Below, one piece after another: positions 1 to 64,000 of a stretch of 64,000 nt of DNA; position 1 is the first letter of the stretch; the number at the start of each line of letters is the position of its first letter. This stretch comes from Gammaproteobacteria bacterium (GTDB lineage: Bacteria > Pseudomonadota > Gammaproteobacteria > UBA4575), in contig JANQOB010000006.1 of assembly GCA_028279275.1 (NCBI GenBank), positions 1-64,000 of the forward strand, written 5' to 3'. The notes under the pieces were generated by a model, which worked only from the letters and a program-made list of their open reading frames with translations, was not told the DNA's origin and searched no databases. The translations under genes were made by a program, and so were the position numbers.

Positions 1-60
1 CTAATTTATCACTATAATTTTTGCATAAATTTTGAACCACATGTTTGAGGACTACTTACG

Positions 61-297
61 ATGGATACTGCTATACAACTAGATGCTAGAGGATTAGAAA
101 GTTTTAACCTTATGCTTAAGATCAAAAGAATGCTGACAAGGCTATACCCAGGTCAAACTTTACACATTCTTGCTACTGATCCTACTTCTTCTGAAGAGTT
201 AACTACATATTGCGAACGTACAGGTGATCATTTCCTAGATAGTAGATACGAAGGAAGTGTATTTCTGCACACTATTAAGAAGAAGTCACAAATCTAA
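61..297 (+). CDS. TusA/SirA-like protein lacking the catalytic Cys
   Basis: 78 residues, close to the usual TusA/SirA length (about 80). The N-terminal pattern LDARGLESFNLMLKIK lines up with the family signature LDxxGLxCPxP, but Ser-Phe stands where Cys-Pro should be. TusA family proteins pass sulfur as a persulfide on that Cys, so this copy should not be a sulfurtransferase of the usual kind. A GAGGA Shine-Dalgarno sequence lies 9 nt before the ATG. It is followed by a small exported protein on the same strand and shows no obvious link to the photosynthesis genes. The fold assignment is by pattern and is moderately secure; the function is unknown. Confidence 0.65.
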   Translation: MDTAIQLDARGLESFNLMLKIKRMLTRLYPGQTLHILATDPTSSEELTTYCERTGDHFLDSRYEGSVFLHTIKKKSQI

Positions 298-318
298 TTA
301 CTTATCAGGCTACAGAGG

Positions 319-600
319 ATGTTAAATAGATTATTGATTGCAACGGTTGCTACGTTTATCGTGACTTCAATTGTGCATGCAAACACAAATAGCATACAAA
401 ATATTATTGATGTTGATATTGAAAAGCATGCGATGAACTCACTTGGTTATGATATTTCTAAAAATAGAAATGCAAAGAGTAGCAATAAATTTGCAATGCC
501 AGAGCCATACTCCTCCAGGCAATTAGTAACCTATGAATATGTTGGAATAATGGATCGTTCCAAAGGTATGCGCAACTACGCAGTAGTGGATTTACATTAG
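319..600 (+). CDS. small exported protein of unknown function
   Basis: 93 residues. The N-terminus is a typical Sec signal peptide: MLNRLL, a hydrophobic stretch IATVATFIVTSIV, then HANTN with probable cleavage after Ala. The mature part of about 70 residues is polar, has no Cys and matches no family I recognise. It lies 21 nt after the TusA-like gene on the same strand, so the two are probably cotranscribed. A good intrinsic terminator follows 28 nt after the stop codon. Confidence 0.6.
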   Translation: MLNRLLIATVATFIVTSIVHANTNSIQNIIDVDIEKHAMNSLGYDISKNRNAKSSNKFAMPEPYSSRQLVTYEYVGIMDRSKGMRNYAVVDLH

Positions 601-627
601 TTTTCTCGCACTTCAACTCGCAGTGTT

Positions 628-659
628 AAAGCCTCGGTTCACATACTGAGGCTTTTTTT
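628..659. terminator. intrinsic terminator, probably bidirectional
   Basis: The inverted repeat AAAGCCTC (628-635) and GAGGCTTT (648-655) runs into a T tract on the plus strand. An A-rich left flank makes it usable from the minus strand too. It separates the plus-strand TusA-like and exported-protein pair from the convergent minus-strand def gene, so it can end both transcripts. Confidence 0.8.
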
Positions 660-672
660 ATGGCTCAATTAC

Positions 673-1188
673 TTAAATGCCAACGATACCCGTTCGCTGA
701 TTTTTTCTTTTAAGCCTATTCTTCACTAAAATACGGCGTGGCCAAGTTAATTTATCTATAAATAACTTCCCATCTAAATGATCAATTTCATGCTGTAGAC
801 AAACAGCATGCATGCCGACCAGGTTTGCTTGTATTTTATTACCAGAAATATCATGAGCGCTTATATTAATTTTTGTAGCACGAATAATGTTTGCGACGAC
901 TTCAGGAATAGATAGACAGCTTTCCTCGACTATTCCATAAGCTGATTTCGAGTGAATTACAGGGTTAATGTAAACTTTTGGTCCATATTCATCATCTGGA
1001 ACATGCACAACGGATATCCTTTTCAATACGCCTATTTGTGGAGCAGACAACCCTATTCCGCCTTGTGTGTTTATCACTTCAAATAGTTGATCCACCACAG
1101 ACTTTAAGTCATCGTCAAATACTTTTATTGGTTGAGAAATTTTCCTTAATTCTTCATCAGGATATTTAAGAATTGAAGGTCTATTCAT
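673..1188 (-). CDS. def: peptide deformylase
   Basis: 171 residues, the normal length. It removes the N-formyl group from nascent proteins. The three metal and catalytic motifs are present: GIGLSAPQIG (motif 1, GxGLAAPQ), ESCLS (motif 2, normally EGCLS, with the Cys metal ligand kept) and HEIDHLDG (motif 3, HExDH). It begins 22 nt downstream of pucC on the same strand, so it is probably the last gene of the pucBAC transcript. That is an unusual neighbour for def, which normally sits with fmt. Whether it is the cell's only deformylase or a dedicated second copy cannot be told from this window. Confidence 0.9.
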   Translation of the reverse strand: MNRPSILKYPDEELRKISQPIKVFDDDLKSVVDQLFEVINTQGGIGLSAPQIGVLKRISVVHVPDDEYGPKVYINPVIHSKSAYGIVEESCLSIPEVVANIIRATKINISAHDISGNKIQANLVGMHAVCLQHEIDHLDGKLFIDKLTWPRRILVKNRLKRKNQRTGIVGI

Positions 1189-1210
1189 TATTTTATTAAG
1201 AGTATTATTG

Positions 1211-2659
1211 CTATTTTGCTGATATCTGTTCGTGATGACCCACTGTCGAGTTCCATTCGTTTTGATTTTTCAACTCATTTTTTATCAAGGGTAAAATAAT
1301 CATCACTGTGGCAATCAATAAGATCACTTCAATTGCGTAGACGGAGATATAACCGTTAGCGACTTCTCCTGATGATGGTATAAACGCAGAAATATTTATT
1401 GAATTAACTAAGTCACGAATCACGCCACTCAATGCCATACCTACACCTGCTGCGGTCGCTTGAACGGCACCCCATGAGCCTAAGGCAAGACCGACTTGCT
1501 CGCGTGGCGCTCGATTCATAGTGGCAGTTAATGTGCCGTGTGCGAATAAAGCACCACCAAAGCCAATTAAAAAATTGCCAAATACAAATAACATGGGCAT
1601 CTCTAGCGGTGCTGATATGATCACGCATATAAATGCAGGGAGACCAATAATCGCACCGTTCCTTGCAACGTTGTAAGCGCTTGCACCACGTGCGATGGTC
1701 CTTGATGCATAGGCAAATCCAAGTAGGCCGCCTATAGCTAGCACCGCAGTTAATTTTGTGGTTGCACTAACACTTAACTGTAAAACATGACCGCCATAAG
1801 GTTCTAGCAAAATATCTGACATGCCAAAAGCTAAGGTCCCTAAACCAATTATGGTCAGGCGCCGGATGGTATCAGTGCCTTCACAAAATTTTTGCCATGC
1901 TTCTTTGAAACTTGGATCCACATCTGGCAACACCTTCCCACGTGAGGGGTGGCGAGTTTCTTGCTTCCACATCGCAACACAATTCAAAACTATGCTGATC
2001 AGAGCTGCAGATTGAATCACTTGCACTAATCTTCCTGGATTGAAGTTTTTCAATGCGTAACCAAAAATTAACGAACTCAAAATCATGCCCAACAAAAGCA
2101 TGACATACATGAAGCCTACAACTTTAGGATGTGATTCTTGTGGTGTTAAATCAGTAGCGAGTGCTAAGCCAGCTGTTTGAACAGTATGTACACCCGCTCC
2201 TACCAGTAAAAATGCAAGTGCAGCAGATACTTGGCCTATCCATACAGGTAAGTTTCCGGACTCACCTTTACCGGCTAAGACCAGAAGTGCAAAAGGCATC
2301 ATTGCAAACCCCGCGAATTGCAGGAGCGTTCCACGCCATATAAAAGGGACGCGCCGCCAACCAAGTGCACATTTATGATTATCGGAACGGAATCCAATCA
2401 GTGCACGAAATGGTGCGAACAGTAATGGTAGCGCAAGCATGATGGCTACAATGGATGCAGGTACAGAAAGCTCAACAATCATGACACGGTTGAGTGTGCC
2501 AACTAACAGCACCAAAGCCATGCCAACAGAAACTTGGAATAAAGAAAGCCTGAATAACTTGCTCAAAGGCAAGTCAGGAGTTGCTATATCAGCAAAAGGA
2601 AAAAACCGCGGACCTAGTGATATCCAACGATTCATAAGCTTGAAGCTTAGACGATTCAT
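1211..2659 (-). CDS. pucC: PucC-type LH2 assembly protein (BCH_MFS family)
   Basis: 482 residues with about 12 hydrophobic segments, a member of the PucC/LhaA/Bch2 branch of the major facilitator superfamily. It starts MNRLSFKLMNRW and continues LGPRFFPFADIATPDLPL, aligning without gaps to the LhaA paralogue encoded at 24095-25549; this supports the first Met as start. Internal family signatures such as [16 protein letters not shown] are present. PucC-family proteins are thought to deliver bacteriochlorophyll or shield antenna polypeptides during assembly. Its place just after pucBA identifies it as the LH2-specific member. A stem-loop at 2694-2728 separates it from pucA and probably lowers its expression relative to the antenna genes. 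Confidence 0.92.
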   Translation of the reverse strand: MNRLSFKLMNRWISLGPRFFPFADIATPDLPLSKLFRLSLFQVSVGMALVLLVGTLNRVMIVELSVPASIVAIMLALPLLFAPFRALIGFRSDNHKCALGWRRVPFIWRGTLLQFAGFAMMPFALLVLAGKGESGNLPVWIGQVSAALAFLLVGAGVHTVQTAGLALATDLTPQESHPKVVGFMYVMLLLGMILSSLIFGYALKNFNPGRLVQVIQSAALISIVLNCVAMWKQETRHPSRGKVLPDVDPSFKEAWQKFCEGTDTIRRLTIIGLGTLAFGMSDILLEPYGGHVLQLSVSATTKLTAVLAIGGLLGFAYASRTIARGASAYNVARNGAIIGLPAFICVIISAPLEMPMLFVFGNFLIGFGGALFAHGTLTATMNRAPREQVGLALGSWGAVQATAAGVGMALSGVIRDLVNSINISAFIPSSGEVANGYISVYAIEVILLIATVMIILPLIKNELKNQNEWNSTVGHHEQISAK

Positions 2660-2693
2660 CTTCTCTCAAGCTCGCAAATATTTAGCTAGTGAA

Positions 2694-2728
2694 GGAACTG
2701 GAAAAACTTCTAAAGCTTTCCCAGATCC
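2694..2728 (-). other. pucA-pucC intercistronic stem-loop
   Basis: In the minus-strand transcript, GGATCTGGGAAA (2728-2717) can pair with TTTTCCAGTTCC (2705-2694) around an 11-nt loop. The stem has 12 positions with one T-T mismatch and one G-T wobble. It begins 30 nt after the pucA stop and has no T tract. In other purple bacteria such hairpins protect the antenna mRNA from 3' decay, giving excess LH2 peptide mRNA over pucC mRNA. Confidence 0.6.
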
Positions 2729-2758
2729 TTCTTTACTGATTTTATGATCTTTGTAGTA

Positions 2759-2905
2759 TTAACCACCTGCGAAGAATTTTGCGACCCAAGTTGTATTATT
2801 TAGAACAGCAAAATGGATAACAAAAGATATCAGCGCTACAGCTCCTAAAAAGAGCGGTAGACCAACGGTTGGATTTACTACACACCAAATTCTACCTTGA
2901 TTCAT
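2759..2905 (-). CDS. pucA: LH2 alpha polypeptide, with Phe44-Phe45
   Basis: 48 residues, found by reading between longer genes. It begins [17 protein letters not shown], the classic LH2 alpha start (B800 is bound at the N-terminal Met region). The transmembrane helix carries His31, the Mg ligand of B850, followed by [11 protein letters not shown]. Aligned with Rhodoblastus acidophilus LH2 alpha, positions 44 and 45 are Phe-Phe. Tyr-Trp or Tyr-Tyr there donates hydrogen bonds to the B850 acetyl groups, while Phe-Leu occurs in the blue-shifted B800-820 complex. It lies 11 nt after pucB. Identification is secure; the spectral inference is tentative. Confidence 0.95.
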
Positions 2906-2916
2906 CTATCCCTCCT

Positions 2917-3078
2917 TCACCCTAGCCATGGTGTTAATGTGTAAACTAGCGCATGCGCAATTGCGGCTATCACAAAGAACACTCGAGACCCATCAATTAA
3001 ATGTTTGTGGAGCTCTTCTGATTCTTTGATCGTAAGACCGGTTGGCCACACGCGATCTGGATCATTTAAATCTGACAT
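2917..3078 (-). CDS. pucB: LH2 beta polypeptide
   Basis: 53 residues. The polar N-terminal part ends TIKESEELHKHLIDGSR, the usual LH2 beta pattern. The single membrane helix contains AHALVYTLTPWLG, whose His42 is the B850 ligand. An AGGAGG-like Shine-Dalgarno (reverse of cctcc near 3090) precedes the ATG. It is the first gene of the puc unit, with a pair of PpsR boxes about 95-135 bp upstream. Only one pucBA pair is present in this window. Confidence 0.95.
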   Translation of the reverse strand: MSDLNDPDRVWPTGLTIKESEELHKHLIDGSRVFFVIAAIAHALVYTLTPWLG

Positions 3079-3170
3079 TTTTTTAACCTCCTAAGTTAAA
3101 AGTGTGTAAAGAACAAAGCTCAAAAAAAGCTTTTGTCCTAGTACATCAGAGTAGTGCTGAGCTGAGGAAT

Positions 3171-3214
3171 TGTCAAGAAATATTGTCAATTAAAAGTGTC
3201 TAATATATTTGACA
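3171..3214. promoter_or_regulatory. paired PpsR boxes upstream of pucBA
   Basis: Box 1 at 3171-3188 is TGT-N12-TCA (one mismatch). Box 2 at 3197-3214 is TGT-N12-ACA (perfect). They are separated by 8 bp. PpsR/CrtJ binds TGT-N12-ACA cooperatively at such paired sites and represses puc expression under oxygen. Confidence 0.85.
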
Positions 3215-3264
3215 CTATTGTAGGCGGGCATTGGATAGAAATGTTTGAGCAAACCTAGCCCTAA

Positions 3265-3278
3265 GCTTCTTGAGAAGC
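3265..3278. other. short palindrome between repeat gene and puc promoter
   Basis: GCTTCTTGAGAAGC is a near-perfect inverted repeat lying 49 nt past the stop of the 3327-4364 gene on the minus strand. No T tract follows. It may be a weak 3' end or stability element of the upstream transcript. Confidence 0.35.
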
Positions 3279-3326
3279 CTAAATTTACTATTATTTCCTC
3301 TTAAACTCAGTGGAAATTAGTACAAA

Positions 3327-4364
3327 TTACATACTGTCGTCGAGTAGTACGTCATCCCCAAAACCTAGTGCTCTAGATAGGGGTGTAGGATGGCTCGACA
3401 ACATCGGTAACCCAAAAGAATACCTCCAATCATCTCCAGATTTGCCACTCAAGCACGGAATACCAAACATAGAAGATAAAGGTGCCGCTTTATCACTCAG
3501 TTTGGGGAAACCAAAAATAGAAAATCGAGGTCCAGTCAAGGCTGGGAAAATTCGCGCTAAGAAAGTTTGTGGCTTCTTGCTTAATTGAGGAAGACCAAAC
3601 ATGTTGGAAAGCGGCGCTGGATTATTTCTAATGTTAGAGCGCGTATGTAATGGAGAGTGAGACTCTGAAACTTGGTCACCTACAAGCAAGGGTAAACCTA
3701 TTAGACCAGACAATGGAGAGGGATTATTAGAAATCATTTTAAACCCATGTGAGCGTGTCCAACTGTCTCCTGATTTATCGCGTGACAAGGGATTGCCCAA
3801 ATATGCAGAGTAAGGCGCTGCATTGTTTGTTAAACATGACATTCCAAACATTCCAGAGAATGAGTAATCTGACCGAGCCAGCTCTCCAAATATAGGTAAA
3901 AAACTTCTTTTATTTGTGAGTGTGTTGAACCCAAAAGACAAGGATGTTGTATGACCACTCTCAACAAGAGTTGTAAGTCCTATCGCAGTAGAAAATGGAT
4001 CTGCTTGCTCACTGATTAAGTCTAGTTTTTTCTCATCTCCAATATCTTCAGAACCAGGGATAGAAACTGGATTGAAGCCATCGAGAATTCTTATCGCTTT
4101 CACAGTTTTGCCATAAGGTGTTTCGATCGCAACCATCGAATATCCACGATTTAAGTTAGATGAGTGGTCTTGCGTATCCTCTTTTAATATTGCACCAGCT
4201 TTTAGAAGATCAGATAAGTCCATACCTCCATCAGTTCCAGACTGTGGTGATGAAGTGTCTTTGATTAACGCCACTATTTTTTTATTGTAACCAACATCTA
4301 AAAGAGCTTGATACGCCCTGGTGGCTTGATCGATTGATTCATAATATCTAGTAACTACAGCCAT
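3327..4364 (-). CDS. long FGLPxLS-repeat protein with stress-protein-like N-domain
   Basis: 345 residues. Residues 1-100 (start MAVVTRYYESIDQATRAYQA) form a compact alpha/beta segment. Its pattern of an aromatic strand, an A-x-x-A-Y-x-x-L helix with VGY, and a VALIKD strand resembles the YflT/general stress protein 17M domain; this is a weak similarity. Residues about 120-340 consist of roughly 13 degenerate units built on P-x-P-L-S-x-x-F-G-L-P-x-L-S, the clearest being NPAPLSNMFGLPQLSKK and AAPLSSMFGIPCLSGK. There is no signal peptide and no membrane helix. A clear AGGAG lies 7 nt before ATG. It is preceded by a shorter paralogue 19 nt upstream and lies between the puf and puc antenna genes. 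I recognise no characterised family; a scaffold or linker role is only a hypothesis. Confidence 0.85.
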   Translation of the reverse strand: MAVVTRYYESIDQATRAYQALLDVGYNKKIVALIKDTSSPQSGTDGGMDLSDLLKAGAILKEDTQDHSSNLNRGYSMVAIETPYGKTVKAIRILDGFNPVSIPGSEDIGDEKKLDLISEQADPFSTAIGLTTLVESGHTTSLSFGFNTLTNKRSFLPIFGELARSDYSFSGMFGMSCLTNNAAPYSAYLGNPLSRDKSGDSWTRSHGFKMISNNPSPLSGLIGLPLLVGDQVSESHSPLHTRSNIRNNPAPLSNMFGLPQLSKKPQTFLARIFPALTGPRFSIFGFPKLSDKAAPLSSMFGIPCLSGKSGDDWRYSFGLPMLSSHPTPLSRALGFGDDVLLDDSM

Positions 4365-4383
4365 AATAATTCTCCTAGTAAAC

Positions 4384-4992
4384 TTATCTTATTCGTCCTG
4401 CTCCAGTTCTATCTTGCATTAAAGGTTTACCGAAAAATGCAGAATAAGGTGCAGCGTTGTTTGTTAAGCTGGGTAGGCCAAACATCCCAAAGAACGAATA
4501 ATCTGACCGGGCTAATTCTCCAAATATTGGTAAATAACTTGTTTTATTTGTGAGCGTATTAAGTCCAAAATATGAAGACATAGTATAACTGCTATCGCAG
4601 AGGGTACTCAGTCCAATTGCATCGGAAAATGGCGCAGCTTGCTCACTAATTAATTGCTCTTGATAAGAAGTGGTCTCATCCTCAGACAAAGAAATAGGAT
4701 TAAAGCGATCCAGCATTCGCATTGCTTTAGCGGTGCCACCATAAGGTGTTTCAATCGCAACCATCGAGGTTCCAGGACCCAGCTTAAAAAAATGTTTCTT
4801 TATATCATCTCTCAAACTTGTTCTGATCGGAAATATGTCCGATAAATTCAAATTTTCCGTGCTGTTAAAATCCGGATTTGATGTGTCTTTAATAAATGCA
4901 ACTAAATTTTTGTTATACCCAACATTTAGCAAAGCTTGATAGGCCCTAGTAGCTTGGTCTATCGACTCATAATATCTTCTAACAACAGCCAT
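4384..4992 (-). CDS. short paralogue of the FGLPxLS-repeat protein
   Basis: 202 residues, starting MAVVRRYYESIDQATRAYQA. The first 190 residues align closely with the downstream 345-residue protein: N-terminal domain 1-100, then SEQAAPFSDAIGLSTL, an invariant block LPIFGELARSDYSF, FGLPSLTNNAAPYSAFFG. It then ends QDRTGAGRIR where the paralogue continues with seven or more further units. It is thus a tandem duplicate with about five repeats, either shortened here or expanded in the other copy. AGGAG lies 8 nt before the ATG. The coding frame is intact and identity is highest in the repeat block, so both copies look functional. Confidence 0.85.
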   Translation of the reverse strand: MAVVRRYYESIDQATRAYQALLNVGYNKNLVAFIKDTSNPDFNSTENLNLSDIFPIRTSLRDDIKKHFFKLGPGTSMVAIETPYGGTAKAMRMLDRFNPISLSEDETTSYQEQLISEQAAPFSDAIGLSTLCDSSYTMSSYFGLNTLTNKTSYLPIFGELARSDYSFFGMFGLPSLTNNAAPYSAFFGKPLMQDRTGAGRIR

Positions 4993-5013
4993 GAGGATTT
5001 CTCCTATAAACGA

Positions 5014-5475
5014 TTAAATAAAATTGTTAGTAGAGTGTTCTGAATCCGCTATAGCGGCAGATTCTTTTTGTACTTTACCAGTCTCTTGCAAACGATGGTA
5101 TGCAAATACCCCTTCAATAATTCGATAGCATCCATAAAAAAAGAAACTGATAAATAGCATATGCAATATAAACGGTACTGCGGTTAACCAGAATTCACCA
5201 TCTAAATCAAAATCCTTTAATATATTTGCCAACATGAGCAGTGGAAATAAAGGTAATGAAATCGCTGCAAATTTACTCATTCTATAACGGACAAGTATGA
5301 GCATTCCGGCAAGTATAATTGGTATTAAATAGCTTATATCAAGGCGAGAAAGTTTTATAAAAGCCAGTACAATTAAAAGGGTTAATAATGATGTGATGTT
5401 CGTTAGCACTTTTACTCCAGTCAACATGGATCGTTTCGCTTCATCAAGTGTTTGAATCTGATTTGTTATCAACAT
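5014..5475 (-). CDS. four-helix membrane protein of unknown function
   Basis: 153 residues from the ATG at 5475, chosen because GAGGAGGG lies 6 nt before it; the same frame is open further upstream but would run into idi. Four hydrophobic segments lie near residues 30-43, 48-60, 70-85 and 100-120, with polar ends. The N-terminus MLITNQIQTLDEAKRSML and the C-terminal tail are soluble. It lies 16 nt after idi and 21 nt before the repeat-protein pair, all on one strand, so it probably belongs to the same transcript. I do not recognise the family. Confidence 0.75.
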   Translation of the reverse strand: MLITNQIQTLDEAKRSMLTGVKVLTNITSLLTLLIVLAFIKLSRLDISYLIPIILAGMLILVRYRMSKFAAISLPLFPLLMLANILKDFDLDGEFWLTAVPFILHMLFISFFFYGCYRIIEGVFAYHRLQETGKVQKESAAIADSEHSTNNFI

Positions 5476-5491
5476 ATAAAGCCCTCCTCTA

Positions 5492-6094
5492 TCAACACAC
5501 ACCCACGGCTTTACTGGAACTATTTTCATCTTTGTACATATTAAACATGTCAATATTTTTTAAATGCTCCCACTCCATTAAAAACCATGGCGTGAATTGG
5601 GTCCGATCATTCACGATCTTTTGATCTATCTCGTTATATTTAACCCATTCAATCGTTTCAATTTCGTTTTTATTTATTTGAAATTTTGTTTTGTTGTCAA
5701 TAAAACCAACAAATACAGCACAAAGTTCATTCTCAGCAGCCGTTTGGTCAAATGAAGCGGTGTAATCAAATTTATAAATAAAATCTAAATGAGCATCTAT
5801 TCCCAACTCATCATTCAATCTGCGATGTGCTGCTTCTAAATAAGTTTCGCCTTTTCTAGGATGGCTGCAACAACTATTAGACCAAAAACATGGCCATAGT
5901 TGTTTGTCTTTACAACGCTTTTGTAAAAGCACTTCTCCATCAAAAGAAACAATGAACACAGAAAATGCGCGATGCATCACCCCTTTCCCGGCATGAACAT
6001 CATATTTATTACTATATCCTAAGACATTGTCGTACTTATCGACACGAATAAGTAATTCATCGTCGAACGACACTACTTTATGACATGATTCCAT
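5492..6094 (-). CDS. idi: isopentenyl-diphosphate delta-isomerase, type I
   Basis: 200 residues, Nudix-fold type I enzyme. It interconverts isopentenyl and dimethylallyl diphosphate, feeding carotenoid and bacteriochlorophyll phytyl synthesis. SNSCCSHP contains the catalytic Cys (family motif TNTCCSHP), and HRRLNDELGID is the Nudix-type helix with acidic ligands. It is 132 nt downstream of pufA, behind a stem-loop. An idi gene inside photosynthesis clusters is common. It has no strong Shine-Dalgarno. Confidence 0.93.
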   Translation of the reverse strand: MESCHKVVSFDDELLIRVDKYDNVLGYSNKYDVHAGKGVMHRAFSVFIVSFDGEVLLQKRCKDKQLWPCFWSNSCCSHPRKGETYLEAAHRRLNDELGIDAHLDFIYKFDYTASFDQTAAENELCAVFVGFIDNKTKFQINKNEIETIEWVKYNEIDQKIVNDRTQFTPWFLMEWEHLKNIDMFNMYKDENSSSKAVGVC

Positions 6095-6155
6095 AATCTT
6101 TTATTCGATTTAATTAATCTTTGTCTTACTACTTTTATTTATTCCATAGACGACA

Positions 6156-6197
6156 GCAAACACTATGGAGCACTCTCGGGGGGAGGTTAGTGTTTGC
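6156..6197. other. stem-loop downstream of pufA
   Basis: A perfect 10-bp inverted repeat, GCAAACACTA (6156-6165) and TAGTGTTTGC (6188-6197), surrounds a 22-nt loop that contains a G-rich run. It starts 29 nt past the pufA stop. There is no T tract, so it is more likely a 3' stability or processing element for pufBA mRNA than a full terminator. Confidence 0.65.
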
Positions 6198-6226
6198 AGC
6201 CATCTTGGAAACAGATTCTTCCTTAC

Positions 6227-6421
6227 CTAGACAACACGCTTATGAGAAAGTGATGTTGTTTGTGAGTTAGAAGCTGTAGATTGTGCAGCAACAGGATCGA
6301 TCCAGTTATATTTAGCTGAGCTCAACAAAATAAAATGAATCAATAAAGCCAACACAAACAAAAATGCAAACATGGCAACAAGTGCCCTTCTTGGATCAAA
6401 AAGCATCCAAATTCTATACAT
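6227..6421 (-). CDS. pufA: LH1 alpha polypeptide
   Basis: 64 residues, starting [16 protein letters not shown], the standard LH1 alpha N-terminus. The helix [17 protein letters not shown] carries the bacteriochlorophyll-binding His and the downstream Trp. A C-terminal tail of about 20 polar residues follows. AAAGGAG lies 6 nt before the ATG. It lies downstream of pufC, not upstream of pufL as in most purple bacteria. Confidence 0.95.
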
Positions 6422-6504
6422 TTTGTTCTCCTTTATTATTGATTAAAACCATGTATTAAAATAGTTATTTAAAATTATTTTTTACATGAATTTATAGGTT
6501 AAAT

Positions 6505-6648
6505 TTAAAACCAGGGACGCCAAGTCCACGCTAAAATATGAGCCACAATGGCAATAGCGGTAAACATAGCGAAACTCCTAACAAAAATGGAGTGAAACTC
6601 CCTAGCTTCCCTATCTGTTAGTCCCGAAAGACTATTATCTTCACTCAT
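6505..6648 (-). CDS. pufB: LH1 beta polypeptide
   Basis: 47 residues, read from the intergenic DNA. It begins [20 protein letters not shown], the typical LH1 beta N-terminus. The helix has [12 protein letters not shown], where His37 is the B875 ligand and the W-x-W-R-P-W end is conserved. AGGAG lies just upstream of the ATG. It is separated from pufC by about 150 bp containing two hairpins. Confidence 0.95.
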
Positions 6649-6693
6649 AAAGTTCTCCTAAGTTTGTTAACGTTAACTAACTAGCGTAGATAA

Positions 6694-6751
6694 AATAAAT
6701 TCTGTGATGAATTTATTCTAACAATGCTATAAATGCTCTTATCAGAGCATT
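6694..6751 (-). other. two consecutive hairpins between pufC and pufB
   Basis: Stem A pairs AATAAATTC (6694-6702) with GAATTTATT (6709-6717) around a 6-nt loop. Stem B pairs AATGCTC (6732-6738) with GAGCATT (6745-6751), also with a 6-nt loop. Neither has a T tract. They sit 47-104 nt after the pufC stop, where RNA processing could uncouple pufBA abundance from pufLMC. A further palindromic stretch, GTTAACGTTAAC, lies between stem A and pufB. Confidence 0.6.
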
Positions 6752-6797
6752 ATTCACAATATTGAGAACCGTCAATATTGATGAATTCTATTTCCAC

Positions 6798-7829
6798 TTA
6801 CTCCGTGCCTGATTTATCACCCGATAAACTTGGGTAACTAGAAAGCATACTTACACCCTGCAACGGTTTATTCAGACCGCGATGGCAGGTATTACAATTA
6901 ACTTTTAGTGGGTCTCCTAATACCCCTTTACTTGTAGCAGGCAAAATGTCTGCGATTGAATTGATATACTCGTCATTAATTTCACGTACATGTCTAATAG
7001 CATGCCAGGCATTAGTACGTGCAGCGGGGCTTTGATCCCAAGCAAAAAACGATCGCGAGTTATGGCAATGCGTACAATTCACACCTAATGAATCAGATAT
7101 GTGCATCATCAAACCGTAGGTGGCTTCCGTTTGCACGATGCTGGGTCCTGGTTTTCCGGTAGGTAAGGTGGTTTTGGCTACTACTTCAATTTCATTAACA
7201 TTATTTAAATAAGTCGTTAATGGGTCATATGGCAACGATGTATATGCGACGGTGGCAGATACCGTATTTTGTCCTGTGCTTTTTAACGCGCTAGGATGAG
7301 CAGGTCCCGGATCAGTGCTCCATGCTGCAGTGGGAAGAGGTTTTCCTCTATGACATGTATAACAAGTCACTCCCGTCTCACCCATGTGAGCTTGCCATGC
7401 TGAGTTTGCTTTCCTCGTCATCTCAATCATCTTACGAGCGACCTGCTTGGTATAGATATCTTCAGAAGCAAAATTTCCTGGGACATGGCAATAATTACAA
7501 CCTTGTTCTGGAGAAACCCACTGAGTCATTGATGCCATAAGGCGTGTGAATTCACCGATACTTAAGTCATTTAAAAGTTTTACGTTTTCATATATCTCAT
7601 CGGCTTTAGGCCCTTCAGAACTAACCGGTGGTGAAGGATCAGGTGAAATATTCTCAGCAAGGACTTTTGCTTTGGTACGAGGGTTGACAACATTTTCCAT
7701 TCCCAAGCCACGATAGCCTTGTTGTTCGGAATCAACAGGAGGTAATTCACATGCACTTACTAAAAAAATAAACAACAAACCAATAAAACGGGTAAATATT
7801 TTTTCGCAGTTTTGAATACTTGTAATCAT
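6798..7829 (-). CDS. pufC: tetraheme cytochrome c subunit of the reaction centre
   Basis: 343 residues from ATG at 7829, which overlaps the pufM stop; a GTG one codon earlier is possible. The N-terminus is hydrophobic and ends LFIFLVSACELPP, a lipobox, so it is a periplasm-facing lipoprotein. Four CxxCH heme sites are visible: CNYCH, CYTCH, CTHCH and CNTCH. The subunit re-reduces the photo-oxidised special pair. It is directly coupled to pufLM, then followed by pufBA. Confidence 0.95.
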   Translation of the reverse strand: MITSIQNCEKIFTRFIGLLFIFLVSACELPPVDSEQQGYRGLGMENVVNPRTKAKVLAENISPDPSPPVSSEGPKADEIYENVKLLNDLSIGEFTRLMASMTQWVSPEQGCNYCHVPGNFASEDIYTKQVARKMIEMTRKANSAWQAHMGETGVTCYTCHRGKPLPTAAWSTDPGPAHPSALKSTGQNTVSATVAYTSLPYDPLTTYLNNVNEIEVVAKTTLPTGKPGPSIVQTEATYGLMMHISDSLGVNCTHCHNSRSFFAWDQSPAARTNAWHAIRHVREINDEYINSIADILPATSKGVLGDPLKVNCNTCHRGLNKPLQGVSMLSSYPSLSGDKSGTE

Positions 7830-8809
7830 CACTGCTCTACTCCTTCTGTAGGTAAAGCCAGTGCAGGATCCATTGCGCCCTCAACTGGATACATAGGAGC
7901 GACACCATGTTTTACTGCCCACAAATACCAGTTATCAACAACAGTACCGGTTAGAAGAATACCGATTCCTCCTGTGATGACTGTGAGTACTGCAAACCAC
8001 CAGGCCCAGCGGTGTATTGATTCCATTGTTGCATTGAAACCCATGGTCCAACGCCAAAATATTGCAGCACGTTCTGACGCAGTGCCCCGATCAACAATTT
8101 GATCTATTTCGCGATCACCGCCAAAACGACTGACTGCTAAAATCGTTGCACCATGCATAGCAAATAACACTGCAGACCCATATAAAAACGCAATCGACAG
8201 CATATGAAACGGGTTATAAAAAAGGTTGCCATAGCGAATAGAAAAAGCAGCAGTCCAGTCTAGGTGTGGAAAAATTCCAAATGGTACGGCTTCACTCCAA
8301 CTACCCATCATGATGGGTCGAATAAATCCAAGTACAAGGTAAAGCCAAATAGCAGCCGCAAAAGCCCAGGCGATATGGGTTCCCATTCCTAATGCTTTGG
8401 CACGAAAATAAGTACGAAACCACCATAAAAGGATTGAAGCAGTTAGAAAAAATCCTGCAATTAACCACCAACCACCTTCAGCAAGTGGTGGGATACTTAA
8501 CCCATAACGTGCAGGTGGTGGTTCTAGCGCTAACCAAAAAAACTGACGAACAAATTGAATTGGATCCCAATTAACGGATGCCCACATATTCAAGCCGATG
8601 ATTTCAATTGCAACAAAACCACAGATGATCGATAGAATTCCTGTACCACCAAGATGGATTGGACCAATTTGTGCGTCACCAATTTTGCCTAACCAATAAC
8701 TAAAAGCTCCACCTCCAACTCTTGAGTAATTATCTCGACCTAGGGATACACCAGTAGGATGTGCTTCGCGTACTTGAATTCTTGTAAAGATGTTTTGATA
8801 TTCCGCCAT
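7829..8809 (-). CDS. pufM: photosynthetic reaction centre M subunit
   Basis: 326 residues, starting [18 protein letters not shown]. It has five membrane helices and the family His ligands in segments such as [25 protein letters not shown] and [11 protein letters not shown]. It forms the L-M heterodimer that binds the special pair, accessory pigments, quinones and non-heme iron. It lies 20 nt after pufL and overlaps pufC. Confidence 0.97.
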
Positions 8810-8829
8810 AACTCGTTTACCTTAAATAA

Positions 8830-9654
8830 TTAGCTCCAGACTGGTAATTCAAGCCACCAGTTCCACCACTCCGGCCAGCCTCGTGTCCAAAATGGCCCAC
8901 TTATTACAATACAAACTGCACTCCAAAAGCTCGCTGATATTGCTAAAAACAATCCAAGACGATGAATTCCAAGAGCACCTATTGAATAACCGATATCATC
9001 ACGGAAGAAAGTATTTTCATGCTCAGCGGTTTTAACTATTTCACCTTTACCAGGGTTAGTTACCGCAAGTATCAGTCCACCATGCAAAGACAATGCAAGG
9101 GCATTCGTGAAGAAAAATGTAATCGCAATCATATGTGCCGGGTTATAGTGAAAGTGCAAAAACTGATAACCCACGTTCGACACCCAATCCAAATGACTAA
9201 TAATTCCGTATGGAAACCCATGACCCCATGCCCCCATCAACATAGGACGTACTACAACCAGTGCTACATAAGCGAGTATGGCAAAACTAAATGCAAATGG
9301 AATGTGTAATCCCATCCCAAGTTTGCGAGAAATTTCTGCTTGCCGAAGTGCCCATGAGATAAATGCACCAAGCGCACAAATGGTAATTAACTGCCACAGC
9401 CCTCCTTCTTTTAATGGTGCCAAACCTAATCCATATTTAAGATCTGGCGGCGCAATATTTATTTGCCAAAGATTCCAAGTTGGGCCGATAGCAGCGCCGT
9501 AGACAATTAACAGCGTTCCCAGAGTTGCAAAAAAGATGGTCGTTACACCAAAGAAGCCTACATAAAATTGGCCTATCCAGAAATCAAATAGATCTCCACC
9601 AATCAGAGTTCCTCCTCTAACTCTGTATTTTTTTTCAAAACTTAGCATTGACAT
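8830..9654 (-). CDS. pufL: photosynthetic reaction centre L subunit
   Basis: 274 residues, starting [20 protein letters not shown], the canonical PufL N-terminus. Five membrane helices include [21 protein letters not shown] (special-pair His) and HRLGLFLA (iron-ligand region). It follows pufQ directly; pufBA are absent from their usual place before it. Confidence 0.97.
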
Positions 9655-9702
9655 GTTTTAATCCTTAAATGCTTTTTGAATTTTTAAAGGCAAAATCTTC
9701 TA

Positions 9703-9921
9703 CTAGTTCATAAACGCAATAGGAATTGCTGAATAAACCAATTCTCTTGTTTCTCGAAAAATAGATTTACGGCAATCACTTGTTACAAAAAATTTAGATT
9801 TCTTTGGCATTACCCTATTAATCAGAACAAAAATAAATAAGAACATATAAGAGATTGCAAATAAGATTCTAAATTGTATTTTTTCTGAAGTTCTGTTTTC
9901 AGTTATAGATACAGTGTTCAT
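9703..9921 (-). CDS. pufQ: PufQ-like protein
   Basis: 72 residues from ATG at 9921, chosen because GAGGTGAG lies 4 nt before it; a Met 21 nt upstream would place this Shine-Dalgarno inside the gene. One membrane helix (LFAISYMFLFIFVLI) is followed by a basic segment and FRETRELVYSAIPIAFM, which fits the PufQ C-terminal pattern (arginine-rich, ending PFAFM). PufQ is linked to bacteriochlorophyll delivery for antenna and reaction-centre assembly. It lies between bchZ and pufL, as pufQ does elsewhere. Confidence 0.8.
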   Translation of the reverse strand: MNTVSITENRTSEKIQFRILFAISYMFLFIFVLINRVMPKKSKFFVTSDCRKSIFRETRELVYSAIPIAFMN

Positions 9922-9954
9922 ATTTCTCACCTCGTTTAACAAATACTTACTAAT

Positions 9955-11412
9955 TTAATTTCCTGCTGACACAAGTCGAAGACTTGCTTCAGCAACATCT
10001 GATGAAGTCACTTGCTCTTGACCAGAAACTCTTGCATTTCTCTCCGCTGCGTCACGCAATCTTTTCGCAGTAGAGATTCGAACTAAAACTGGAGAAGACT
10101 CAATCAATTCATCTAGAGCGGTTAGCGCATCATCTTCCCACGCAATTTCTTTATCTAAACGTGAAGGCGTGGTTGCAACGGCTTGATCCATATCCGTTCC
10201 GAGTGGAAGAATATTGAACAACGCATCAAAGAGTGCGTTACAAACTTCTTGCAATAAGTACGTAGCACCTGAATAACCCATGAAAGGTGTTCCGGTGTGA
10301 CGTCTAATGATTGCCCCAGGCAAAGACGAAGGTATGTAAACTGCTTGCGAACCAATTTCAGATAAATACATTCGTTCGTTATAACTGCCGAACATTATTA
10401 GTGGTGTTTTTAGTTTTACAGCTTCACGCACCGCCTCGTTATCCGGTTTGACGCCTGCCTTGCGTGAAAATGAAAACGTGCATGGCAAACCTAATTCGGT
10501 TTGTAAAAAGTTTTTAACACCGCGGGTATATGTCTCTGTTGCAACAATTGCGAAGCTCGCAGTACCAAAAAAGTCTTGCGTTACTGACCGCCACAAATCC
10601 CAAATTGGTTTTATGGTTGTGTGTTTTTCACGTTCAATGAAGGGTTCTACATCCAGCTCAAGCAGCTCACCGAGCTTGCGCAAAAATTCTGTGGTGCTTT
10701 CAAGACCAATAGGCGCTTGAAGATAGGGACGATCCAACGCTTCACATAACATGCGCCCATACTCACGATACATGCAAATATTCACGTCAGCTTTAATTAA
10801 ACTTGGAACATCAGCAAGATGACTGCCCATTGGAAAAGTCATATTCACCTCTGCACCAATGCCTTCAACCAAACGGCGAATCTCAGCTAAATCAGATGCA
10901 GAGTTAAAATAACCATAAGTGGGCCCAATAATATTTACTTTGGGTTTTTCACCTTCTTTGCGTTTTTTAGGTTTGGGAATCTTTTTACGGTTACCGCCAT
11001 ACTGTTTCCATAACCAATACATTGCACGATTGGCGCTTTGCCATTGATCCTCATCAATAGTGCGCGGAAGAAAACGTTCGATATTGGTTCCTTCTGGAGT
11101 AACACCACCACCAATCATTTCTGCAATGGATCCGGTAACCACGACACTAGGTAATGAAGGATCAAGTGTTTTATGTGCGCGCTTCATGGATTCTTCTGTG
11201 CCATGTTGACCAAGCTCTTCTTCACCTAAACCTGTTACAACAATGGGTAATTCATGGGGCGGAAGCGCATCTGTGTAATGAAGAACGGAAGTTACAGGAA
11301 GGTTTTCGCAACCTACCGGACCATCAATGATCACTTGCAGCCCTTTGATGGCCGTGAATACATACACGGCACCCCAGTAACCACCTGCACGATCGTGATC
11401 AAGCACTAACAT
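9955..11412 (-). CDS. bchZ: chlorophyllide a reductase subunit Z
   Basis: 485 residues, starting [20 protein letters not shown] nitrogenase-like (NifK-type) subunit of chlorophyllide a oxidoreductase, which reduces ring B to make bacteriochlorins. Conserved Cys in [19 protein letters not shown] belongs to the Fe-S or substrate-binding surface. It overlaps bchY by 14 nt and is followed by pufQ, the typical bchXYZ-puf superoperon arrangement. Confidence 0.96.
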
Positions 11413-12994
11413 CTTGCGCTACCTTTTTATTCATGCGTTCTTTTGCTAAGCGTTCGATTTTATGCATGTATCGTTCTTTAAATTTTGAATGATCGGCTGG
11501 AATGTCTTCCCAAATTCCAGCATTGTCATCAACACCTACCCCGGTAAAAAAACTTTTCATTTTATTGAAACGTTCTTTGCCACTTATCGCAGCATTTACG
11601 ACTTGAGCGAGTGAGCCTGCGCCTGCCACACCCATTAGCGGTCGCGCAGAAATTAAATTCGTAAAATAAAGCGATGGGATGGAAAGCTCTTTTGCCTTTT
11701 GCACAACGGGTGTTGTGCCGATTGCAAGATCAGGAGAAAACTCTTGCATAGCAGCAAGATCTTCTTCTAATGAAGCACGATAATTTACCTTGATTCCTTT
11801 AGCATCCAACCACTGACGGTCAGGCTCGGACCATTTAGTTTGGGGACATGCAGTACCCACATAACGGACATCAGCGCCACTCTCAACTAACAAGCGAGCA
11901 ACGAGTAATTCTGATCCTTCGTAGCCTGATAATGTGATGCGTCCATTAATTGGGAATGCTGACAATGCAGCTTTGATAGCTGGAAGTGTCGCGTTTTTAA
12001 CGCTATCAATTTTTGCAGGTTCTACTGCGCAAGATTCACCGATTGCTTCAATCCATGCTGCTGTCCCATCGTATCCAACCGGTGCAGATCCAACCACTGA
12101 TCTACCTGCTGTTTCAAACTCTCTTATGCACGCTGTGTAAAAAGGATGTATTGCCGCAACCACTTGAGAATCAAGTGCAGAATATAATTCTCGCCATTCT
12201 CGTGTGGGCACAACACTTCCTAACGCTAAACCCATTGGTTCTAAAATTTTAGAAATTCCCACAGGATCCGCAGGAAACATTTCACCAAGTAAGGTAACTT
12301 TTGGTTTTGAAGATAAAATTTCACGTGGTGCAGCGACAGGTCCTTGCTCGGCTTCATTACGCGCATAGTTAAGCATTGCACCTGCTAGCACATCTTTTGC
12401 TTCTGCATGTGTAGGCACACCAAACCCTGGTACGTCAATTCCAATTATTCGTACACCGTTAATTTCTTTAGGTAACAAATCCAGAGGAACACCTGAAGCG
12501 GTGGGCACGCAAAGATTTATGATCACTACGGCATCATATTTTTCAGGCTCTGCAAGTTTGTATACTGATTCACGTATGTCTTCATAAAGCTTGCCAGTTA
12601 CCAGTGTTTCAGAATCAAATGGCACATATCCAACTGTTCGCCGTGCACCATAGAAATGTGAAGTGAATGTCAAACCATAAACACAACAGGCAGAACCAGA
12701 TAACACTGTTGCTGTGCGTCGCATGCGCAAACCAACACGCAATGAACCAAATGCCGGGCACATACTTTGTGGTTGATCGTGAGGACCAAGTGGATAATCT
12801 TTAGCATACTGATCTAGCGTTTCAGTCTTACCTGCTTTTTTTGCAGCACGATTCAACTCATCTTTCCCTGCGTGGCAACCAATGCCATTACTAGAATGAT
12901 TATCAGACGAGTTCGCTTCAAGCTTTACGGGTATAGGTTCACCATTTGAAAATGATGGCGCCTTTAACATGACTGATGAATTAGACAGCGTCAT
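11399..12994 (-). CDS. bchY: chlorophyllide a reductase subunit Y
   Basis: About 531 residues using the ATG at 12994. An upstream in-frame Met at 13036 and a downstream one at 12970 are alternatives; none has a strong Shine-Dalgarno. The gene overlaps the bchX end, implying translational coupling. Nitrogenase-like (NifD-type) partner of BchZ. Conserved cysteines are seen in [21 protein letters not shown] and [12 protein letters not shown]. The first 40 or so residues are not conserved-looking. Confidence 0.93.
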
Positions 12995-13982
12995 AAATAA
13001 CTTCGAGAGATGGTTTGGTAATTTTTTCAACACCACACATGTCGGTAAGAGTTGCAGGTTCTAACTCCACATCTCTACCAACCGTTTCACCACTAAAAAG
13101 ATTGAGGAGCTGATCTTGCGACAAAGGTGTCGGTCGCTGTGGAGGTGCGTCGGCAACATTTATCGCTAGCTCCTCAAACAATGCACCCCACTCTCCCTGT
13201 GGGTAACCTATGATTTCGTAATTGGCACTTTTACGTCTGATATCTTCATGCGCTGGAATAGCAGCCAAAACAGGTATGGATGCTTTTTTAGTAAATGCTT
13301 CTGCTTCACCTGTTCCATCGTCTTTATTAATTACCATACCGGCAACACCAACATTGCCACCTAACTTGCGAAAATACTCAACGGCAGAACATACATTATT
13401 CGCAACGTATAAAGACTGTAGATCATTTGAAGCAACTACTATCACTTTTTGACACATATCACGTGCTATTGGTAAACCAAAGCCGCCACAAACAACATCG
13501 CCTAAAAAATCTAGCAGGACATAATCAAAACCCCAATCGTGAAAACCAAGTTTCTCTAATGTTTCAAAACCATGGATAATTCCACGCCCCCCGCAACCGC
13601 GCCCTACTTCTGGTCCGCCAAGTTCCATTGCAAACACACCATCACGTTTAAAACAAACATCACTAACTTGAACTTCATCGCCTGCTTGTTTCTTTTTGGA
13701 TGAAGTTTCAATAATTGTTGGGCAAGCTTTCCCGCCAAACAATAGCGAGGTGGTATCACTCTTAGGGTCGCAACCAATTAATAAGACTTTTTTTCCTAAC
13801 TGCGCCATCATGTAAGAAAGGTTTGCTAAGGTAAAACTTTTACCTATGCCCCCCTTACCATAAATAGCAATTATTTGTGTTCTCTCAGCTGCTGGAGATG
13901 TTTTTGAAGAATCAGGTTTCTCTATTGTCATTCCAATATCTTCAACTGCAACTTTTGCAGCTGCTTTAATGGATGCATTCAT
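12981..13982 (-). CDS. bchX: chlorophyllide a reductase iron protein X
   Basis: 333 residues, NifH/BchL-like ATPase that donates electrons to BchYZ. The P-loop is [15 protein letters not shown] near residue 42. Cys ligands for the bridging 4Fe-4S cluster occur in GPEVGRGCGGRGI and [13 protein letters not shown]. The start abuts the bchC stop exactly. Confidence 0.96.
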   Translation of the reverse strand: MNASIKAAAKVAVEDIGMTIEKPDSSKTSPAAERTQIIAIYGKGGIGKSFTLANLSYMMAQLGKKVLLIGCDPKSDTTSLLFGGKACPTIIETSSKKKQAGDEVQVSDVCFKRDGVFAMELGGPEVGRGCGGRGIIHGFETLEKLGFHDWGFDYVLLDFLGDVVCGGFGLPIARDMCQKVIVVASNDLQSLYVANNVCSAVEYFRKLGGNVGVAGMVINKDDGTGEAEAFTKKASIPVLAAIPAHEDIRRKSANYEIIGYPQGEWGALFEELAINVADAPPQRPTPLSQDQLLNLFSGETVGRDVELEPATLTDMCGVEKITKPSLEVIYDAV

Positions 13983-14924
13983 TTAATGTACCCTCCAATC
14001 TAAAATCATTTTTAAACATGTTGAATCTTCAAAAGCAGTTCGATAGGCAGAAGTTGCATGAGTTGCTTTTTGAGAATTTGAAATTAGCCCATCAAGAGAT
14101 AAGCTACCGTCATGTATCATTTCATTCACAGCAATCAAGTCCGGCTGCTTCCATTCAGCTGCAACTCGTAAATGAAGTTCACGCATAAACGCTGGCGGAA
14201 AATCAAATGAAAGTGGTTTGTCGTAGAACCCTGCTAAAATAATTTCACCACCAGGACTAAGATGTTTAATGAGGTCGTCTAGCAATGCGTGATTGCCACT
14301 CACATCACAAATTGTTTTGTATTGTTTTTCTTGATCACAATATGGATTGACGACTGAATAATCACTTGCACCATGCATTCGATTCGGATCACTTTCCCAA
14401 ACCGTCGGCGCAGGATGACCATATGCCATTACCAATCTCGCGAGCAGTCGACCTAAAACACCATGACCTACGATGAGATCAGGTAAAACTGTATTCGAAT
14501 CTGCTTTTAAAATGTGATGTGCAGTAGCCGCAAGTGCTAATAACGTTCCACGTTCTTGTAATGAATCATCAATAGAAAGCGCACGGGAATCAGGCACTAC
14601 TAATTTCGAAGCAGTACCACCAAAAAGTCCTTTTATTTCACCAAAGCAAGTGGCACCTGGAACAAACACACGCTCACCCACTTTATGACTACAAGCAGAA
14701 CCTGCTTCAACAACACGCCCTACTGATTCATAACCCGGTACGAGTGGATACGCTAAACCAGGAAAATCGGGCATGCGCCCGGTCCATAATAATCTTTCAG
14801 TGCCAGTACTGATTCCACTCCACTCCACTTGCACTACAAGATCAGAGTCTGTTGGATCGGTTAAAGAAATTTCACCTATAGAAAGACTGCCTGGTTTTTC
14901 AAATATCACAGCGGTGGCATGCAT
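13983..14924 (-). CDS. bchC: bacteriochlorophyllide a dehydrogenase
   Basis: 313 residues, medium-chain dehydrogenase fold. It oxidises the 3-hydroxyethyl group to the acetyl of bacteriochlorophyll a. GISTGTERLLWTGRMPDFPG and YPLVPGYESVGRVVEAG are BchC signatures, and GHGVLGRLLARL is the nucleotide-binding glycine motif. It is the first gene after a paired PpsR site, so that promoter should drive bchCXYZ-pufQLMC-BA. Confidence 0.95.
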   Translation of the reverse strand: MHATAVIFEKPGSLSIGEISLTDPTDSDLVVQVEWSGISTGTERLLWTGRMPDFPGLAYPLVPGYESVGRVVEAGSACSHKVGERVFVPGATCFGEIKGLFGGTASKLVVPDSRALSIDDSLQERGTLLALAATAHHILKADSNTVLPDLIVGHGVLGRLLARLVMAYGHPAPTVWESDPNRMHGASDYSVVNPYCDQEKQYKTICDVSGNHALLDDLIKHLSPGGEIILAGFYDKPLSFDFPPAFMRELHLRVAAEWKQPDLIAVNEMIHDGSLSLDGLISNSQKATHATSAYRTAFEDSTCLKMILDWRVH

Positions 14925-15006
14925 GGGAAACTTCCTGCTTAAAATCTAGTGGGTGTAAAAAAACACGGCATATAACTCCCATGGTTATATCCATTTATGA
15001 TAGTAG

Positions 15007-15050
15007 TGTATTGTTCTATTGACAGTAGCTAATGTCAAGATATATTGACA
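15007..15050. promoter_or_regulatory. paired PpsR boxes upstream of bchC
   Basis: TGT-N12-ACA at 15007-15024 and a fully palindromic TGTCAA-N6-TTGACA at 15033-15050, separated by 8 bp. They lie in the crtF-bchC intergenic DNA, about 80-125 bp before the bchC start. Both boxes are perfect matches, so this is the strongest such pair in the window. Confidence 0.9.
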
Positions 15051-15068
15051 CTATAATCCTTAAATTGT

Positions 15069-16187
15069 TTAAGGTTTTTGCGCAATAATTGCCTGTGTAA
15101 TGAGCGGTCTTGGTGTTTTAAGCACTTTTATTTGATCGAATCCGATTTCATCTAAGATTTCACATATCAACTGTGGTGAGCGTGGTTTTCCACTCTGCAT
15201 TGCCAGCAGATAAAACACGAAATAAACATCACCCACCTGCCCTGACCCTGATGATCCCGCCATCGGTTCCGCAATTAAAAGTGTGCCTTTGCTCTGCAGG
15301 ACTTCTAAAATTTTTCGGAGTAATGGATAGATAAATTCATCGTCATGATCATGTAATACACGAACTAACGAGATTACATCTGCACCCGCCGGTAGTGGTG
15401 ACTCAAAAAGATTGCCCGCCACAGTAGAAATTTTAGCTTGATGTTTTGACAAGTTCTCTTCAGCTTTTTTGATTACTGCGGGTAAATCAAATAAAACGGC
15501 CTCAAGATGTGGCCATTGCTTACAAACATTTAATAAAAAAGTGCCATTGCCACCCGCGAGATCAAGCAATTTCTTATGTTGTCGAAATGAGTATGTTTCT
15601 AGAATATCCTCCGCTAGTAGTTGCATCGAATCCGACATCAGATTCGTATAATCCGTTACTTGCTGTGTGGTGAGATCAAGCGGATCCTCTATTCGCGAAT
15701 AACCCCAGAAGTTTGCTAATTGCGTTTGCTGCGCTTCGCCACGCAACAATGCAATCGGATCATTCAAGTCAGCATAAAAATGTTCATGATGCCTAATCAT
15801 TGATTCAATGCCAGGGTTGCCAAGATATGCTGCGCCTAGCTCTCCCAATGTGTATTTTTGTTTTGAAACTTCCTCAACCAGATTCAATGATTTGGCAGCA
15901 ATTAATAATTGATCCGTTGCCTCAATCGGTAAGCTAATTTCCTTTGCCAGTTCTTCAAGCGTGAGCGGTTTTGTCGCAATATGCTTAAAAACGTCTAGTT
16001 TTACGCATGTATACAAAACCTGTGAATAGACAAATCCTGCACATATATCGAAGAGTGCATTAGCTTTGCGCCTCGCAATAGACTTGGTAATAAAAGAAGA
16101 TGACGCCCAACGTTGAAAACGCTGGTTAGTAAGCAGGTTATTACGAAGCTTTAATTTTACTTCATGCAACCATTCCACGAACATCAA
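15069..16187 (-). CDS. crtF: hydroxyneurosporene-type O-methyltransferase
   Basis: 372 residues. The C-terminal SAM-methyltransferase domain shows LLDLAGGNGTFLLNVCK (glycine-rich loop) and a catalytic-type segment SLVRVLHDHDDE; the N-terminal part is a winged-helix dimerisation domain. It methylates the tertiary hydroxyl of 1-hydroxy carotenoids in the spirilloxanthin/spheroidene pathways. It overlaps crtE by 26 nt. Confidence 0.93.
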   Translation of the reverse strand: MMFVEWLHEVKLKLRNNLLTNQRFQRWASSSFITKSIARRKANALFDICAGFVYSQVLYTCVKLDVFKHIATKPLTLEELAKEISLPIEATDQLLIAAKSLNLVEEVSKQKYTLGELGAAYLGNPGIESMIRHHEHFYADLNDPIALLRGEAQQTQLANFWGYSRIEDPLDLTTQQVTDYTNLMSDSMQLLAEDILETYSFRQHKKLLDLAGGNGTFLLNVCKQWPHLEAVLFDLPAVIKKAEENLSKHQAKISTVAGNLFESPLPAGADVISLVRVLHDHDDEFIYPLLRKILEVLQSKGTLLIAEPMAGSSGSGQVGDVYFVFYLLAMQSGKPRSPQLICEILDEIGFDQIKVLKTPRPLITQAIIAQKP

Positions 16188-17115
16188 CTGTATCGTCGAA
16201 CGTACTTAAACGCTGCTTTTTATATTCGCCCTCAGAAACCTGCTCATCAGATGGAATAAATTGATTCGCTTCTTCAATAATAAGGTCACGTAACCAATCT
16301 CTACCTGGGCAATTTGGCACTGATATTGTAGCTTGTGCGATGAGTTCCTTTAGACGCGTAATAGAATTTTCTAAACCACACTGCAAAACAATATTGGGAC
16401 AATCAATTTTTGAATCTTGGTTCACAGGTTTCCCAAGGACACTTTCTGATGGCATCGTTACATCAAGGATGTCATCGGCAATTTGATAAGCCTCACCGAT
16501 ATATTGACCCAGAGATATCCAAGGTTCGGGGTCCACACCAGAGGCTATTGCGCCACATTTAGTTGCTGCGGTAAAAAGTGATCCAGTTTTAGCTTGATGG
16601 TATGTAGTAATGTCTGCCTTGCTTTCACACTCCCATGCTTGACCTGCAGAAATCCCGCTAGGCGCTCCCACTGATTTGCCAAGAGTTATTAATAGTTGAG
16701 TAAGACGATGAGGTTGTCGTCCTTGTGCATGTGCTTGATTAATCGCCAGCGCAACTGTTTCAAATGCGTGCACGATCAATGCATCACCTGTAAGCAATGC
16801 AAGCTGTTCGCCATATTTAACATGTACCGATGGTTTGCCTCTGCGTGTATCGGCATCATCGAAGCATGGCATATCATCATGTACGAGTGACGCACAATGA
16901 AGAATCTCTATCGCGGCGCAAGCAGCATTGGATATTTCTGGATCGACATCCCCATTTGCGCAGGCGACCGCTAAACATAATTTTGGCCGGACCCGAGCTC
17001 CACCTGGAAAGACAGCATACTGAAGTGCTTCAGCTAATTTAGGAGGACATGCGCTAGAAGTCGCTCGATCAATTGATTTATGCAAGACATGCTCTATTCT
17101 TTCTTTTGCATCCAT
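16162..17115 (-). CDS. crtE: geranylgeranyl diphosphate synthase
   Basis: 317 residues, trans-prenyltransferase fold. The first Asp-rich motif is DDMPCFDDADTRRGKPS, and the second is QIADDILDV. It supplies the C20 precursor for phytoene (CrtB) and for the phytyl tail (BchG/BchP). It is divergent from crtD, with a shared regulatory region containing two PpsR boxes. Confidence 0.95.
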   Translation of the reverse strand: MDAKERIEHVLHKSIDRATSSACPPKLAEALQYAVFPGGARVRPKLCLAVACANGDVDPEISNAACAAIEILHCASLVHDDMPCFDDADTRRGKPSVHVKYGEQLALLTGDALIVHAFETVALAINQAHAQGRQPHRLTQLLITLGKSVGAPSGISAGQAWECESKADITTYHQAKTGSLFTAATKCGAIASGVDPEPWISLGQYIGEAYQIADDILDVTMPSESVLGKPVNQDSKIDCPNIVLQCGLENSITRLKELIAQATISVPNCPGRDWLRDLIIEEANQFIPSDEQVSEGEYKKQRLSTFDDTVDVRGMVA

Positions 17116-17145
17116 AAGAAACCCCCTAAATAGGCCATTTCATAG

Positions 17146-17189
17146 TGTATAGATTAATTTACAGTCTATACTGTAAACTATTTTAGACA
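17146..17189. promoter_or_regulatory. paired PpsR boxes between crtE and crtD
   Basis: Perfect TGT-N12-ACA boxes at 17146-17163 and 17172-17189, separated by 8 bp. They sit in the 116-bp divergent region and can repress both crtEF and crtDC. Confidence 0.9.
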
Positions 17190-17231
17190 TATAATCTAGT
17201 TAATTCATAGCTAATTCAAGGACAGCAGCTA

Positions 17232-18725
17232 ATGACCTCAAACCGTGTCATCGTCATTGGTGCAGGGATTGGTGGCCTCGTCGCCGCAGCAATATTGTCA
17301 CACCAAGGCTATGAGGTAATCGTCTTGGAACGAGCCAGTACGATTGGCGGCAAAATCAGACAAATCCACATTAATGGTAGACCCATTGATGCCGGTCCTA
17401 CGGTCTTCACAATGCGTAACATTTTTGAGGGAATTTTTGCTGCAGCTGGCTCTCAGCTCGATCATCATCTTTCACTGCAGCCTCTCCATACACTCGCAAG
17501 ACATTATTGGAATGAAGAACAGCGTCTAGATTTATTTGCAGACAAACATCAATCTGCTGATGCTATCAGCACATTTTCAAGTCCTAGTGAAGGCAGGAAT
17601 TACTTAGCTTTTTGCCAGCAAACAGAAAAAATTTTTAATGTATTACATAAGTCATACATTACTGCATCACGACCCACACTCTTAGAATTGGTTACCCGTA
17701 TTGGATTTAAAAATTTTAACAAACTGTTTGATATAAAACCCTTTAGTAAAATGTATGCAAGCCTGAGCTCGCAGTTTAAAGATAAACGTTTACGTCAGTT
17801 ATTCGGTCGTTATTCAACTTACTGCGGATCCTCCCCCTATATGTCTCCTGCTACACTGCTATTAATTGCTCATGTAGAACAAAGCGGAGTATGGTCTATT
17901 GATGGCGGGATGCATCAGTTAGTTAAAGCACTACATAATGTGGCAATTGCAAATGGTGCGAAATTTTATTTTGATCAAGAAGTTCAAGAGATTAATTTAA
18001 AATATGACCGTGTGAGTAGTGTAACTAGTAAAACTGAGGAAAATTTTGAGTGCGAAAAAATTATATGCAATACGGATCTCAATGCATTGGCAAGTGGTTT
18101 ATTAGGCTCGAACGTTTCCAATGTAATCAAACCATCAAAAAACAAAGTTAACTCATTATCGGCTATAACATGGTGCAGTAATGCTACAAAAATAAATTTT
18201 CCTTTAAGTATGCACAATGTATTTTTTTCAAACAATTATGAACAGGAATTTAACGATTTATTTAAATACAAAAAAACAACTGATCAACCTACAGTATATA
18301 TTTGTGCTCAAGATCGAATAGGAAAAAATGATAGAGATAACCAAAATGTAGAACGCTTGTTTTGTTTGATCAATGCTCCACCCAATGGCGAAAAACACCA
18401 ATACACAAAGCAAGAGATAAAAAAATGCTCAATGCAAATGAATGAGACATTTAAAAGATGTGGTTTTGAATTCGATATTAATCAACATAACGCAGTAGCA
18501 ACTTCGCCTAGTGATTTTGCAAACTTATTTCCCGCAACAAATGGTGCGCTCTATGGCCAAGCAACACATGGATGGCAAGCTTCCTTCCAACGTCCGGGAT
18601 CACGAAGCGTAATCCCTGGATTATATCTAGCGGGCGGGAGTGTGCACCCAGGACCTGGTATACCTATGGCTGCAACATCAGGTTTGCTCGCTGCAAATAG
18701 CCTAATCAATGATGATGTTCGATAG
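17232..18725 (+). CDS. crtD: carotenoid 3,4-desaturase (methoxyneurosporene-type)
   Basis: 497 residues, CrtI-type flavoprotein. The N-terminal FAD motif is VIVIGAGIGGLVAAAILS with RASTIGGKIRQ following. The C-terminal family block is YLAGGSVHPGPGIPMAATSG. It introduces the 3,4 double bond of methoxylated carotenoids. Identification as CrtD rather than CrtI rests on adjacency to crtC, crtE and crtF and on a separate crtI at 50.8 kb. It overlaps crtC by 17 nt. Confidence 0.9.
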   Translation: MTSNRVIVIGAGIGGLVAAAILSHQGYEVIVLERASTIGGKIRQIHINGRPIDAGPTVFTMRNIFEGIFAAAGSQLDHHLSLQPLHTLARHYWNEEQRLDLFADKHQSADAISTFSSPSEGRNYLAFCQQTEKIFNVLHKSYITASRPTLLELVTRIGFKNFNKLFDIKPFSKMYASLSSQFKDKRLRQLFGRYSTYCGSSPYMSPATLLLIAHVEQSGVWSIDGGMHQLVKALHNVAIANGAKFYFDQEVQEINLKYDRVSSVTSKTEENFECEKIICNTDLNALASGLLGSNVSNVIKPSKNKVNSLSAITWCSNATKINFPLSMHNVFFSNNYEQEFNDLFKYKKTTDQPTVYICAQDRIGKNDRDNQNVERLFCLINAPPNGEKHQYTKQEIKKCSMQMNETFKRCGFEFDINQHNAVATSPSDFANLFPATNGALYGQATHGWQASFQRPGSRSVIPGLYLAGGSVHPGPGIPMAATSGLLAANSLINDDVR

Positions 18726-19647
18726 AAATGTTCCGTCAGGTGGTTATGCATGGTGGTACGTAGATGCAATTAGCGAGAATGCAGATTTTGGTATTACTTT
18801 AATCGCTTTTGTAGGTAGTGTATTTTCTCCCTACTATTTTCGAGCTCGAAAAAAAAATGCTGCTACAAATCCAGATAATTACTGCGCACTTAATATCGCT
18901 TTTCATGAAAATCAAAAAAAATATTGGTGTATGACAGAAAGGAGTGCAAAGCATGTCTATCGAAGTTCTGAAATTTTTGAGATGGCAAACAGTTCTATTA
19001 CATGGAATGGGAGTTACTTAGAATTTAAAATTCAAGAATATACCGTTCCTTTACCTTCAAAAGTGAGTGGTGTGGTGCGCGTACATCCACATTACATCAA
19101 CACAAATAATTATTTCCTAGAAGATTCCCAAAAGCATGCATGGTGCCCTATAGCACCTTGCTCACATGTGGAAGTTGAAATGCAACGGCCTAATTTCCAA
19201 TGGCATGCAACTGGTTACTTTGATTCAAATTGGGGCGCAGAACCTCTAGAAAATGGATTCAGAAGTTGGAACTGGTCATGTACAAAAATGAATGAAGAAG
19301 AGCGGGTCATTCAATACCACACTGTAAATAGGAATAACACAAACACAGACTTAGGTTTTCATTTTGCATCCGACGGGAAAATTACAGCTCGTGAACAACA
19401 GATTGCAAAAATACTACCTGAAACTAAAATATGGAGAGTTCCTCGCAAAGCATACGTCGAAGATGATCGAAATGTGAATGTATTAAAAACACTTGAAGAT
19501 ACGCCTTTTTACTCAAGATCAGTTTTGAATTCTGAAACTCAAGACAAATCCATTTTGACTATACATGAGTCGCTTGAGCTAGATCGATTTAAAAAACCAC
19601 TTACTCAGTTCATGTTGCCATTTAGAATGCCACGGCAGCTATTGTAA
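18709..19647 (+). CDS. crtC: acyclic carotenoid 1,2-hydratase
   Basis: 312 residues. CrtC-family blocks are evident: GGYAWWYVDAISENADFG, GSVFSPYYF, WCPIAPCSHVEV, and the C-terminal LPFRMPRQ. It adds water to the psi end of neurosporene or lycopene derivatives, upstream of CrtD and CrtF. Three consecutive ATG codons at the start lie within the crtD end; which is used is unclear. Confidence 0.93.
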   Translation: MMMFDRNVPSGGYAWWYVDAISENADFGITLIAFVGSVFSPYYFRARKKNAATNPDNYCALNIAFHENQKKYWCMTERSAKHVYRSSEIFEMANSSITWNGSYLEFKIQEYTVPLPSKVSGVVRVHPHYINTNNYFLEDSQKHAWCPIAPCSHVEVEMQRPNFQWHATGYFDSNWGAEPLENGFRSWNWSCTKMNEEERVIQYHTVNRNNTNTDLGFHFASDGKITAREQQIAKILPETKIWRVPRKAYVEDDRNVNVLKTLEDTPFYSRSVLNSETQDKSILTIHESLELDRFKKPLTQFMLPFRMPRQLL

Positions 19648-19663
19648 AAGTTACTAGCTTTTA

Positions 19664-20902
19664 TCAAGTGCCTTGTTGGGTGAGTTGTTTAACTTGCACC
19701 TGAGCAATATCCAGGTAAACAGGGGTAATTTCTGAAATGACTGAATGTTGACGTGTTAGATCGGGATTACAGGCCAGCTCAATAATTTTATCGCGTTTTT
19801 CCAAATCTTCATTATCGAGACGCAATCCACCTTGTATCGGTAATGTCTTTTGCTGAAGTGAATCTGTCCAATTTTTCAAATCTACCGAATTTTGCACACA
19901 TAGACCGTTTATTTCGCTAGATGCATTTACGCCGAAACCAATCAGATTTTTTGCCGGATTTAATGTATACCCAATCCAGTTACGTCTTAGTTGTTTATTA
20001 TTTTTTGCATGCACAAGTGGGCTATCCTGTTTTGCAAAACATTCAAGACCAATCCAGCTATAGCCAGCCCCTGACAAGCCTTCAACGATTTCATTAAAAA
20101 TCTCGAGCTTTTCAATTCTTGTTGGGATGGTAGCAGTATCGATTGCAATTTGATGAGGGAGATACGTAGTGCGTCGCACATATGAAAAACAATCTATGCG
20201 GTCCGGTGCAAGTACTGTTATTTTGTTGATGGTATCTTTTATGCTCTCAAGTGTTTGACCTGGAAGTCCATACATTAAATCGGTACTGATGGTTTCAAAG
20301 CCTGCTTGCCGCGCTGTTTCAAATACATCTTGTAACATTTCAAAAGAATGTACCCGCCCGATAGCGTTTTGCACGTCTATATTGACATCACGTACCCCAA
20401 AATTAATTCTTTTTATACCCAGCCCTTGCAATAAATCTAGTTGTATTTTAGAAGCTCTTTTAGGGTGCGCTTCTATGGAAGTTTCTGTTTCCTGATCAAT
20501 TTCAAAATGTTCATGCATGATGTCCATAAGATGAGCAAGCTGAGGCTCACTTAAATAATTTGGCGTGCCACCACCAATATGAAGTTGCTTTAAATGTATA
20601 TTCGAACCGATGTATTCCGAGATTAAGCCAACTTCTGTGTTTAAGTTATCAAGGTATTCATCGATGACACCCGGATCTTGTGTAATTGTTGAATTACGTT
20701 CACAGTTTAGACATCGAACTGGACAAAAGGGTAAGTGAACATACGCAGCAAGACTCGCACCCGCTTGCGAATGCAGCTTGGATAGCTCATCTCGATAATG
20801 AATTGCAGATTGGGTGGAAGAACCTGCAAACGATATCTTATCTGCTGAGTAAGAACCTAAATGGTTGTAGCGCTCAACTAACTTTTCAGGAATACCATTC
20901 AT
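19664..20902 (-). CDS. hemN: oxygen-independent coproporphyrinogen III oxidase-like radical SAM protein
   Basis: 412 residues from the ATG at 20902, chosen because AAGGA lies about 5 nt before it (two in-frame Met codons lie upstream). The radical-SAM site is YVHLPFCPVRCLNCERN, C-x3-C-x2-C, with HIGGGTPNYLS and TDLMYGLPGQTLES matching HemN. In E. coli HemN the block LPGQ/VQDFN and a longer C-terminal domain are present; here VQDFN reads VRDVN and the protein ends about 40 residues earlier. It probably converts coproporphyrinogen III to protoporphyrinogen IX for the pigment pathway. It is convergent with crtC. Confidence 0.8.
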   Translation of the reverse strand: MNGIPEKLVERYNHLGSYSADKISFAGSSTQSAIHYRDELSKLHSQAGASLAAYVHLPFCPVRCLNCERNSTITQDPGVIDEYLDNLNTEVGLISEYIGSNIHLKQLHIGGGTPNYLSEPQLAHLMDIMHEHFEIDQETETSIEAHPKRASKIQLDLLQGLGIKRINFGVRDVNIDVQNAIGRVHSFEMLQDVFETARQAGFETISTDLMYGLPGQTLESIKDTINKITVLAPDRIDCFSYVRRTTYLPHQIAIDTATIPTRIEKLEIFNEIVEGLSGAGYSWIGLECFAKQDSPLVHAKNNKQLRRNWIGYTLNPAKNLIGFGVNASSEINGLCVQNSVDLKNWTDSLQQKTLPIQGGLRLDNEDLEKRDKIIELACNPDLTRQHSVISEITPVYLDIAQVQVKQLTQQGT

Positions 20903-21223
20903 TATGTCCTTGGACATCTGACATAACCCCTGCACTTAACGCAATTTTATTTATCATTATTATGTTGATGCGATGAGTTGAGAGAGTATGTTTGTTAAGA
21001 ATCAGACAACTGCTCTCTTTCGCATCTTTATTTTTATTTTTAATCCTAGATATAAGTTGATTGAATAGAAACTTTATTTTTACTTATCAGCGAACAATAG
21101 TGTCTATTTTATTTTACGTCAACATAAACTTTACATACATTATCAAACTAGATGTACATTCAATAACATACAACATAAAGTTGATTAATTTTTAAACTAT
21201 GCAACAAGGTTTAGGCACTTTAC
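20903..21223. other. intergenic region between hemN and puhE
   Basis: No gene seen in 321 bp. It contains an imperfect long hairpin (GATGCGA at 20967-20973 with TCGCATC at 21020-21026, plus an inner AGAGAG/CTCTCT stem) and one degenerate PpsR-like box, TGT-N12-ACG at 21101-21118, without a partner at 7-8 bp. The DNA is very AT-rich with several near-repeats of aacataaa. It presumably holds the hemN promoter and the 3' end of the puh operon. Confidence 0.45.
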
Positions 21224-22057
21224 TTATTGTGAATAAATCTTTTTATCTGCAGTTTGGTTGATATCATTTACTCGCAACCCTTTATCAGAACAAGTCATTT
21301 TTTTGGCATTCATCGCCCATTTCCATAAAAACGAATCATTAATCGGTAACAATAAAAACCAATGCTCTAAAATCGCTAAAGCCAATAATGTTGCAACTAA
21401 CGTATACGCAGTCACTTCAATGTTTGTGACAGTTGGAGAATTTGCGGCCAAAATAATTACAGCAAGAATAAAACTAGCAATGGTGATGGAAACCGGGAAT
21501 AAAAAGTTGATTGATTTCTGCTTCGTGTAACTGGCGATGTACTCCAACCGTTTCGGTATCCATTCTTTATGTAAGTTGGATACGCCCAAAAATATATTTA
21601 GTTTTGTGCTCCAACGCATTAGCCAAAGAATAACAAATGTCCACATACCCACTTTGTTTGGCAGATTCCAGGTTGTATAGACAATCATCAAGCCTAGAAA
21701 TATAACGAGTAATTCATGGTGGATACTCGTTTTAATTGCCAGAACAAAACGTTGCCAATTGGTTGCGCCCTGTGGACATGGTTTTTTTCGAGTGCCAGTG
21801 ATGAAACCCATAAAGTAGCTCATTTCACACCATGCCCAAATTGTGAGTGCATATCCAAATGCTAAGTAAGTGTGAACTTGGCTAAGTTGCTGAGAACTCT
21901 TAAGCAAGCCATAAATACAGAAAATCCCTAATAGAGTCGCAATGATAAATACTCTCGAACGCACATGGTTTGCTTGTCTATTTAATATTAAAACGATACC
22001 CGTACTTAACCACCAAGCTAATAAAGTGAACAAAACCGGTAACCAGAAATTTTCCAT
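21224..22057 (-). CDS. puhE: PuhE, photosynthetic complex assembly membrane protein
   Basis: 277 residues, about seven membrane segments, starting MENFWLPVLFTLLAWWLSTG. The block GALLxxY is not seen, but YFMGFITGTRKKPCP and the two-part helical pattern match PuhE. PuhE modulates bacteriochlorophyll synthesis and reaction-centre assembly. It is the last gene of the bchF-to-puhE operon. Confidence 0.88.
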   Translation of the reverse strand: MENFWLPVLFTLLAWWLSTGIVLILNRQANHVRSRVFIIATLLGIFCIYGLLKSSQQLSQVHTYLAFGYALTIWAWCEMSYFMGFITGTRKKPCPQGATNWQRFVLAIKTSIHHELLVIFLGLMIVYTTWNLPNKVGMWTFVILWLMRWSTKLNIFLGVSNLHKEWIPKRLEYIASYTKQKSINFLFPVSITIASFILAVIILAANSPTVTNIEVTAYTLVATLLALAILEHWFLLLPINDSFLWKWAMNAKKMTCSDKGLRVNDINQTADKKIYSQ

Positions 22058-22107
22058 TAGTATTACTCTTCGTTATTGAACTAATTCCATTTAAAACTAC
22101 TTTTTAG

Positions 22108-22590
22108 TCATTCTGTAGATTGAAACGTATCGTTTTGTTTTTGATACAAGAGTTGTGCGAACGATTTTACATTTGAATGTCCGAAGGCATTGATGTTAAT
22201 TTCTCGTTTTGTCGCCAAGTCTTGCAAAATCAAATGCCCATTTACGGCTTTAGCCAGTCTAAAAGGTTCCTCGTCACCTAGTTGCTGACTTTTACGTTCG
22301 CGTACCAAGCCACGCAATACACCTCGTATAAAATTTTCTGTCCCCGGAGCAATTTCAAGAATAATTCTGCTGTCATTTGCATCAAATACATGCACCAATC
22401 CACCTGAAATATCTTTGAATATTAAATCGCGGTATGTGACTTCAGAAATATCCTCTGCAAGATAAGATGCAGAGTTACCACCAGCAACAAACCTTGAGTA
22501 AGTAACCAGTACTAAAGTTAACAACAATAGCGATCCAACAGCGATTAATGCTCCTTTGGGAATCGGTTGTTCATGAAACGTATCACTCAT
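22108..22590 (-). CDS. puhC: PuhC, photosynthetic complex assembly protein
   Basis: 160 residues with one N-terminal membrane helix (GALIAVGSLLLLTLVLVTYSR) and a periplasmic domain containing RDLIFKDISGGLVHVFDAND and IRGVLRGLVRERK, the typical PuhC pattern (FxGVLRGLxRxR). It is required for efficient reaction-centre/LH1 formation. It lies 26 nt after puhB. Confidence 0.92.
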   Translation of the reverse strand: MSDTFHEQPIPKGALIAVGSLLLLTLVLVTYSRFVAGGNSASYLAEDISEVTYRDLIFKDISGGLVHVFDANDSRIILEIAPGTENFIRGVLRGLVRERKSQQLGDEEPFRLAKAVNGHLILQDLATKREININAFGHSNVKSFAQLLYQKQNDTFQSTE

Positions 22591-22616
22591 AATTCTAGTC
22601 TTCTATACCTCGACAG

Positions 22617-23294
22617 CTATGTTCCTAATAGTTCACCCGGATCACTTTCCAATGCCTCATCTTTTTGAAACGCTCGATGTGAGTAACTTTCATCGAAAGT
22701 ATCCTGTAATTTAGTTTCTACATTCACCGCAGACGCAATAATTTTTGCAACATGTTGGCCATTCGGAACATTTCTCATCATTGGTTGTACTTTGGTGAAA
22801 TGTAAAGGTCTTACATTTGGCCACAACAATAGATAAGAAACTCTTTCAGAAGTTTTTAGAGAAAGTGGGATATCTCCACTACCATCAGAGTGTAACTTTA
22901 GATCAGCTTGATTTACCTTTTGCCATGGAAAATTCACTATCATAGGAAAGGCAACCCCAAATCGAATGACCAGTCTTGAACTGGTAACCGTATATACAGT
23001 CGAACGACTGTACAGCCGAGCGAGTAACAATAAAATGCAAATCGTAACCGCAGCTAGCAAGCTCATCCATGCAATACCATTTAACACCAATAAATAAGAC
23101 TGTTGGGTTAATACACCATAGATTGCTTGTATCGAAATCAACAAAGCGAAGTAAAAAAAGATTTTTCTAACGTGAAAAACATGTTTTGCAAAACTTTTCC
23201 AATGCGGAGTTCCTTGCCAAAGTAGTTTTTCACCTGCGGGTAATGCACCAGGTAACCCGTGAATGGGCTCTGATTCGTATTCTGTAATACTCAT
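22617..23294 (-). CDS. puhB: PuhB, photosynthetic complex assembly protein
   Basis: 225 residues. The N-terminus contains EPIHGLPGALPAGEKLLWQG, a clear PuhB signature, then two or three membrane helices and a bPH2-like (YdbT/PH) domain, VYTVTSSRLVIRFG. PuhB is a dimeric reaction-centre assembly factor. It lies 10 nt after puhA. Confidence 0.94.
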   Translation of the reverse strand: MSITEYESEPIHGLPGALPAGEKLLWQGTPHWKSFAKHVFHVRKIFFYFALLISIQAIYGVLTQQSYLLVLNGIAWMSLLAAVTICILLLLARLYSRSTVYTVTSSRLVIRFGVAFPMIVNFPWQKVNQADLKLHSDGSGDIPLSLKTSERVSYLLLWPNVRPLHFTKVQPMMRNVPNGQHVAKIIASAVNVETKLQDTFDESYSHRAFQKDEALESDPGELLGT

Positions 23295-23304
23295 AATAGT
23301 AGTC

Positions 23305-24075
23305 TCATAATAAAGGTTCTAGCCGATCAGGAGTCGCGTAAAGTGTTCCGCCACCATAATAAGCAGTGACTTTATCTTCTTCTAATAATGTAATTTGATC
23401 TGGGTTTGAAAGTTTTGGTACATCATTAAATTGTGAGCCCAATATAGAGTTCACTTTTATAGGTTGACCTCTTTTACATGAGCTCACGAAATTAATGGGT
23501 AACATTACTTGTCTTTCATTGACTTCTAATTCCAAATAACGAATTTGTGGCTCACTGCGATCCACCCAAACATCTGTCACTTTTCCAGCAAATTCCCCAT
23601 CAGCACCTAATACACTTACACCGCGTGGGTCTGGATCTTTTTCTTCGATAGAAAAATCTGTGGCAACGCGCATGGGAACAATTTTCGCCTCTCCATGCAG
23701 GGTAATGTCAGGCACATTTGGCCGATTGCTCGCATATGCCGCAGGGCCTACACCGTCAACCATAGGATTACCTGTTGGATGCATGGGCGCGCCTGGCCAG
23801 GGTTCCACTGGATGTGCGGCAACATCTCTCTCAGGTAAATCAACCCTTGGAGCTATTTGTGTACCACCGTCATGAGGGCGTATAAATTGTTTTCTTGTAG
23901 GTAAGTCAGGGTAACCAACAACTTTTATTCTTCTTTTTCTGTCTGTTTCAAGTGGATAACCTTCACGCTTGTCTTCGCGTCTTAAATATAGAATTAACCC
24001 TGCAAAAAATATCCAAAATGCATACAGTACGACCTGCGCGACATCTATGTAATCTGTAATTGCACCTATTTCCAT
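23305..24075 (-). CDS. puhA: photosynthetic reaction centre H subunit
   Basis: 256 residues from ATG at 24075, preceded by GGAGG at 8 nt; an upstream Met at 24090 would place that Shine-Dalgarno inside the gene. The start [20 protein letters not shown] leads into the single membrane helix. The cytoplasmic PRC-barrel domain includes [21 protein letters not shown]. It caps the L-M core and shapes the QB proton path. Confidence 0.95.
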
Positions 24076-24094
24076 TATGTTTTCCTCCAAATTT

Positions 24095-25549
24095 CTAACT
24101 TGGGAACCCAGCTAACCCAAATGATGAAGACTGAGATGATTGTGTAAAGTTTGATGATTTAACCAAAGGACCAATTGCGGCTAATGTTGCAAACAATAAT
24201 AATATTTCAATAACGTACACGACCCCATAACCTGTTACTGGACTATTCATTACTTCACCAAATAAACCGTTCATTGCAAGTTGTGATGAGATGTCCCGAA
24301 TAGCACCGCCCAAAGCAATTCCAATTCCTGCCGCAGTTGCCTGAACCGCTCCCCAGGCACCCAAAGCGATACCACTTTGAATCGTTTGCTTGGATTGATT
24401 TTGTTGCCCGGTCATACTCATGGCATAGATCAGTGTGCCAACTGCGAATAGCCCTCCTCCAAAACCAATCAACGCAGTGCCAATATAAAAAAGCACAAGT
24501 AATTCTAAAGGTGCCGCAAACAACACGGCTGCAAATGCAAATACGCCAACCACACTTCCTAAGCCTGCTAAACGAGCAGGGTCAGCATTGTGATTTAATT
24601 TATAAGAAGCAAACAACAGTGCAAATAATGTTCCTGTCGTAAGAATAGCAGTGAGCAACGTAGTTGAGCTCACAGACATCGCAAGAATTTCTCCACCATA
24701 AGGCTCAAGTAAAATATCTTGCATACTGAACCCTGCAGTTCCTAAACCAACAACGATTAATAAACGCATTGCACGACTTGATTGACTAAACTGCTGCCAT
24801 GACTGAGAAAATGTTGGGCGCACAAGTGTAGGCGAAGTAACTTTAGGATCCCTGCTCTCTTGTTGCCAAAGCGCAAAACAATTGAAAACAATTGTTGCAA
24901 TCGCTGCACCTTGAATCACCTGTATTAAGCGCAATGCACTAAAGTTTTCCAGTAAAAATGAAAATAGAATAGAGCTTCCAACCATACCTAAAAGAAGCAT
25001 TACATATAGAAGCGCAACCACTCGGGGTCGCTTAGATTCAGGTGCAATATCGGTTGCAAGTGCTAATCCGGCAGTTTGAGTTGTATGCATGCCAATTCCG
25101 ACTAGCAAAAATGCAATTGCTGCGCCGAAATAACTAAAGCCATACGGTAAATCTGTTTTATCCGCTAACACTAATAATGCAAACGGCATAATCGCTAATC
25201 CACCAAATTGTAATAACGTACCCATCCAGATATAGGGCACACGACGCCAACCTAAAAAGGATTTATGGTAATCAGAGCGGTGACCGATTAACGCTCTAAA
25301 AGGCGCAAATAATAGAGGCAAGGAAACCATTAGGGATACCAACCAAACCGGCACATCTAGTTCAACAACCATGACACGGTTGATTGTTCCATTAAGTAAA
25401 ACAATCACCATGCCTACACTGATCTGGAATAATGCAAGCCTTAACAAACGGCCAATCGGTAATTCAGTCGTTGCTGCATCAGCAAAAGGCAAAAATTTAG
25501 GTCCTAAAGCAATCCACTCTTCAGCAATAAATCTAGTGACGCGATTCAT
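24095..25549 (-). CDS. lhaA: LhaA, LH1 assembly protein (BCH_MFS family)
   Basis: 484 residues, about 12 membrane segments, paralogous to PucC (1211-2659) and Bch2 (36962-38329). [16 protein letters not shown] is the shared family block. Its position between bchM and puhA is the classical lhaA (orf1696) location, so an LH1-assembly role is inferred. It overlaps bchM by 4 nt. Confidence 0.93.
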
Positions 25550-26246
25550 CTGTGCTTCAATTCCATCGCTTGCGAAGTGTAAAAGCCACTTTTAATACGC
25601 AAGGTTTTACCTATTTCCCAGTCTGTCAATTTCTCTTCCTTAGCTATCATTTGTCTAAGTTTTCTCTCGTTAACCGGAACAATGGAAGGTGCACGATTGC
25701 TTCGAGGGAATAACCTTCCAACTGCGTGCATCATTTGCAAAGGCAAGGTACTCGGTGCGAAAGTAAAAATAATGGACTGACGACAATGCGAAGATAAACG
25801 GACCAGTGTTTTAATTACATCATTAATGTTGTAATGAATTAAAGAGTCCATACAAACAATATGATCAAACTCGGATTGTTGAGCTTCTGACATATCCCCA
25901 ACAACTAATTCAATACTTCCCTGAGTTAAATTTTCAGGTAAGCGTTTTCTAGCAACTTCAATCAACTTTGGTGAAAGATCAGCACCAATGACATCTGCAC
26001 CACGCATGGCCGCTTCGATACTTAATGCACCCGTGCCACATCCGGCATCAAGAATCTTTATATGTTCTAATTCCTCAGGCAACCACTCTAAAATAGTGTT
26101 CCTCATTCGGTCTCTACCGGCACGCACCGTACGGCGAATACGACTTACAGGAGCATCGGATGTTAATCTTGACCAAGCCTCAGCAGCAGTCTGGTCGAAA
26201 TACTCTTCTATTTCAGCACGACGCTGTTGGTACGTAAGTGAAGCCA

Positions 26247-26247
<1 letters not shown>
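25546..26247 (-). CDS. bchM: Mg-protoporphyrin IX O-methyltransferase
   Basis: 233 residues, SAM methyltransferase with the glycine loop ILDAGCGTGALSIEAAMRGA near residue 65 and the segment VVGDMSE. It methylates the 13-propionate before ring-E formation by AcsF. It overlaps both bchL and lhaA. Confidence 0.95.
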
Positions 26248-30838
<4,591 letters not shown>

Positions 30839-30845
30839 AAGTGGT

Positions 30846-32411
30846 TTAACGCGAAAAATGCGCTTTGGCCTCGTACAAAGTATCTAAACTGATCGAATCT
30901 AAACCGCTATCGAGGGCAAATTTTTCTGTATTTCGACGTGCCTTGCCGCGCACGAAAAAAGGTATTTTTCTCAGCTCTCGCTCAGCTTCTAGATCCCATA
31001 CAATTTCTTGATTAGTATTTTTAGCTATATCTTCTTCAGGTTGATTACTCAAGGTACCTTCTGCAGCTAAATGCGAAGGTGCAGCACTATCATTGAATTC
31101 AAAGTCCTCTCGAAACATCCCTAACAAATGTTCTTCTAATCCCATCATTAAAGGGTGCACCCAAGAATCAAAAATTACATTTGCACCTTCGAAACCCATC
31201 TGTGGAGAATAACGAGCTGGATAATCTTGCACATGTGCAGGGGTAGAAATAACGGCGCATGCCACACCAAGGCGTTTTGCAATATGCCTTTCCATCTGCG
31301 TGCCTAAAACAAGCTCTGGTCGCAATTCTGAAATTGCTTTTTCAACTTCTAAGTGATCATCAGTTATCAGAGCATCAAGCGAAAGTTCTTTTGCGACTTT
31401 TCTAACATCGCGTGCTTGTTCTCTTGAATAGCTTCCAATGCCTACGACATCAAAACCAAGTTCAAATTTAGCAATACGTGCTGCAGCAGTTGCATGGGTT
31501 GCATCTGCAAAAATAAATACTCTTTTTCCAGTTAAATAAGTAGAGTCGACAGATTTTGAATACCACGGCAAGCGAGAAGAATTATTTTGTATATATTCTT
31601 CAACATCAATTCCTGCTAACTGACCGACCTCGCGCAAAAAATCCGCCGTCGCACCAACACCTATAGGTATTGTTTTTACATAAGGTTGTTTAAATGTACG
31701 CTCTAACCAGGCACAAGTTGTGGCGGCTATTTCAGGATATAAACAAATATTAAAATCTGCTTCCGGAATTCGCAGCAAGTCTTCAGGTGACGCATTCAAT
31801 GGTGCAATAACATTGACCTCAACACCGATTGCACGCAATAAACTCGTAACCTCAACAACATCATCGCGACAACGAAACCCTAAAACGCTTGGTCCTAGCA
31901 GGTTGGCTTTCGGTTTTTTAAACTCAAGCTTATCTATACCTTCTTCTTTATCACCTGATTGTTCTTTTTGATGAATTAACAGTGCACGTACTAGATGGTA
32001 GAAGGTTTCACTTGCACCCCAGTTTTCTTTGCGTGAGTAAGCCGATAGTTCAAGCGGTACTACAGGAACCGGCAGACCTGCTCCTTCAGCTAAAGTCCCT
32101 GGTTGATCTTGCAGTAATTCAGCAGTACATGAATCCCCTACCAACATTACATCTGGTTTAAAACGTTGATAAGTTTTTTGTATTGCATCAGTGACCAGCT
32201 TTGCCGTATCGCTACCTAAATCTCTCGCTTGAAAAGTAGTATAAGTAACAGGTGGGCGCTTATTTTGTCTTTCAATCATTGTAAAAAGTAAATCTGCATA
32301 CGTATCACCTTGTGGTGCATGAAGTAAAAAATGCACATCTTTTAAAGATGTCGCGACACGCATCGCTCCAACATGTGGTGGTCCTTCATATGTCCATACG
32401 GTTAACTGCAT
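30846..32411 (-). CDS. bchB: light-independent protochlorophyllide reductase subunit B
   Basis: 521 residues, starting [20 protein letters not shown], the standard ChlB/BchB N-terminus with the cluster-ligand Asp region [18 protein letters not shown]. The C-terminal small domain ([16 protein letters not shown]) is also typical. With BchN it reduces ring D of protochlorophyllide in the dark. Confidence 0.97.
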
Positions 32412-32415
32412 ACCA

Positions 32416-33732
32416 TTAACACTCTAGTCTTGATTCACGAATTAATGGACGCGCAAACAATTCTGCCAAGTCCCCTGCTTGATCAAATCCTTGAATAGGT
32501 GTGAACATGAGCTCAATAGACCACTTTGTACGCAAATCTTCGGCTTCCAATGGATTTGCAATACCTAAGCCACAGACAGTTAAATCAGGCTTGTCTTCTC
32601 GAACACGATCTAGTTGATCATCTAAACTTTGGCCTTCAGTTAATGTTACGTCTGCAGGTAATAAATTCATTTCCGCTTCAATAATTTGCCGGTCAAAAAA
32701 TGGCACGCCTACTTCTTTTAATTTCATCTCGCATTCGCGCGATAAAAATCGAGCTAGAGGGATTTCTAATTGAGAATCAGGTAAAAACGTGATGCTTTTA
32801 CCGGCAAGTTTGTCTTGATAATGTGTCAAAGCACGTCTAGCTCGTGCAAGTGGAATACTAATTACGCTTTCAAATTTATCTTCAGGTATATCCCATACTT
32901 TTGCGACAGAACGTAACCATTCCAATGTGCCTTCTGCACCAAATGGGAAAGGTGCTTGAATTAATTTGGCACCACGTTTTAACAACGAACGTGTTGTTTC
33001 GCCAAGATAGGGTTGAGCTAATAGAACATAAGTATTGTCACCTACTTTTGGCATTTGCTCTTCGTTTCTTGCTGGAAGAAATGAAACATTCTCTACACCC
33101 AATTGTTCAAAGATGCGCTTAAACTGATCCTCGACAACATCTGCAATGGTACCTGCGATAATTAAGTTTTTTTCTTTACTTTCGGTATTTGGCAATTCCT
33201 CTACTAAACTTTTTAAGCAATTGTCTTCGCCCTGGGTGAATGTGGTTTCAATTCCACTACCAGAATAATCAGCAAATCGCACACGTCCTTGATAGATTTT
33301 ATTAAGTCTCTGCGCACTGTTGCCCAAATCTAGTTTGATCACTTCTGACGGACAAGAGCTCACAAGAAAAAACGTTTTTATATTTGGTCGACGCTGTAAA
33401 ACTCTTTCGACTACTCGGTCAATTTCATCATTACAATCTGCGATACCTGCCAAATCTTTATCTTCTAACACTGCTGTCGCAAATCTTGGTTCTGCAAAAA
33501 TCATTACACCTGCAGCAGATTGTATTAAGTGAGCACAAGTTCGTGATCCAACTACTAGAAAGAATGCATCCTGAATTTTTCGATGTAACCAAATAATGGA
33601 AGTCAATCCACAAAATACTGCTCGCTCTCCACGTTCTTGACGGACAGGTATTTCGGTTAAAGTTGGCGAATCAACTTTTATTGAAGTGTTATCGGGGCAT
33701 GCAGGATTAAATGCAGTTGCAGCAGTATTCAT
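32416..33732 (-). CDS. bchN: light-independent protochlorophyllide reductase subunit N
   Basis: 438 residues. Conserved Cys ligands are in [31 protein letters not shown] and [16 protein letters not shown]. NifD-like partner of BchB. Its start overlaps the bchF stop by 4 nt and the gene ends 4 nt before bchB. Confidence 0.97.
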
Positions 33733-34247
33733 TTCGCACTCTCAAGCATGGTTGTTTGCAGATAGTTTTCATTACTTTGCAAACGAGCTGCGCGTAATTT
33801 ATAGAGGAACTGCCCTGCATTAATCACATAAGTAAAATATGCGGCAAGGGCTAACAACATTTGCTCTTTAACGGTGAGCAATCCAAAAAATAAAACAATT
33901 AAATACGCAGTGTGTAAAGCAAGTACCAACATGCTAAATACGTCTTCCCAGAAAAAAGCACGAGCAAATAAATACTGACCAAAAACAACTTTTTCCCAGA
34001 TCGATCCGGTAATCATAATTGCGTACAGCGCTAAAGTTTTAATTACGATAGAGATCGTTGCAGCAAACTCACCCTCACCCGTTAAAAGAAAACGAATGAC
34101 TAATACGAGACTGATAAGGAAAATGACAAATTGAAAAGGTGCGAGTATGCCTTGCACAAGTGTCCACTTAGAACGATCTCTGCGTTCGCGTTGCTCTCTT
34201 GTATAAAGTGGCTGATCGCTAAAGTTCAGCCCAGAATTCTGATTCAT
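33729..34247 (-). CDS. bchF: 3-vinyl bacteriochlorophyllide hydratase
   Basis: 172 residues with four membrane helices. LYTREQRERRDRSKWTLVQG is a BchF hallmark, followed by GSIWEKVVFGQYLFARAFFWED. It hydrates the C3 vinyl group ahead of BchC. First gene of the bchFNBHLM-lhaA-puhABCE operon, with paired PpsR boxes 55-98 bp upstream. Confidence 0.95.
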   Translation of the reverse strand: MNQNSGLNFSDQPLYTREQRERRDRSKWTLVQGILAPFQFVIFLISLVLVIRFLLTGEGEFAATISIVIKTLALYAIMITGSIWEKVVFGQYLFARAFFWEDVFSMLVLALHTAYLIVLFFGLLTVKEQMLLALAAYFTYVINAGQFLYKLRAARLQSNENYLQTTMLESAK

Positions 34248-34301
34248 ACTCCACCTTCACACGACGTGCTGAAATAAGAATCTAGACCTATGTCAACCAA
34301 C

Positions 34302-34345
34302 TGTCAACTTTTCATTACACTTGATCGAGTAATTTTAATTTGACA
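34302..34345. promoter_or_regulatory. paired PpsR boxes between bchF and ppsR1
   Basis: Perfect TGT-N12-ACA at 34302-34319, then 8 bp, then AGT-N12-ACA (one mismatch) at 34328-34345. An extra half-site TGTCAA lies at 34291. The position fits repression of bchF and possibly autoregulation of the divergent ppsR1. Confidence 0.85.
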
Positions 34346-34518
34346 CTTGAATTGCTTTACTTTATATAGAGAAATAAGCGGTAGTACATTTACTGACTAA
34401 TTTTCAGCCCGCTTAAGTATGTAATAGTACATATATATAAATTATATTATTCATATATAGTTTTTATATAACAAAATCACCCAATTAATTATTTGGCGAA
34501 ATTATTTGGAGGCATAAG

Positions 34519-35919
34519 ATTCTATCCATCTCAGAAAAATCTATCGACTCGCTTGAATCTTCAAACATTGCGGCAATCTTCTCAGGTGCTTTTGATGTCT
34601 GTTTAATTCTTAACAAGAGTGGCGTTATTGTTGACTTTGCGTTGGGCTCTGAGGAAATCCATCAGGAAATCAAAAAATCCTGGGTGAAAAAAAATTGGGT
34701 GGATACGGTTGATGCCGACAGTCGCGACAGGGTTATTGAAACATTAGCAACGGCAATTGAGTCTAAAGACCCCATTTGGCGTGAGGTCAACCATCAGTTG
34801 GATGATGGTACAGAACTACCCATTCGTTATTGTTGTATTTACTCAAAAGAGTTAAATGTACTTATTGCATTGGGACGCGACCTTCGTCAGATATCTATAT
34901 TGCAACAACAATTATTAAATGCTCAGCAAACACTTGAACAGGATTATTGGAAACTGCGACAAGTTGAGACACGTTATCGTCTAATCTTTGATATGGCTGT
35001 AGACGCCGTACTGGTTGTAGACGAACCAAGTAATATCATATTAGAAGCAAACCCTGTAGCTAATAAACTATTACTTCAAAATTCAAAAACAATTATTGGT
35101 AAAAGTTTTCCTATAGGGTTTGATAAATCAAGTATGAATAGTGTCTCCTCCTTACTCGCAGAGACACGTGTAACAGGAAAATCCAGTGCGTCAAAAATTC
35201 ACTTACTGGATAATGAACGTGAATACAAAATTTCAATTAACTTAATTCGGCAAGACAATGAGTCACGCTTTTTAATCCGTCTTTATCATGCTCATACGAA
35301 TACAACGCAAACCCATGAACCTACTGCACGGCTTAGCGAAGTTATTGAAAGTGCACCTGATGCAATAGTCATTACTGACATGCAAGGTCTAGTACAATAC
35401 GCTAACCCCTCTTTTATTAAACTATCTCAAGTAGCTTCAATCGAACAAGCAGTAAACCAGTCTATGGAAAGATGGTTGGGCAGAACAGGAGTTGATTTGA
35501 ATATTCTTATCACAAATTTACAAAATTATGGTGCAGTAAAACTTTATGCATCCAAGTTGCGTGGCGAACTCGGCGCGGTTTCAAATGTTGAAATTTCTGC
35601 AGCAGTTATAGATGAAGTAGAACCAGAATTATTTATCATCTTTATCCGTGATATTGAAAGACGTGTTAGTAGCGATGCCACGACAGTGACCAAGCTGCCA
35701 AGATCAATCGAACAAATAACCCAACAGGTTGGAAAACTACCTCTCAAAGAAATCGTTCGCGAATCATCCGACTTAATTGAAAAAACCTGCATTGAGGCGG
35801 CATTGGAGCTCACCGATGACAATCGCGCTTCCGCAGCAGAAATCCTGGGTCTAAGCCGCCAAAGCCTCTATGCCAAATTGAAAACACATGAAATTGCGGA
35901 TTTAAGCAATATTGAATAA
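34519..35919 (+). CDS. ppsR: PpsR/CrtJ repressor 1, probable ATT start
   Basis: 466 residues if translation starts at ATT 34519. No ATG or GTG precedes the conserved N-terminal domain; a TTG at 34642 would delete about 41 residues (SLESSNIAAIFSGAFDVCLI and following) that match the PpsR N-terminus. GGAGG at 34508-34512 is 6 nt from this ATT, and total length equals known PpsR (about 464). Domains: N-domain 1-130, coiled Q-linker, PAS near 145-250, PAS near 265-380, Fis-type HTH at 425-460 (NRASAAEILGLSRQSLYAKL). The redox Cys of the HTH is kept (KTCIEAALELT). Represses bch, crt and puc genes. Confidence 0.9.
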   Translation: MLSISEKSIDSLESSNIAAIFSGAFDVCLILNKSGVIVDFALGSEEIHQEIKKSWVKKNWVDTVDADSRDRVIETLATAIESKDPIWREVNHQLDDGTELPIRYCCIYSKELNVLIALGRDLRQISILQQQLLNAQQTLEQDYWKLRQVETRYRLIFDMAVDAVLVVDEPSNIILEANPVANKLLLQNSKTIIGKSFPIGFDKSSMNSVSSLLAETRVTGKSSASKIHLLDNEREYKISINLIRQDNESRFLIRLYHAHTNTTQTHEPTARLSEVIESAPDAIVITDMQGLVQYANPSFIKLSQVASIEQAVNQSMERWLGRTGVDLNILITNLQNYGAVKLYASKLRGELGAVSNVEISAAVIDEVEPELFIIFIRDIERRVSSDATTVTKLPRSIEQITQQVGKLPLKEIVRESSDLIEKTCIEAALELTDDNRASAAEILGLSRQSLYAKLKTHEIADLSNIE

Positions 35920-36007
35920 GCCTTGAATCCTTGCTCTGCCCTATTACGGGCAAGTCATTAAATTACTCGTAACATATATATAAGTATAAGTAATAGTTTG
36001 TACTAAT

Positions 36008-36051
36008 TGTCAATTTAAATTGACATTTATATGTGACAATATTACTTTACA
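36008..36051. promoter_or_regulatory. paired PpsR boxes at bchG
   Basis: A perfect palindrome TGTCAATTTAAATTGACA at 36008-36025, then 8 bp, then TGA-N12-ACA (one mismatch) at 36034-36051. The second box ends only 4 bp before the bchG ATG, so the operator overlaps the core promoter or leader. Confidence 0.85.
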
Positions 36052-36055
36052 CTAT

Positions 36056-36961
36056 ATGCTGCAAAGTACTCAAAATATTCGTCCAGAATCACGCCTGTCT
36101 GTGCTTGCCTTGCTCGAGCTGCTGAAACCCATCACCTGGTTTCCACCCATGTGGGCTTTTGCATGTGGTGCGATTTCTTCAGGTGTTGAGTTATTTGCAA
36201 ACCCTTGGCTGTTACTTGGAGGAATTATATTAACTGGCCCACTCGTGTGTGGCGCAAGCCAAGTCGTAAACGATTGGTTTGATCGTGATGTTGATGCTAT
36301 TAATGAACCGAACAGACCCATCCCTTCAGGACGCGTACCCGGAAACTCCGCACTCTATTTTGCAATCGCATGGACTCTTATTGCACTTACATTTGCACTG
36401 TCTCTTGGTCCGTGGGTGTATGGGGCTACAATTTTAGGTTTAGTGTTGGCGTGGGCTTATAGCGCACCTCCTTTTAGATTCAAATTAAACGGCTGGCTTG
36501 GTAATGCCGCAGTTGGTTTTTCCTATGAAGGTTTGGCATGGATTACAGGTGCAGCCGTTTTACTCAGTGGCACCATGCCAAATGAAAAAATTTTATTGAT
36601 TGCCGTTTTATATAGCATTGGTGCTCACGGCATTATGACCTTAAATGATTTTAAATCTGTGCAAGGTGATCTAAAAATGGGAATCCGTTCTGTTCCTGCA
36701 CAACTAGGTGTGGACAAAGCAGCAAAACTTGCTTGCGTATTCATGGCTGTCCCACAAATTTTTGTTATTGGTCTACTTTTGCAATGGCAACAACCTACTC
36801 ATGCCCTTGCTGTTGCAGTAGTTTTATTTTTGCAATTTATCGCAATGATTCGCTTAGTAAAAAATCCAGAAAAACTTGCGCCGTGGTATAACGCAACGGG
36901 TGTGACGTTATATGTCTCAGGAATGATGATTACTGCTTTCGCAATTCGCGCTTTAATGTAA
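36056..36961 (+). CDS. bchG: bacteriochlorophyll synthase
   Basis: 301 residues, UbiA-type prenyltransferase with about eight helices. LLKPITWFPPMWAFACG at the start and NDWFDRDVDAINEPNRPIPSGR (the Asp-rich Mg-diphosphate site) identify BchG. It esterifies bacteriochlorophyllide with geranylgeraniol or phytol. ATG at 36056 is preferred over a TTG at 36020 that lies inside the PpsR palindrome. No Shine-Dalgarno is visible before this ATG. Confidence 0.95.
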   Translation: MLQSTQNIRPESRLSVLALLELLKPITWFPPMWAFACGAISSGVELFANPWLLLGGIILTGPLVCGASQVVNDWFDRDVDAINEPNRPIPSGRVPGNSALYFAIAWTLIALTFALSLGPWVYGATILGLVLAWAYSAPPFRFKLNGWLGNAAVGFSYEGLAWITGAAVLLSGTMPNEKILLIAVLYSIGAHGIMTLNDFKSVQGDLKMGIRSVPAQLGVDKAAKLACVFMAVPQIFVIGLLLQWQQPTHALAVAVVLFLQFIAMIRLVKNPEKLAPWYNATGVTLYVSGMMITAFAIRALM

Positions 36962-38329
36962 ATGGCAATGCAAAGTAATATGAATTATTTAAGCTGGTTT
37001 GGAATTTTTAGACTCGGGCTCATACAAACTTCTTTGGGAGCCATCGTTGTTCTTACAACTTCAACTTTAAATCGCATAATGGTTGTTGAATATGCACTTC
37101 CTGCCATGTTACCGGGTGCATTAGTAGGTTTATATTATGCTATTCAAATGTTACGCCCACGTTTCGGTTACGGCTCTGATGTTGGCGGGCGACTTACACC
37201 ATGGATTATTGGAGGGATGGCAACACTTGCCATAGGTGGCACTTTTGCAGCATATGGTACAGGCATTATGCAAGAAAATACTGCACTTGGAATTGCAGCT
37301 TCACTTATTGCATTTTTTGTCATTGGTGTAGGAGTTGGCGCGTCAGGAACTTCTGTTTTAGTTTTACTTGCAAAACAAGTAGCAGCAAAAAGACGTGCAG
37401 CCGCCGCAAGCATTGTTTGGTTTATGATGATTATGGGGTTTGCATTGACTGCGGGTCTTGCAGGACATTTTCTCGATCCATTTTCCCCTCAACGTCTGTT
37501 ACTAGTTTCTGCTTCTGTTTCAATGGCCGCGTTTCTTATTACCTTACTTGCAATTTATAAACTTGAGAAAAACTCTACTGAAAGTACAAAAATTGGAAAT
37601 AAAGATAGTAAACCTCCATTCATAACAGCATTAAAAACAGTTTGGGTAGAGCCTGAAGCGAGAAGATTTACAATTTTTATTTTCATTTCAATGCTTGCCT
37701 ATAGCGCCCAAGACTTGATTCTTGAACCTTATGCAGGCATTGCCTTTGCAATGACACCAGGTGAATCTACCCAGCTAGCAGGATTACAACATAGTGGCGT
37801 ATTAGTTGGCATGATACTCGTGGCCATCGCTTGTACTTGGTTTAGAAAGTATAAATTGGGCTCACTAAAAAATTGGACCGTTGGAGGCTGTGTCGCCTCC
37901 GCGATTGTTTTATTCATATTAGCTTCAGGTGGATTTGTTGGCGAAGGTTGGCCCATCCACATCGTTGTATTTTGTTTAGGAATCACAACAGGCGCGTTTG
38001 CAGTTGCAGCAATAGGCTCAATGATGGCACTCGTTGGAAGGGGAAAAGAACGACACGAAGGAATTCGAATGGGATTATGGGGTGCTTCGCAAGCCATAGC
38101 ATTTGGTTTGGGCGGATTCATTGGCACTGTAGCAATAGACTTTACGCGATTAATTCTTGACTCGCCTATCACGGCATATGCAGTTGTATTTTGTTGTGAA
38201 GGCATACTCTTTTTAATCGCAGCATTGGTAGCCTCTACAATAAATTCAACCGAAGAAAATAAATCTGATACTTCTACCTTTACACCCGTTCCGGAAGGTA
38301 GCGTAATTGAAGCGATTCATGGGAGATAA
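36962..38329 (+). CDS. bch2: Bch2/Orf428, BCH_MFS family protein
   Basis: 455 residues, about 12 membrane helices; third paralogue of PucC and LhaA in the window. YSAQDLILEPYAGIAFAMTP is the shared family block. The location between bchG and bchP matches orf428 of Rhodobacter, and a role in pigment delivery is inferred. It begins directly after the bchG stop. Confidence 0.93.
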   Translation: MAMQSNMNYLSWFGIFRLGLIQTSLGAIVVLTTSTLNRIMVVEYALPAMLPGALVGLYYAIQMLRPRFGYGSDVGGRLTPWIIGGMATLAIGGTFAAYGTGIMQENTALGIAASLIAFFVIGVGVGASGTSVLVLLAKQVAAKRRAAAASIVWFMMIMGFALTAGLAGHFLDPFSPQRLLLVSASVSMAAFLITLLAIYKLEKNSTESTKIGNKDSKPPFITALKTVWVEPEARRFTIFIFISMLAYSAQDLILEPYAGIAFAMTPGESTQLAGLQHSGVLVGMILVAIACTWFRKYKLGSLKNWTVGGCVASAIVLFILASGGFVGEGWPIHIVVFCLGITTGAFAVAAIGSMMALVGRGKERHEGIRMGLWGASQAIAFGLGGFIGTVAIDFTRLILDSPITAYAVVFCCEGILFLIAALVASTINSTEENKSDTSTFTPVPEGSVIEAIHGR

Positions 38330-38331
38330 CA

Positions 38332-39540
38332 ATGAATGATTACGAAATGTTTGATGTAACCGTCGTCGGCGGTGGACCTGCAGGAAGCACTGCAGCTACA
38401 CAACTTGCACGAGAAGGATTCAAAGTTCTTTTACTCGAACGAGGTAATCGAATTAAACCGTGCGGCGGAGCAATTCCTCCAAAATTAATTGAAGAGTTTG
38501 CAATACCAAATTCTTTATTAGTGACCAAAATTAATTCTGCACGAATGATTTCTCCATCTAACCGTAAAGTCGACATGCCAATAAATGGTGGTTATGTGGG
38601 AATGGTTGATCGCGATGTATTTGATCCATGGTTACGTGAGCGAGCAAAAGCCAATGGTGCAGATGTACGTTTGGGGAAATTCTCTGATATGTCTTATACA
38701 GAGGACCATCAGGTTTTAGTGACCTACAAATCAACTGATCCAGAAAATGCATCGAAAGATAAGATAACCATCAAATCTCGCACTGTAATTGGTGCAGATG
38801 GATCAAAATCTGCAGTAGCACGCAAGGTTTTCCCAAAAACAAATCAAACAACATACGTCGGTGCGTATCATGAAATTATTCAGACACCTACAGAATCCGA
38901 TCCGACTGATCAATATGATGCCAAACGTTGTGATGTCTACTATCAAGGAAAATTGTCTCCTGACTTTTATGGTTGGATTTTCCCTCATGGAAAAACAATT
39001 AGCATAGGTGCAGGATCTGCTAAACGTGGTTTTTCAGTACGTGGTGCAGTAAGCCAGCTTCGTAAAGATTTAAATCTGGAAGACTCTAAAACAGTACGTT
39101 GCGAAGGCGCACCCATTCCAATGAAACCACTCAAACGATGGGATGACGGTAAAAATGTTTTACTCGCGGGTGATGCTGCAGGTGTCGTTGCACCCGCATC
39201 TGGCGAAGGCATTTACTACGCCATGACATGTGGAAAAATTGCAGCACAAACGATGGTTGAATTTTTAGAAACAAATGATACCCGTGTACTTGCAAAATCA
39301 AGAAAACGCTTTATGAAACAACATGGAAAAGTATTTTGGGTGCTTGGAATAATGCAACGCTTTTGGTACTGCAGTGACAAACGTCGTGAACGTTTCGTAA
39401 GTATATGTGAAGACAAAGACGTTCAGCACTTAACATGGGAGGCTTATATGCATAAAAGACTTGTACGTGCAAAGCCTATAGCTCATTTGCGAATCTTTTT
39501 CAAAGATCTTGCGCATTTGTTAGGTGTTGTGCGCACATAA
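38332..39540 (+). CDS. bchP: geranylgeranyl reductase
   Basis: 402 residues, FAD-dependent. VTVVGGGPAGSTAATQLA near residue 10 binds FAD, CGGAIPPKLIEEFAIP is a BchP block, and LLAGDAAGVVAPASGEGIYYA is the second FAD motif. It reduces geranylgeranyl to phytyl. A 2-nt gap follows bch2. Confidence 0.96.
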   Translation: MNDYEMFDVTVVGGGPAGSTAATQLAREGFKVLLLERGNRIKPCGGAIPPKLIEEFAIPNSLLVTKINSARMISPSNRKVDMPINGGYVGMVDRDVFDPWLRERAKANGADVRLGKFSDMSYTEDHQVLVTYKSTDPENASKDKITIKSRTVIGADGSKSAVARKVFPKTNQTTYVGAYHEIIQTPTESDPTDQYDAKRCDVYYQGKLSPDFYGWIFPHGKTISIGAGSAKRGFSVRGAVSQLRKDLNLEDSKTVRCEGAPIPMKPLKRWDDGKNVLLAGDAAGVVAPASGEGIYYAMTCGKIAAQTMVEFLETNDTRVLAKSRKRFMKQHGKVFWVLGIMQRFWYCSDKRRERFVSICEDKDVQHLTWEAYMHKRLVRAKPIAHLRIFFKDLAHLLGVVRT

Positions 39541-39566
39541 ATTGATTACAAATATAAAATAATAAA

Positions 39567-39833
39567 TTGACGGAGATAATTCATAATGGCCGAATAATTG
39601 ACTACATACTTATACTCATCGTCTTAGAACTGATTGTCTTATCCGTTTATTACATACAAACAGGAAAAGGGCTTTCATTTTATTCTGTATGGCCGAATTT
39701 AGTGTCAGGATTTAGTCTTTTGGTATCGATGAAACTAGCACTTTTAAATTCATGGTGGGGATGGATAGTAATCGGTCTAATAACGGCATTAGTAGCACAT
39801 GGTTTTGACTTGGCACAAAGGTGGAGTAATTAA
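39567..39833 (+). CDS. small membrane protein after bchP; start uncertain
   Basis: 88 residues from a TTG at 39567. Two or three helices: YILILIVLELIVLSVYY, LVSGFSLLVSMKLALL and WIVIGLITALVAHGFDL. No in-frame ATG exists before the first helix. A GGAG at 39572-39575 instead serves an ATG at 39586 that is out of frame and reads only three codons to a TAA, so either a rare start (TTG 39567, or ATT 39597) or a 1-nt frameshift is involved. Similar small membrane proteins occur beside bchP in other photosynthesis clusters; function unknown. Confidence 0.65.
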   Translation: MTEIIHNGRIIDYILILIVLELIVLSVYYIQTGKGLSFYSVWPNLVSGFSLLVSMKLALLNSWWGWIVIGLITALVAHGFDLAQRWSN

Positions 39834-39875
39834 TTAATAATATTCCATAAGGTTATGTAATTAAACAAAAAATAT

Positions 39876-41195
39876 ATGCGATTTACACTAAACACAGCAC
39901 CCGATATTCGACTAGCTCTGGATCAGCAAGGCGTGATCACGAATATTGAACTCGCAAATGAAATTGCAACAGAGAACATCAGAGACTGGCTAGGTTCTCG
40001 TTGGTTTGAAACGGTAAGTAGGACCGAAAGAAATAAACTAGAACGATTACTTCACAAAGCTACAAACTCTCAAATTTCACATTATCAACGCGTAAATCAA
40101 AAGCTGCCAAGTGGTCTAACGATCCCAATTGAATACATGGCCGTGCGACTGGGCGAAAACACCGGTTTTATTGCAATAGGTAGAGATGTAAGAGTCGTAG
40201 CTAATTTGCAATCACGATTGTCTTCAATACAAAAATCTATCGAAAGAGATCATTGGAAGCTTAAAGAAATTGAATCTCATTATCAAAAGCTTTTTGAGTC
40301 TTCAAGTGAAGCAATGATGATCGTTGATTGTGAAACTTTTAATATATCCGAAGCAAACCCTGCGGCTATTATTGCTCTTACATTGCCTGGAGATGAGAGC
40401 AATTGGAATCTTATCCAGAATGTCATTGATGCGGATCAAAAGCTATTAAATTCCACACTTAGTCGTGCGTGCAGGACAGGAACCTCTCCTGGTGTTCTAA
40501 TTCATTTTGGAGAAGAAGAAACACCATGGTTAATTAAAGCTTCTTTAATCGACTTCAAAAAATCTGAAAAAATTCTTGTTCAACTGCAACCTATTGTCGA
40601 AGATTTTAACAATAAGCATCTCATTGAGAATTTTTCTTTATCCGATTTAATCAATCGATTACCAGATGCATTTTTGATTGTAAATCGAAATGGAAAAATC
40701 ATAGAAGCCAACTCGACATTTTATGCATTAGCAAATTTAAACTCAGATGAAGAACTATTTGACCAAAATTTATCAACTTTTATTGAGTATAAAAATAATT
40801 CTATTGAAGAATTGCTGGAAACTAAAAAATATTTAAGCAATCTCTCTTGCTATTTGAGAACATCAAAAAATTCAATGATAGAAGTTAGTATTTCAACGAT
40901 TCATATCAAAGACATTCATCATAATTGCATTGCCATAAGCATACATCCATATAAAAAAACAACCTTTGAAAGCAATCCATCTGAACTTAAAAGTTTACTA
41001 GATTCAAAAGTTGGTCTAATAGGTAAAGTATCATTCAGAAAACTAGTTAGCTCATCAATAGAACTAGTTGAAAAACACTATATTGACTCTGCCCTTGCGC
41101 TAACAAATGGCAATCGAACTGCTGCAGCTAAGATGCTCGGTTTAAGCCGGCAAAGTCTATATGTAAAACTTGCCCGCTTTAATTCGAAAACATAA
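39876..41195 (+). CDS. ppsR2: PpsR/CrtJ homologue 2, paired with bacteriophytochrome
   Basis: 439 residues. Same order as PpsR1: N-domain (DIRLALDQQGVITNIEL), linker helix (RDHWKLKEIESHYQKLFES), two PAS domains and C-terminal HTH (NRTAAAKMLGLSRQSLYVKL). The HTH-proximal redox Cys is Tyr here (EKHYIDSALAL). The N-terminus is shorter than in PpsR1 by about 25 residues and no Shine-Dalgarno precedes the ATG. It lies 39 bp before the phytochrome gene on the same strand, mirroring the ppsR2/bphP1 association of Rhodopseudomonas palustris. Confidence 0.92.
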   Translation: MRFTLNTAPDIRLALDQQGVITNIELANEIATENIRDWLGSRWFETVSRTERNKLERLLHKATNSQISHYQRVNQKLPSGLTIPIEYMAVRLGENTGFIAIGRDVRVVANLQSRLSSIQKSIERDHWKLKEIESHYQKLFESSSEAMMIVDCETFNISEANPAAIIALTLPGDESNWNLIQNVIDADQKLLNSTLSRACRTGTSPGVLIHFGEEETPWLIKASLIDFKKSEKILVQLQPIVEDFNNKHLIENFSLSDLINRLPDAFLIVNRNGKIIEANSTFYALANLNSDEELFDQNLSTFIEYKNNSIEELLETKKYLSNLSCYLRTSKNSMIEVSISTIHIKDIHHNCIAISIHPYKKTTFESNPSELKSLLDSKVGLIGKVSFRKLVSSSIELVEKHYIDSALALTNGNRTAAAKMLGLSRQSLYVKLARFNSKT

Positions 41196-41234
41196 ATACC
41201 CACTGTGGCCAAATAGACTAAGAAAGCATTTTTT

Positions 41235-43397
41235 ATGGTTTCCGTACTGTCTAATCAACCAGAATTTGGTAAAGCCGATTTATCAAATTGTGAATTGGAA
41301 CAAATACATCTTGCAGGCTCAATACAACCACATGGCGCACTACTTATTGTAGATGAAGGTGATTTAATAATCACTCAAGTAAGTGAGAATATTAATTCTA
41401 TTTTAGAACTCAACGAAGAACTAATAGGTAAATCACTGCATGTCGTTGACAAAATGCTCGCCGAGCAAATTGAATCACTACTCAAAGAACTGCAACATAA
41501 TTCTGTAAAGCATTTTAAATTCACTTTTTCAGATTCTAAAAAATTATTTAATAGTTTTATACATAAGTTGCCAGATAGCGGTGCTGTAATTGAATTCGAA
41601 CCGTATGTCACCGAATCTAAACTGACAACTAAACTTGAGTCTTATTTAAATGAAATAGTGTCATCTTTGACACTACAAGAGCTTAGTGATAGCTCGACAC
41701 GTATTCTTAAAGAAGTCACAGGTTATGATCGAGTAATGGTTTATCGCTTTGATGAGGATGGTCACGGAGAAGTTTTTGCCGAGAGTAAAGAACCTCAATT
41801 AGAAGCATTTTTAGGTAACCGCTACCCTGCTTCTGATATTCCACAGATCGCTCGCCGCCTATATGAAACAAACCGTATTAGGGTTCTAGTGGATGTTGAT
41901 TACGAACCTGTCTATATAAAACCTAGACTCTCTCCAATAACGGGTAATGACATCGATATGTCCTTAAGTGTCTTGAGAAGCATGTCACCGATACATATAC
42001 AGTATCTTAAAAACATGGGCGTCAGCGCGACATTAGTTATTTCTTTAATGGTCGCAGGAAAATTATGGGGACTTATATCTTGTCATCATTATTCAGCTCG
42101 CAATATCAGCTATGAATGTCGAACGGCTTCAGAACTATTAGCTGAATCCATTGCAACACGGATAGCAGCCCTTGAAGGATTTATGCAAGCTGAAGCAGAG
42201 TTATCAGTTAAAAGAATTGAAAACAGGATAGCAGAAAGTGTATTTCAAGATGGGGAATGGCGAAGTGCACTTTTTGAAAATCACTCCACAATACTGAAAC
42301 CATTTAATGCGAGTGGAGCAGCACTTATTTTAGATGGAAAAATTTCCGTAGCAGGAAACGTCCCTGGCACGGATACAATTAAAAAAATCGCACAATGGCT
42401 AGACGATTCTCAAAGTCATACGACCTATTATAGTAATCGCTTTACTTCAGAAGATGAAAAATTTTCACAATTAAAATCAGTTGCAGCAGGAATTTTAGCT
42501 ACGCCGATCACGAGATCACCCGGAGAATATTTCATTTGGTTTCGACCTGAACAAATTCAAACTGTAACCTGGGGTGGTAATCCATTTAAACCTGTTGAAG
42601 TTGGAGATGATCCACGTGACCTATCACCAAGAAGATCTTTTTCTCAATGGCACCAGGTAGTTGAAGGTACTTCAATAAATTGGTCAGCAGTAGAAATTAT
42701 GGCAGCTAAGTTGATTGGTGAATCCATCGAAGATCTAATCTATCAATTTAGGGCCGTGAGCACATTAATCGTTCAAGATCAATTTATTCAAACATGCCGT
42801 GATGTGCAACTTGCCCAGCAACCCATACTCGTTGCAAATCAAATGGGCGAGATTCTTCTTATGAATGAAGCTTTCGAAAAATTATTAAACCCCGAAAGTG
42901 CTTCTCTGAAGCATATAGAAGAGTTGCGTGTCCTATTTCATGAAAGCGATGCAGAGAATAAAGTTTTCTTTAATTTACTAAAGGAAAAAAAGAAGTGGCG
43001 TGGTGAAATAAAATTAAATATAGACTCAGAACAAGGCAATGACTTTCTTTTGCGTGCGGACCCCGTTCAAGGATATGCAGGAAAATTTATAGGTTTCGTT
43101 TTATATTTTACCAATATATCTGAACGCAAGATTATAGAATCTGCTAGAAAAGGCTTTCAGGAGAATATACTTGAAAGGCAACATAAGATAACCGCCCTGC
43201 GAGATACACAATCAGATCCAATTTATCGTGAAATAATGTCTTCAGTTGTCGTTAATGCAAGGCTTGCTGCATTGGAAATTACGGATGGGTCAAAATTGGA
43301 ATCCGTGCCTGAAATGCTGGATAAAGTTGAACAATCCGTAAACCGTACTGCTGATTTAATCGAAAGGCTTATCGATCAATATAAAGATAAAAGTTGA
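41235..43397 (+). CDS. bphP: bacteriophytochrome without a histidine kinase domain
   Basis: 720 residues. PAS with bilin-binding Cys19 in SNCELEQIHLAGSIQPHG; GAF about 140-310 with PASDIPQIARRLY near residue 200; PHY about 325-510 (FIWFRPEQIQTVTWGG, and the tongue segment DPRDLSPRRSF); a further PAS about 530-640 (PILVANQMGEILLMNEAF). The last 80 residues are helical and look like a remnant of a DHp helix, but no phospho-acceptor His and no HATPase domain are present. This matches the PAS-GAF-PHY-PAS layout of phytochromes that act by binding PpsR. Confidence 0.93.
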   Translation: MVSVLSNQPEFGKADLSNCELEQIHLAGSIQPHGALLIVDEGDLIITQVSENINSILELNEELIGKSLHVVDKMLAEQIESLLKELQHNSVKHFKFTFSDSKKLFNSFIHKLPDSGAVIEFEPYVTESKLTTKLESYLNEIVSSLTLQELSDSSTRILKEVTGYDRVMVYRFDEDGHGEVFAESKEPQLEAFLGNRYPASDIPQIARRLYETNRIRVLVDVDYEPVYIKPRLSPITGNDIDMSLSVLRSMSPIHIQYLKNMGVSATLVISLMVAGKLWGLISCHHYSARNISYECRTASELLAESIATRIAALEGFMQAEAELSVKRIENRIAESVFQDGEWRSALFENHSTILKPFNASGAALILDGKISVAGNVPGTDTIKKIAQWLDDSQSHTTYYSNRFTSEDEKFSQLKSVAAGILATPITRSPGEYFIWFRPEQIQTVTWGGNPFKPVEVGDDPRDLSPRRSFSQWHQVVEGTSINWSAVEIMAAKLIGESIEDLIYQFRAVSTLIVQDQFIQTCRDVQLAQQPILVANQMGEILLMNEAFEKLLNPESASLKHIEELRVLFHESDAENKVFFNLLKEKKKWRGEIKLNIDSEQGNDFLLRADPVQGYAGKFIGFVLYFTNISERKIIESARKGFQENILERQHKITALRDTQSDPIYREIMSSVVVNARLAALEITDGSKLESVPEMLDKVEQSVNRTADLIERLIDQYKDKS

Positions 43398-43400
43398 CAT

Positions 43401-44111
43401 TTAATCAGATCCCATTACTTCTTTAGATAAATTAATATTATATCTAAATACTCTTAATGCCTCATCGAGTATTAACTGTGTATTAACGTGTATCGCAGCA
43501 TTATCAATGGCTCCCCTGATTGTATTTTTAAATACATTCAAATCTACAATATTCGCAAATTTGTAAAAAGATAAATTATCTTTCGAGAATTCTTGTTGTT
43601 TGCTTAATATCTTCTCAATAATTTGACCACCACTGAGGTCTCCTAAATACCGTACATAGATATGCGCGATAAGAAGGCTGAACTGTTTACTTATATCAAT
43701 TTCATTCAATCTGCCTAAATATTCGTTTTTTACATTTAGCTCAGAACAATTCTCTAAATCAGGATAAGTTGATATGATTTGATCGATGTCTGTTGCAAGA
43801 GAATGAGCGCGAAACATTTCAGGATGATAAAAATCGGATAAATAAATTAAATGCCTATTTTCCTCTAGTAGCATCTCCATTTTTTCATAGATCGGCTGCA
43901 TAGATTGTAACCACAACAGATATGATTGCAGCTTCACATTACCGCGAATAATGGTTTTTATTATCCCGCTTCGCTCTGCTTCAGTGTGAATCTGTTTGGT
44001 ATGATGTTTAAGTACGCTGGATAATCCGCGATCATCAGTTAAATTGTTAACTGACGGATGAAAAGTACTAAAACCATTTATCCTATGATTTTCTTGTAAT
44101 TCTAACGCCAT
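43401..44111 (-). CDS. bphO: heme oxygenase (biliverdin-forming)
   Basis: 236 residues. Proximal His region LKHHTKQIHTEAERSGII and the distal-helix glycines YVRYLGDLSGGQII are heme oxygenase signatures. It makes biliverdin IX-alpha, the chromophore for the adjacent bacteriophytochrome, with which it is convergent. It starts 24 nt after acsF on the same strand, so it is likely cotranscribed with acsF. Confidence 0.93.
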   Translation of the reverse strand: MALELQENHRINGFSTFHPSVNNLTDDRGLSSVLKHHTKQIHTEAERSGIIKTIIRGNVKLQSYLLWLQSMQPIYEKMEMLLEENRHLIYLSDFYHPEMFRAHSLATDIDQIISTYPDLENCSELNVKNEYLGRLNEIDISKQFSLLIAHIYVRYLGDLSGGQIIEKILSKQQEFSKDNLSFYKFANIVDLNVFKNTIRGAIDNAAIHVNTQLILDEALRVFRYNINLSKEVMGSD

Positions 44112-44135
44112 GAGTTAGATTATCTGATTAAGAAA

Positions 44136-45203
44136 TTACCAGGATGGTGCCACCGTCACACGGTCTGGCAACTCATTTTTTACGACCGGTATAAAATAAA
44201 GTTTCACAAACTCTTTAGACGCTAAAACACTCAATCCCATGCGTCGCATGAACGGCATCATACCTTTTTGTTTTTTAGTTTTTGCGATTTCAACATTAAT
44301 TTTGCTTAAACGATCTAATCCCTTTTTGAACTTAGGATTGTCCACATCTAAGGTTAATGGAAATATTTGTTTGGAGATCTCTGAAGTGATATCAAACACT
44401 CTTAGATCAAACTCAGTTGGATCCATCCCTAGTGCTTCATACAATTCAGGTCTTGTGTGATCTCTGACATACATCGTGGCATAGACAGCCAAGAGGAAAA
44501 ATCGCACCCATAGTTTGTTTAGGCCACTCAATAAATGTGGGTTCGATTTCATAATCAACGCAAATGCTTCACCATGGCGGTATTCATCATTACACCAAGA
44601 CTCAAACCACTTGAAAATAGGATGAAAGCGCTTGTCTGGATTCCGTTCTAAATGCCTAAAGATAGTGATGTAACGTGCATAACCAATTTTCTCGGAAAGA
44701 TAAGTTGCATAGTAAATATATTTCGGTTTGAAATATTTATATTTTTTTGCACGCTTCAAGAATCCTAAATCTACTGCAACTCCAAAATTATTTAAAGATT
44801 TGTTTAAAAAGCCTGCATGACGTGCTTCATCTCTGGTCATGTAAGCCATAAGTTGTTTTATATCAGGATTATTAGAACGATCACGTATTTCTTGATATAA
44901 AACACATCCAGAGTACTCTGCAGTTATGGAGCTAATTAAGAAATCTAAAAACTCTTTATATAGCGAGTCAGACATTTCTTTTACATCATTTTCGAAATCG
45001 ACTTCTTGTCGGAAATGATCCCGATTTTCATCACGTTCAAACGCTTCCATCATTTCATCCCATTCCTCTCGAACCGGGTCAACATTGATACGATCAAGCG
45101 CATCATAATTGGTTTTGTAAAATCTTGGACTCAGCAAACTCTCCGTATTAGCTTTAACTGTAGAGTCATTTGTAACAGCGTTTGATAGTGTTGTTGCATT
45201 CAT
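44136..45203 (-). CDS. acsF: Mg-protoporphyrin IX monomethyl ester oxidative cyclase
   Basis: 355 residues, diiron protein. Iron ligands are in ITAEYSGCVLYQEI, TRDEARHAGFLNK and WCNDEYRHGEAFALI (paired E/D-E-x-R-H motifs). It forms ring E with O2. No bchE is seen in the window, so pigment synthesis appears to need oxygen. GAGGA precedes the ATG by 7 nt, and paired PpsR boxes lie 86-128 bp upstream. Confidence 0.96.
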   Translation of the reverse strand: MNATTLSNAVTNDSTVKANTESLLSPRFYKTNYDALDRINVDPVREEWDEMMEAFERDENRDHFRQEVDFENDVKEMSDSLYKEFLDFLISSITAEYSGCVLYQEIRDRSNNPDIKQLMAYMTRDEARHAGFLNKSLNNFGVAVDLGFLKRAKKYKYFKPKYIYYATYLSEKIGYARYITIFRHLERNPDKRFHPIFKWFESWCNDEYRHGEAFALIMKSNPHLLSGLNKLWVRFFLLAVYATMYVRDHTRPELYEALGMDPTEFDLRVFDITSEISKQIFPLTLDVDNPKFKKGLDRLSKINVEIAKTKKQKGMMPFMRRMGLSVLASKEFVKLYFIPVVKNELPDRVTVAPSW

Positions 45204-45288
45204 TTTTTTATCCTCGCAGTGACGTTTAGCATTTGAGCGAATAAACTGGTTCTACTTAAACCTTATTAATAGTAATGTTTTAATTAAC

Positions 45289-45331
45289 TGTCAATTTTAT
45301 TTTACACTATTTTTGTCTAAAATAATTGACT
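45289..45331. promoter_or_regulatory. paired PpsR boxes between acsF and the BLUF gene
   Basis: Perfect TGT-N12-ACA at 45289-45306 and TGT-N12-ACT (one mismatch) at 45314-45331, separated by 7 bp. The pair lies in the divergent region and could control acsF-bphO, the BLUF gene, or both. Confidence 0.78.
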
Positions 45332-45443
45332 ATTTGAAAATATTTAGCGACTCTGCAATCAGTCTGTAAATCATTCATAATAAAGAATTACTTTTTAACT
45401 CAGCTATTTAGTCTATTTACTGCATGTATTTTAGGAGGATTCG

Positions 45444-45863
45444 ATGCTCTATCATCTTAGTTATGTAAGTGAGGAAAGTAGCCCAATGACCAGCAATGAC
45501 CTCAAAGAGCTTTTAGAACAAGCGCGCGACATAAACGCTAGCAACGATATCACTGGACTCTTGTTGCATCGTGAGGATTCATTTTTACAGGTATTGGAAG
45601 GTGACAAAGATAAGGTGCTGGAAACCTACGTTCGTATTGAAAAAGACCCACGCCATAAAAATGTAAAAGTCTTATTTTCAGAAAATCTTGAGGATAGAGA
45701 ATTTAATGAATGGTCAATGGCATTTGTTAATTTGGACGGCATTACTATTAATGAAATACACGGTTTTTCTGATTTTCTCGTTGATGATCAAAAACCACGT
45801 GAGTTTTTAGAAGAATTAACTCGTGCCAAGCAGACACTTTTATTGTTTCGTGCAATGAATTAA
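45444..45863 (+). CDS. BLUF-domain blue-light sensor protein
   Basis: 139 residues, almost entirely a BLUF domain. It begins MLYHLSYVSEES (flavin-contact Tyr), has NDITGLLLHREDSFLQVLEG (Asn and Gln that switch hydrogen bonds on illumination) and EWSMAFVNL (the semi-conserved Trp/Met). No output domain follows, so it should act through a partner protein. AGGAGG lies 6 nt before the ATG. It is divergent from acsF and shares its PpsR-box region. Confidence 0.93.
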   Translation: MLYHLSYVSEESSPMTSNDLKELLEQARDINASNDITGLLLHREDSFLQVLEGDKDKVLETYVRIEKDPRHKNVKVLFSENLEDREFNEWSMAFVNLDGITINEIHGFSDFLVDDQKPREFLEELTRAKQTLLLFRAMN

Positions 45864-45905
45864 AAAGAATAAAAATAATTTATATAAATTTGAGGTAAAT
45901 AATCA

Positions 45906-46760
45906 CTATTCTTTCCAGAATGTATCTAGAGCTTTAAATGTTTTTTCAGGTTCTTCCCACTGAGGAACACCCATTGTTGGTTGAATCCGAGTCTCGCTCC
46001 AATTGGTGCATTGCTTCAATAAGTCTGGCAGTAATTCGAACGAAATATTTGCGTCTTGATCATAGAGCACGAGCGTAGGAATAGTTATTTTTTTATAAAG
46101 GATCTCGCAAGCGTTTTTAGTAAACAATTGACCAGTAAGAAAGTAAAACGGAACATGTTTAGCCCCAGGCTGGTGAGAGGTAACATAAGCGTAGTTAACC
46201 ATTTCTTCTGGAGCGTCATTAATAAATGACAAATTGAGATAATATTTTATGGATTTTTTACTGGTCAATAAAAAATATAAGATATTACCAATTGGAGGAA
46301 AGCTAATGACTTTTCTAATGGGTTCACTAAAAGAATTATTAGGCATCGTACGTTTACTAAGCCCAGTAGGAGAAATTAATGCTAAAGACTTAACATACTT
46401 TGGATCTTGAAGAATGGCGCGTGCAATAAATTCTGAACTTAAAGAAAATGCAATAACATCAGACGTGCTTTTAACAATAGTATTTATAAACTCAAATAAT
46501 ATTTGTGCATAAAACTCAGGAGAATATTTCAAATTTGATCTTTCTGAAAAACCAAACCCAGGTAGTTCGATTGCATAGACAGGCCTTTGCCCACGGTACT
46601 GTTCGAATATCGGCTTCATTTCAAATGCGCTTGGTGCCGCATTGATGCTATGTATGAGCACTAATGGACGACCAGAACATGACGTATCTAAATAATAACT
46701 TACTCTACAATTTAAATGAGAAAGATATTCTCGTCTATCTGATGCCAGTGCTGTCTGCAT
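45906..46760 (-). CDS. alpha/beta hydrolase with altered catalytic motifs
   Basis: 284 residues, alpha/beta hydrolase fold: LVLIHSINAAPSAFEMKPI (oxyanion region), YAIELPGFGFSERS, and LVLYDQDANIS (acid residue). The nucleophile elbow reads IAFSLSSEF instead of GxSxG, and the position of the catalytic His near the end reads MGVPQWEEPEKT, where P-H-x-E-x-P is expected; Gln replaces His. It may be a non-enzymatic or modified member. It lies alone on the minus strand between the BLUF gene and bchI. Confidence 0.75.
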   Translation of the reverse strand: MQTALASDRREYLSHLNCRVSYYLDTSCSGRPLVLIHSINAAPSAFEMKPIFEQYRGQRPVYAIELPGFGFSERSNLKYSPEFYAQILFEFINTIVKSTSDVIAFSLSSEFIARAILQDPKYVKSLALISPTGLSKRTMPNNSFSEPIRKVISFPPIGNILYFLLTSKKSIKYYLNLSFINDAPEEMVNYAYVTSHQPGAKHVPFYFLTGQLFTKNACEILYKKITIPTLVLYDQDANISFELLPDLLKQCTNWSETRIQPTMGVPQWEEPEKTFKALDTFWKE

Positions 46761-46935
46761 GATAAATTTTCTTTACATATACTGGTCTATTTAAAAATTG
46801 AAAAGCATAATAGTGCAAACGCAAATCTATCAAAAATAATGCAATTCAAGATAAAGATACTCAGTTAGACTAGCATAATTAAAAACATGAAATCTTTAAT
46901 CCCAATAATACAACAATTTAAACAAGGCTAATACA

Positions 46936-47958
46936 TTGTCACCTCCATTCCCATTTACAGCAATCGTCGGACAAGATGAAATGAAACTCGCTTTGATGGT
47001 TTCTGCAGTAGATCATCTAGTGGGTGGCGTTTTGGTATTTGGAGATCGTGGTACAGGAAAATCAACTGCCATTCGAGCACTAGCATCTTTACTGCCAAAA
47101 GTAAAAATGGTTAAAGATTGTCAATTTAATTGCGACCCAGAAGAACTACCCTTAACTCTTTGTGAAATGTGCTCCTCAACGAGTAAAAAAGAATCCGTAA
47201 AATCCTCATTGCAAACCATACCTGTAGTTGATTTGCCACTAGGTGCTACCGAAGATCGTGTTCTTGGTGCATTAGATATTGAAATCGCACTAACAAAAGG
47301 TGAAAAAGTTTTTGAGCCAGGTTTATTGGCCAAAGCAAATCGTGGTTTTCTTTATATAGACGAAGTAAATCTTCTTGAAGATCATATCGTCGACTCATTA
47401 CTAGATGTAGCAGCTTCTGGTGAAAACGTAGTTGAACGCGAAGGCCTGAGTGTTCGGCACCCTGCTCGCTTCGTCTTAATCGGAAGTGGAAACCCTGAAG
47501 AAGGTGAATTACGTCCTCAGTTGCTGGACCGATTTGGCTTATCCGTAGAAGTAAAAACACCTAATGACATAAAAACACGCACTCAAATTATAAGATTACG
47601 TGATGAATATGAATCAGATAAAGAAGCCTTCGTCAAAAAGTGGAAGCGCAAAGATGGGGCTGTGCGACGAAAGATTACCAAAGCAAAAGAATTGCTACCC
47701 TCAGTAAAAGTCAAAGATAGTGTGCTTGAAAAAGCAGCAACCCTATGTTCTCAGCTAGGCACAGACGGCTTGCGAGGTGAACTGACTTTAATTAGCTCTG
47801 CGCGTGCGCATGCTGCTTTAGAAGGAGAAAAAAACGTATCCGATAAACATTTATTAAAGATGGCACGTTCAGCACTGCGTCATCGCTTACGCAGAGATCC
47901 ACTAGATGAATCAAGCTCAACATCTCGCGTAGATCGTGCTTTGCAAGAATTATTCTGA
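46936..47958 (+). CDS. bchI: magnesium chelatase subunit I, TTG start
   Basis: 340 residues, AAA+ ATPase. Walker A GDRGTGKST at residues 36-44, Walker B GFLYIDEVNLLEDH, and the BchI insert with clustered Cys (CEMCSS). The start is TTG at 46936 with AAGG 8 nt upstream; no ATG precedes the conserved TAIVGQDEMK block. It powers Mg insertion with BchD and BchH. Confidence 0.95.
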   Translation: MSPPFPFTAIVGQDEMKLALMVSAVDHLVGGVLVFGDRGTGKSTAIRALASLLPKVKMVKDCQFNCDPEELPLTLCEMCSSTSKKESVKSSLQTIPVVDLPLGATEDRVLGALDIEIALTKGEKVFEPGLLAKANRGFLYIDEVNLLEDHIVDSLLDVAASGENVVEREGLSVRHPARFVLIGSGNPEEGELRPQLLDRFGLSVEVKTPNDIKTRTQIIRLRDEYESDKEAFVKKWKRKDGAVRRKITKAKELLPSVKVKDSVLEKAATLCSQLGTDGLRGELTLISSARAHAALEGEKNVSDKHLLKMARSALRHRLRRDPLDESSSTSRVDRALQELF

Positions 47959-47960
47959 AT

Positions 47961-49751
47961 GTGAAATACCCCAATAATCAAAACTCAGATTTATGGGACC
48001 TTTATGTATTAAGTGCAGCAGTTCTATGTGTTAATCCAAGACTTGTTGGTGGAATTGTTGTTAAATCATTTGCGAGTGATGTACGACAAACTTGGCTTGA
48101 TATCATTAATGAGTTCCTACCCAGCTCATCTCATATAGTTAAAGTTCCGACTAATATTTCTGATGAGCGCTTAATCGGTGGATTAGATTTAGTTGCCACT
48201 ATTAACAGTGGTAATCCCGTTGTTCAGGAAGGAATTTTATCCCAAGCCAATGGCGGTTATTTACTTCTGCCTATGGCAGAAAGAAATACTCCGCTCACTA
48301 TTGCAAGTATTTGTAGCGCATTAGACTCGAATCAAGTAGTTGTTGAGCGAGAGGGAATCTCAAAAATTAATCAAACAGAATTCTCAGTGATTGCGTTAGA
48401 TGAAAGTGATTTAAATGAATCACTTTCCCCTGCCCTTACAGACCGATTAAGTATGCATATCAACTTGCATGAATTAAGCACTCATGATATCTGCCCTGCT
48501 TACATAGAAAAGTCAGATGTAGTTTCTGCGAGAACTTTATTACCAAAAATTAAGTTTGAAGACAATGACCGTGAAAAAATATCCGCGATAGCATTGTCAC
48601 TGGGTGTACATTCTATACGTGCTTGTATTTACACTCAGCATGTTGCACGAATTATTGCAGCGTTACACGATCATACTGAAATTGACACTTCCGATCTTTC
48701 ATTAGCTATTCAGCTCGTAATCTCACCAAGAGCAACAATGTTGCCAAGTAATATGCAAGAGGAAGATGAAGACGAGCAAGAACAACCCAGTGATGAGAAT
48801 GAAGAAAACATGGATGACGATTCAAATGATGGAGATCAAAGTCACGAGCAAAATATTAGCCCAGATGACGAAATCATACTTGAAGCCGCACAAGCTGCAA
48901 TTCCAAGTGATTTATTAAACAATCTTAAATCTAACAAGAAAATTTCTTCTATCAATTCTGGAAAGTCTGGAACGTTACAAAAGTCTAAGCACCGCGGACG
49001 CGCAATTGGAACACGCAATGGTGTCCCCAGAGGCGGAGAAAAACTAAATATACTTGCTACCTTACGTGCTTCCGTTCCATGGCAAAATATTCGCAAACAA
49101 GCGCAATATTCTGCGTTAAACAACTCGGTCAAGATTCACAGTGAAGATTTAAGAATTCAAAGGTTTAAACACAAGACGGAATCTGTAACGATATTTGTTG
49201 TAGATGCCTCTGGCTCATCAGCTTTACATAGGTTAGCTGAAGTTAAAGGTGCAGTTGAACTAGTTTTAAGTGAATGTTACGTACGTAGAGATCAAGTTGC
49301 TTTAGTTGCATTTCGGGGAACACAAGCAGAAATATTATTACCTCCTACCCGATCATTGGTACGCGCAAAACGCAGTCTGGCTAGCTTGCCTGGTGGCGGT
49401 GCAACGCCCTTGGCCGCAGGCATTACCAGTGCGGCAGTGTTGGCTACACAAGAAATGTCAAGAGGTATTGAGCCTACAATTGTATTGCTTACAGATGGGC
49501 GCGCTAATATAACCTTAAGTGGAGAACAGAATAGAGAGCTTGCATTCGAGGATGCTCTTAAATGTTCCAGACAGATTAGGGCTCAAAATATAAAAACTTT
49601 AGTCGTAGATACTTCACCAAGACCTCATGAGAATGCACAAAAACTTGCAAAGGAAATGCATGCTCAGTATGTGCCATTACCTTATGCCGATGCATTGGCT
49701 CTATCTAATGTCATACAACATTCTACTCATAAAAATACTCAAGCTGCTTAA
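47961..49751 (+). CDS. bchD: magnesium chelatase subunit D, GTG start
   Basis: 596 residues. The N-terminal AAA+-like domain lacks a P-loop. An acidic linker (about residues 267-303, rich in Glu/Asp) is followed by a von Willebrand A domain with MIDAS DASGSS near residue 414 and LLTDGRANITL. It starts with GTG two nt after the bchI stop. Confidence 0.95.
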   Translation: MKYPNNQNSDLWDLYVLSAAVLCVNPRLVGGIVVKSFASDVRQTWLDIINEFLPSSSHIVKVPTNISDERLIGGLDLVATINSGNPVVQEGILSQANGGYLLLPMAERNTPLTIASICSALDSNQVVVEREGISKINQTEFSVIALDESDLNESLSPALTDRLSMHINLHELSTHDICPAYIEKSDVVSARTLLPKIKFEDNDREKISAIALSLGVHSIRACIYTQHVARIIAALHDHTEIDTSDLSLAIQLVISPRATMLPSNMQEEDEDEQEQPSDENEENMDDDSNDGDQSHEQNISPDDEIILEAAQAAIPSDLLNNLKSNKKISSINSGKSGTLQKSKHRGRAIGTRNGVPRGGEKLNILATLRASVPWQNIRKQAQYSALNNSVKIHSEDLRIQRFKHKTESVTIFVVDASGSSALHRLAEVKGAVELVLSECYVRRDQVALVAFRGTQAEILLPPTRSLVRAKRSLASLPGGGATPLAAGITSAAVLATQEMSRGIEPTIVLLTDGRANITLSGEQNRELAFEDALKCSRQIRAQNIKTLVVDTSPRPHENAQKLAKEMHAQYVPLPYADALALSNVIQHSTHKNTQAA

Positions 49752-49814
49752 ATTAGATTCACGCTATTTAATTGCAATCCATAATCAGCAGCTTAATACA
49801 GATCTTTTTTGACA

Positions 49815-50708
49815 ATGAATGACTTTTTTTCTGCACATGAAAATGTCTTCATCGACTGGCCACACGCAAATGCAAGTCAGTTTGTTAATTCAGCAGGTTA
49901 TCGCTGGCATGTACAAGTATTAGGTTCTGGTCCAGAAATACTCTTAATACATGGCACGGGTGCGTCTACCCACTCATGGGCAAAACTAGTTACCTTACTG
50001 ACAAAACATTTTAAAGTGATCAGTATTGATTTACCTGGCCATGGATTTACTGAAATGCCGACTCATGGCCGGTTAACGTTATCAAGAATCGCTTCAGATA
50101 TAGCAATACTATTAAAAGATTTAAAAGTCGCTCCACCAATGGTGATTGGACACTCTGCGGGCGCGGCTATACTAGTTGAAATGAGTTTATGTAACTTAAT
50201 TCAGCCTAAAGCCATTGTTAGTATTAATGGTGCATTGTTACCACTTCGTGGTTTTGCAGGACATTTTTTTTCGCCTGCAGCTAAATTACTCGCCAACCTT
50301 CCTTTTATTCCAAAGTTATTTGTATCCCGTGCGAATAAGGACCCAAAAGTTGCGAAAAGAATGGTTGAACAAACAGGCTCTACTCTTAATGATGAAGATA
50401 TCGAAAAATATCAAAAACTTTTAAAATCTCAAAAACATGTAAATGCTGCATTACAAATGATGGCGAATTGGAACCTAGATTCAATAGGCAGAGAATTTTC
50501 CAAATTACAGGCGAATTTGTATTTACTCGCATGTGAAAATGACAAGACCGTATCCATGAATGAATCCAAACGTATTAGTACGTGGTCAGAAAGAGCGTAT
50601 CTAGAAACCATCCCAAACTTGGGCCATTTAGGCCATGAAGAAGACCCAAAGCTGTTCTATGAGTTGATAATGGGTATCGTAGAACGAGAAAAATTGATCA
50701 ATATTTAA
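49815..50708 (+). CDS. bchO: BchO, alpha/beta hydrolase of the Mg chelatase operon
   Basis: 297 residues from ATG 49815; a TTG two codons earlier is also possible. Oxyanion segment LIHGTGASTHSW, nucleophile elbow VIGHSAGAAILVEM and terminal His region NLGHLGHEEDP are all present. Its place after bchID is typical; the exact reaction is unestablished. Confidence 0.92.
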   Translation: MNDFFSAHENVFIDWPHANASQFVNSAGYRWHVQVLGSGPEILLIHGTGASTHSWAKLVTLLTKHFKVISIDLPGHGFTEMPTHGRLTLSRIASDIAILLKDLKVAPPMVIGHSAGAAILVEMSLCNLIQPKAIVSINGALLPLRGFAGHFFSPAAKLLANLPFIPKLFVSRANKDPKVAKRMVEQTGSTLNDEDIEKYQKLLKSQKHVNAALQMMANWNLDSIGREFSKLQANLYLLACENDKTVSMNESKRISTWSERAYLETIPNLGHLGHEEDPKLFYELIMGIVEREKLINI

Positions 50709-50754
50709 TCAATCCGCTTAGAAACTCCACTCTTTATCAATAGCTTTGCTATAC

Positions 50755-50798
50755 TGTCTAAATATTTTGACATGTAATAGAGTCTATTTTACTTGACA
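50755..50798. promoter_or_regulatory. paired PpsR boxes at crtI
   Basis: Perfect TGT-N12-ACA at 50755-50772, 8 bp, then AGT-N12-ACA (one mismatch) at 50781-50798. The second box contains the apparent TTG start of crtI. A TATACT hexamer at 50750-50755 just before box 1 could be the -10 element. Confidence 0.83.
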
Positions 50799-52328
50799 TA
50801 TTTACCAAACAATATAGATCCAGCCATTCTATCTGATCGTAAGCCGCATGCGGTTGTTATCGGCAGTGGTTTTGGTGGCCTCGCTGCAGCAATTCGATTG
50901 GGAGCTCGGAACTATCGAGTCACAGTTTTAGAAAAACTTGATAAGCCTGGTGGGCGTGCTTACGTATATGAACGTGATGGATTTAAATTTGATGCCGGCC
51001 CTACCATTATCACGGCACCTTTTTTGTTGAAAGAACTCTGGAAATTATGTGGCAGAGATTTTGATAAAGAAATTGATTTACGTTTAATGAATCCATTTTA
51101 TCAAATTCGCTTTGATGACGGTAAAACTTTTGACTACAGCGGCGATCTTGAACATGTCAAAACCCAAATTAAAAAATTTAATAAAAAAGATGTGGCAGGT
51201 TTTGAACGTTTCTTAGAAACAAGCGAAAAAATATTCAACGTGGGATTTGAGCAACTGGGACATGTCCCTTTCAATTCAATTACGGATATGTTGCGGATTG
51301 TTCCCAGCATGGTCAAACTAAAAAGTTATCACTCCGTTTATGGCCTCGTAGCAAAATATATTAAAGATCCACATTTACGAATTGCGATGAGTTTTCATCC
51401 CTTGCTAATTGGCGGTAATCCATTTTCAGCAACATCAATTTATGCATTGATTTCCTTTCTCGAACAGCGCTGGGGTGTTCATTCAGTGATGGGTGGAACG
51501 GGTCAATTAATCACTGGGCTAGCCGGATTGATTGAACAACAAGGTAATCAAATTCGATATAACAGCGAGGTTGAAGAAATCACCACAGAAAATTCAATTG
51601 CCACTGGCGTGCGACTAAAATCTGGTGAAACGATTAAAAGCGACATTGTGGTATCGAATGGTGACTCTGCATGGACGATGAGGCACATGCTGTCTGAAAA
51701 AGTACGCACCCGTTGGACAAACAAGCGAATAAGAAAGTCCAAATACTCTAATGGATTATTTGTCTGGTATTTTGGTACTCAACGTACATATCCAGAGGTG
51801 AAACACCATACCATCCTTATGGGTCCAAGATATAAAGAACTCGTTGAAGATATCTTTAATAACAAAATTCTGGCAAAAGACTTTAGCTTATATTTGCATC
51901 GCCCTACTGCCACTGATCCTTCAATGGCGCCTAGTGGCTGCGATACGTTTTATGCATTATCACCTGTTCCAAATTTATCTGCCGATATTGATTGGAAGAA
52001 ACAGGCAGAACCTTATCGAAAAGCGATAGAAAAAAGATTAAGCGAAACGATACTTCCTGATTTAGAAAATAATATCGCAACATCGTTCGTTACTACGCCT
52101 TTAGATTTTAAAAATCGACTGCTTTCATATAAAGGAGCAGGATTCAGTTTTGAACCATTGTTGTCACAAAGTGCATGGTTCAGACCACACAATTTATGTA
52201 AAGAGGTTAAAAATTTATATTTTGTTGGCGCAGGTACACATCCAGGGGCCGGTGTTCCGGGTGTTTTATCTTCAGCACGTGTTCTAGACAGTATTGTACC
52301 CAATGCAAAGGATTTTAATTATGCTTAG
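50793..52328 (+). CDS. crtI: phytoene desaturase
   Basis: 511 residues from TTG 50793. The FAD motif VVIGSGFGGLAAAIRLGA begins about residue 21, and the C-terminal block FVGAGTHPGAGVPGVLSSAR is standard. It desaturates phytoene stepwise to neurosporene or lycopene. No ATG lies before the FAD motif, so TTG inside the PpsR operator, or another rare codon a little downstream, must be used. Confidence 0.95.
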   Translation: MTYLPNNIDPAILSDRKPHAVVIGSGFGGLAAAIRLGARNYRVTVLEKLDKPGGRAYVYERDGFKFDAGPTIITAPFLLKELWKLCGRDFDKEIDLRLMNPFYQIRFDDGKTFDYSGDLEHVKTQIKKFNKKDVAGFERFLETSEKIFNVGFEQLGHVPFNSITDMLRIVPSMVKLKSYHSVYGLVAKYIKDPHLRIAMSFHPLLIGGNPFSATSIYALISFLEQRWGVHSVMGGTGQLITGLAGLIEQQGNQIRYNSEVEEITTENSIATGVRLKSGETIKSDIVVSNGDSAWTMRHMLSEKVRTRWTNKRIRKSKYSNGLFVWYFGTQRTYPEVKHHTILMGPRYKELVEDIFNNKILAKDFSLYLHRPTATDPSMAPSGCDTFYALSPVPNLSADIDWKKQAEPYRKAIEKRLSETILPDLENNIATSFVTTPLDFKNRLLSYKGAGFSFEPLLSQSAWFRPHNLCKEVKNLYFVGAGTHPGAGVPGVLSSARVLDSIVPNAKDFNYA

Positions 52329-53397
52329 CGATTTTACAAAAACCGAATTAGATAAAGTAAACAAATTACTTAAGAATGGATCTAAGTCTTTTTATGCAGC
52401 TTCGTTTTTATTACCTAAACATATAAGAAATCCAGCTAAGGCTTTATATTCTTTTTGTCGAGTTGCGGATGATGAAATAGATCAATCAAGCGACCCATGC
52501 ATTGCCTTAAAAGGTTTACAAGATCGACTGGACAAAATTTACGCATTTGAAAATATTGATAATATTGAAGATCGTGCACTCGCCTCGGTAGTGAGCAACT
52601 TTGCTATTCCGAGAAGTGTATTAGATGCACTTTTAGAAGGATTTACCTGGGACGCGAATGGTAAATTTTACCAAGACTTATCTGATGTCATTGATTATTC
52701 AGTTAGAGTCGCAGGTACGGTTGGAGTCATGATGTCTTTAATCATGGGGAAAAGAGAACCGGATGTCTTAGCTCGTGCGAGTGACTTAGGCGTTGCAATG
52801 CAATTGTCAAATATTGCAAGAGATGTTGGAGAGGATGCTCGTGCCGGAAGAATATATTTACCATTGAGCTGGTTTGAAGAAATGGACCTGGATCATGAAA
52901 AATGGCTCAAAAACCCTAAATTCAATTCCAAAATAAGCGCAATGGTTGAACGCTTACTAAATACTGCCGAAAAACTTTATGAGAGGTCAATGCATGGCAT
53001 TCACGAACTACCAAACGATTGTCAAATTGGAATTAATGCGGCACGCACGCTTTATCGTGAAATTGGACGCACATTATTAAAGCAGGGGCTTGACTCAGTG
53101 AACCATCGCGCTTTCGTTACCAAGCAAAGGAAAATAAAACTTTTATTAAAAGTAATGCTTCAATCAAAACTTAGTCTTCGATCATCTCCTTACAAAAAAT
53201 ATCATGCCCTTGAGGAAGCTGAGTTTCTAATTGACCAAGTGGACATTAATCCACTGCTACCATCTGCATTAAATCCTTTGTATGCAAGGAAAGTATCAAG
53301 CTTTGAGAGAAACGTTGTTTGGGTAATCGATTTATTTGAAGAGCTCGAAAAACGCGAGCAAAATCAAAACTTACCTACTCTGAATAGAGCATCTTAA
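52321..53397 (+). CDS. crtB: phytoene synthase
   Basis: 358 residues from ATG 52321, which overlaps the crtI stop and has AAAGGA 8 nt before it. Asp-rich motifs VADDEIDQSSD and NIARDVGEDARAGRIYLP bind Mg-diphosphate. It condenses two geranylgeranyl diphosphates to phytoene. Last recognisable gene of the photosynthesis cluster. Confidence 0.95.
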   Translation: MLSDFTKTELDKVNKLLKNGSKSFYAASFLLPKHIRNPAKALYSFCRVADDEIDQSSDPCIALKGLQDRLDKIYAFENIDNIEDRALASVVSNFAIPRSVLDALLEGFTWDANGKFYQDLSDVIDYSVRVAGTVGVMMSLIMGKREPDVLARASDLGVAMQLSNIARDVGEDARAGRIYLPLSWFEEMDLDHEKWLKNPKFNSKISAMVERLLNTAEKLYERSMHGIHELPNDCQIGINAARTLYREIGRTLLKQGLDSVNHRAFVTKQRKIKLLLKVMLQSKLSLRSSPYKKYHALEEAEFLIDQVDINPLLPSALNPLYARKVSSFERNVVWVIDLFEELEKREQNQNLPTLNRAS

Positions 53398-53811
53398 CTA
53401 ATCAACATTCTCTTTGTACTCGTATGGTAATTTAGCATGACCATATCTTAGGACTAGTGCAGCAAAAGTGAGCACAAGCATTGCTGCTGAAAGCCAAATT
53501 ACATCTACAGCATCTAAGTCCTTTAAATCTAAAATGATGAATCTCGCGATTGCTACAATGGCAATATAAATTGGGTAGCGAACAGGTAACTTTCCACTAG
53601 TCAAATACAATGCAACCATTGCTAAGACTTCTAAATAAATAAACAGTAGTAAAATATCATGCAGGGCTACACGCCTTAAGCTGACCATGAGCATCACTTC
53701 TTGATAAACAGCAATAATTACACAAATAGTAATCAGGAATAAGGCAAACCATTCAATTACTTGAATGGCTTTCATTACAGCATGGTCGTTAGATAATTTT
53801 GGTTTTGACAT
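53398..53811 (-). CDS. PsiE-family membrane protein
   Basis: 137 residues, four helices, with VYQEVMLMV and LEVLAMVALYL typical of the phosphate-starvation-inducible PsiE family. The function of the family is poorly known. It is convergent with crtB, with zero spacing between stops, and carries a SYK-like polar tail. Confidence 0.75.
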   Translation of the reverse strand: MSKPKLSNDHAVMKAIQVIEWFALFLITICVIIAVYQEVMLMVSLRRVALHDILLLFIYLEVLAMVALYLTSGKLPVRYPIYIAIVAIARFIILDLKDLDAVDVIWLSAAMLVLTFAALVLRYGHAKLPYEYKENVD

Positions 53812-53875
53812 TTTATTTTACCCCAGCATCTGTTTTGTTCTGGTTTTTTTTATATAAAAGCTAAAATTAACAATA

Positions 53876-54346
53876 TCATAAACTCCGACGTGAATATCTA
53901 GGTCGCCAAATACTTATTAGCACATTAATTGCCACTACCCCCAGCATTACCCATAAAGATACCCACTCTTGTCTTGTTAATTCGGCATGTAAAACAAGAT
54001 CAAAATTACTATTATTGACTAATTCTTGTGCTTTCTGTGCAGGCCCTGATATTCCAATAAGCACCCATTCAAACATCAATAACCCCAGTGCGGCTTTAAT
54101 CCATACCCAGCCTGCATTATGAAAAGCGTCGTTAAATGCTAAGGAAAGCAGGCCAGACACCAGCACGACTGTAAAAGATGGAATTAATAAGTATTTATTG
54201 AATACGGTAATTGTATGTCGCAAATTAGCGTATTCGGCACTGTGAGTTTGATCCGGAAGAATGGATAAAATAATTAAGTGGCTAATCAAAGCCGCAGATA
54301 GACCAAATGCACTCAGAGTGTGGGAAAATTTAAGTACCTTTTTCAA
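53876..54346 (-). CDS. four-helix membrane protein of unknown function
   Basis: 156 residues with four hydrophobic segments, starting MKKVLKFSHTLSAFGLSAAL. A single His in the first helix and another (HTITVF) could be cofactor ligands, but no family signature is certain; DUF2269-like proteins have a similar layout. It lies upstream of psiE on the same strand. Confidence 0.65.
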   Translation of the reverse strand: MKKVLKFSHTLSAFGLSAALISHLIILSILPDQTHSAEYANLRHTITVFNKYLLIPSFTVVLVSGLLSLAFNDAFHNAGWVWIKAALGLLMFEWVLIGISGPAQKAQELVNNSNFDLVLHAELTRQEWVSLWVMLGVVAINVLISIWRPRYSRRSL

Positions 54347-54569
54347 ATTATTTTAAAAAATTGTTGCCGGTTTAAATATATTGTGCATTTTCTTATATTT
54401 AACTTTTATACGTTTAGCAAATAAGCAGCAGATCTCCTGAGCTGACAAGATATAAGAACAATAGAAACTGCTTTTCTTTCCCAAAAAAAACAGTATCTAA
54501 ATCGAATTTAGATAATCAGTCTTTTTAAGTTCAGTAGATGCTAATTATAGACTGAACAAAGTGTAATAG

Positions 54570-55364
54570 TCATTTAATTAGCTTTCTATATAGGTGCCAT
54601 GTTGCATGTCCCAAAACCGGTACGACTACAACTAGTCCTACCAATAATATAGCTGCACCAGTGACTAAAAGTGCTGCAACAATCAAACCCCATACAGCCA
54701 TGACAAATCTATTAGTCACTACAGCATTGATTGATGTTGCAATTGCGGTCCTTGCACTCACATTTTTATCAAGAAGTAATGGATAGGAAACTACAGAAAT
54801 TGAAAACGCAACCACAGCGAAGATAAAACCGATAATCGTTCCATAAAATATCAACCCACTCCCTTGTCGTGTTGAAAGAACCTCACTGTAAAACTCGGTG
54901 ATTGAATCAGGTGGTGTTGTACTGAAGGAACCAAAATAAATAAATTGCGCCATGAATAACCAGGCGGCATACAAAAACATCATAAGCACAGAAAGCGCAA
55001 CTATAGAAGGAAATGAGGGTGTATGAATGAAATGAAATGCTGACCGCCAAGTAATATTATCAACTCCCTGCTCGCGCTGACGACTCATTTCATAAAGACC
55101 AACTAAAACTACCGGACCAAGAAGTGCAAAACCAGAAACTACTGGAAAGGCAAGATATCTTAAATTTAAATCAATGAAATAGAGTGTTATTAACAAAGCG
55201 GCTAACGGATAAAAAATACATAAAAATAAAATAATATGCGGGTTCGAATTAAAGTCTTTGAAACCTGAATTTAATGCTTGGAAAAGATCATTTATACCGA
55301 TCACACGGATTTCAATATCATTTGATGAAATCTGCTCATTTTTGGTTAGTACGTCTTGAGCCAT
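54570..55364 (-). CDS. DUF2189 membrane protein
   Basis: 264 residues, about six helices. DLFQALNSGFKDFNSNPHI at the start of the first helix and VLGHATWHLYRKLI at the C-terminus are DUF2189 features. The family is common in proteobacteria and of unknown function. It is followed by about 220 bp without genes before the next minus-strand gene. Confidence 0.8.
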   Translation of the reverse strand: MAQDVLTKNEQISSNDIEIRVIGINDLFQALNSGFKDFNSNPHIILFLCIFYPLAALLITLYFIDLNLRYLAFPVVSGFALLGPVVLVGLYEMSRQREQGVDNITWRSAFHFIHTPSFPSIVALSVLMMFLYAAWLFMAQFIYFGSFSTTPPDSITEFYSEVLSTRQGSGLIFYGTIIGFIFAVVAFSISVVSYPLLLDKNVSARTAIATSINAVVTNRFVMAVWGLIVAALLVTGAAILLVGLVVVVPVLGHATWHLYRKLIK

Positions 55365-55783
55365 ATCTAAACTCCCCTTTTTTTGTGAGGTTCATACCTA
55401 GCTTTATAGATATTATCTTAGGGTATATGCAAAGTCATTTAATCAAAAAACTAATTATTTAATGTTAGTTATCGAGTAGATTTATAAGAAAGTAGTTACA
55501 GGTAATGTAATTCAATTTTAATATGCGCAATATTGAACGTATTTATATATTTGTAGATTATTCAATTTCAATAATCACGCTTGTTAAAAAATTAACTCAT
55601 ACATCGTTGCAATAATGTTTATTATTTCTAATACCACACCCTCTTCAACAGAATGTAAAAATATAAATTGAAGCTTGCTTCTGAATTAAATTACATCAGA
55701 GGTAGGAGTCGAACCGACAGGGTATTATCTATTGAGGGATGTTTGTTCTAACCATGCATATGCTCGCTTACAGCTAATTCAGG
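55365..55783. other. 419-bp gap holding a tRNA remnant
   Basis: AT-rich DNA without a credible gene. The only recognisable element is the tRNA-Leu 3'-half remnant at 55701-55740. No terminator hairpin with a T tract was found. Confidence 0.5.
55701..55740 (-). pseudogene. degenerate 3' half of a tRNA-Leu
   Basis: The minus-strand sequence ATCCCTCAATAGATAATACC, then CTGTCGGTTCGACTCC, matches the anticodon-stem, variable-arm and T-arm part of the intact tRNA-Leu(UAA) at 56410-56497 with a few changes. The acceptor end and CCA are lost (CTACCTCTGAT instead of GGCCCCGGGCACCA) and no 5' half is present. It is a decayed partial duplicate, as left by tandem duplication or an old integration event. 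Confidence 0.75.
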
Positions 55784-56239
55784 TCATAAAATCTCAAAGA
55801 AAATATGCCTTAGATAGATAATCGAGTAAGGAATATCAAAAATAAATGAAAATAACATTACAACAGTAATTGCCCCTGACCATATTGAGAAAGCCGACAA
55901 CTTATTGGATAAGAATGGTCGTTTAGTAAGCAATAAATATAAAGAAGGAGACCAGAAAATAACATGGATTAATGCGTTGAATCCCGCGAGCTGCAGCTGA
56001 ACTAGACCAAATACAGATGAGAAAATTAAAGTCAAAAAGCCTGCTATATAACCTCCAACTACCCAGCGTGCGATAGAATGTCGCTTAACAAAAAATAGTC
56101 CAGCTGCAAAACAGGCTGTCGCTAATACTATCCAAATCATCACCCAAAGCGGTGTAACTTCCATTCCTTGGGCATCAAAAATTTCTAAGGCACGATAACC
56201 TTTTTGATATTCGGTAGTTTGTACAAGTAGCTCAATCAT
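55784..56239 (-). CDS. membrane protein of unknown function
   Basis: 151 residues, four helices: LWVMIWIVLATACFAAGLFF, WVVGGYIAGFLTLIFSSVFG, ALIHVIFWSPSLYLLL and a C-terminal one. I do not recognise the family. It lies between the tRNA-Leu remnant and the intact tRNA-Leu, so the segment it occupies might be an insertion. Confidence 0.65.
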   Translation of the reverse strand: MIELLVQTTEYQKGYRALEIFDAQGMEVTPLWVMIWIVLATACFAAGLFFVKRHSIARWVVGGYIAGFLTLIFSSVFGLVQLQLAGFNALIHVIFWSPSLYLLLTKRPFLSNKLSAFSIWSGAITVVMLFSFIFDIPYSIIYLRHIFFEIL

Positions 56240-56409
56240 GAATAATCAAAAAATGTCCGCCTTGGATCATTAGCGGCCATTATGTGGATAGATTGAAAAA
56301 TTTTGTATTTTTTAGAAGTTAAAGATTATATGAAGCCTATAAGTAGCAATTTTTAAAGCATATGTGTAATAGCTTACATTAGATATAGTCTATAAGTGCT
56401 TGTATTAAA

Positions 56410-56497
56410 TGGTGCCCGGGGCCGGAGTCGAACCGGCACGGTATTATCTACCGAGGGATTTTAAGTCCCTTGCGTCTACCAATTTCGCCACCCGGGC
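56410..56497 (-). tRNA. leuZ: tRNA-Leu (UAA)
   Basis: The acceptor stem pairs GCCCGGG with CCCGGGC, the anticodon loop is CTTAAAA (anticodon TAA), there is a long variable arm, and the T arm is GGTTCGACTCC. CCA is encoded (56410-56412). 85 nt plus CCA. Confidence 0.95.
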
Positions 56498-56529
56498 AAA
56501 GAAATAGAATCGCTTCGCGATTGTATAAT

Positions 56530-56552
56530 TTCCGCGCAGTAGCCGCGCGGAA
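56530..56552. other. hairpin in tRNA spacer
   Basis: TTCCGCGC (56530-56537) and GCGCGGAA (56545-56552) form a perfect 8-bp stem with a 7-nt loop. A smaller hairpin, AATCGC-TTC-GCGATT, lies nearer tRNA-Leu. They probably aid processing of the dicistronic tRNA transcript. Confidence 0.55.
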
Positions 56553-56555
56553 GTC

Positions 56556-56629
56556 TGGAGGCTAGGACCGGAATCGAACCGGTGTCTACGGTTTTGCAAA
56601 CCGCTGTATAACCACTCTACCACCTAGCC
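56556..56629 (-). tRNA. cysT: tRNA-Cys (GCA)
   Basis: GGCTAGG pairs with CCTAGCC, the anticodon loop is TTTGCAAA (GCA), the T arm is GGTTCGATTCC, and CCA is encoded. 71 nt plus CCA. It is transcribed ahead of tRNA-Leu, the same order as cysT-leuZ of enterobacteria; no tRNA-Gly was found upstream. Confidence 0.95.
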
Positions 56630-56670
56630 AAACTAACTATTAAATGAGTATGTTCAAGACTAATACAAAT

Positions 56671-56699
56671 AAAAAAACCTCGGAAGGAACCAGAGGTTT
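56671..56699 (-). terminator. intrinsic terminator upstream of tRNA-Cys
   Basis: On the minus strand AAACCTC (56699-56693), an 11-nt loop and GAGGTTT (56681-56675) are followed by TTTT. It would stop minus-strand transcription entering the tRNA pair, yet no gene precedes it for several hundred bases. Confidence 0.7.
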
Positions 56700-56798
56700 G
56701 CTTGGCGGAGCTCTATCTAATATGTGAGCTATATTAGCAATCCATAACGATGTGTAAAAGTACTTTAATTTGCAGCTATCTATTTGAAAATGCTGATA

Positions 56799-56820
56799 TA
56801 AAAAAGCCCATTCAATGGAC
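56799..56820 (-). terminator. second minus-strand terminator-like hairpin
   Basis: On the minus strand GTCCAT-TGA-ATGGGC forms a 6-bp stem (one wobble) followed directly by six T. No open gene ends here. Confidence 0.55.
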
Positions 56821-57202
56821 ATATCCAGCCCGTTTTTCTCAAATCATTTAGTAGTGCCTCAACCTAGCTTGATTCTAACAGCCATGTTTCGAGTTCATTA
56901 CGCGCTAGATCATTTAATTTCTAGATCAGGTATACGAGCCTATTGCTGAGCGTTTAGCCAGTTTTCATTCATCTATTTCAGAGTAGATACTGCATGACTA
57001 TTAGTGACTTGGAAGGCTTATCGCCTTGTAACCTTTTTTTACAATTCAGTTGAAACACAGCAACTTGTTAAACTTTGTTAACACCCTACATTCAGTAAGA
57101 ATCTGCGAGGTCTATCAATATCAGCAAGTACTAAATTTGACACTATAAATCTTTAATTTTCCTGTTTATTAGCTGCGACATGAATAAATAAGGACATTTT
57201 TC

Positions 57203-57688
57203 GTGAGTGATAAATTAGATAAAAATGAAAAAAAAACTGGTACTCCTGATGCATGTTTAGAGATTAATGCAGCTTCAGTACTATTTGGCTTGAGCTTAGT
57301 AAACAAAGCAAAGTTACATTTAAAAAAGCCATTACAACAAGCAAATTTGACCTTAACACAGTGGTTGGTGTTGAAAATAATTTATCTGGGACGTGCGGAC
57401 ACCCCAACCAGTATTTCCAAAACGATCGATGCTGATCCAACGACAATTACTCGTCATCTAGATAGTTTAGAGGAAAGAGGCTTAATTGAACGTTACCATG
57501 ATAAAGGCGACCGACGCGTTATCCAATTAGTCATTACTAAAAAAGGAATTTCGGTCGCTAAATCAATTTATCAGGGCTATTCAGGTATATTTAATGATAT
57601 TGAACGCTATATGACACCGGATGAGCGTGTCATTTGGAAAAAAATAGAACATTGTGTTCATGAGCATTTAAAACAACAAATAAATTAA
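57203..57688 (+). CDS. MarR-family transcriptional regulator
   Basis: 161 residues, GTG start with AAGGAC 8 nt upstream. The winged helix is clear: LTLTQWLVLKIIY, TSISKTIDADPTTITRHLDSLEERGLIER (recognition helix) and the wing HDKGDRRVIQL. The ligand and targets are unknown. It is convergent with the BAX-inhibitor gene. Confidence 0.9.
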   Translation: MSDKLDKNEKKTGTPDACLEINAASVLFGLSLVNKAKLHLKKPLQQANLTLTQWLVLKIIYLGRADTPTSISKTIDADPTTITRHLDSLEERGLIERYHDKGDRRVIQLVITKKGISVAKSIYQGYSGIFNDIERYMTPDERVIWKKIEHCVHEHLKQQIN

Positions 57689-57715
57689 TACGCACTCTTC
57701 ACGCACTCACCCACC

Positions 57716-58384
57716 CTACTCTTGCGCGAATCCTATTAAATGCAGCAGTGAAGCGAAGATATTGTAAATGCTCAAAAAGATGCCTGTTGTGGCCATAATA
57801 TAATTCGTTTCGCCACCATTAATAATGCGGCTGGTATCAAACAGAATAAGCCCACTAAAAAGTAAAATGACTGCAGCATTAATTGCCAACCACAGACCTG
57901 GCATTTGAATAAATATTCCCGCCAATGCAGACAATAAAACTACAATCAATCCAGCAAAGAGAAAGCCACCTAAAAAGCTAAAATCTCTTTGAGTGGTTAG
58001 CGCATAACCAGACAAGCCTAAAAATATAACTGCAGTCCCACCCATGGCAGTGGCTATGAGTTGGCCACCATTGGCCATGCTCAAGTAATGATTAAGTATC
58101 GGCCCCAAACCAAATCCAAGAAGGCCCGTAAACGCGAACACCACGGCAATACCTGCTGCTGAATTCGCAGTACGTGGCAAAACGAACCAAATCAGTGCTA
58201 AGGCTGCAATAGAGCACGCTAAGCTGGCACCATGACCAATATTAGCTGCGGTTGATGCCATCGCCATTACCGCACTGAAGATAAGTGTGGCGGCTAATAA
58301 TGCATAGGTATTGCGCAGTACTTTATTGGTAGAAAGTACTTGAGTATTGGAAACAGTAGGTGAATTAAAACTTGTGTTACTCAT
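57716..58384 (-). CDS. BAX inhibitor-1/YccA family membrane protein
   Basis: 222 residues with seven helices. The start LSTNKVLRNTYALLAATLIFSA and the end SIYNIFASLLHLIGFAQE are typical of YbhL/YccA proteins. Members are Ca2+-leak or FtsH-modulating membrane proteins. Confidence 0.9.
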   Translation of the reverse strand: MSNTSFNSPTVSNTQVLSTNKVLRNTYALLAATLIFSAVMAMASTAANIGHGASLACSIAALALIWFVLPRTANSAAGIAVVFAFTGLLGFGLGPILNHYLSMANGGQLIATAMGGTAVIFLGLSGYALTTQRDFSFLGGFLFAGLIVVLLSALAGIFIQMPGLWLAINAAVILLFSGLILFDTSRIINGGETNYIMATTGIFLSIYNIFASLLHLIGFAQE

Positions 58385-58465
58385 ATGTTTATATAATTGC
58401 TCTCTCAGTTAAAAAAATGTAATTGAATTGATAAGTTCAAACTAAACACATTTAAAAAAGATCAA

Positions 58466-58558
58466 TCACAATAAGCCGAACGCTAACAACATTATTGCTG
58501 TTAGCGTAGCAAGTCCGTACCACAATCGACTTTCTAAAAATTGTGCATGATTTTTCAT
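58466..58558 (-). CDS. possible 30-residue membrane peptide
   Basis: MKNHAQFLESRLWYGLATLT then IMLLAFGLL: a polar N-terminus and one membrane helix. No Shine-Dalgarno is visible. The reading frame contains an inverted repeat, CGCTAACA/TGTTAGCG, so the DNA may instead be a structured leader. Confidence 0.3.
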   Translation of the reverse strand: MKNHAQFLESRLWYGLATLTAIMLLAFGLL

Positions 58559-58646
58559 CTGTACAACTTTATTAATGTTTAGATATATGGGCGCGTTCAT
58601 TGTAGATTAATCTTAATAATTATCTTCGTAGATGTTATTGTAGATG

Positions 58647-59339
58647 TTATTGATTTTTACCTACGACCGGATACTCTCCTTTCAAATTGATTTGCATGTC
58701 ATCCATTTGAACAAAACTATGTTCTTCATTAACATAAAAATCAGGCCTCAAGTAAATGGCTTCAAACACCCACTTCAATGCAATATAGGCTTCTTTAAAT
58801 TTATTTGTATTCAATGCATCACGTGCTGTAAGTAAACTTGCGTAGGCAAAAGGATAGTCAAAGTAGGCTGCAAACTCGTCATTTGCCTGGCCTGCTCCAT
58901 CGCCTTCGTAGAAGATACCTGATTTATACTTAGAATGAAGCGTTGGAAAAACTTCTTCATTGTATATCGTGTCCTTCGCTACACGTGGATACATGAACCA
59001 ATATTCTCTTTTGTTATCCACAACAAGTGGGCTTTTCGCTTCAACATGAGTATCAGGTGATAACTCTTCCTTAATTTTAAGAATAGAAGATAAGGCATTT
59101 TCAACATGCTGTATCGAATCCCAGGTATTAGATTCCACAGACATCAATGAACTTTCAGTATTCCTGAGAACATCTTCAATTAAAGCCTGAACATTCGAGG
59201 CAGATTTATTGTTATCTTTATCTTTATTCACGTTTGTTCCAGCTGATGCCGTTGTAGCAACAGAAAGCAAGAATACAGAAACGATGAACAATTTTAACAA
59301 AACTAATTTGTTCGATAAAAAGTAAATATTTTTTTTCAT
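58647..59339 (-). CDS. exported protein of unknown function
   Basis: 230 residues from ATG 59339 (AGGTG upstream; a GTG three codons earlier is open). Signal peptide: KKNIYFLSNK, hydrophobic LLKLFIVSVFLLSVATTASA, then GTNVNKDKDNN. A helical segment with several Asn/Ser follows, then YPFAYASLLTARDALNTNKF, which looks like a helical repeat. It directly follows the HPF-like gene on the same strand. No family recognised. Confidence 0.75.
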   Translation of the reverse strand: MKKNIYFLSNKLVLLKLFIVSVFLLSVATTASAGTNVNKDKDNNKSASNVQALIEDVLRNTESSLMSVESNTWDSIQHVENALSSILKIKEELSPDTHVEAKSPLVVDNKREYWFMYPRVAKDTIYNEEVFPTLHSKYKSGIFYEGDGAGQANDEFAAYFDYPFAYASLLTARDALNTNKFKEAYIALKWVFEAIYLRPDFYVNEEHSFVQMDDMQINLKGEYPVVGKNQ

Positions 59340-59340
59340 G

Positions 59341-59730
59341 TTAAACACCTATTAATTGTTGGTTAATTTCTTGGTAATTTCTATGTTTAAATTTGTTTCG
59401 ATTTTGTTTCAGAAATCTTATACGTGACTGAAGCGTATGTAGCTTGTTAACTTTCTCGAATAGTTTTATTCTCAATTGATGGATCGCTGTTTCCAGTGCA
59501 AGTGTAATTTCACCTGCACGATATCTAGCATACGTAGATTTATCGTTTACATTATCCATTACTATTTGGCATACAATTTTGTCACTACCACTACTCGCTT
59601 TGCTTAGCAGTATTCTTAGTGTCTTGATATCTGAGTTATAAGACTCCAACAATGTGTTAACTCGATTTTCTATATATCGATAAAACTTTGGCGTAATCTT
59701 AATATTCTTCGTTTCTATATGAATATCCAT
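59341..59730 (-). CDS. HPF/RaiA-like ribosome-associated protein
   Basis: 129 residues. The beta-alpha-beta-beta-beta-alpha pattern of the sigma-54 modulation/HPF family is visible: MDIHIETKNIKITPKFYRYI, a helix, SDIKTLRILLSKAS, VCQIVMDN, then a helix ALETAIHQLRIKLFEKV. The C-terminal tail is highly basic (KQNRNKFKHRN), fitting rRNA binding. Confidence 0.7.
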   Translation of the reverse strand: MDIHIETKNIKITPKFYRYIENRVNTLLESYNSDIKTLRILLSKASSGSDKIVCQIVMDNVNDKSTYARYRAGEITLALETAIHQLRIKLFEKVNKLHTLQSRIRFLKQNRNKFKHRNYQEINQQLIGV

Positions 59731-60049
59731 TAATCATTTCTCATACATTTGAATTGCGTAAAAGTTTATGGTTAATAAACAATTCGAACAATTCGTTTTA
59801 TTTTTAACGATTATTCGGTTTTATGGTTCAATTCGTGACAAGGTGCGCAAGAGGTTTGTTAAGAACAACAAGCGGTTGCTCTTATAATATGTAAGGTCGA
59901 ATCAGTCCTCAGATCATTGAAGAATTCAGGTTTTCTCTCCAATTATATGAATTCGCACAACTTTAACCTTACTATTGGAAAACAATAAACGAATTGTTAC
60001 CGCTGCGTATGATCGTAGAATAAGCTGAGGTTAAACAGCTGAGAAATAG
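59731..60049. other. divergent promoter region between two HPF-like genes
   Basis: 319 bp without a gene. It contains tandem copies of aacaattcg (about 59778-59796) and a TATAAT hexamer near 59885 in plus orientation. No operator is recognised. Confidence 0.35.
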
Positions 60050-60373
60050 ATGCAAAATATAGATGTCAAGGCAGAGGGTCTTGAATTTACGCCTGAAATG
60101 CTTGAGCGTATACAGGATCATGTGAATTTGTTATGCAAAACCAGAACAGACATTAGCAAGGTAATAATTTCACGTGCCACAACACGACGTTTTTCTGATC
60201 TGAATAATTTTTTTTATAACATTCAAGTCATTAATCAGGATCACTCCTCTTCAACTCTAGGCTTTGAATATCACGATATATTTTTGTGTCTTGAACTCGC
60301 TATTCTGAATGTAAATAGTAAAAATCCATCAACAGCTAGCCTAGAAAAGAGAAGAATAAATAGCTGTTATTAG
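60050..60373 (+). CDS. second HPF-like small protein
   Basis: 107 residues. MQNIDVKAEGLEFTPEMLER followed by SKVIISRATTR, FFYNIQVINQD and DIFLCLELAILNVNSK reproduces the HPF secondary-structure order and is a distant paralogue of the protein encoded at 59341-59730. The basic tail is short. Function is inferred only from fold. Confidence 0.6.
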   Translation: MQNIDVKAEGLEFTPEMLERIQDHVNLLCKTRTDISKVIISRATTRRFSDLNNFFYNIQVINQDHSSSTLGFEYHDIFLCLELAILNVNSKNPSTASLEKRRINSCY

Positions 60374-60399
60374 CTACATACATCAATACAGCTGGTAAT

Positions 60400-60822
60400 A
60401 TGCCTAAAAAATACTATCAACCAATTATAATTACGCTTCTAGTTTTATCTTTTGGCATTATTATCTCATTACTGTCTAGCCAGAGTATTGATGTAAGAGC
60501 CATCCCAATCGAAGAAAAGATACTTCTTAAAACCTATTATTCGCTGCTAACATTGGTAACTCTGTTATCCATCGTAGTGATTCTTTTCATACTAGAGAAT
60601 AAAAAGTGGGGCTATTTCATATCTGCTCTTTGTGGAATCTCATATTTTCTAATATATGCTTTAGATCTTCTGACAATATTTCCACATGATCTTTCCATAA
60701 TGCCGCGGACCATATTCATGTTGGAGACTGCCGGGTTTATTATTTCAATTCCAACGTTTGTATTGTCTATTTCTGCATTCATCCTACACAACAAAGAAGA
60801 CGAACTTGCACTTTTTGAATAA
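60400..60822 (+). CDS. membrane protein of unknown function
   Basis: 140 residues, four helices (PIIITLLVLSFGIIISLL, LLTLVTLLSIVVILFIL, GYFISALCGISYFLIYAL and a final one). It lies 26 nt after the HPF-like gene on the same strand. No family recognised. Confidence 0.6.
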   Translation: MPKKYYQPIIITLLVLSFGIIISLLSSQSIDVRAIPIEEKILLKTYYSLLTLVTLLSIVVILFILENKKWGYFISALCGISYFLIYALDLLTIFPHDLSIMPRTIFMLETAGFIISIPTFVLSISAFILHNKEDELALFE

Positions 60823-60988
60823 GGACTTGTAGCTGCTTCGAACATAGTATTTTGATCTTCTAAAAAGGCTTATTAATAAATTAAGCGTCGAAAAACTCGA
60901 TCACTTCTTACATTTAATACGAATTTTCTTTTGATTCCTGAATGCATAAAATTCTAACTATCATTAATTAATATCGATTGATTCAACT

Positions 60989-61660
60989 ATGACAAATTTA
61001 AATGGAATTCTTGATAAAGTTTTGGCCAGTGGCGCAACTACTGGGCTTGCAAGTGGTTTGGCTGGTGGCTTGGCAGGATCATTTTTGATGAGTAAAAAAG
61101 GTCGCAAAATAGGCAAAAGCGCCTTAAAGGTTGGTGGAGTAGCTGCCGTAGGAGCACTCGCGTACACAGCATACAAAAAATACTCGAATAAACAGAATGG
61201 CACAGAACAAATTGTCAGCGAACAAAATGAACTACTTAGTGTTCCTAATAATTCAGGATTTCTTCCAGAGAAAAATGATACGGAAGCATTGCAAAACCTT
61301 GAGCTGATACTTATCAAAGCCATGATTGCAGCGAGTCGCGCAGATGGTCAAATGGATGTAAGCGAAAGCCAAACCATATTCAAGCAAATCAAGTCTTTTA
61401 ATCTAAACGAACAAGAAGAGAAAATGCTATTAGATCAAATGAGTCAAGCCATAGATATGGATGAGCTTATCAGCGCCTCCTCTTCAATTGAAATTGCCAG
61501 TGAAGTATATGCAGTGTCGGTAATGGCGATGAACGAAATCAACCAGCAAGAAAGGGATTATTTAACGATGCTGTCTATGCGTCTAGGGTTACCAAATGAA
61601 CTTGCATCTGAAATCGAACGGGAGATTCAATTTCAAGAAACTAAACCAGCGCTAAATTAA
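60989..61660 (+). CDS. DUF533 (YebE-like) TerB-fold protein
   Basis: 223 residues. A Gly/Ala-rich N-terminal region (GLASGLAGGLAGSFLMSKKG) and a hydrophobic segment VGGVAAVGALAYTAYKKY precede a helical TerB-like domain, LILIKAMIAASRADGQMDVSE, near residues 105-215. The family is widespread in proteobacteria; role unknown. Confidence 0.85.
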   Translation: MTNLNGILDKVLASGATTGLASGLAGGLAGSFLMSKKGRKIGKSALKVGGVAAVGALAYTAYKKYSNKQNGTEQIVSEQNELLSVPNNSGFLPEKNDTEALQNLELILIKAMIAASRADGQMDVSESQTIFKQIKSFNLNEQEEKMLLDQMSQAIDMDELISASSSIEIASEVYAVSVMAMNEINQQERDYLTMLSMRLGLPNELASEIEREIQFQETKPALN

Positions 61661-61933
61661 AGAATTTACTGCGCTTTCTTTTTTATGATTGACTGTTTTT
61701 AAATTATAAATACCTGAATATGATTCCTTCACGAAAAGTATAAAAGGCAATTTTCAAAGCTCTAATTCGTAGATTTAACTTTAGCTCATTTATATAAGAA
61801 CATGTTTTATCTATAAAACGAATTATACTGTACAGGCACGCTCATGTGCCTGTCATATTATTTAAACTTACATACTGTTAGTATGTCTAAGCTTACCTAA
61901 AACATTAATCAAACAGTCAAATCCAAGTAAAGC

Positions 61934-62389
61934 ATGGTTTCTCTCAATATTAATAATAAAGATATTTCATTTGAGGTTGATGAAGATACACCACTTCTAT
62001 GGGCAATTCGTGACGAAGCTCATTTAACGGGTACAAAATATGGTTGCGGTCTTGCACTTTGTGGGGCCTGTACGATTTATCTTGACAACCAACCTATACG
62101 TTCTTGTATTACACCCGTTGCCGCTGCTGTTGGTAAAAAAATTACTACGATTGAAGGCTTAGAGTCAAAGGAAAGCCAAGCCATACAGCAAGCTTGGAAA
62201 AAATTAGATGTTCCTCAATGTGGTTACTGTCAATCCGGACAAATCATGTCTGCAACAGCTTTATTAAAAAATAATAAATCACCAAATGATAATGATATTG
62301 ATGCTTTTATGTCAGGAAATATCTGCCGTTGTGTAACCTATGTGCGTATTCGCGCCGCTATAAAAGAAGCTGCTAAAAATCTTGTATAA
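61934..62389 (+). CDS. iorA: 2Fe-2S subunit of a molybdenum hydroxylase (IorA-like)
   Basis: 151 residues. Plant-type cluster ligands YGCGLALCGACTIYLD with a later Cys (RSC), and a second cluster CGYCQSGQIM with GNICRCVTYVRI. It transfers electrons from the molybdopterin subunit encoded just downstream. The substrate of isoquinoline 1-oxidoreductase-type enzymes cannot be assigned here. Confidence 0.9.
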   Translation: MVSLNINNKDISFEVDEDTPLLWAIRDEAHLTGTKYGCGLALCGACTIYLDNQPIRSCITPVAAAVGKKITTIEGLESKESQAIQQAWKKLDVPQCGYCQSGQIMSATALLKNNKSPNDNDIDAFMSGNICRCVTYVRIRAAIKEAAKNLV

Positions 62390-62398
62390 CAATAAACG

Positions 62399-64000
62399 AT
62401 GCCACAATCCGAATTAATAAATTTAAGTAGAAGAAATTTTCTTAAGGCGGGTGTTGTTTCTGGCACAGGCCTAACGTTGGGTATTTATTTTGGCTCGTCT
62501 CTTGCTGAAGAACTCACGTCCGGCCCTGGTCACGCCTCCGCGGAACTGGCAAATCAAGCTCAGTTAGAACCCAATGCATTTGTACGTATTGGAACGGATA
62601 ATTCAGTTACTATCATCGCCAAACATATTGAATTTGGTCAAGGAACACATACAGGTTTACCTACAATAGTTGCAGAAGAACTAGATGCAGCATGGGATCA
62701 AATCAAAGTGGAAAGTGCGCCTGCAGATGCCTCCAGATATAACAATTTACATTGGGGCCCATACCAAGGTACGGGCGGTAGTTCAGCTATTGCAAATTCT
62801 TATGAGCAACTACGTAATGCCGGTGCTACTGCACGAGCAATGTTAATTAATGCTGCCGCGAAATTATGGGAAGTATCACCCGAATCGATTTTGATACAAC
62901 AGGGTGTCGTCTTGCACAAAGAATCAAATCGATCACTGAAATTTGGCGAGCTTGCGGAATTGGCATCCAAAGAAAAGATACCTGAAAAAGTCACATTGAA
63001 ATCACCAAACGATTACGTCTACATTGGTAAACAAGCAGCACGTACCGATACAGCTTCGAAAAGTAATGGTACCGCAATTTTCACACAAGACATCCAATTT
63101 CCAGACATGTTGACTGCCGTGGTTGCGCACCCCCCAAGATTCGGAGCAAAACTGAAATCATTTGATGCTACGAATGCAAAAAAGGTTGCGGGTGTAAAAG
63201 ACATATTTGCAATTCCCTCTGGTGTAGCGGTGCTAGCAAAAAACTTTTGGTCGGCTAAAAAAGCTCGCGATGCATTAGAAATTCAATGGGATGAAAGTAA
63301 TTCGTTTACTAAAAGTTCGCAGGATATTCTCAATGAATATAAAACATTAGCAAAAAAACCCGGTGCGACGGCCTACTCTAATGGCAGTGTTGATGAAGCT
63401 TTTAAACAAGCAAATGAAACCATTAGTGCCAGTTATGAATTCCCATTTCTTGCGCATGCCACAATGGAACCCATGAATTGTGTAATTCAATTGAATAATG
63501 ATTCATGTGAACTTTGGTACGGTTCTCAAACTCAATCAGGAGATCAATTTGCGGTCGCACAAACGCTTGGTTTAGCGCCTGAAAAAGTAAAAATTAATAC
63601 ACTCTTTGCGGGCGGATCATTTGGGCGTCGCGCGAATCCAACAGGTGATTATGTAGTTGAAGCAGCCAACATTGCAAAAGCATCAAAATTATCAACCCCT
63701 ATAAAATTAGTTTGGACACGGGAAGATGACACCCTTGCGGGTTACTATCGGCCATTAAACTATCACGAATTAAAAGCTGCTGTTGATGCAACCGGCACTA
63801 TCACTGCGTGGCAACACAGAATTGTGGGTCAATCAATTCTCACTGGAACCGCATTTGAAGAAATGCTTGTTAAGGACGGTATCGACTCTACCTCAGTTGA
63901 AGGTGCTGCGAACCTACCCTATTCCATTCCCAATATGCACGTTGATTTACATTCACCTACTCTTCCGGTACCTATTCAATGGTGGCGTTCAGTGGGTCAT
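62399..64000 (+). CDS. iorB: molybdopterin subunit of IorB-type hydroxylase (3' end outside window)
   Basis: 534 codons visible, no stop before the window ends. It begins with a Tat signal: SRRNFLKAGVVSGTGLTLGI. Typical IorB blocks follow: IAKHIEFGQGTHTGLPTIVA, GPYQGTGGSSAI, HATMEPMNC and LFAGGSFGRRANP (molybdopterin contact). It starts 9 nt after iorA. The periplasmic location is inferred from the Tat signal. Confidence 0.92.
   Translation, partial: MPQSELINLSRRNFLKAGVVSGTGLTLGIYFGSSLAEELTSGPGHASAELANQAQLEPNAFVRIGTDNSVTIIAKHIEFGQGTHTGLPTIVAEELDAAWDQIKVESAPADASRYNNLHWGPYQGTGGSSAIANSYEQLRNAGATARAMLINAAAKLWEVSPESILIQQGVVLHKESNRSLKFGELAELASKEKIPEKVTLKSPNDYVYIGKQAARTDTASKSNGTAIFTQDIQFPDMLTAVVAHPPRFGAKLKSFDATNAKKVAGVKDIFAIPSGVAVLAKNFWSAKKARDALEIQWDESNSFTKSSQDILNEYKTLAKKPGATAYSNGSVDEAFKQANETISASYEFPFLAHATMEPMNCVIQLNNDSCELWYGSQTQSGDQFAVAQTLGLAPEKVKINTLFAGGSFGRRANPTGDYVVEAANIAKASKLSTPIKLVWTREDDTLAGYYRPLNYHELKAAVDATGTITAWQHRIVGQSILTGTAFEEMLVKDGIDSTSVEGAANLPYSIPNMHVDLHSPTLPVPIQWWRSVGH

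Follow-up and report, generated by a model that had tools for sequence, protein, structure and literature searches.

The two tandem repeat proteins encoded in the window (the whole analyzed stretch of 64,000 nucleotides from contig JANQOB010000006.1 of a gammaproteobacterium) very probably belong to an accessory family dedicated to the light-harvesting antenna LH2. This family, denoted here as REP, is real and conserved and is apparently an undescribed protein of LH2 operons. No description of the family was found in the open-access literature, a scope outside which most subscription papers lie.

The host, which has a genome of 2.7 Mb, is phototrophic and carries aerobic-type genes; the G+C content of the window is 39%. 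On the minus strand, 3' of pufLMC, the gene order is pufB, pufA, idi, a hydrophobic ORF, S, L, pucB, pucA, pucC, and def. The features of this region are listed by position.

673-1188, minus strand: def, peptide deformylase paralogue in which the catalytic motifs are present, kept beside pucC in related loci
1211-2659, minus strand: pucC, LH2 assembly factor/BCD family (PF03209, 489 bits)
2759-2905, minus strand: pucA, LH2 alpha polypeptide, family assigned from similarity to the pucA proteins of other puc loci
2917-3078, minus strand: pucB, LH2 beta polypeptide (PF00556)
3171-3188: second PpsR/CrtJ-type site, one mismatch, upstream of pucB
3197-3214, no strand assigned: PpsR/CrtJ-type palindrome TGTCTAATATATTTGACA, upstream of pucB
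3327-4364, minus strand: repeat protein L, 345 aa, N-domain followed by 10 clear (about 13) repeats
4061-4364, minus strand: N-domain of L
4384-4992, minus strand: repeat protein S, 202 aa, N-domain (residues 1 to about 103) followed by 4 clear (about 5) 16-residue repeats
4690-4992, minus strand: N-domain of S, putative alpha/beta fold of the ferredoxin-like type, remotely similar to YflT (a similarity detected in homologues but not in S or L)
5014-5475, minus strand: hydrophobic, probably membrane protein with no family match, directly 5' of S
5492-6094, minus strand: idi
6227-6421 (pufA) and 6505-6648 (pufB), minus strand: LH1 antenna genes, 3' of pufLMC

The puf genes of the window (6227-9654) appear in the order pufL-pufM-pufC-pufB-pufA, in which the antenna genes pufBA follow pufC rather than lead the series.

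The first-pass annotation had described two tandem proteins, each with an N-domain and a repeat array, between the puf and puc antenna genes. This arrangement is confirmed by the open reading frames, their coordinates, and the identity of 62% between S and L over their shared part. Matching repeats of 253 and 121 nt, with identities of 73-78%, are found in the DNA of the two genes. The pair is thus assigned to a tandem duplication on the basis of both the protein identity and the shared DNA repeats.

The consensus of the repeat, obtained from an iterated matrix, is N-P-[AT]-P-L-S-S-x-[FL]-G-[LM]-P-x-L-[ST]-[DK]. The core-to-core spacing is exactly 16 residues in 52 of the 91 cases from 18 homologues, and the period of 18 residues given previously is corrected accordingly. 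Lag 16 is among the top lags in the autocorrelation of most family members. For the window proteins alone the periodicity is weak (S, p = 0.016 with a top lag of 29 and lag 16 second; L, p = 0.09). Repeat cores were counted with the core matrix at a permissive threshold, which provided 10 clear cores for L, 4 for S, and at least 12 for the incomplete protein of genome G007; the earlier counts of about 13 and 5 are fair when degenerate units are included by eye. Exactly 7 clear repeats are present in four alphaproteobacterial proteins (G864, G914, G1029, and G887), where spacings of 24-25 residues are followed mostly by 16. Most homologues contain 3-7 clear repeats at the 16-residue spacing, without long spacers. 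Repeats of the PLS type often alternate with those of the SSFGLPLLS type.

The structure of the N-terminal part was predicted with AlphaFold from only three sequences. Residues 1-103 are folded, mostly with pLDDT values of 77-89 and with one weak loop at 39-51, in agreement with the shared domain of about 100 residues noted before. The order of secondary-structure elements in the model is E-H-E-H-H-E-H. The repeat part has no confident structure (pLDDT 31-38). A transmembrane element is absent from the model, nor was one noticed on reading the sequence, in line with the earlier claim that the proteins have no membrane helix. No family was matched when the window proteins were compared with Pfam, NCBIfam, and PDB sequences. 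Weak matches of the N-domain of homologues to YflT (PF11181) were obtained with E values of 0.0013-0.27; the best scores, 19.6 bits for the G595 protein and 19.5 bits for the G938 protein, are under the Pfam gathering cutoff of 26.2, and the Pfam search gave no YflT match for the window copies. The fold searches returned widespread alpha/beta folds and nothing distinctive; PII-like and BMC-like structures make up much of the list, with Z up to 6.9. No Foldseek match to the N-domain has an E value below 0.1.

Repeat-bearing homologues were found in 20 genomes of the Gamma- and Alphaproteobacteria. Every such protein with readable flanks sits in a puc (LH2) locus, typically in the order pucB-pucA-REP-pucC-def. 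When genome contigs were scanned, S alone detected nothing and the alignment detected only G007; no REP was found in the viral contigs, plasmids, and phages that were scanned. Within the GTDB family of the window (19 genomes), REP is present only in the window genome and in G007 (MAG IP29b_bin.141). BchH occurs in the same 2 of the 19 genomes, with an identity of 74% between the two, and three further species in the genus of the window organism lack bchH. The G007 gene has an amino-acid permease as its neighbor and lies at the end of a contig (L012 1774-4466). In this fragmented assembly no reaction-center or light-harvesting (LHC) genes, puc included, were found, and no PpsR-type site was found upstream of its REP gene.

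The link to LH2 is most clearly resolved in one order of 48 genomes, where REP is present in seven genomes and LHC genes in ten. In its member G274, identified in the class search, REP is flanked by pucA and pucC, def comes next, and the pufBA genes are on another contig. The arrangement in G274 and its relatives is either pucB-pucA-REP-pucC-def or REP-pucB-pucA-pucC-def. All six genomes in which a separate LH2 pair occurs (G274, G396, G400, G407, G408, and G409) have REP, always beside that pair. It is found in none of the three genomes with pufBA only (G406, G410, and G418) and in none of the 38 without LHC genes. In G419, of the same order, REP lies at a contig end adjoining pucC and def. 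Because the LH1-only phototrophs of this order lack REP, the family tracks LH2, and the alternative that it tracks phototrophy as such was rejected. The antenna link proposed in the first-pass annotation is therefore supported and sharpened to LH2, as opposed to LH1 or phototrophy in general.

Searches of the phylum and class added proteins from G441, G779, G864, G1102, G1114, G914, G1029, G887, G894, and G938 and a short protein from G892, all presumably alphaproteobacterial as judged from kinship and gene content. HMM annotation of these loci provided the order pucB-pucA-REP-pucC-def or near variants, with G894 and G892 divergent. REP follows pucC in G779, and two pucBA pairs flank REP in G1102 (L151) and G938 (L157). 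These genomes were found via REP, and the set says that REP implies LH2 and not that LH2 implies REP. All proteins found to combine the N-domain with repeats come from genomes that have antenna or bacteriochlorophyll genes; the refuting case named in the first-pass annotation, homologues common in non-phototrophs and unlinked to puf/puc, is thus not borne out. Elsewhere, non-phototrophs included, only bare YflT-like proteins without repeats were detected; the weak alphaproteobacterial matches in G845, G937, G1129, and G450 are of this kind. Two further matches were rejected as chance: that of G360 in the class search (E 0.002) is a frame with stops in a genome without LHC genes, and that of G1018 is a low-complexity FGMPLSGS repeat with no N-domain.

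Regulatory sites were searched as exact copies of the PpsR/CrtJ-type palindrome TGTCN10GACA, of which 25 appear in the puc loci and the window, compared with about 3 expected in shuffles. In loci where an upstream region belongs to REP itself, PpsR-type sites are found just ahead of it in G396 (L062 5199 and 5225) and G892 (L159 6725), and a site with one mismatch is located just upstream of the G400 gene (L063 6796). No PpsR-type site of their own was found for S and L in the window, and these two genes probably depend on upstream transcription. Elsewhere in the window, two PAS proteins with Fis-type C-termini (34642-35919 and 39876-41195) have, by eye, the look of PpsR paralogues; next to them lie genes for a phytochrome (41235-43397) and for a heme oxygenase-like protein (43401-44111).

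When the window is compared with the other loci, PucC is 60-71% identical and REP only 23-32%, so that REP is a fast-evolving protein. The REP and PucC distances are correlated (Mantel r 0.66, with 0 of 5000 permutations as high), a value to which shared phylogeny contributes. The PucC of the window is closest to that of the alphaproteobacterial G938 (71%), and this sequence similarity would be compatible with the puc cluster having passed from one class to the other. In both classes, LH2 loci have a conserved def gene adjoining pucC (the window, L019, L058, L060, L062, L063, L084, L150-L155, and L157), and the peptide deformylase motifs ExCLS and QHExDH are intact where checked. In the LH2 of Rhodoblastus acidophilus, B800 is ligated by the N-terminal carboxymethionine of the alpha polypeptide (PMC12817894). 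This ligation suggests the idea that def could be a dedicated enzyme for the N-terminus of LH2-alpha.

A structural precedent for the repeat tail is LH2-gamma of Rhodopseudomonas palustris, which contains 97 residues and six repeats and, on the cytoplasmic side, forms an extended ribbon around six of the nine alpha-beta pairs (PMC9618040). Each repeat ligates one extra bacteriochlorophyll (BChl) via Ser, and the subunit was reported by the authors only in Rhodopseudomonas; the LH2 of Rhodobacter sphaeroides is reported to lack a gamma subunit, and LH2 ring sizes are 7-9 (PMC9618040). The sequence of LH2-gamma (PDB 7zcu, chain S) also has a period of 16 residues. For every repeat set tried, the best of the 16 circular registers pairs SGxPLIL of gamma with FGxPxLS of REP. 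In a post hoc comparison with column permutations, the p values are 0.012 for all repeats, 0.056 for the PLS-type (A) repeats, and 0.004 for the SSFG-type (B) repeats; those with the first matrices were 0.03-0.04. Profile searches did not separate gamma from column-permuted gamma, and LH2-gamma is for that reason taken as a mechanistic analogue, with no claim of common descent. The position of the ligating Ser of gamma, directly before the conserved Gly, is occupied by Phe, Leu, Ile, or Met in nearly all REP repeats. Since this Ser aligns with Phe/Leu, pigment binding by REP is not implied; that BChl might be ligated instead by the Ser of PLS, which is strongly conserved, is speculation.

By analogy with LH2-gamma, the tail is tentatively proposed to form a ribbon on the LH2 ring, a reading in which we place slightly less than even confidence. 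S and L would be accessory subunits of the LH2 antenna, with the N-domain on the cytoplasmic face. The repeat tail, unstructured alone, would extend along the cytoplasmic rim of the ring, and each 16-residue repeat would contact one alpha-beta pair as in the ribbon of R. palustris. Such a ribbon would fasten the ring or set its size, adjust its spectrum, or carry additional pigment. In the window, the two copies, duplicated and lengthened, would jointly span one ring or continue onto a neighboring one. The 7 clear repeats of the four alphaproteobacterial proteins are within the range of ring sizes and favor the ribbon. The 10-13 repeats of L and the 12 or more of G007 argue against it, as they exceed the 7-9 subunits of a ring, and S has fewer.

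Kinship of REP with PucD/PucE of Rhodobacter capsulatus is a candidate explanation that we regard as somewhat unlikely; REP would be a variant or relative of these proteins, and thus in part a known family of LH2 subunits to which a repeat tail has been added. The pucDE genes are described as encoding LH2 subunits (PMC9603854). In genomes with a Rhodovulum-like pucA with a long C-terminus (G595, G619, G649, and G723), an N-domain protein is encoded just after pucB-pucA-pucC, where pucDE would lie, but these proteins contain only vestigial repeats such as SxxFWPTPLLS (L086, L088, L089, and L166). The likelihoods assigned to the readings overlap, because this kinship is compatible with any of the mechanisms.

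A role of REP as a factor for LH2 assembly or delivery is rather unlikely. In this reading REP would not be a stoichiometric subunit but would work with PucC for a limited time, keeping nascent alpha/beta polypeptides or pigments bound on its repeats during construction of the ring. REP usually adjoins pucC and def, and hence lies among assembly and maturation genes, and the formation of LHII in R. capsulatus requires genes 3' of pucBA (Tichy et al. 1989, as cited in PMC4949548). In the four alphaproteobacterial proteins the repeats always number 7 and their spacing hardly varies, which suggests a static architecture instead, and a catalytic or chaperone family is undetectable.

The excess of repeats in L and G007 over a 7- to 9-fold ring speaks for a multivalent linker between LH2 rings, the earlier model in which short motifs on a flexible chain cross-link rings and organize antenna domains or membrane curvature. 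The unstructured repeat part and the LH2 linkage are consistent with it, and a ring-bridging role is retained because the long window copy has 10-13 repeats. The linker model is quite unlikely: most homologues, with their few closely spaced repeats, do not have the long spacers expected of a bridge, and the profile search of all PDB chains with REP provided no match, although full-length CsoS2/EPYC1 linkers are not necessarily in the PDB. From the idea of a soluble antenna organizer in the first-pass annotation the antenna link stands; a multivalent role like that of CsoS2/EPYC1 is less likely, and the 16-residue period and the operon-linked setting are better fitted by a ribbon on a single ring. 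A general stress-type, YflT-like protein located beside puc genes by accident would account for the weak N-domain matches and for the bare YflT-like proteins of non-phototrophs, but this is very improbable and strongly disfavored by the co-occurrence, given that repeat-bearing proteins are confined to genomes with antenna or bacteriochlorophyll genes in two classes and that some REP genes have their own photosynthesis-type operator.

LH2 is a textbook antenna and is usually described as consisting of alpha and beta polypeptides only. A conserved third gene of the LH2 operon, present in two classes and without a Pfam or NCBIfam model, would represent an overlooked part of many LH2 complexes, and the ribbon architecture would be extended beyond Rhodopseudomonas, its only known source. 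REP would offer a general explanation for ring stabilization, spectral variation, or membrane packing. In its broadest form, which is possible but doubtful, REP would be a widespread LH2 subunit family whose repeat ribbon runs along the rings of many alpha- and gammaproteobacteria with a repeat number adapted to the ring, and the two copies of the window organism would be long enough to place extra pigment around the whole ring or to tie rings together.

Among known systems, LH2-gamma shares with REP the tandem 16-residue repeats, the G-x-P-L-I/L core, the association with LH2 (for REP from gene neighborhood alone), and the absence of a transmembrane helix. It differs in having no N-domain, whereas about 100 residues precede the repeats of REP; in its EYKG...KQEG repeats, compared with PLS/FG-rich repeats; and in distribution, as REP is found in many alpha- and gammaproteobacteria. 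PucD/PucE of R. capsulatus have the same position as accessory genes of the puc operon and are likewise linked to LH2. The gamma protein of R. capsulatus is about 14 kDa, and to our knowledge no repeat array has been reported for it. PucC/LhaA is encoded in the same operon as REP and is LH2-linked, but PucC is a 12-helix membrane protein and REP is predicted to be soluble. YflT (PF11181) resembles REP through the weak N-terminal similarity of homologues and a compatible alpha/beta layout; REP differs in its score below the gathering value, its repeat tail, and the lack of the Gly-rich hydrophobic middle of bare YflT-like proteins. CsoS2/EPYC1 also carry repeats on a chain without its own structure, whereas the repeats of REP are short (16 residues) and tightly packed, and their likely partner is a ring-shaped membrane antenna.
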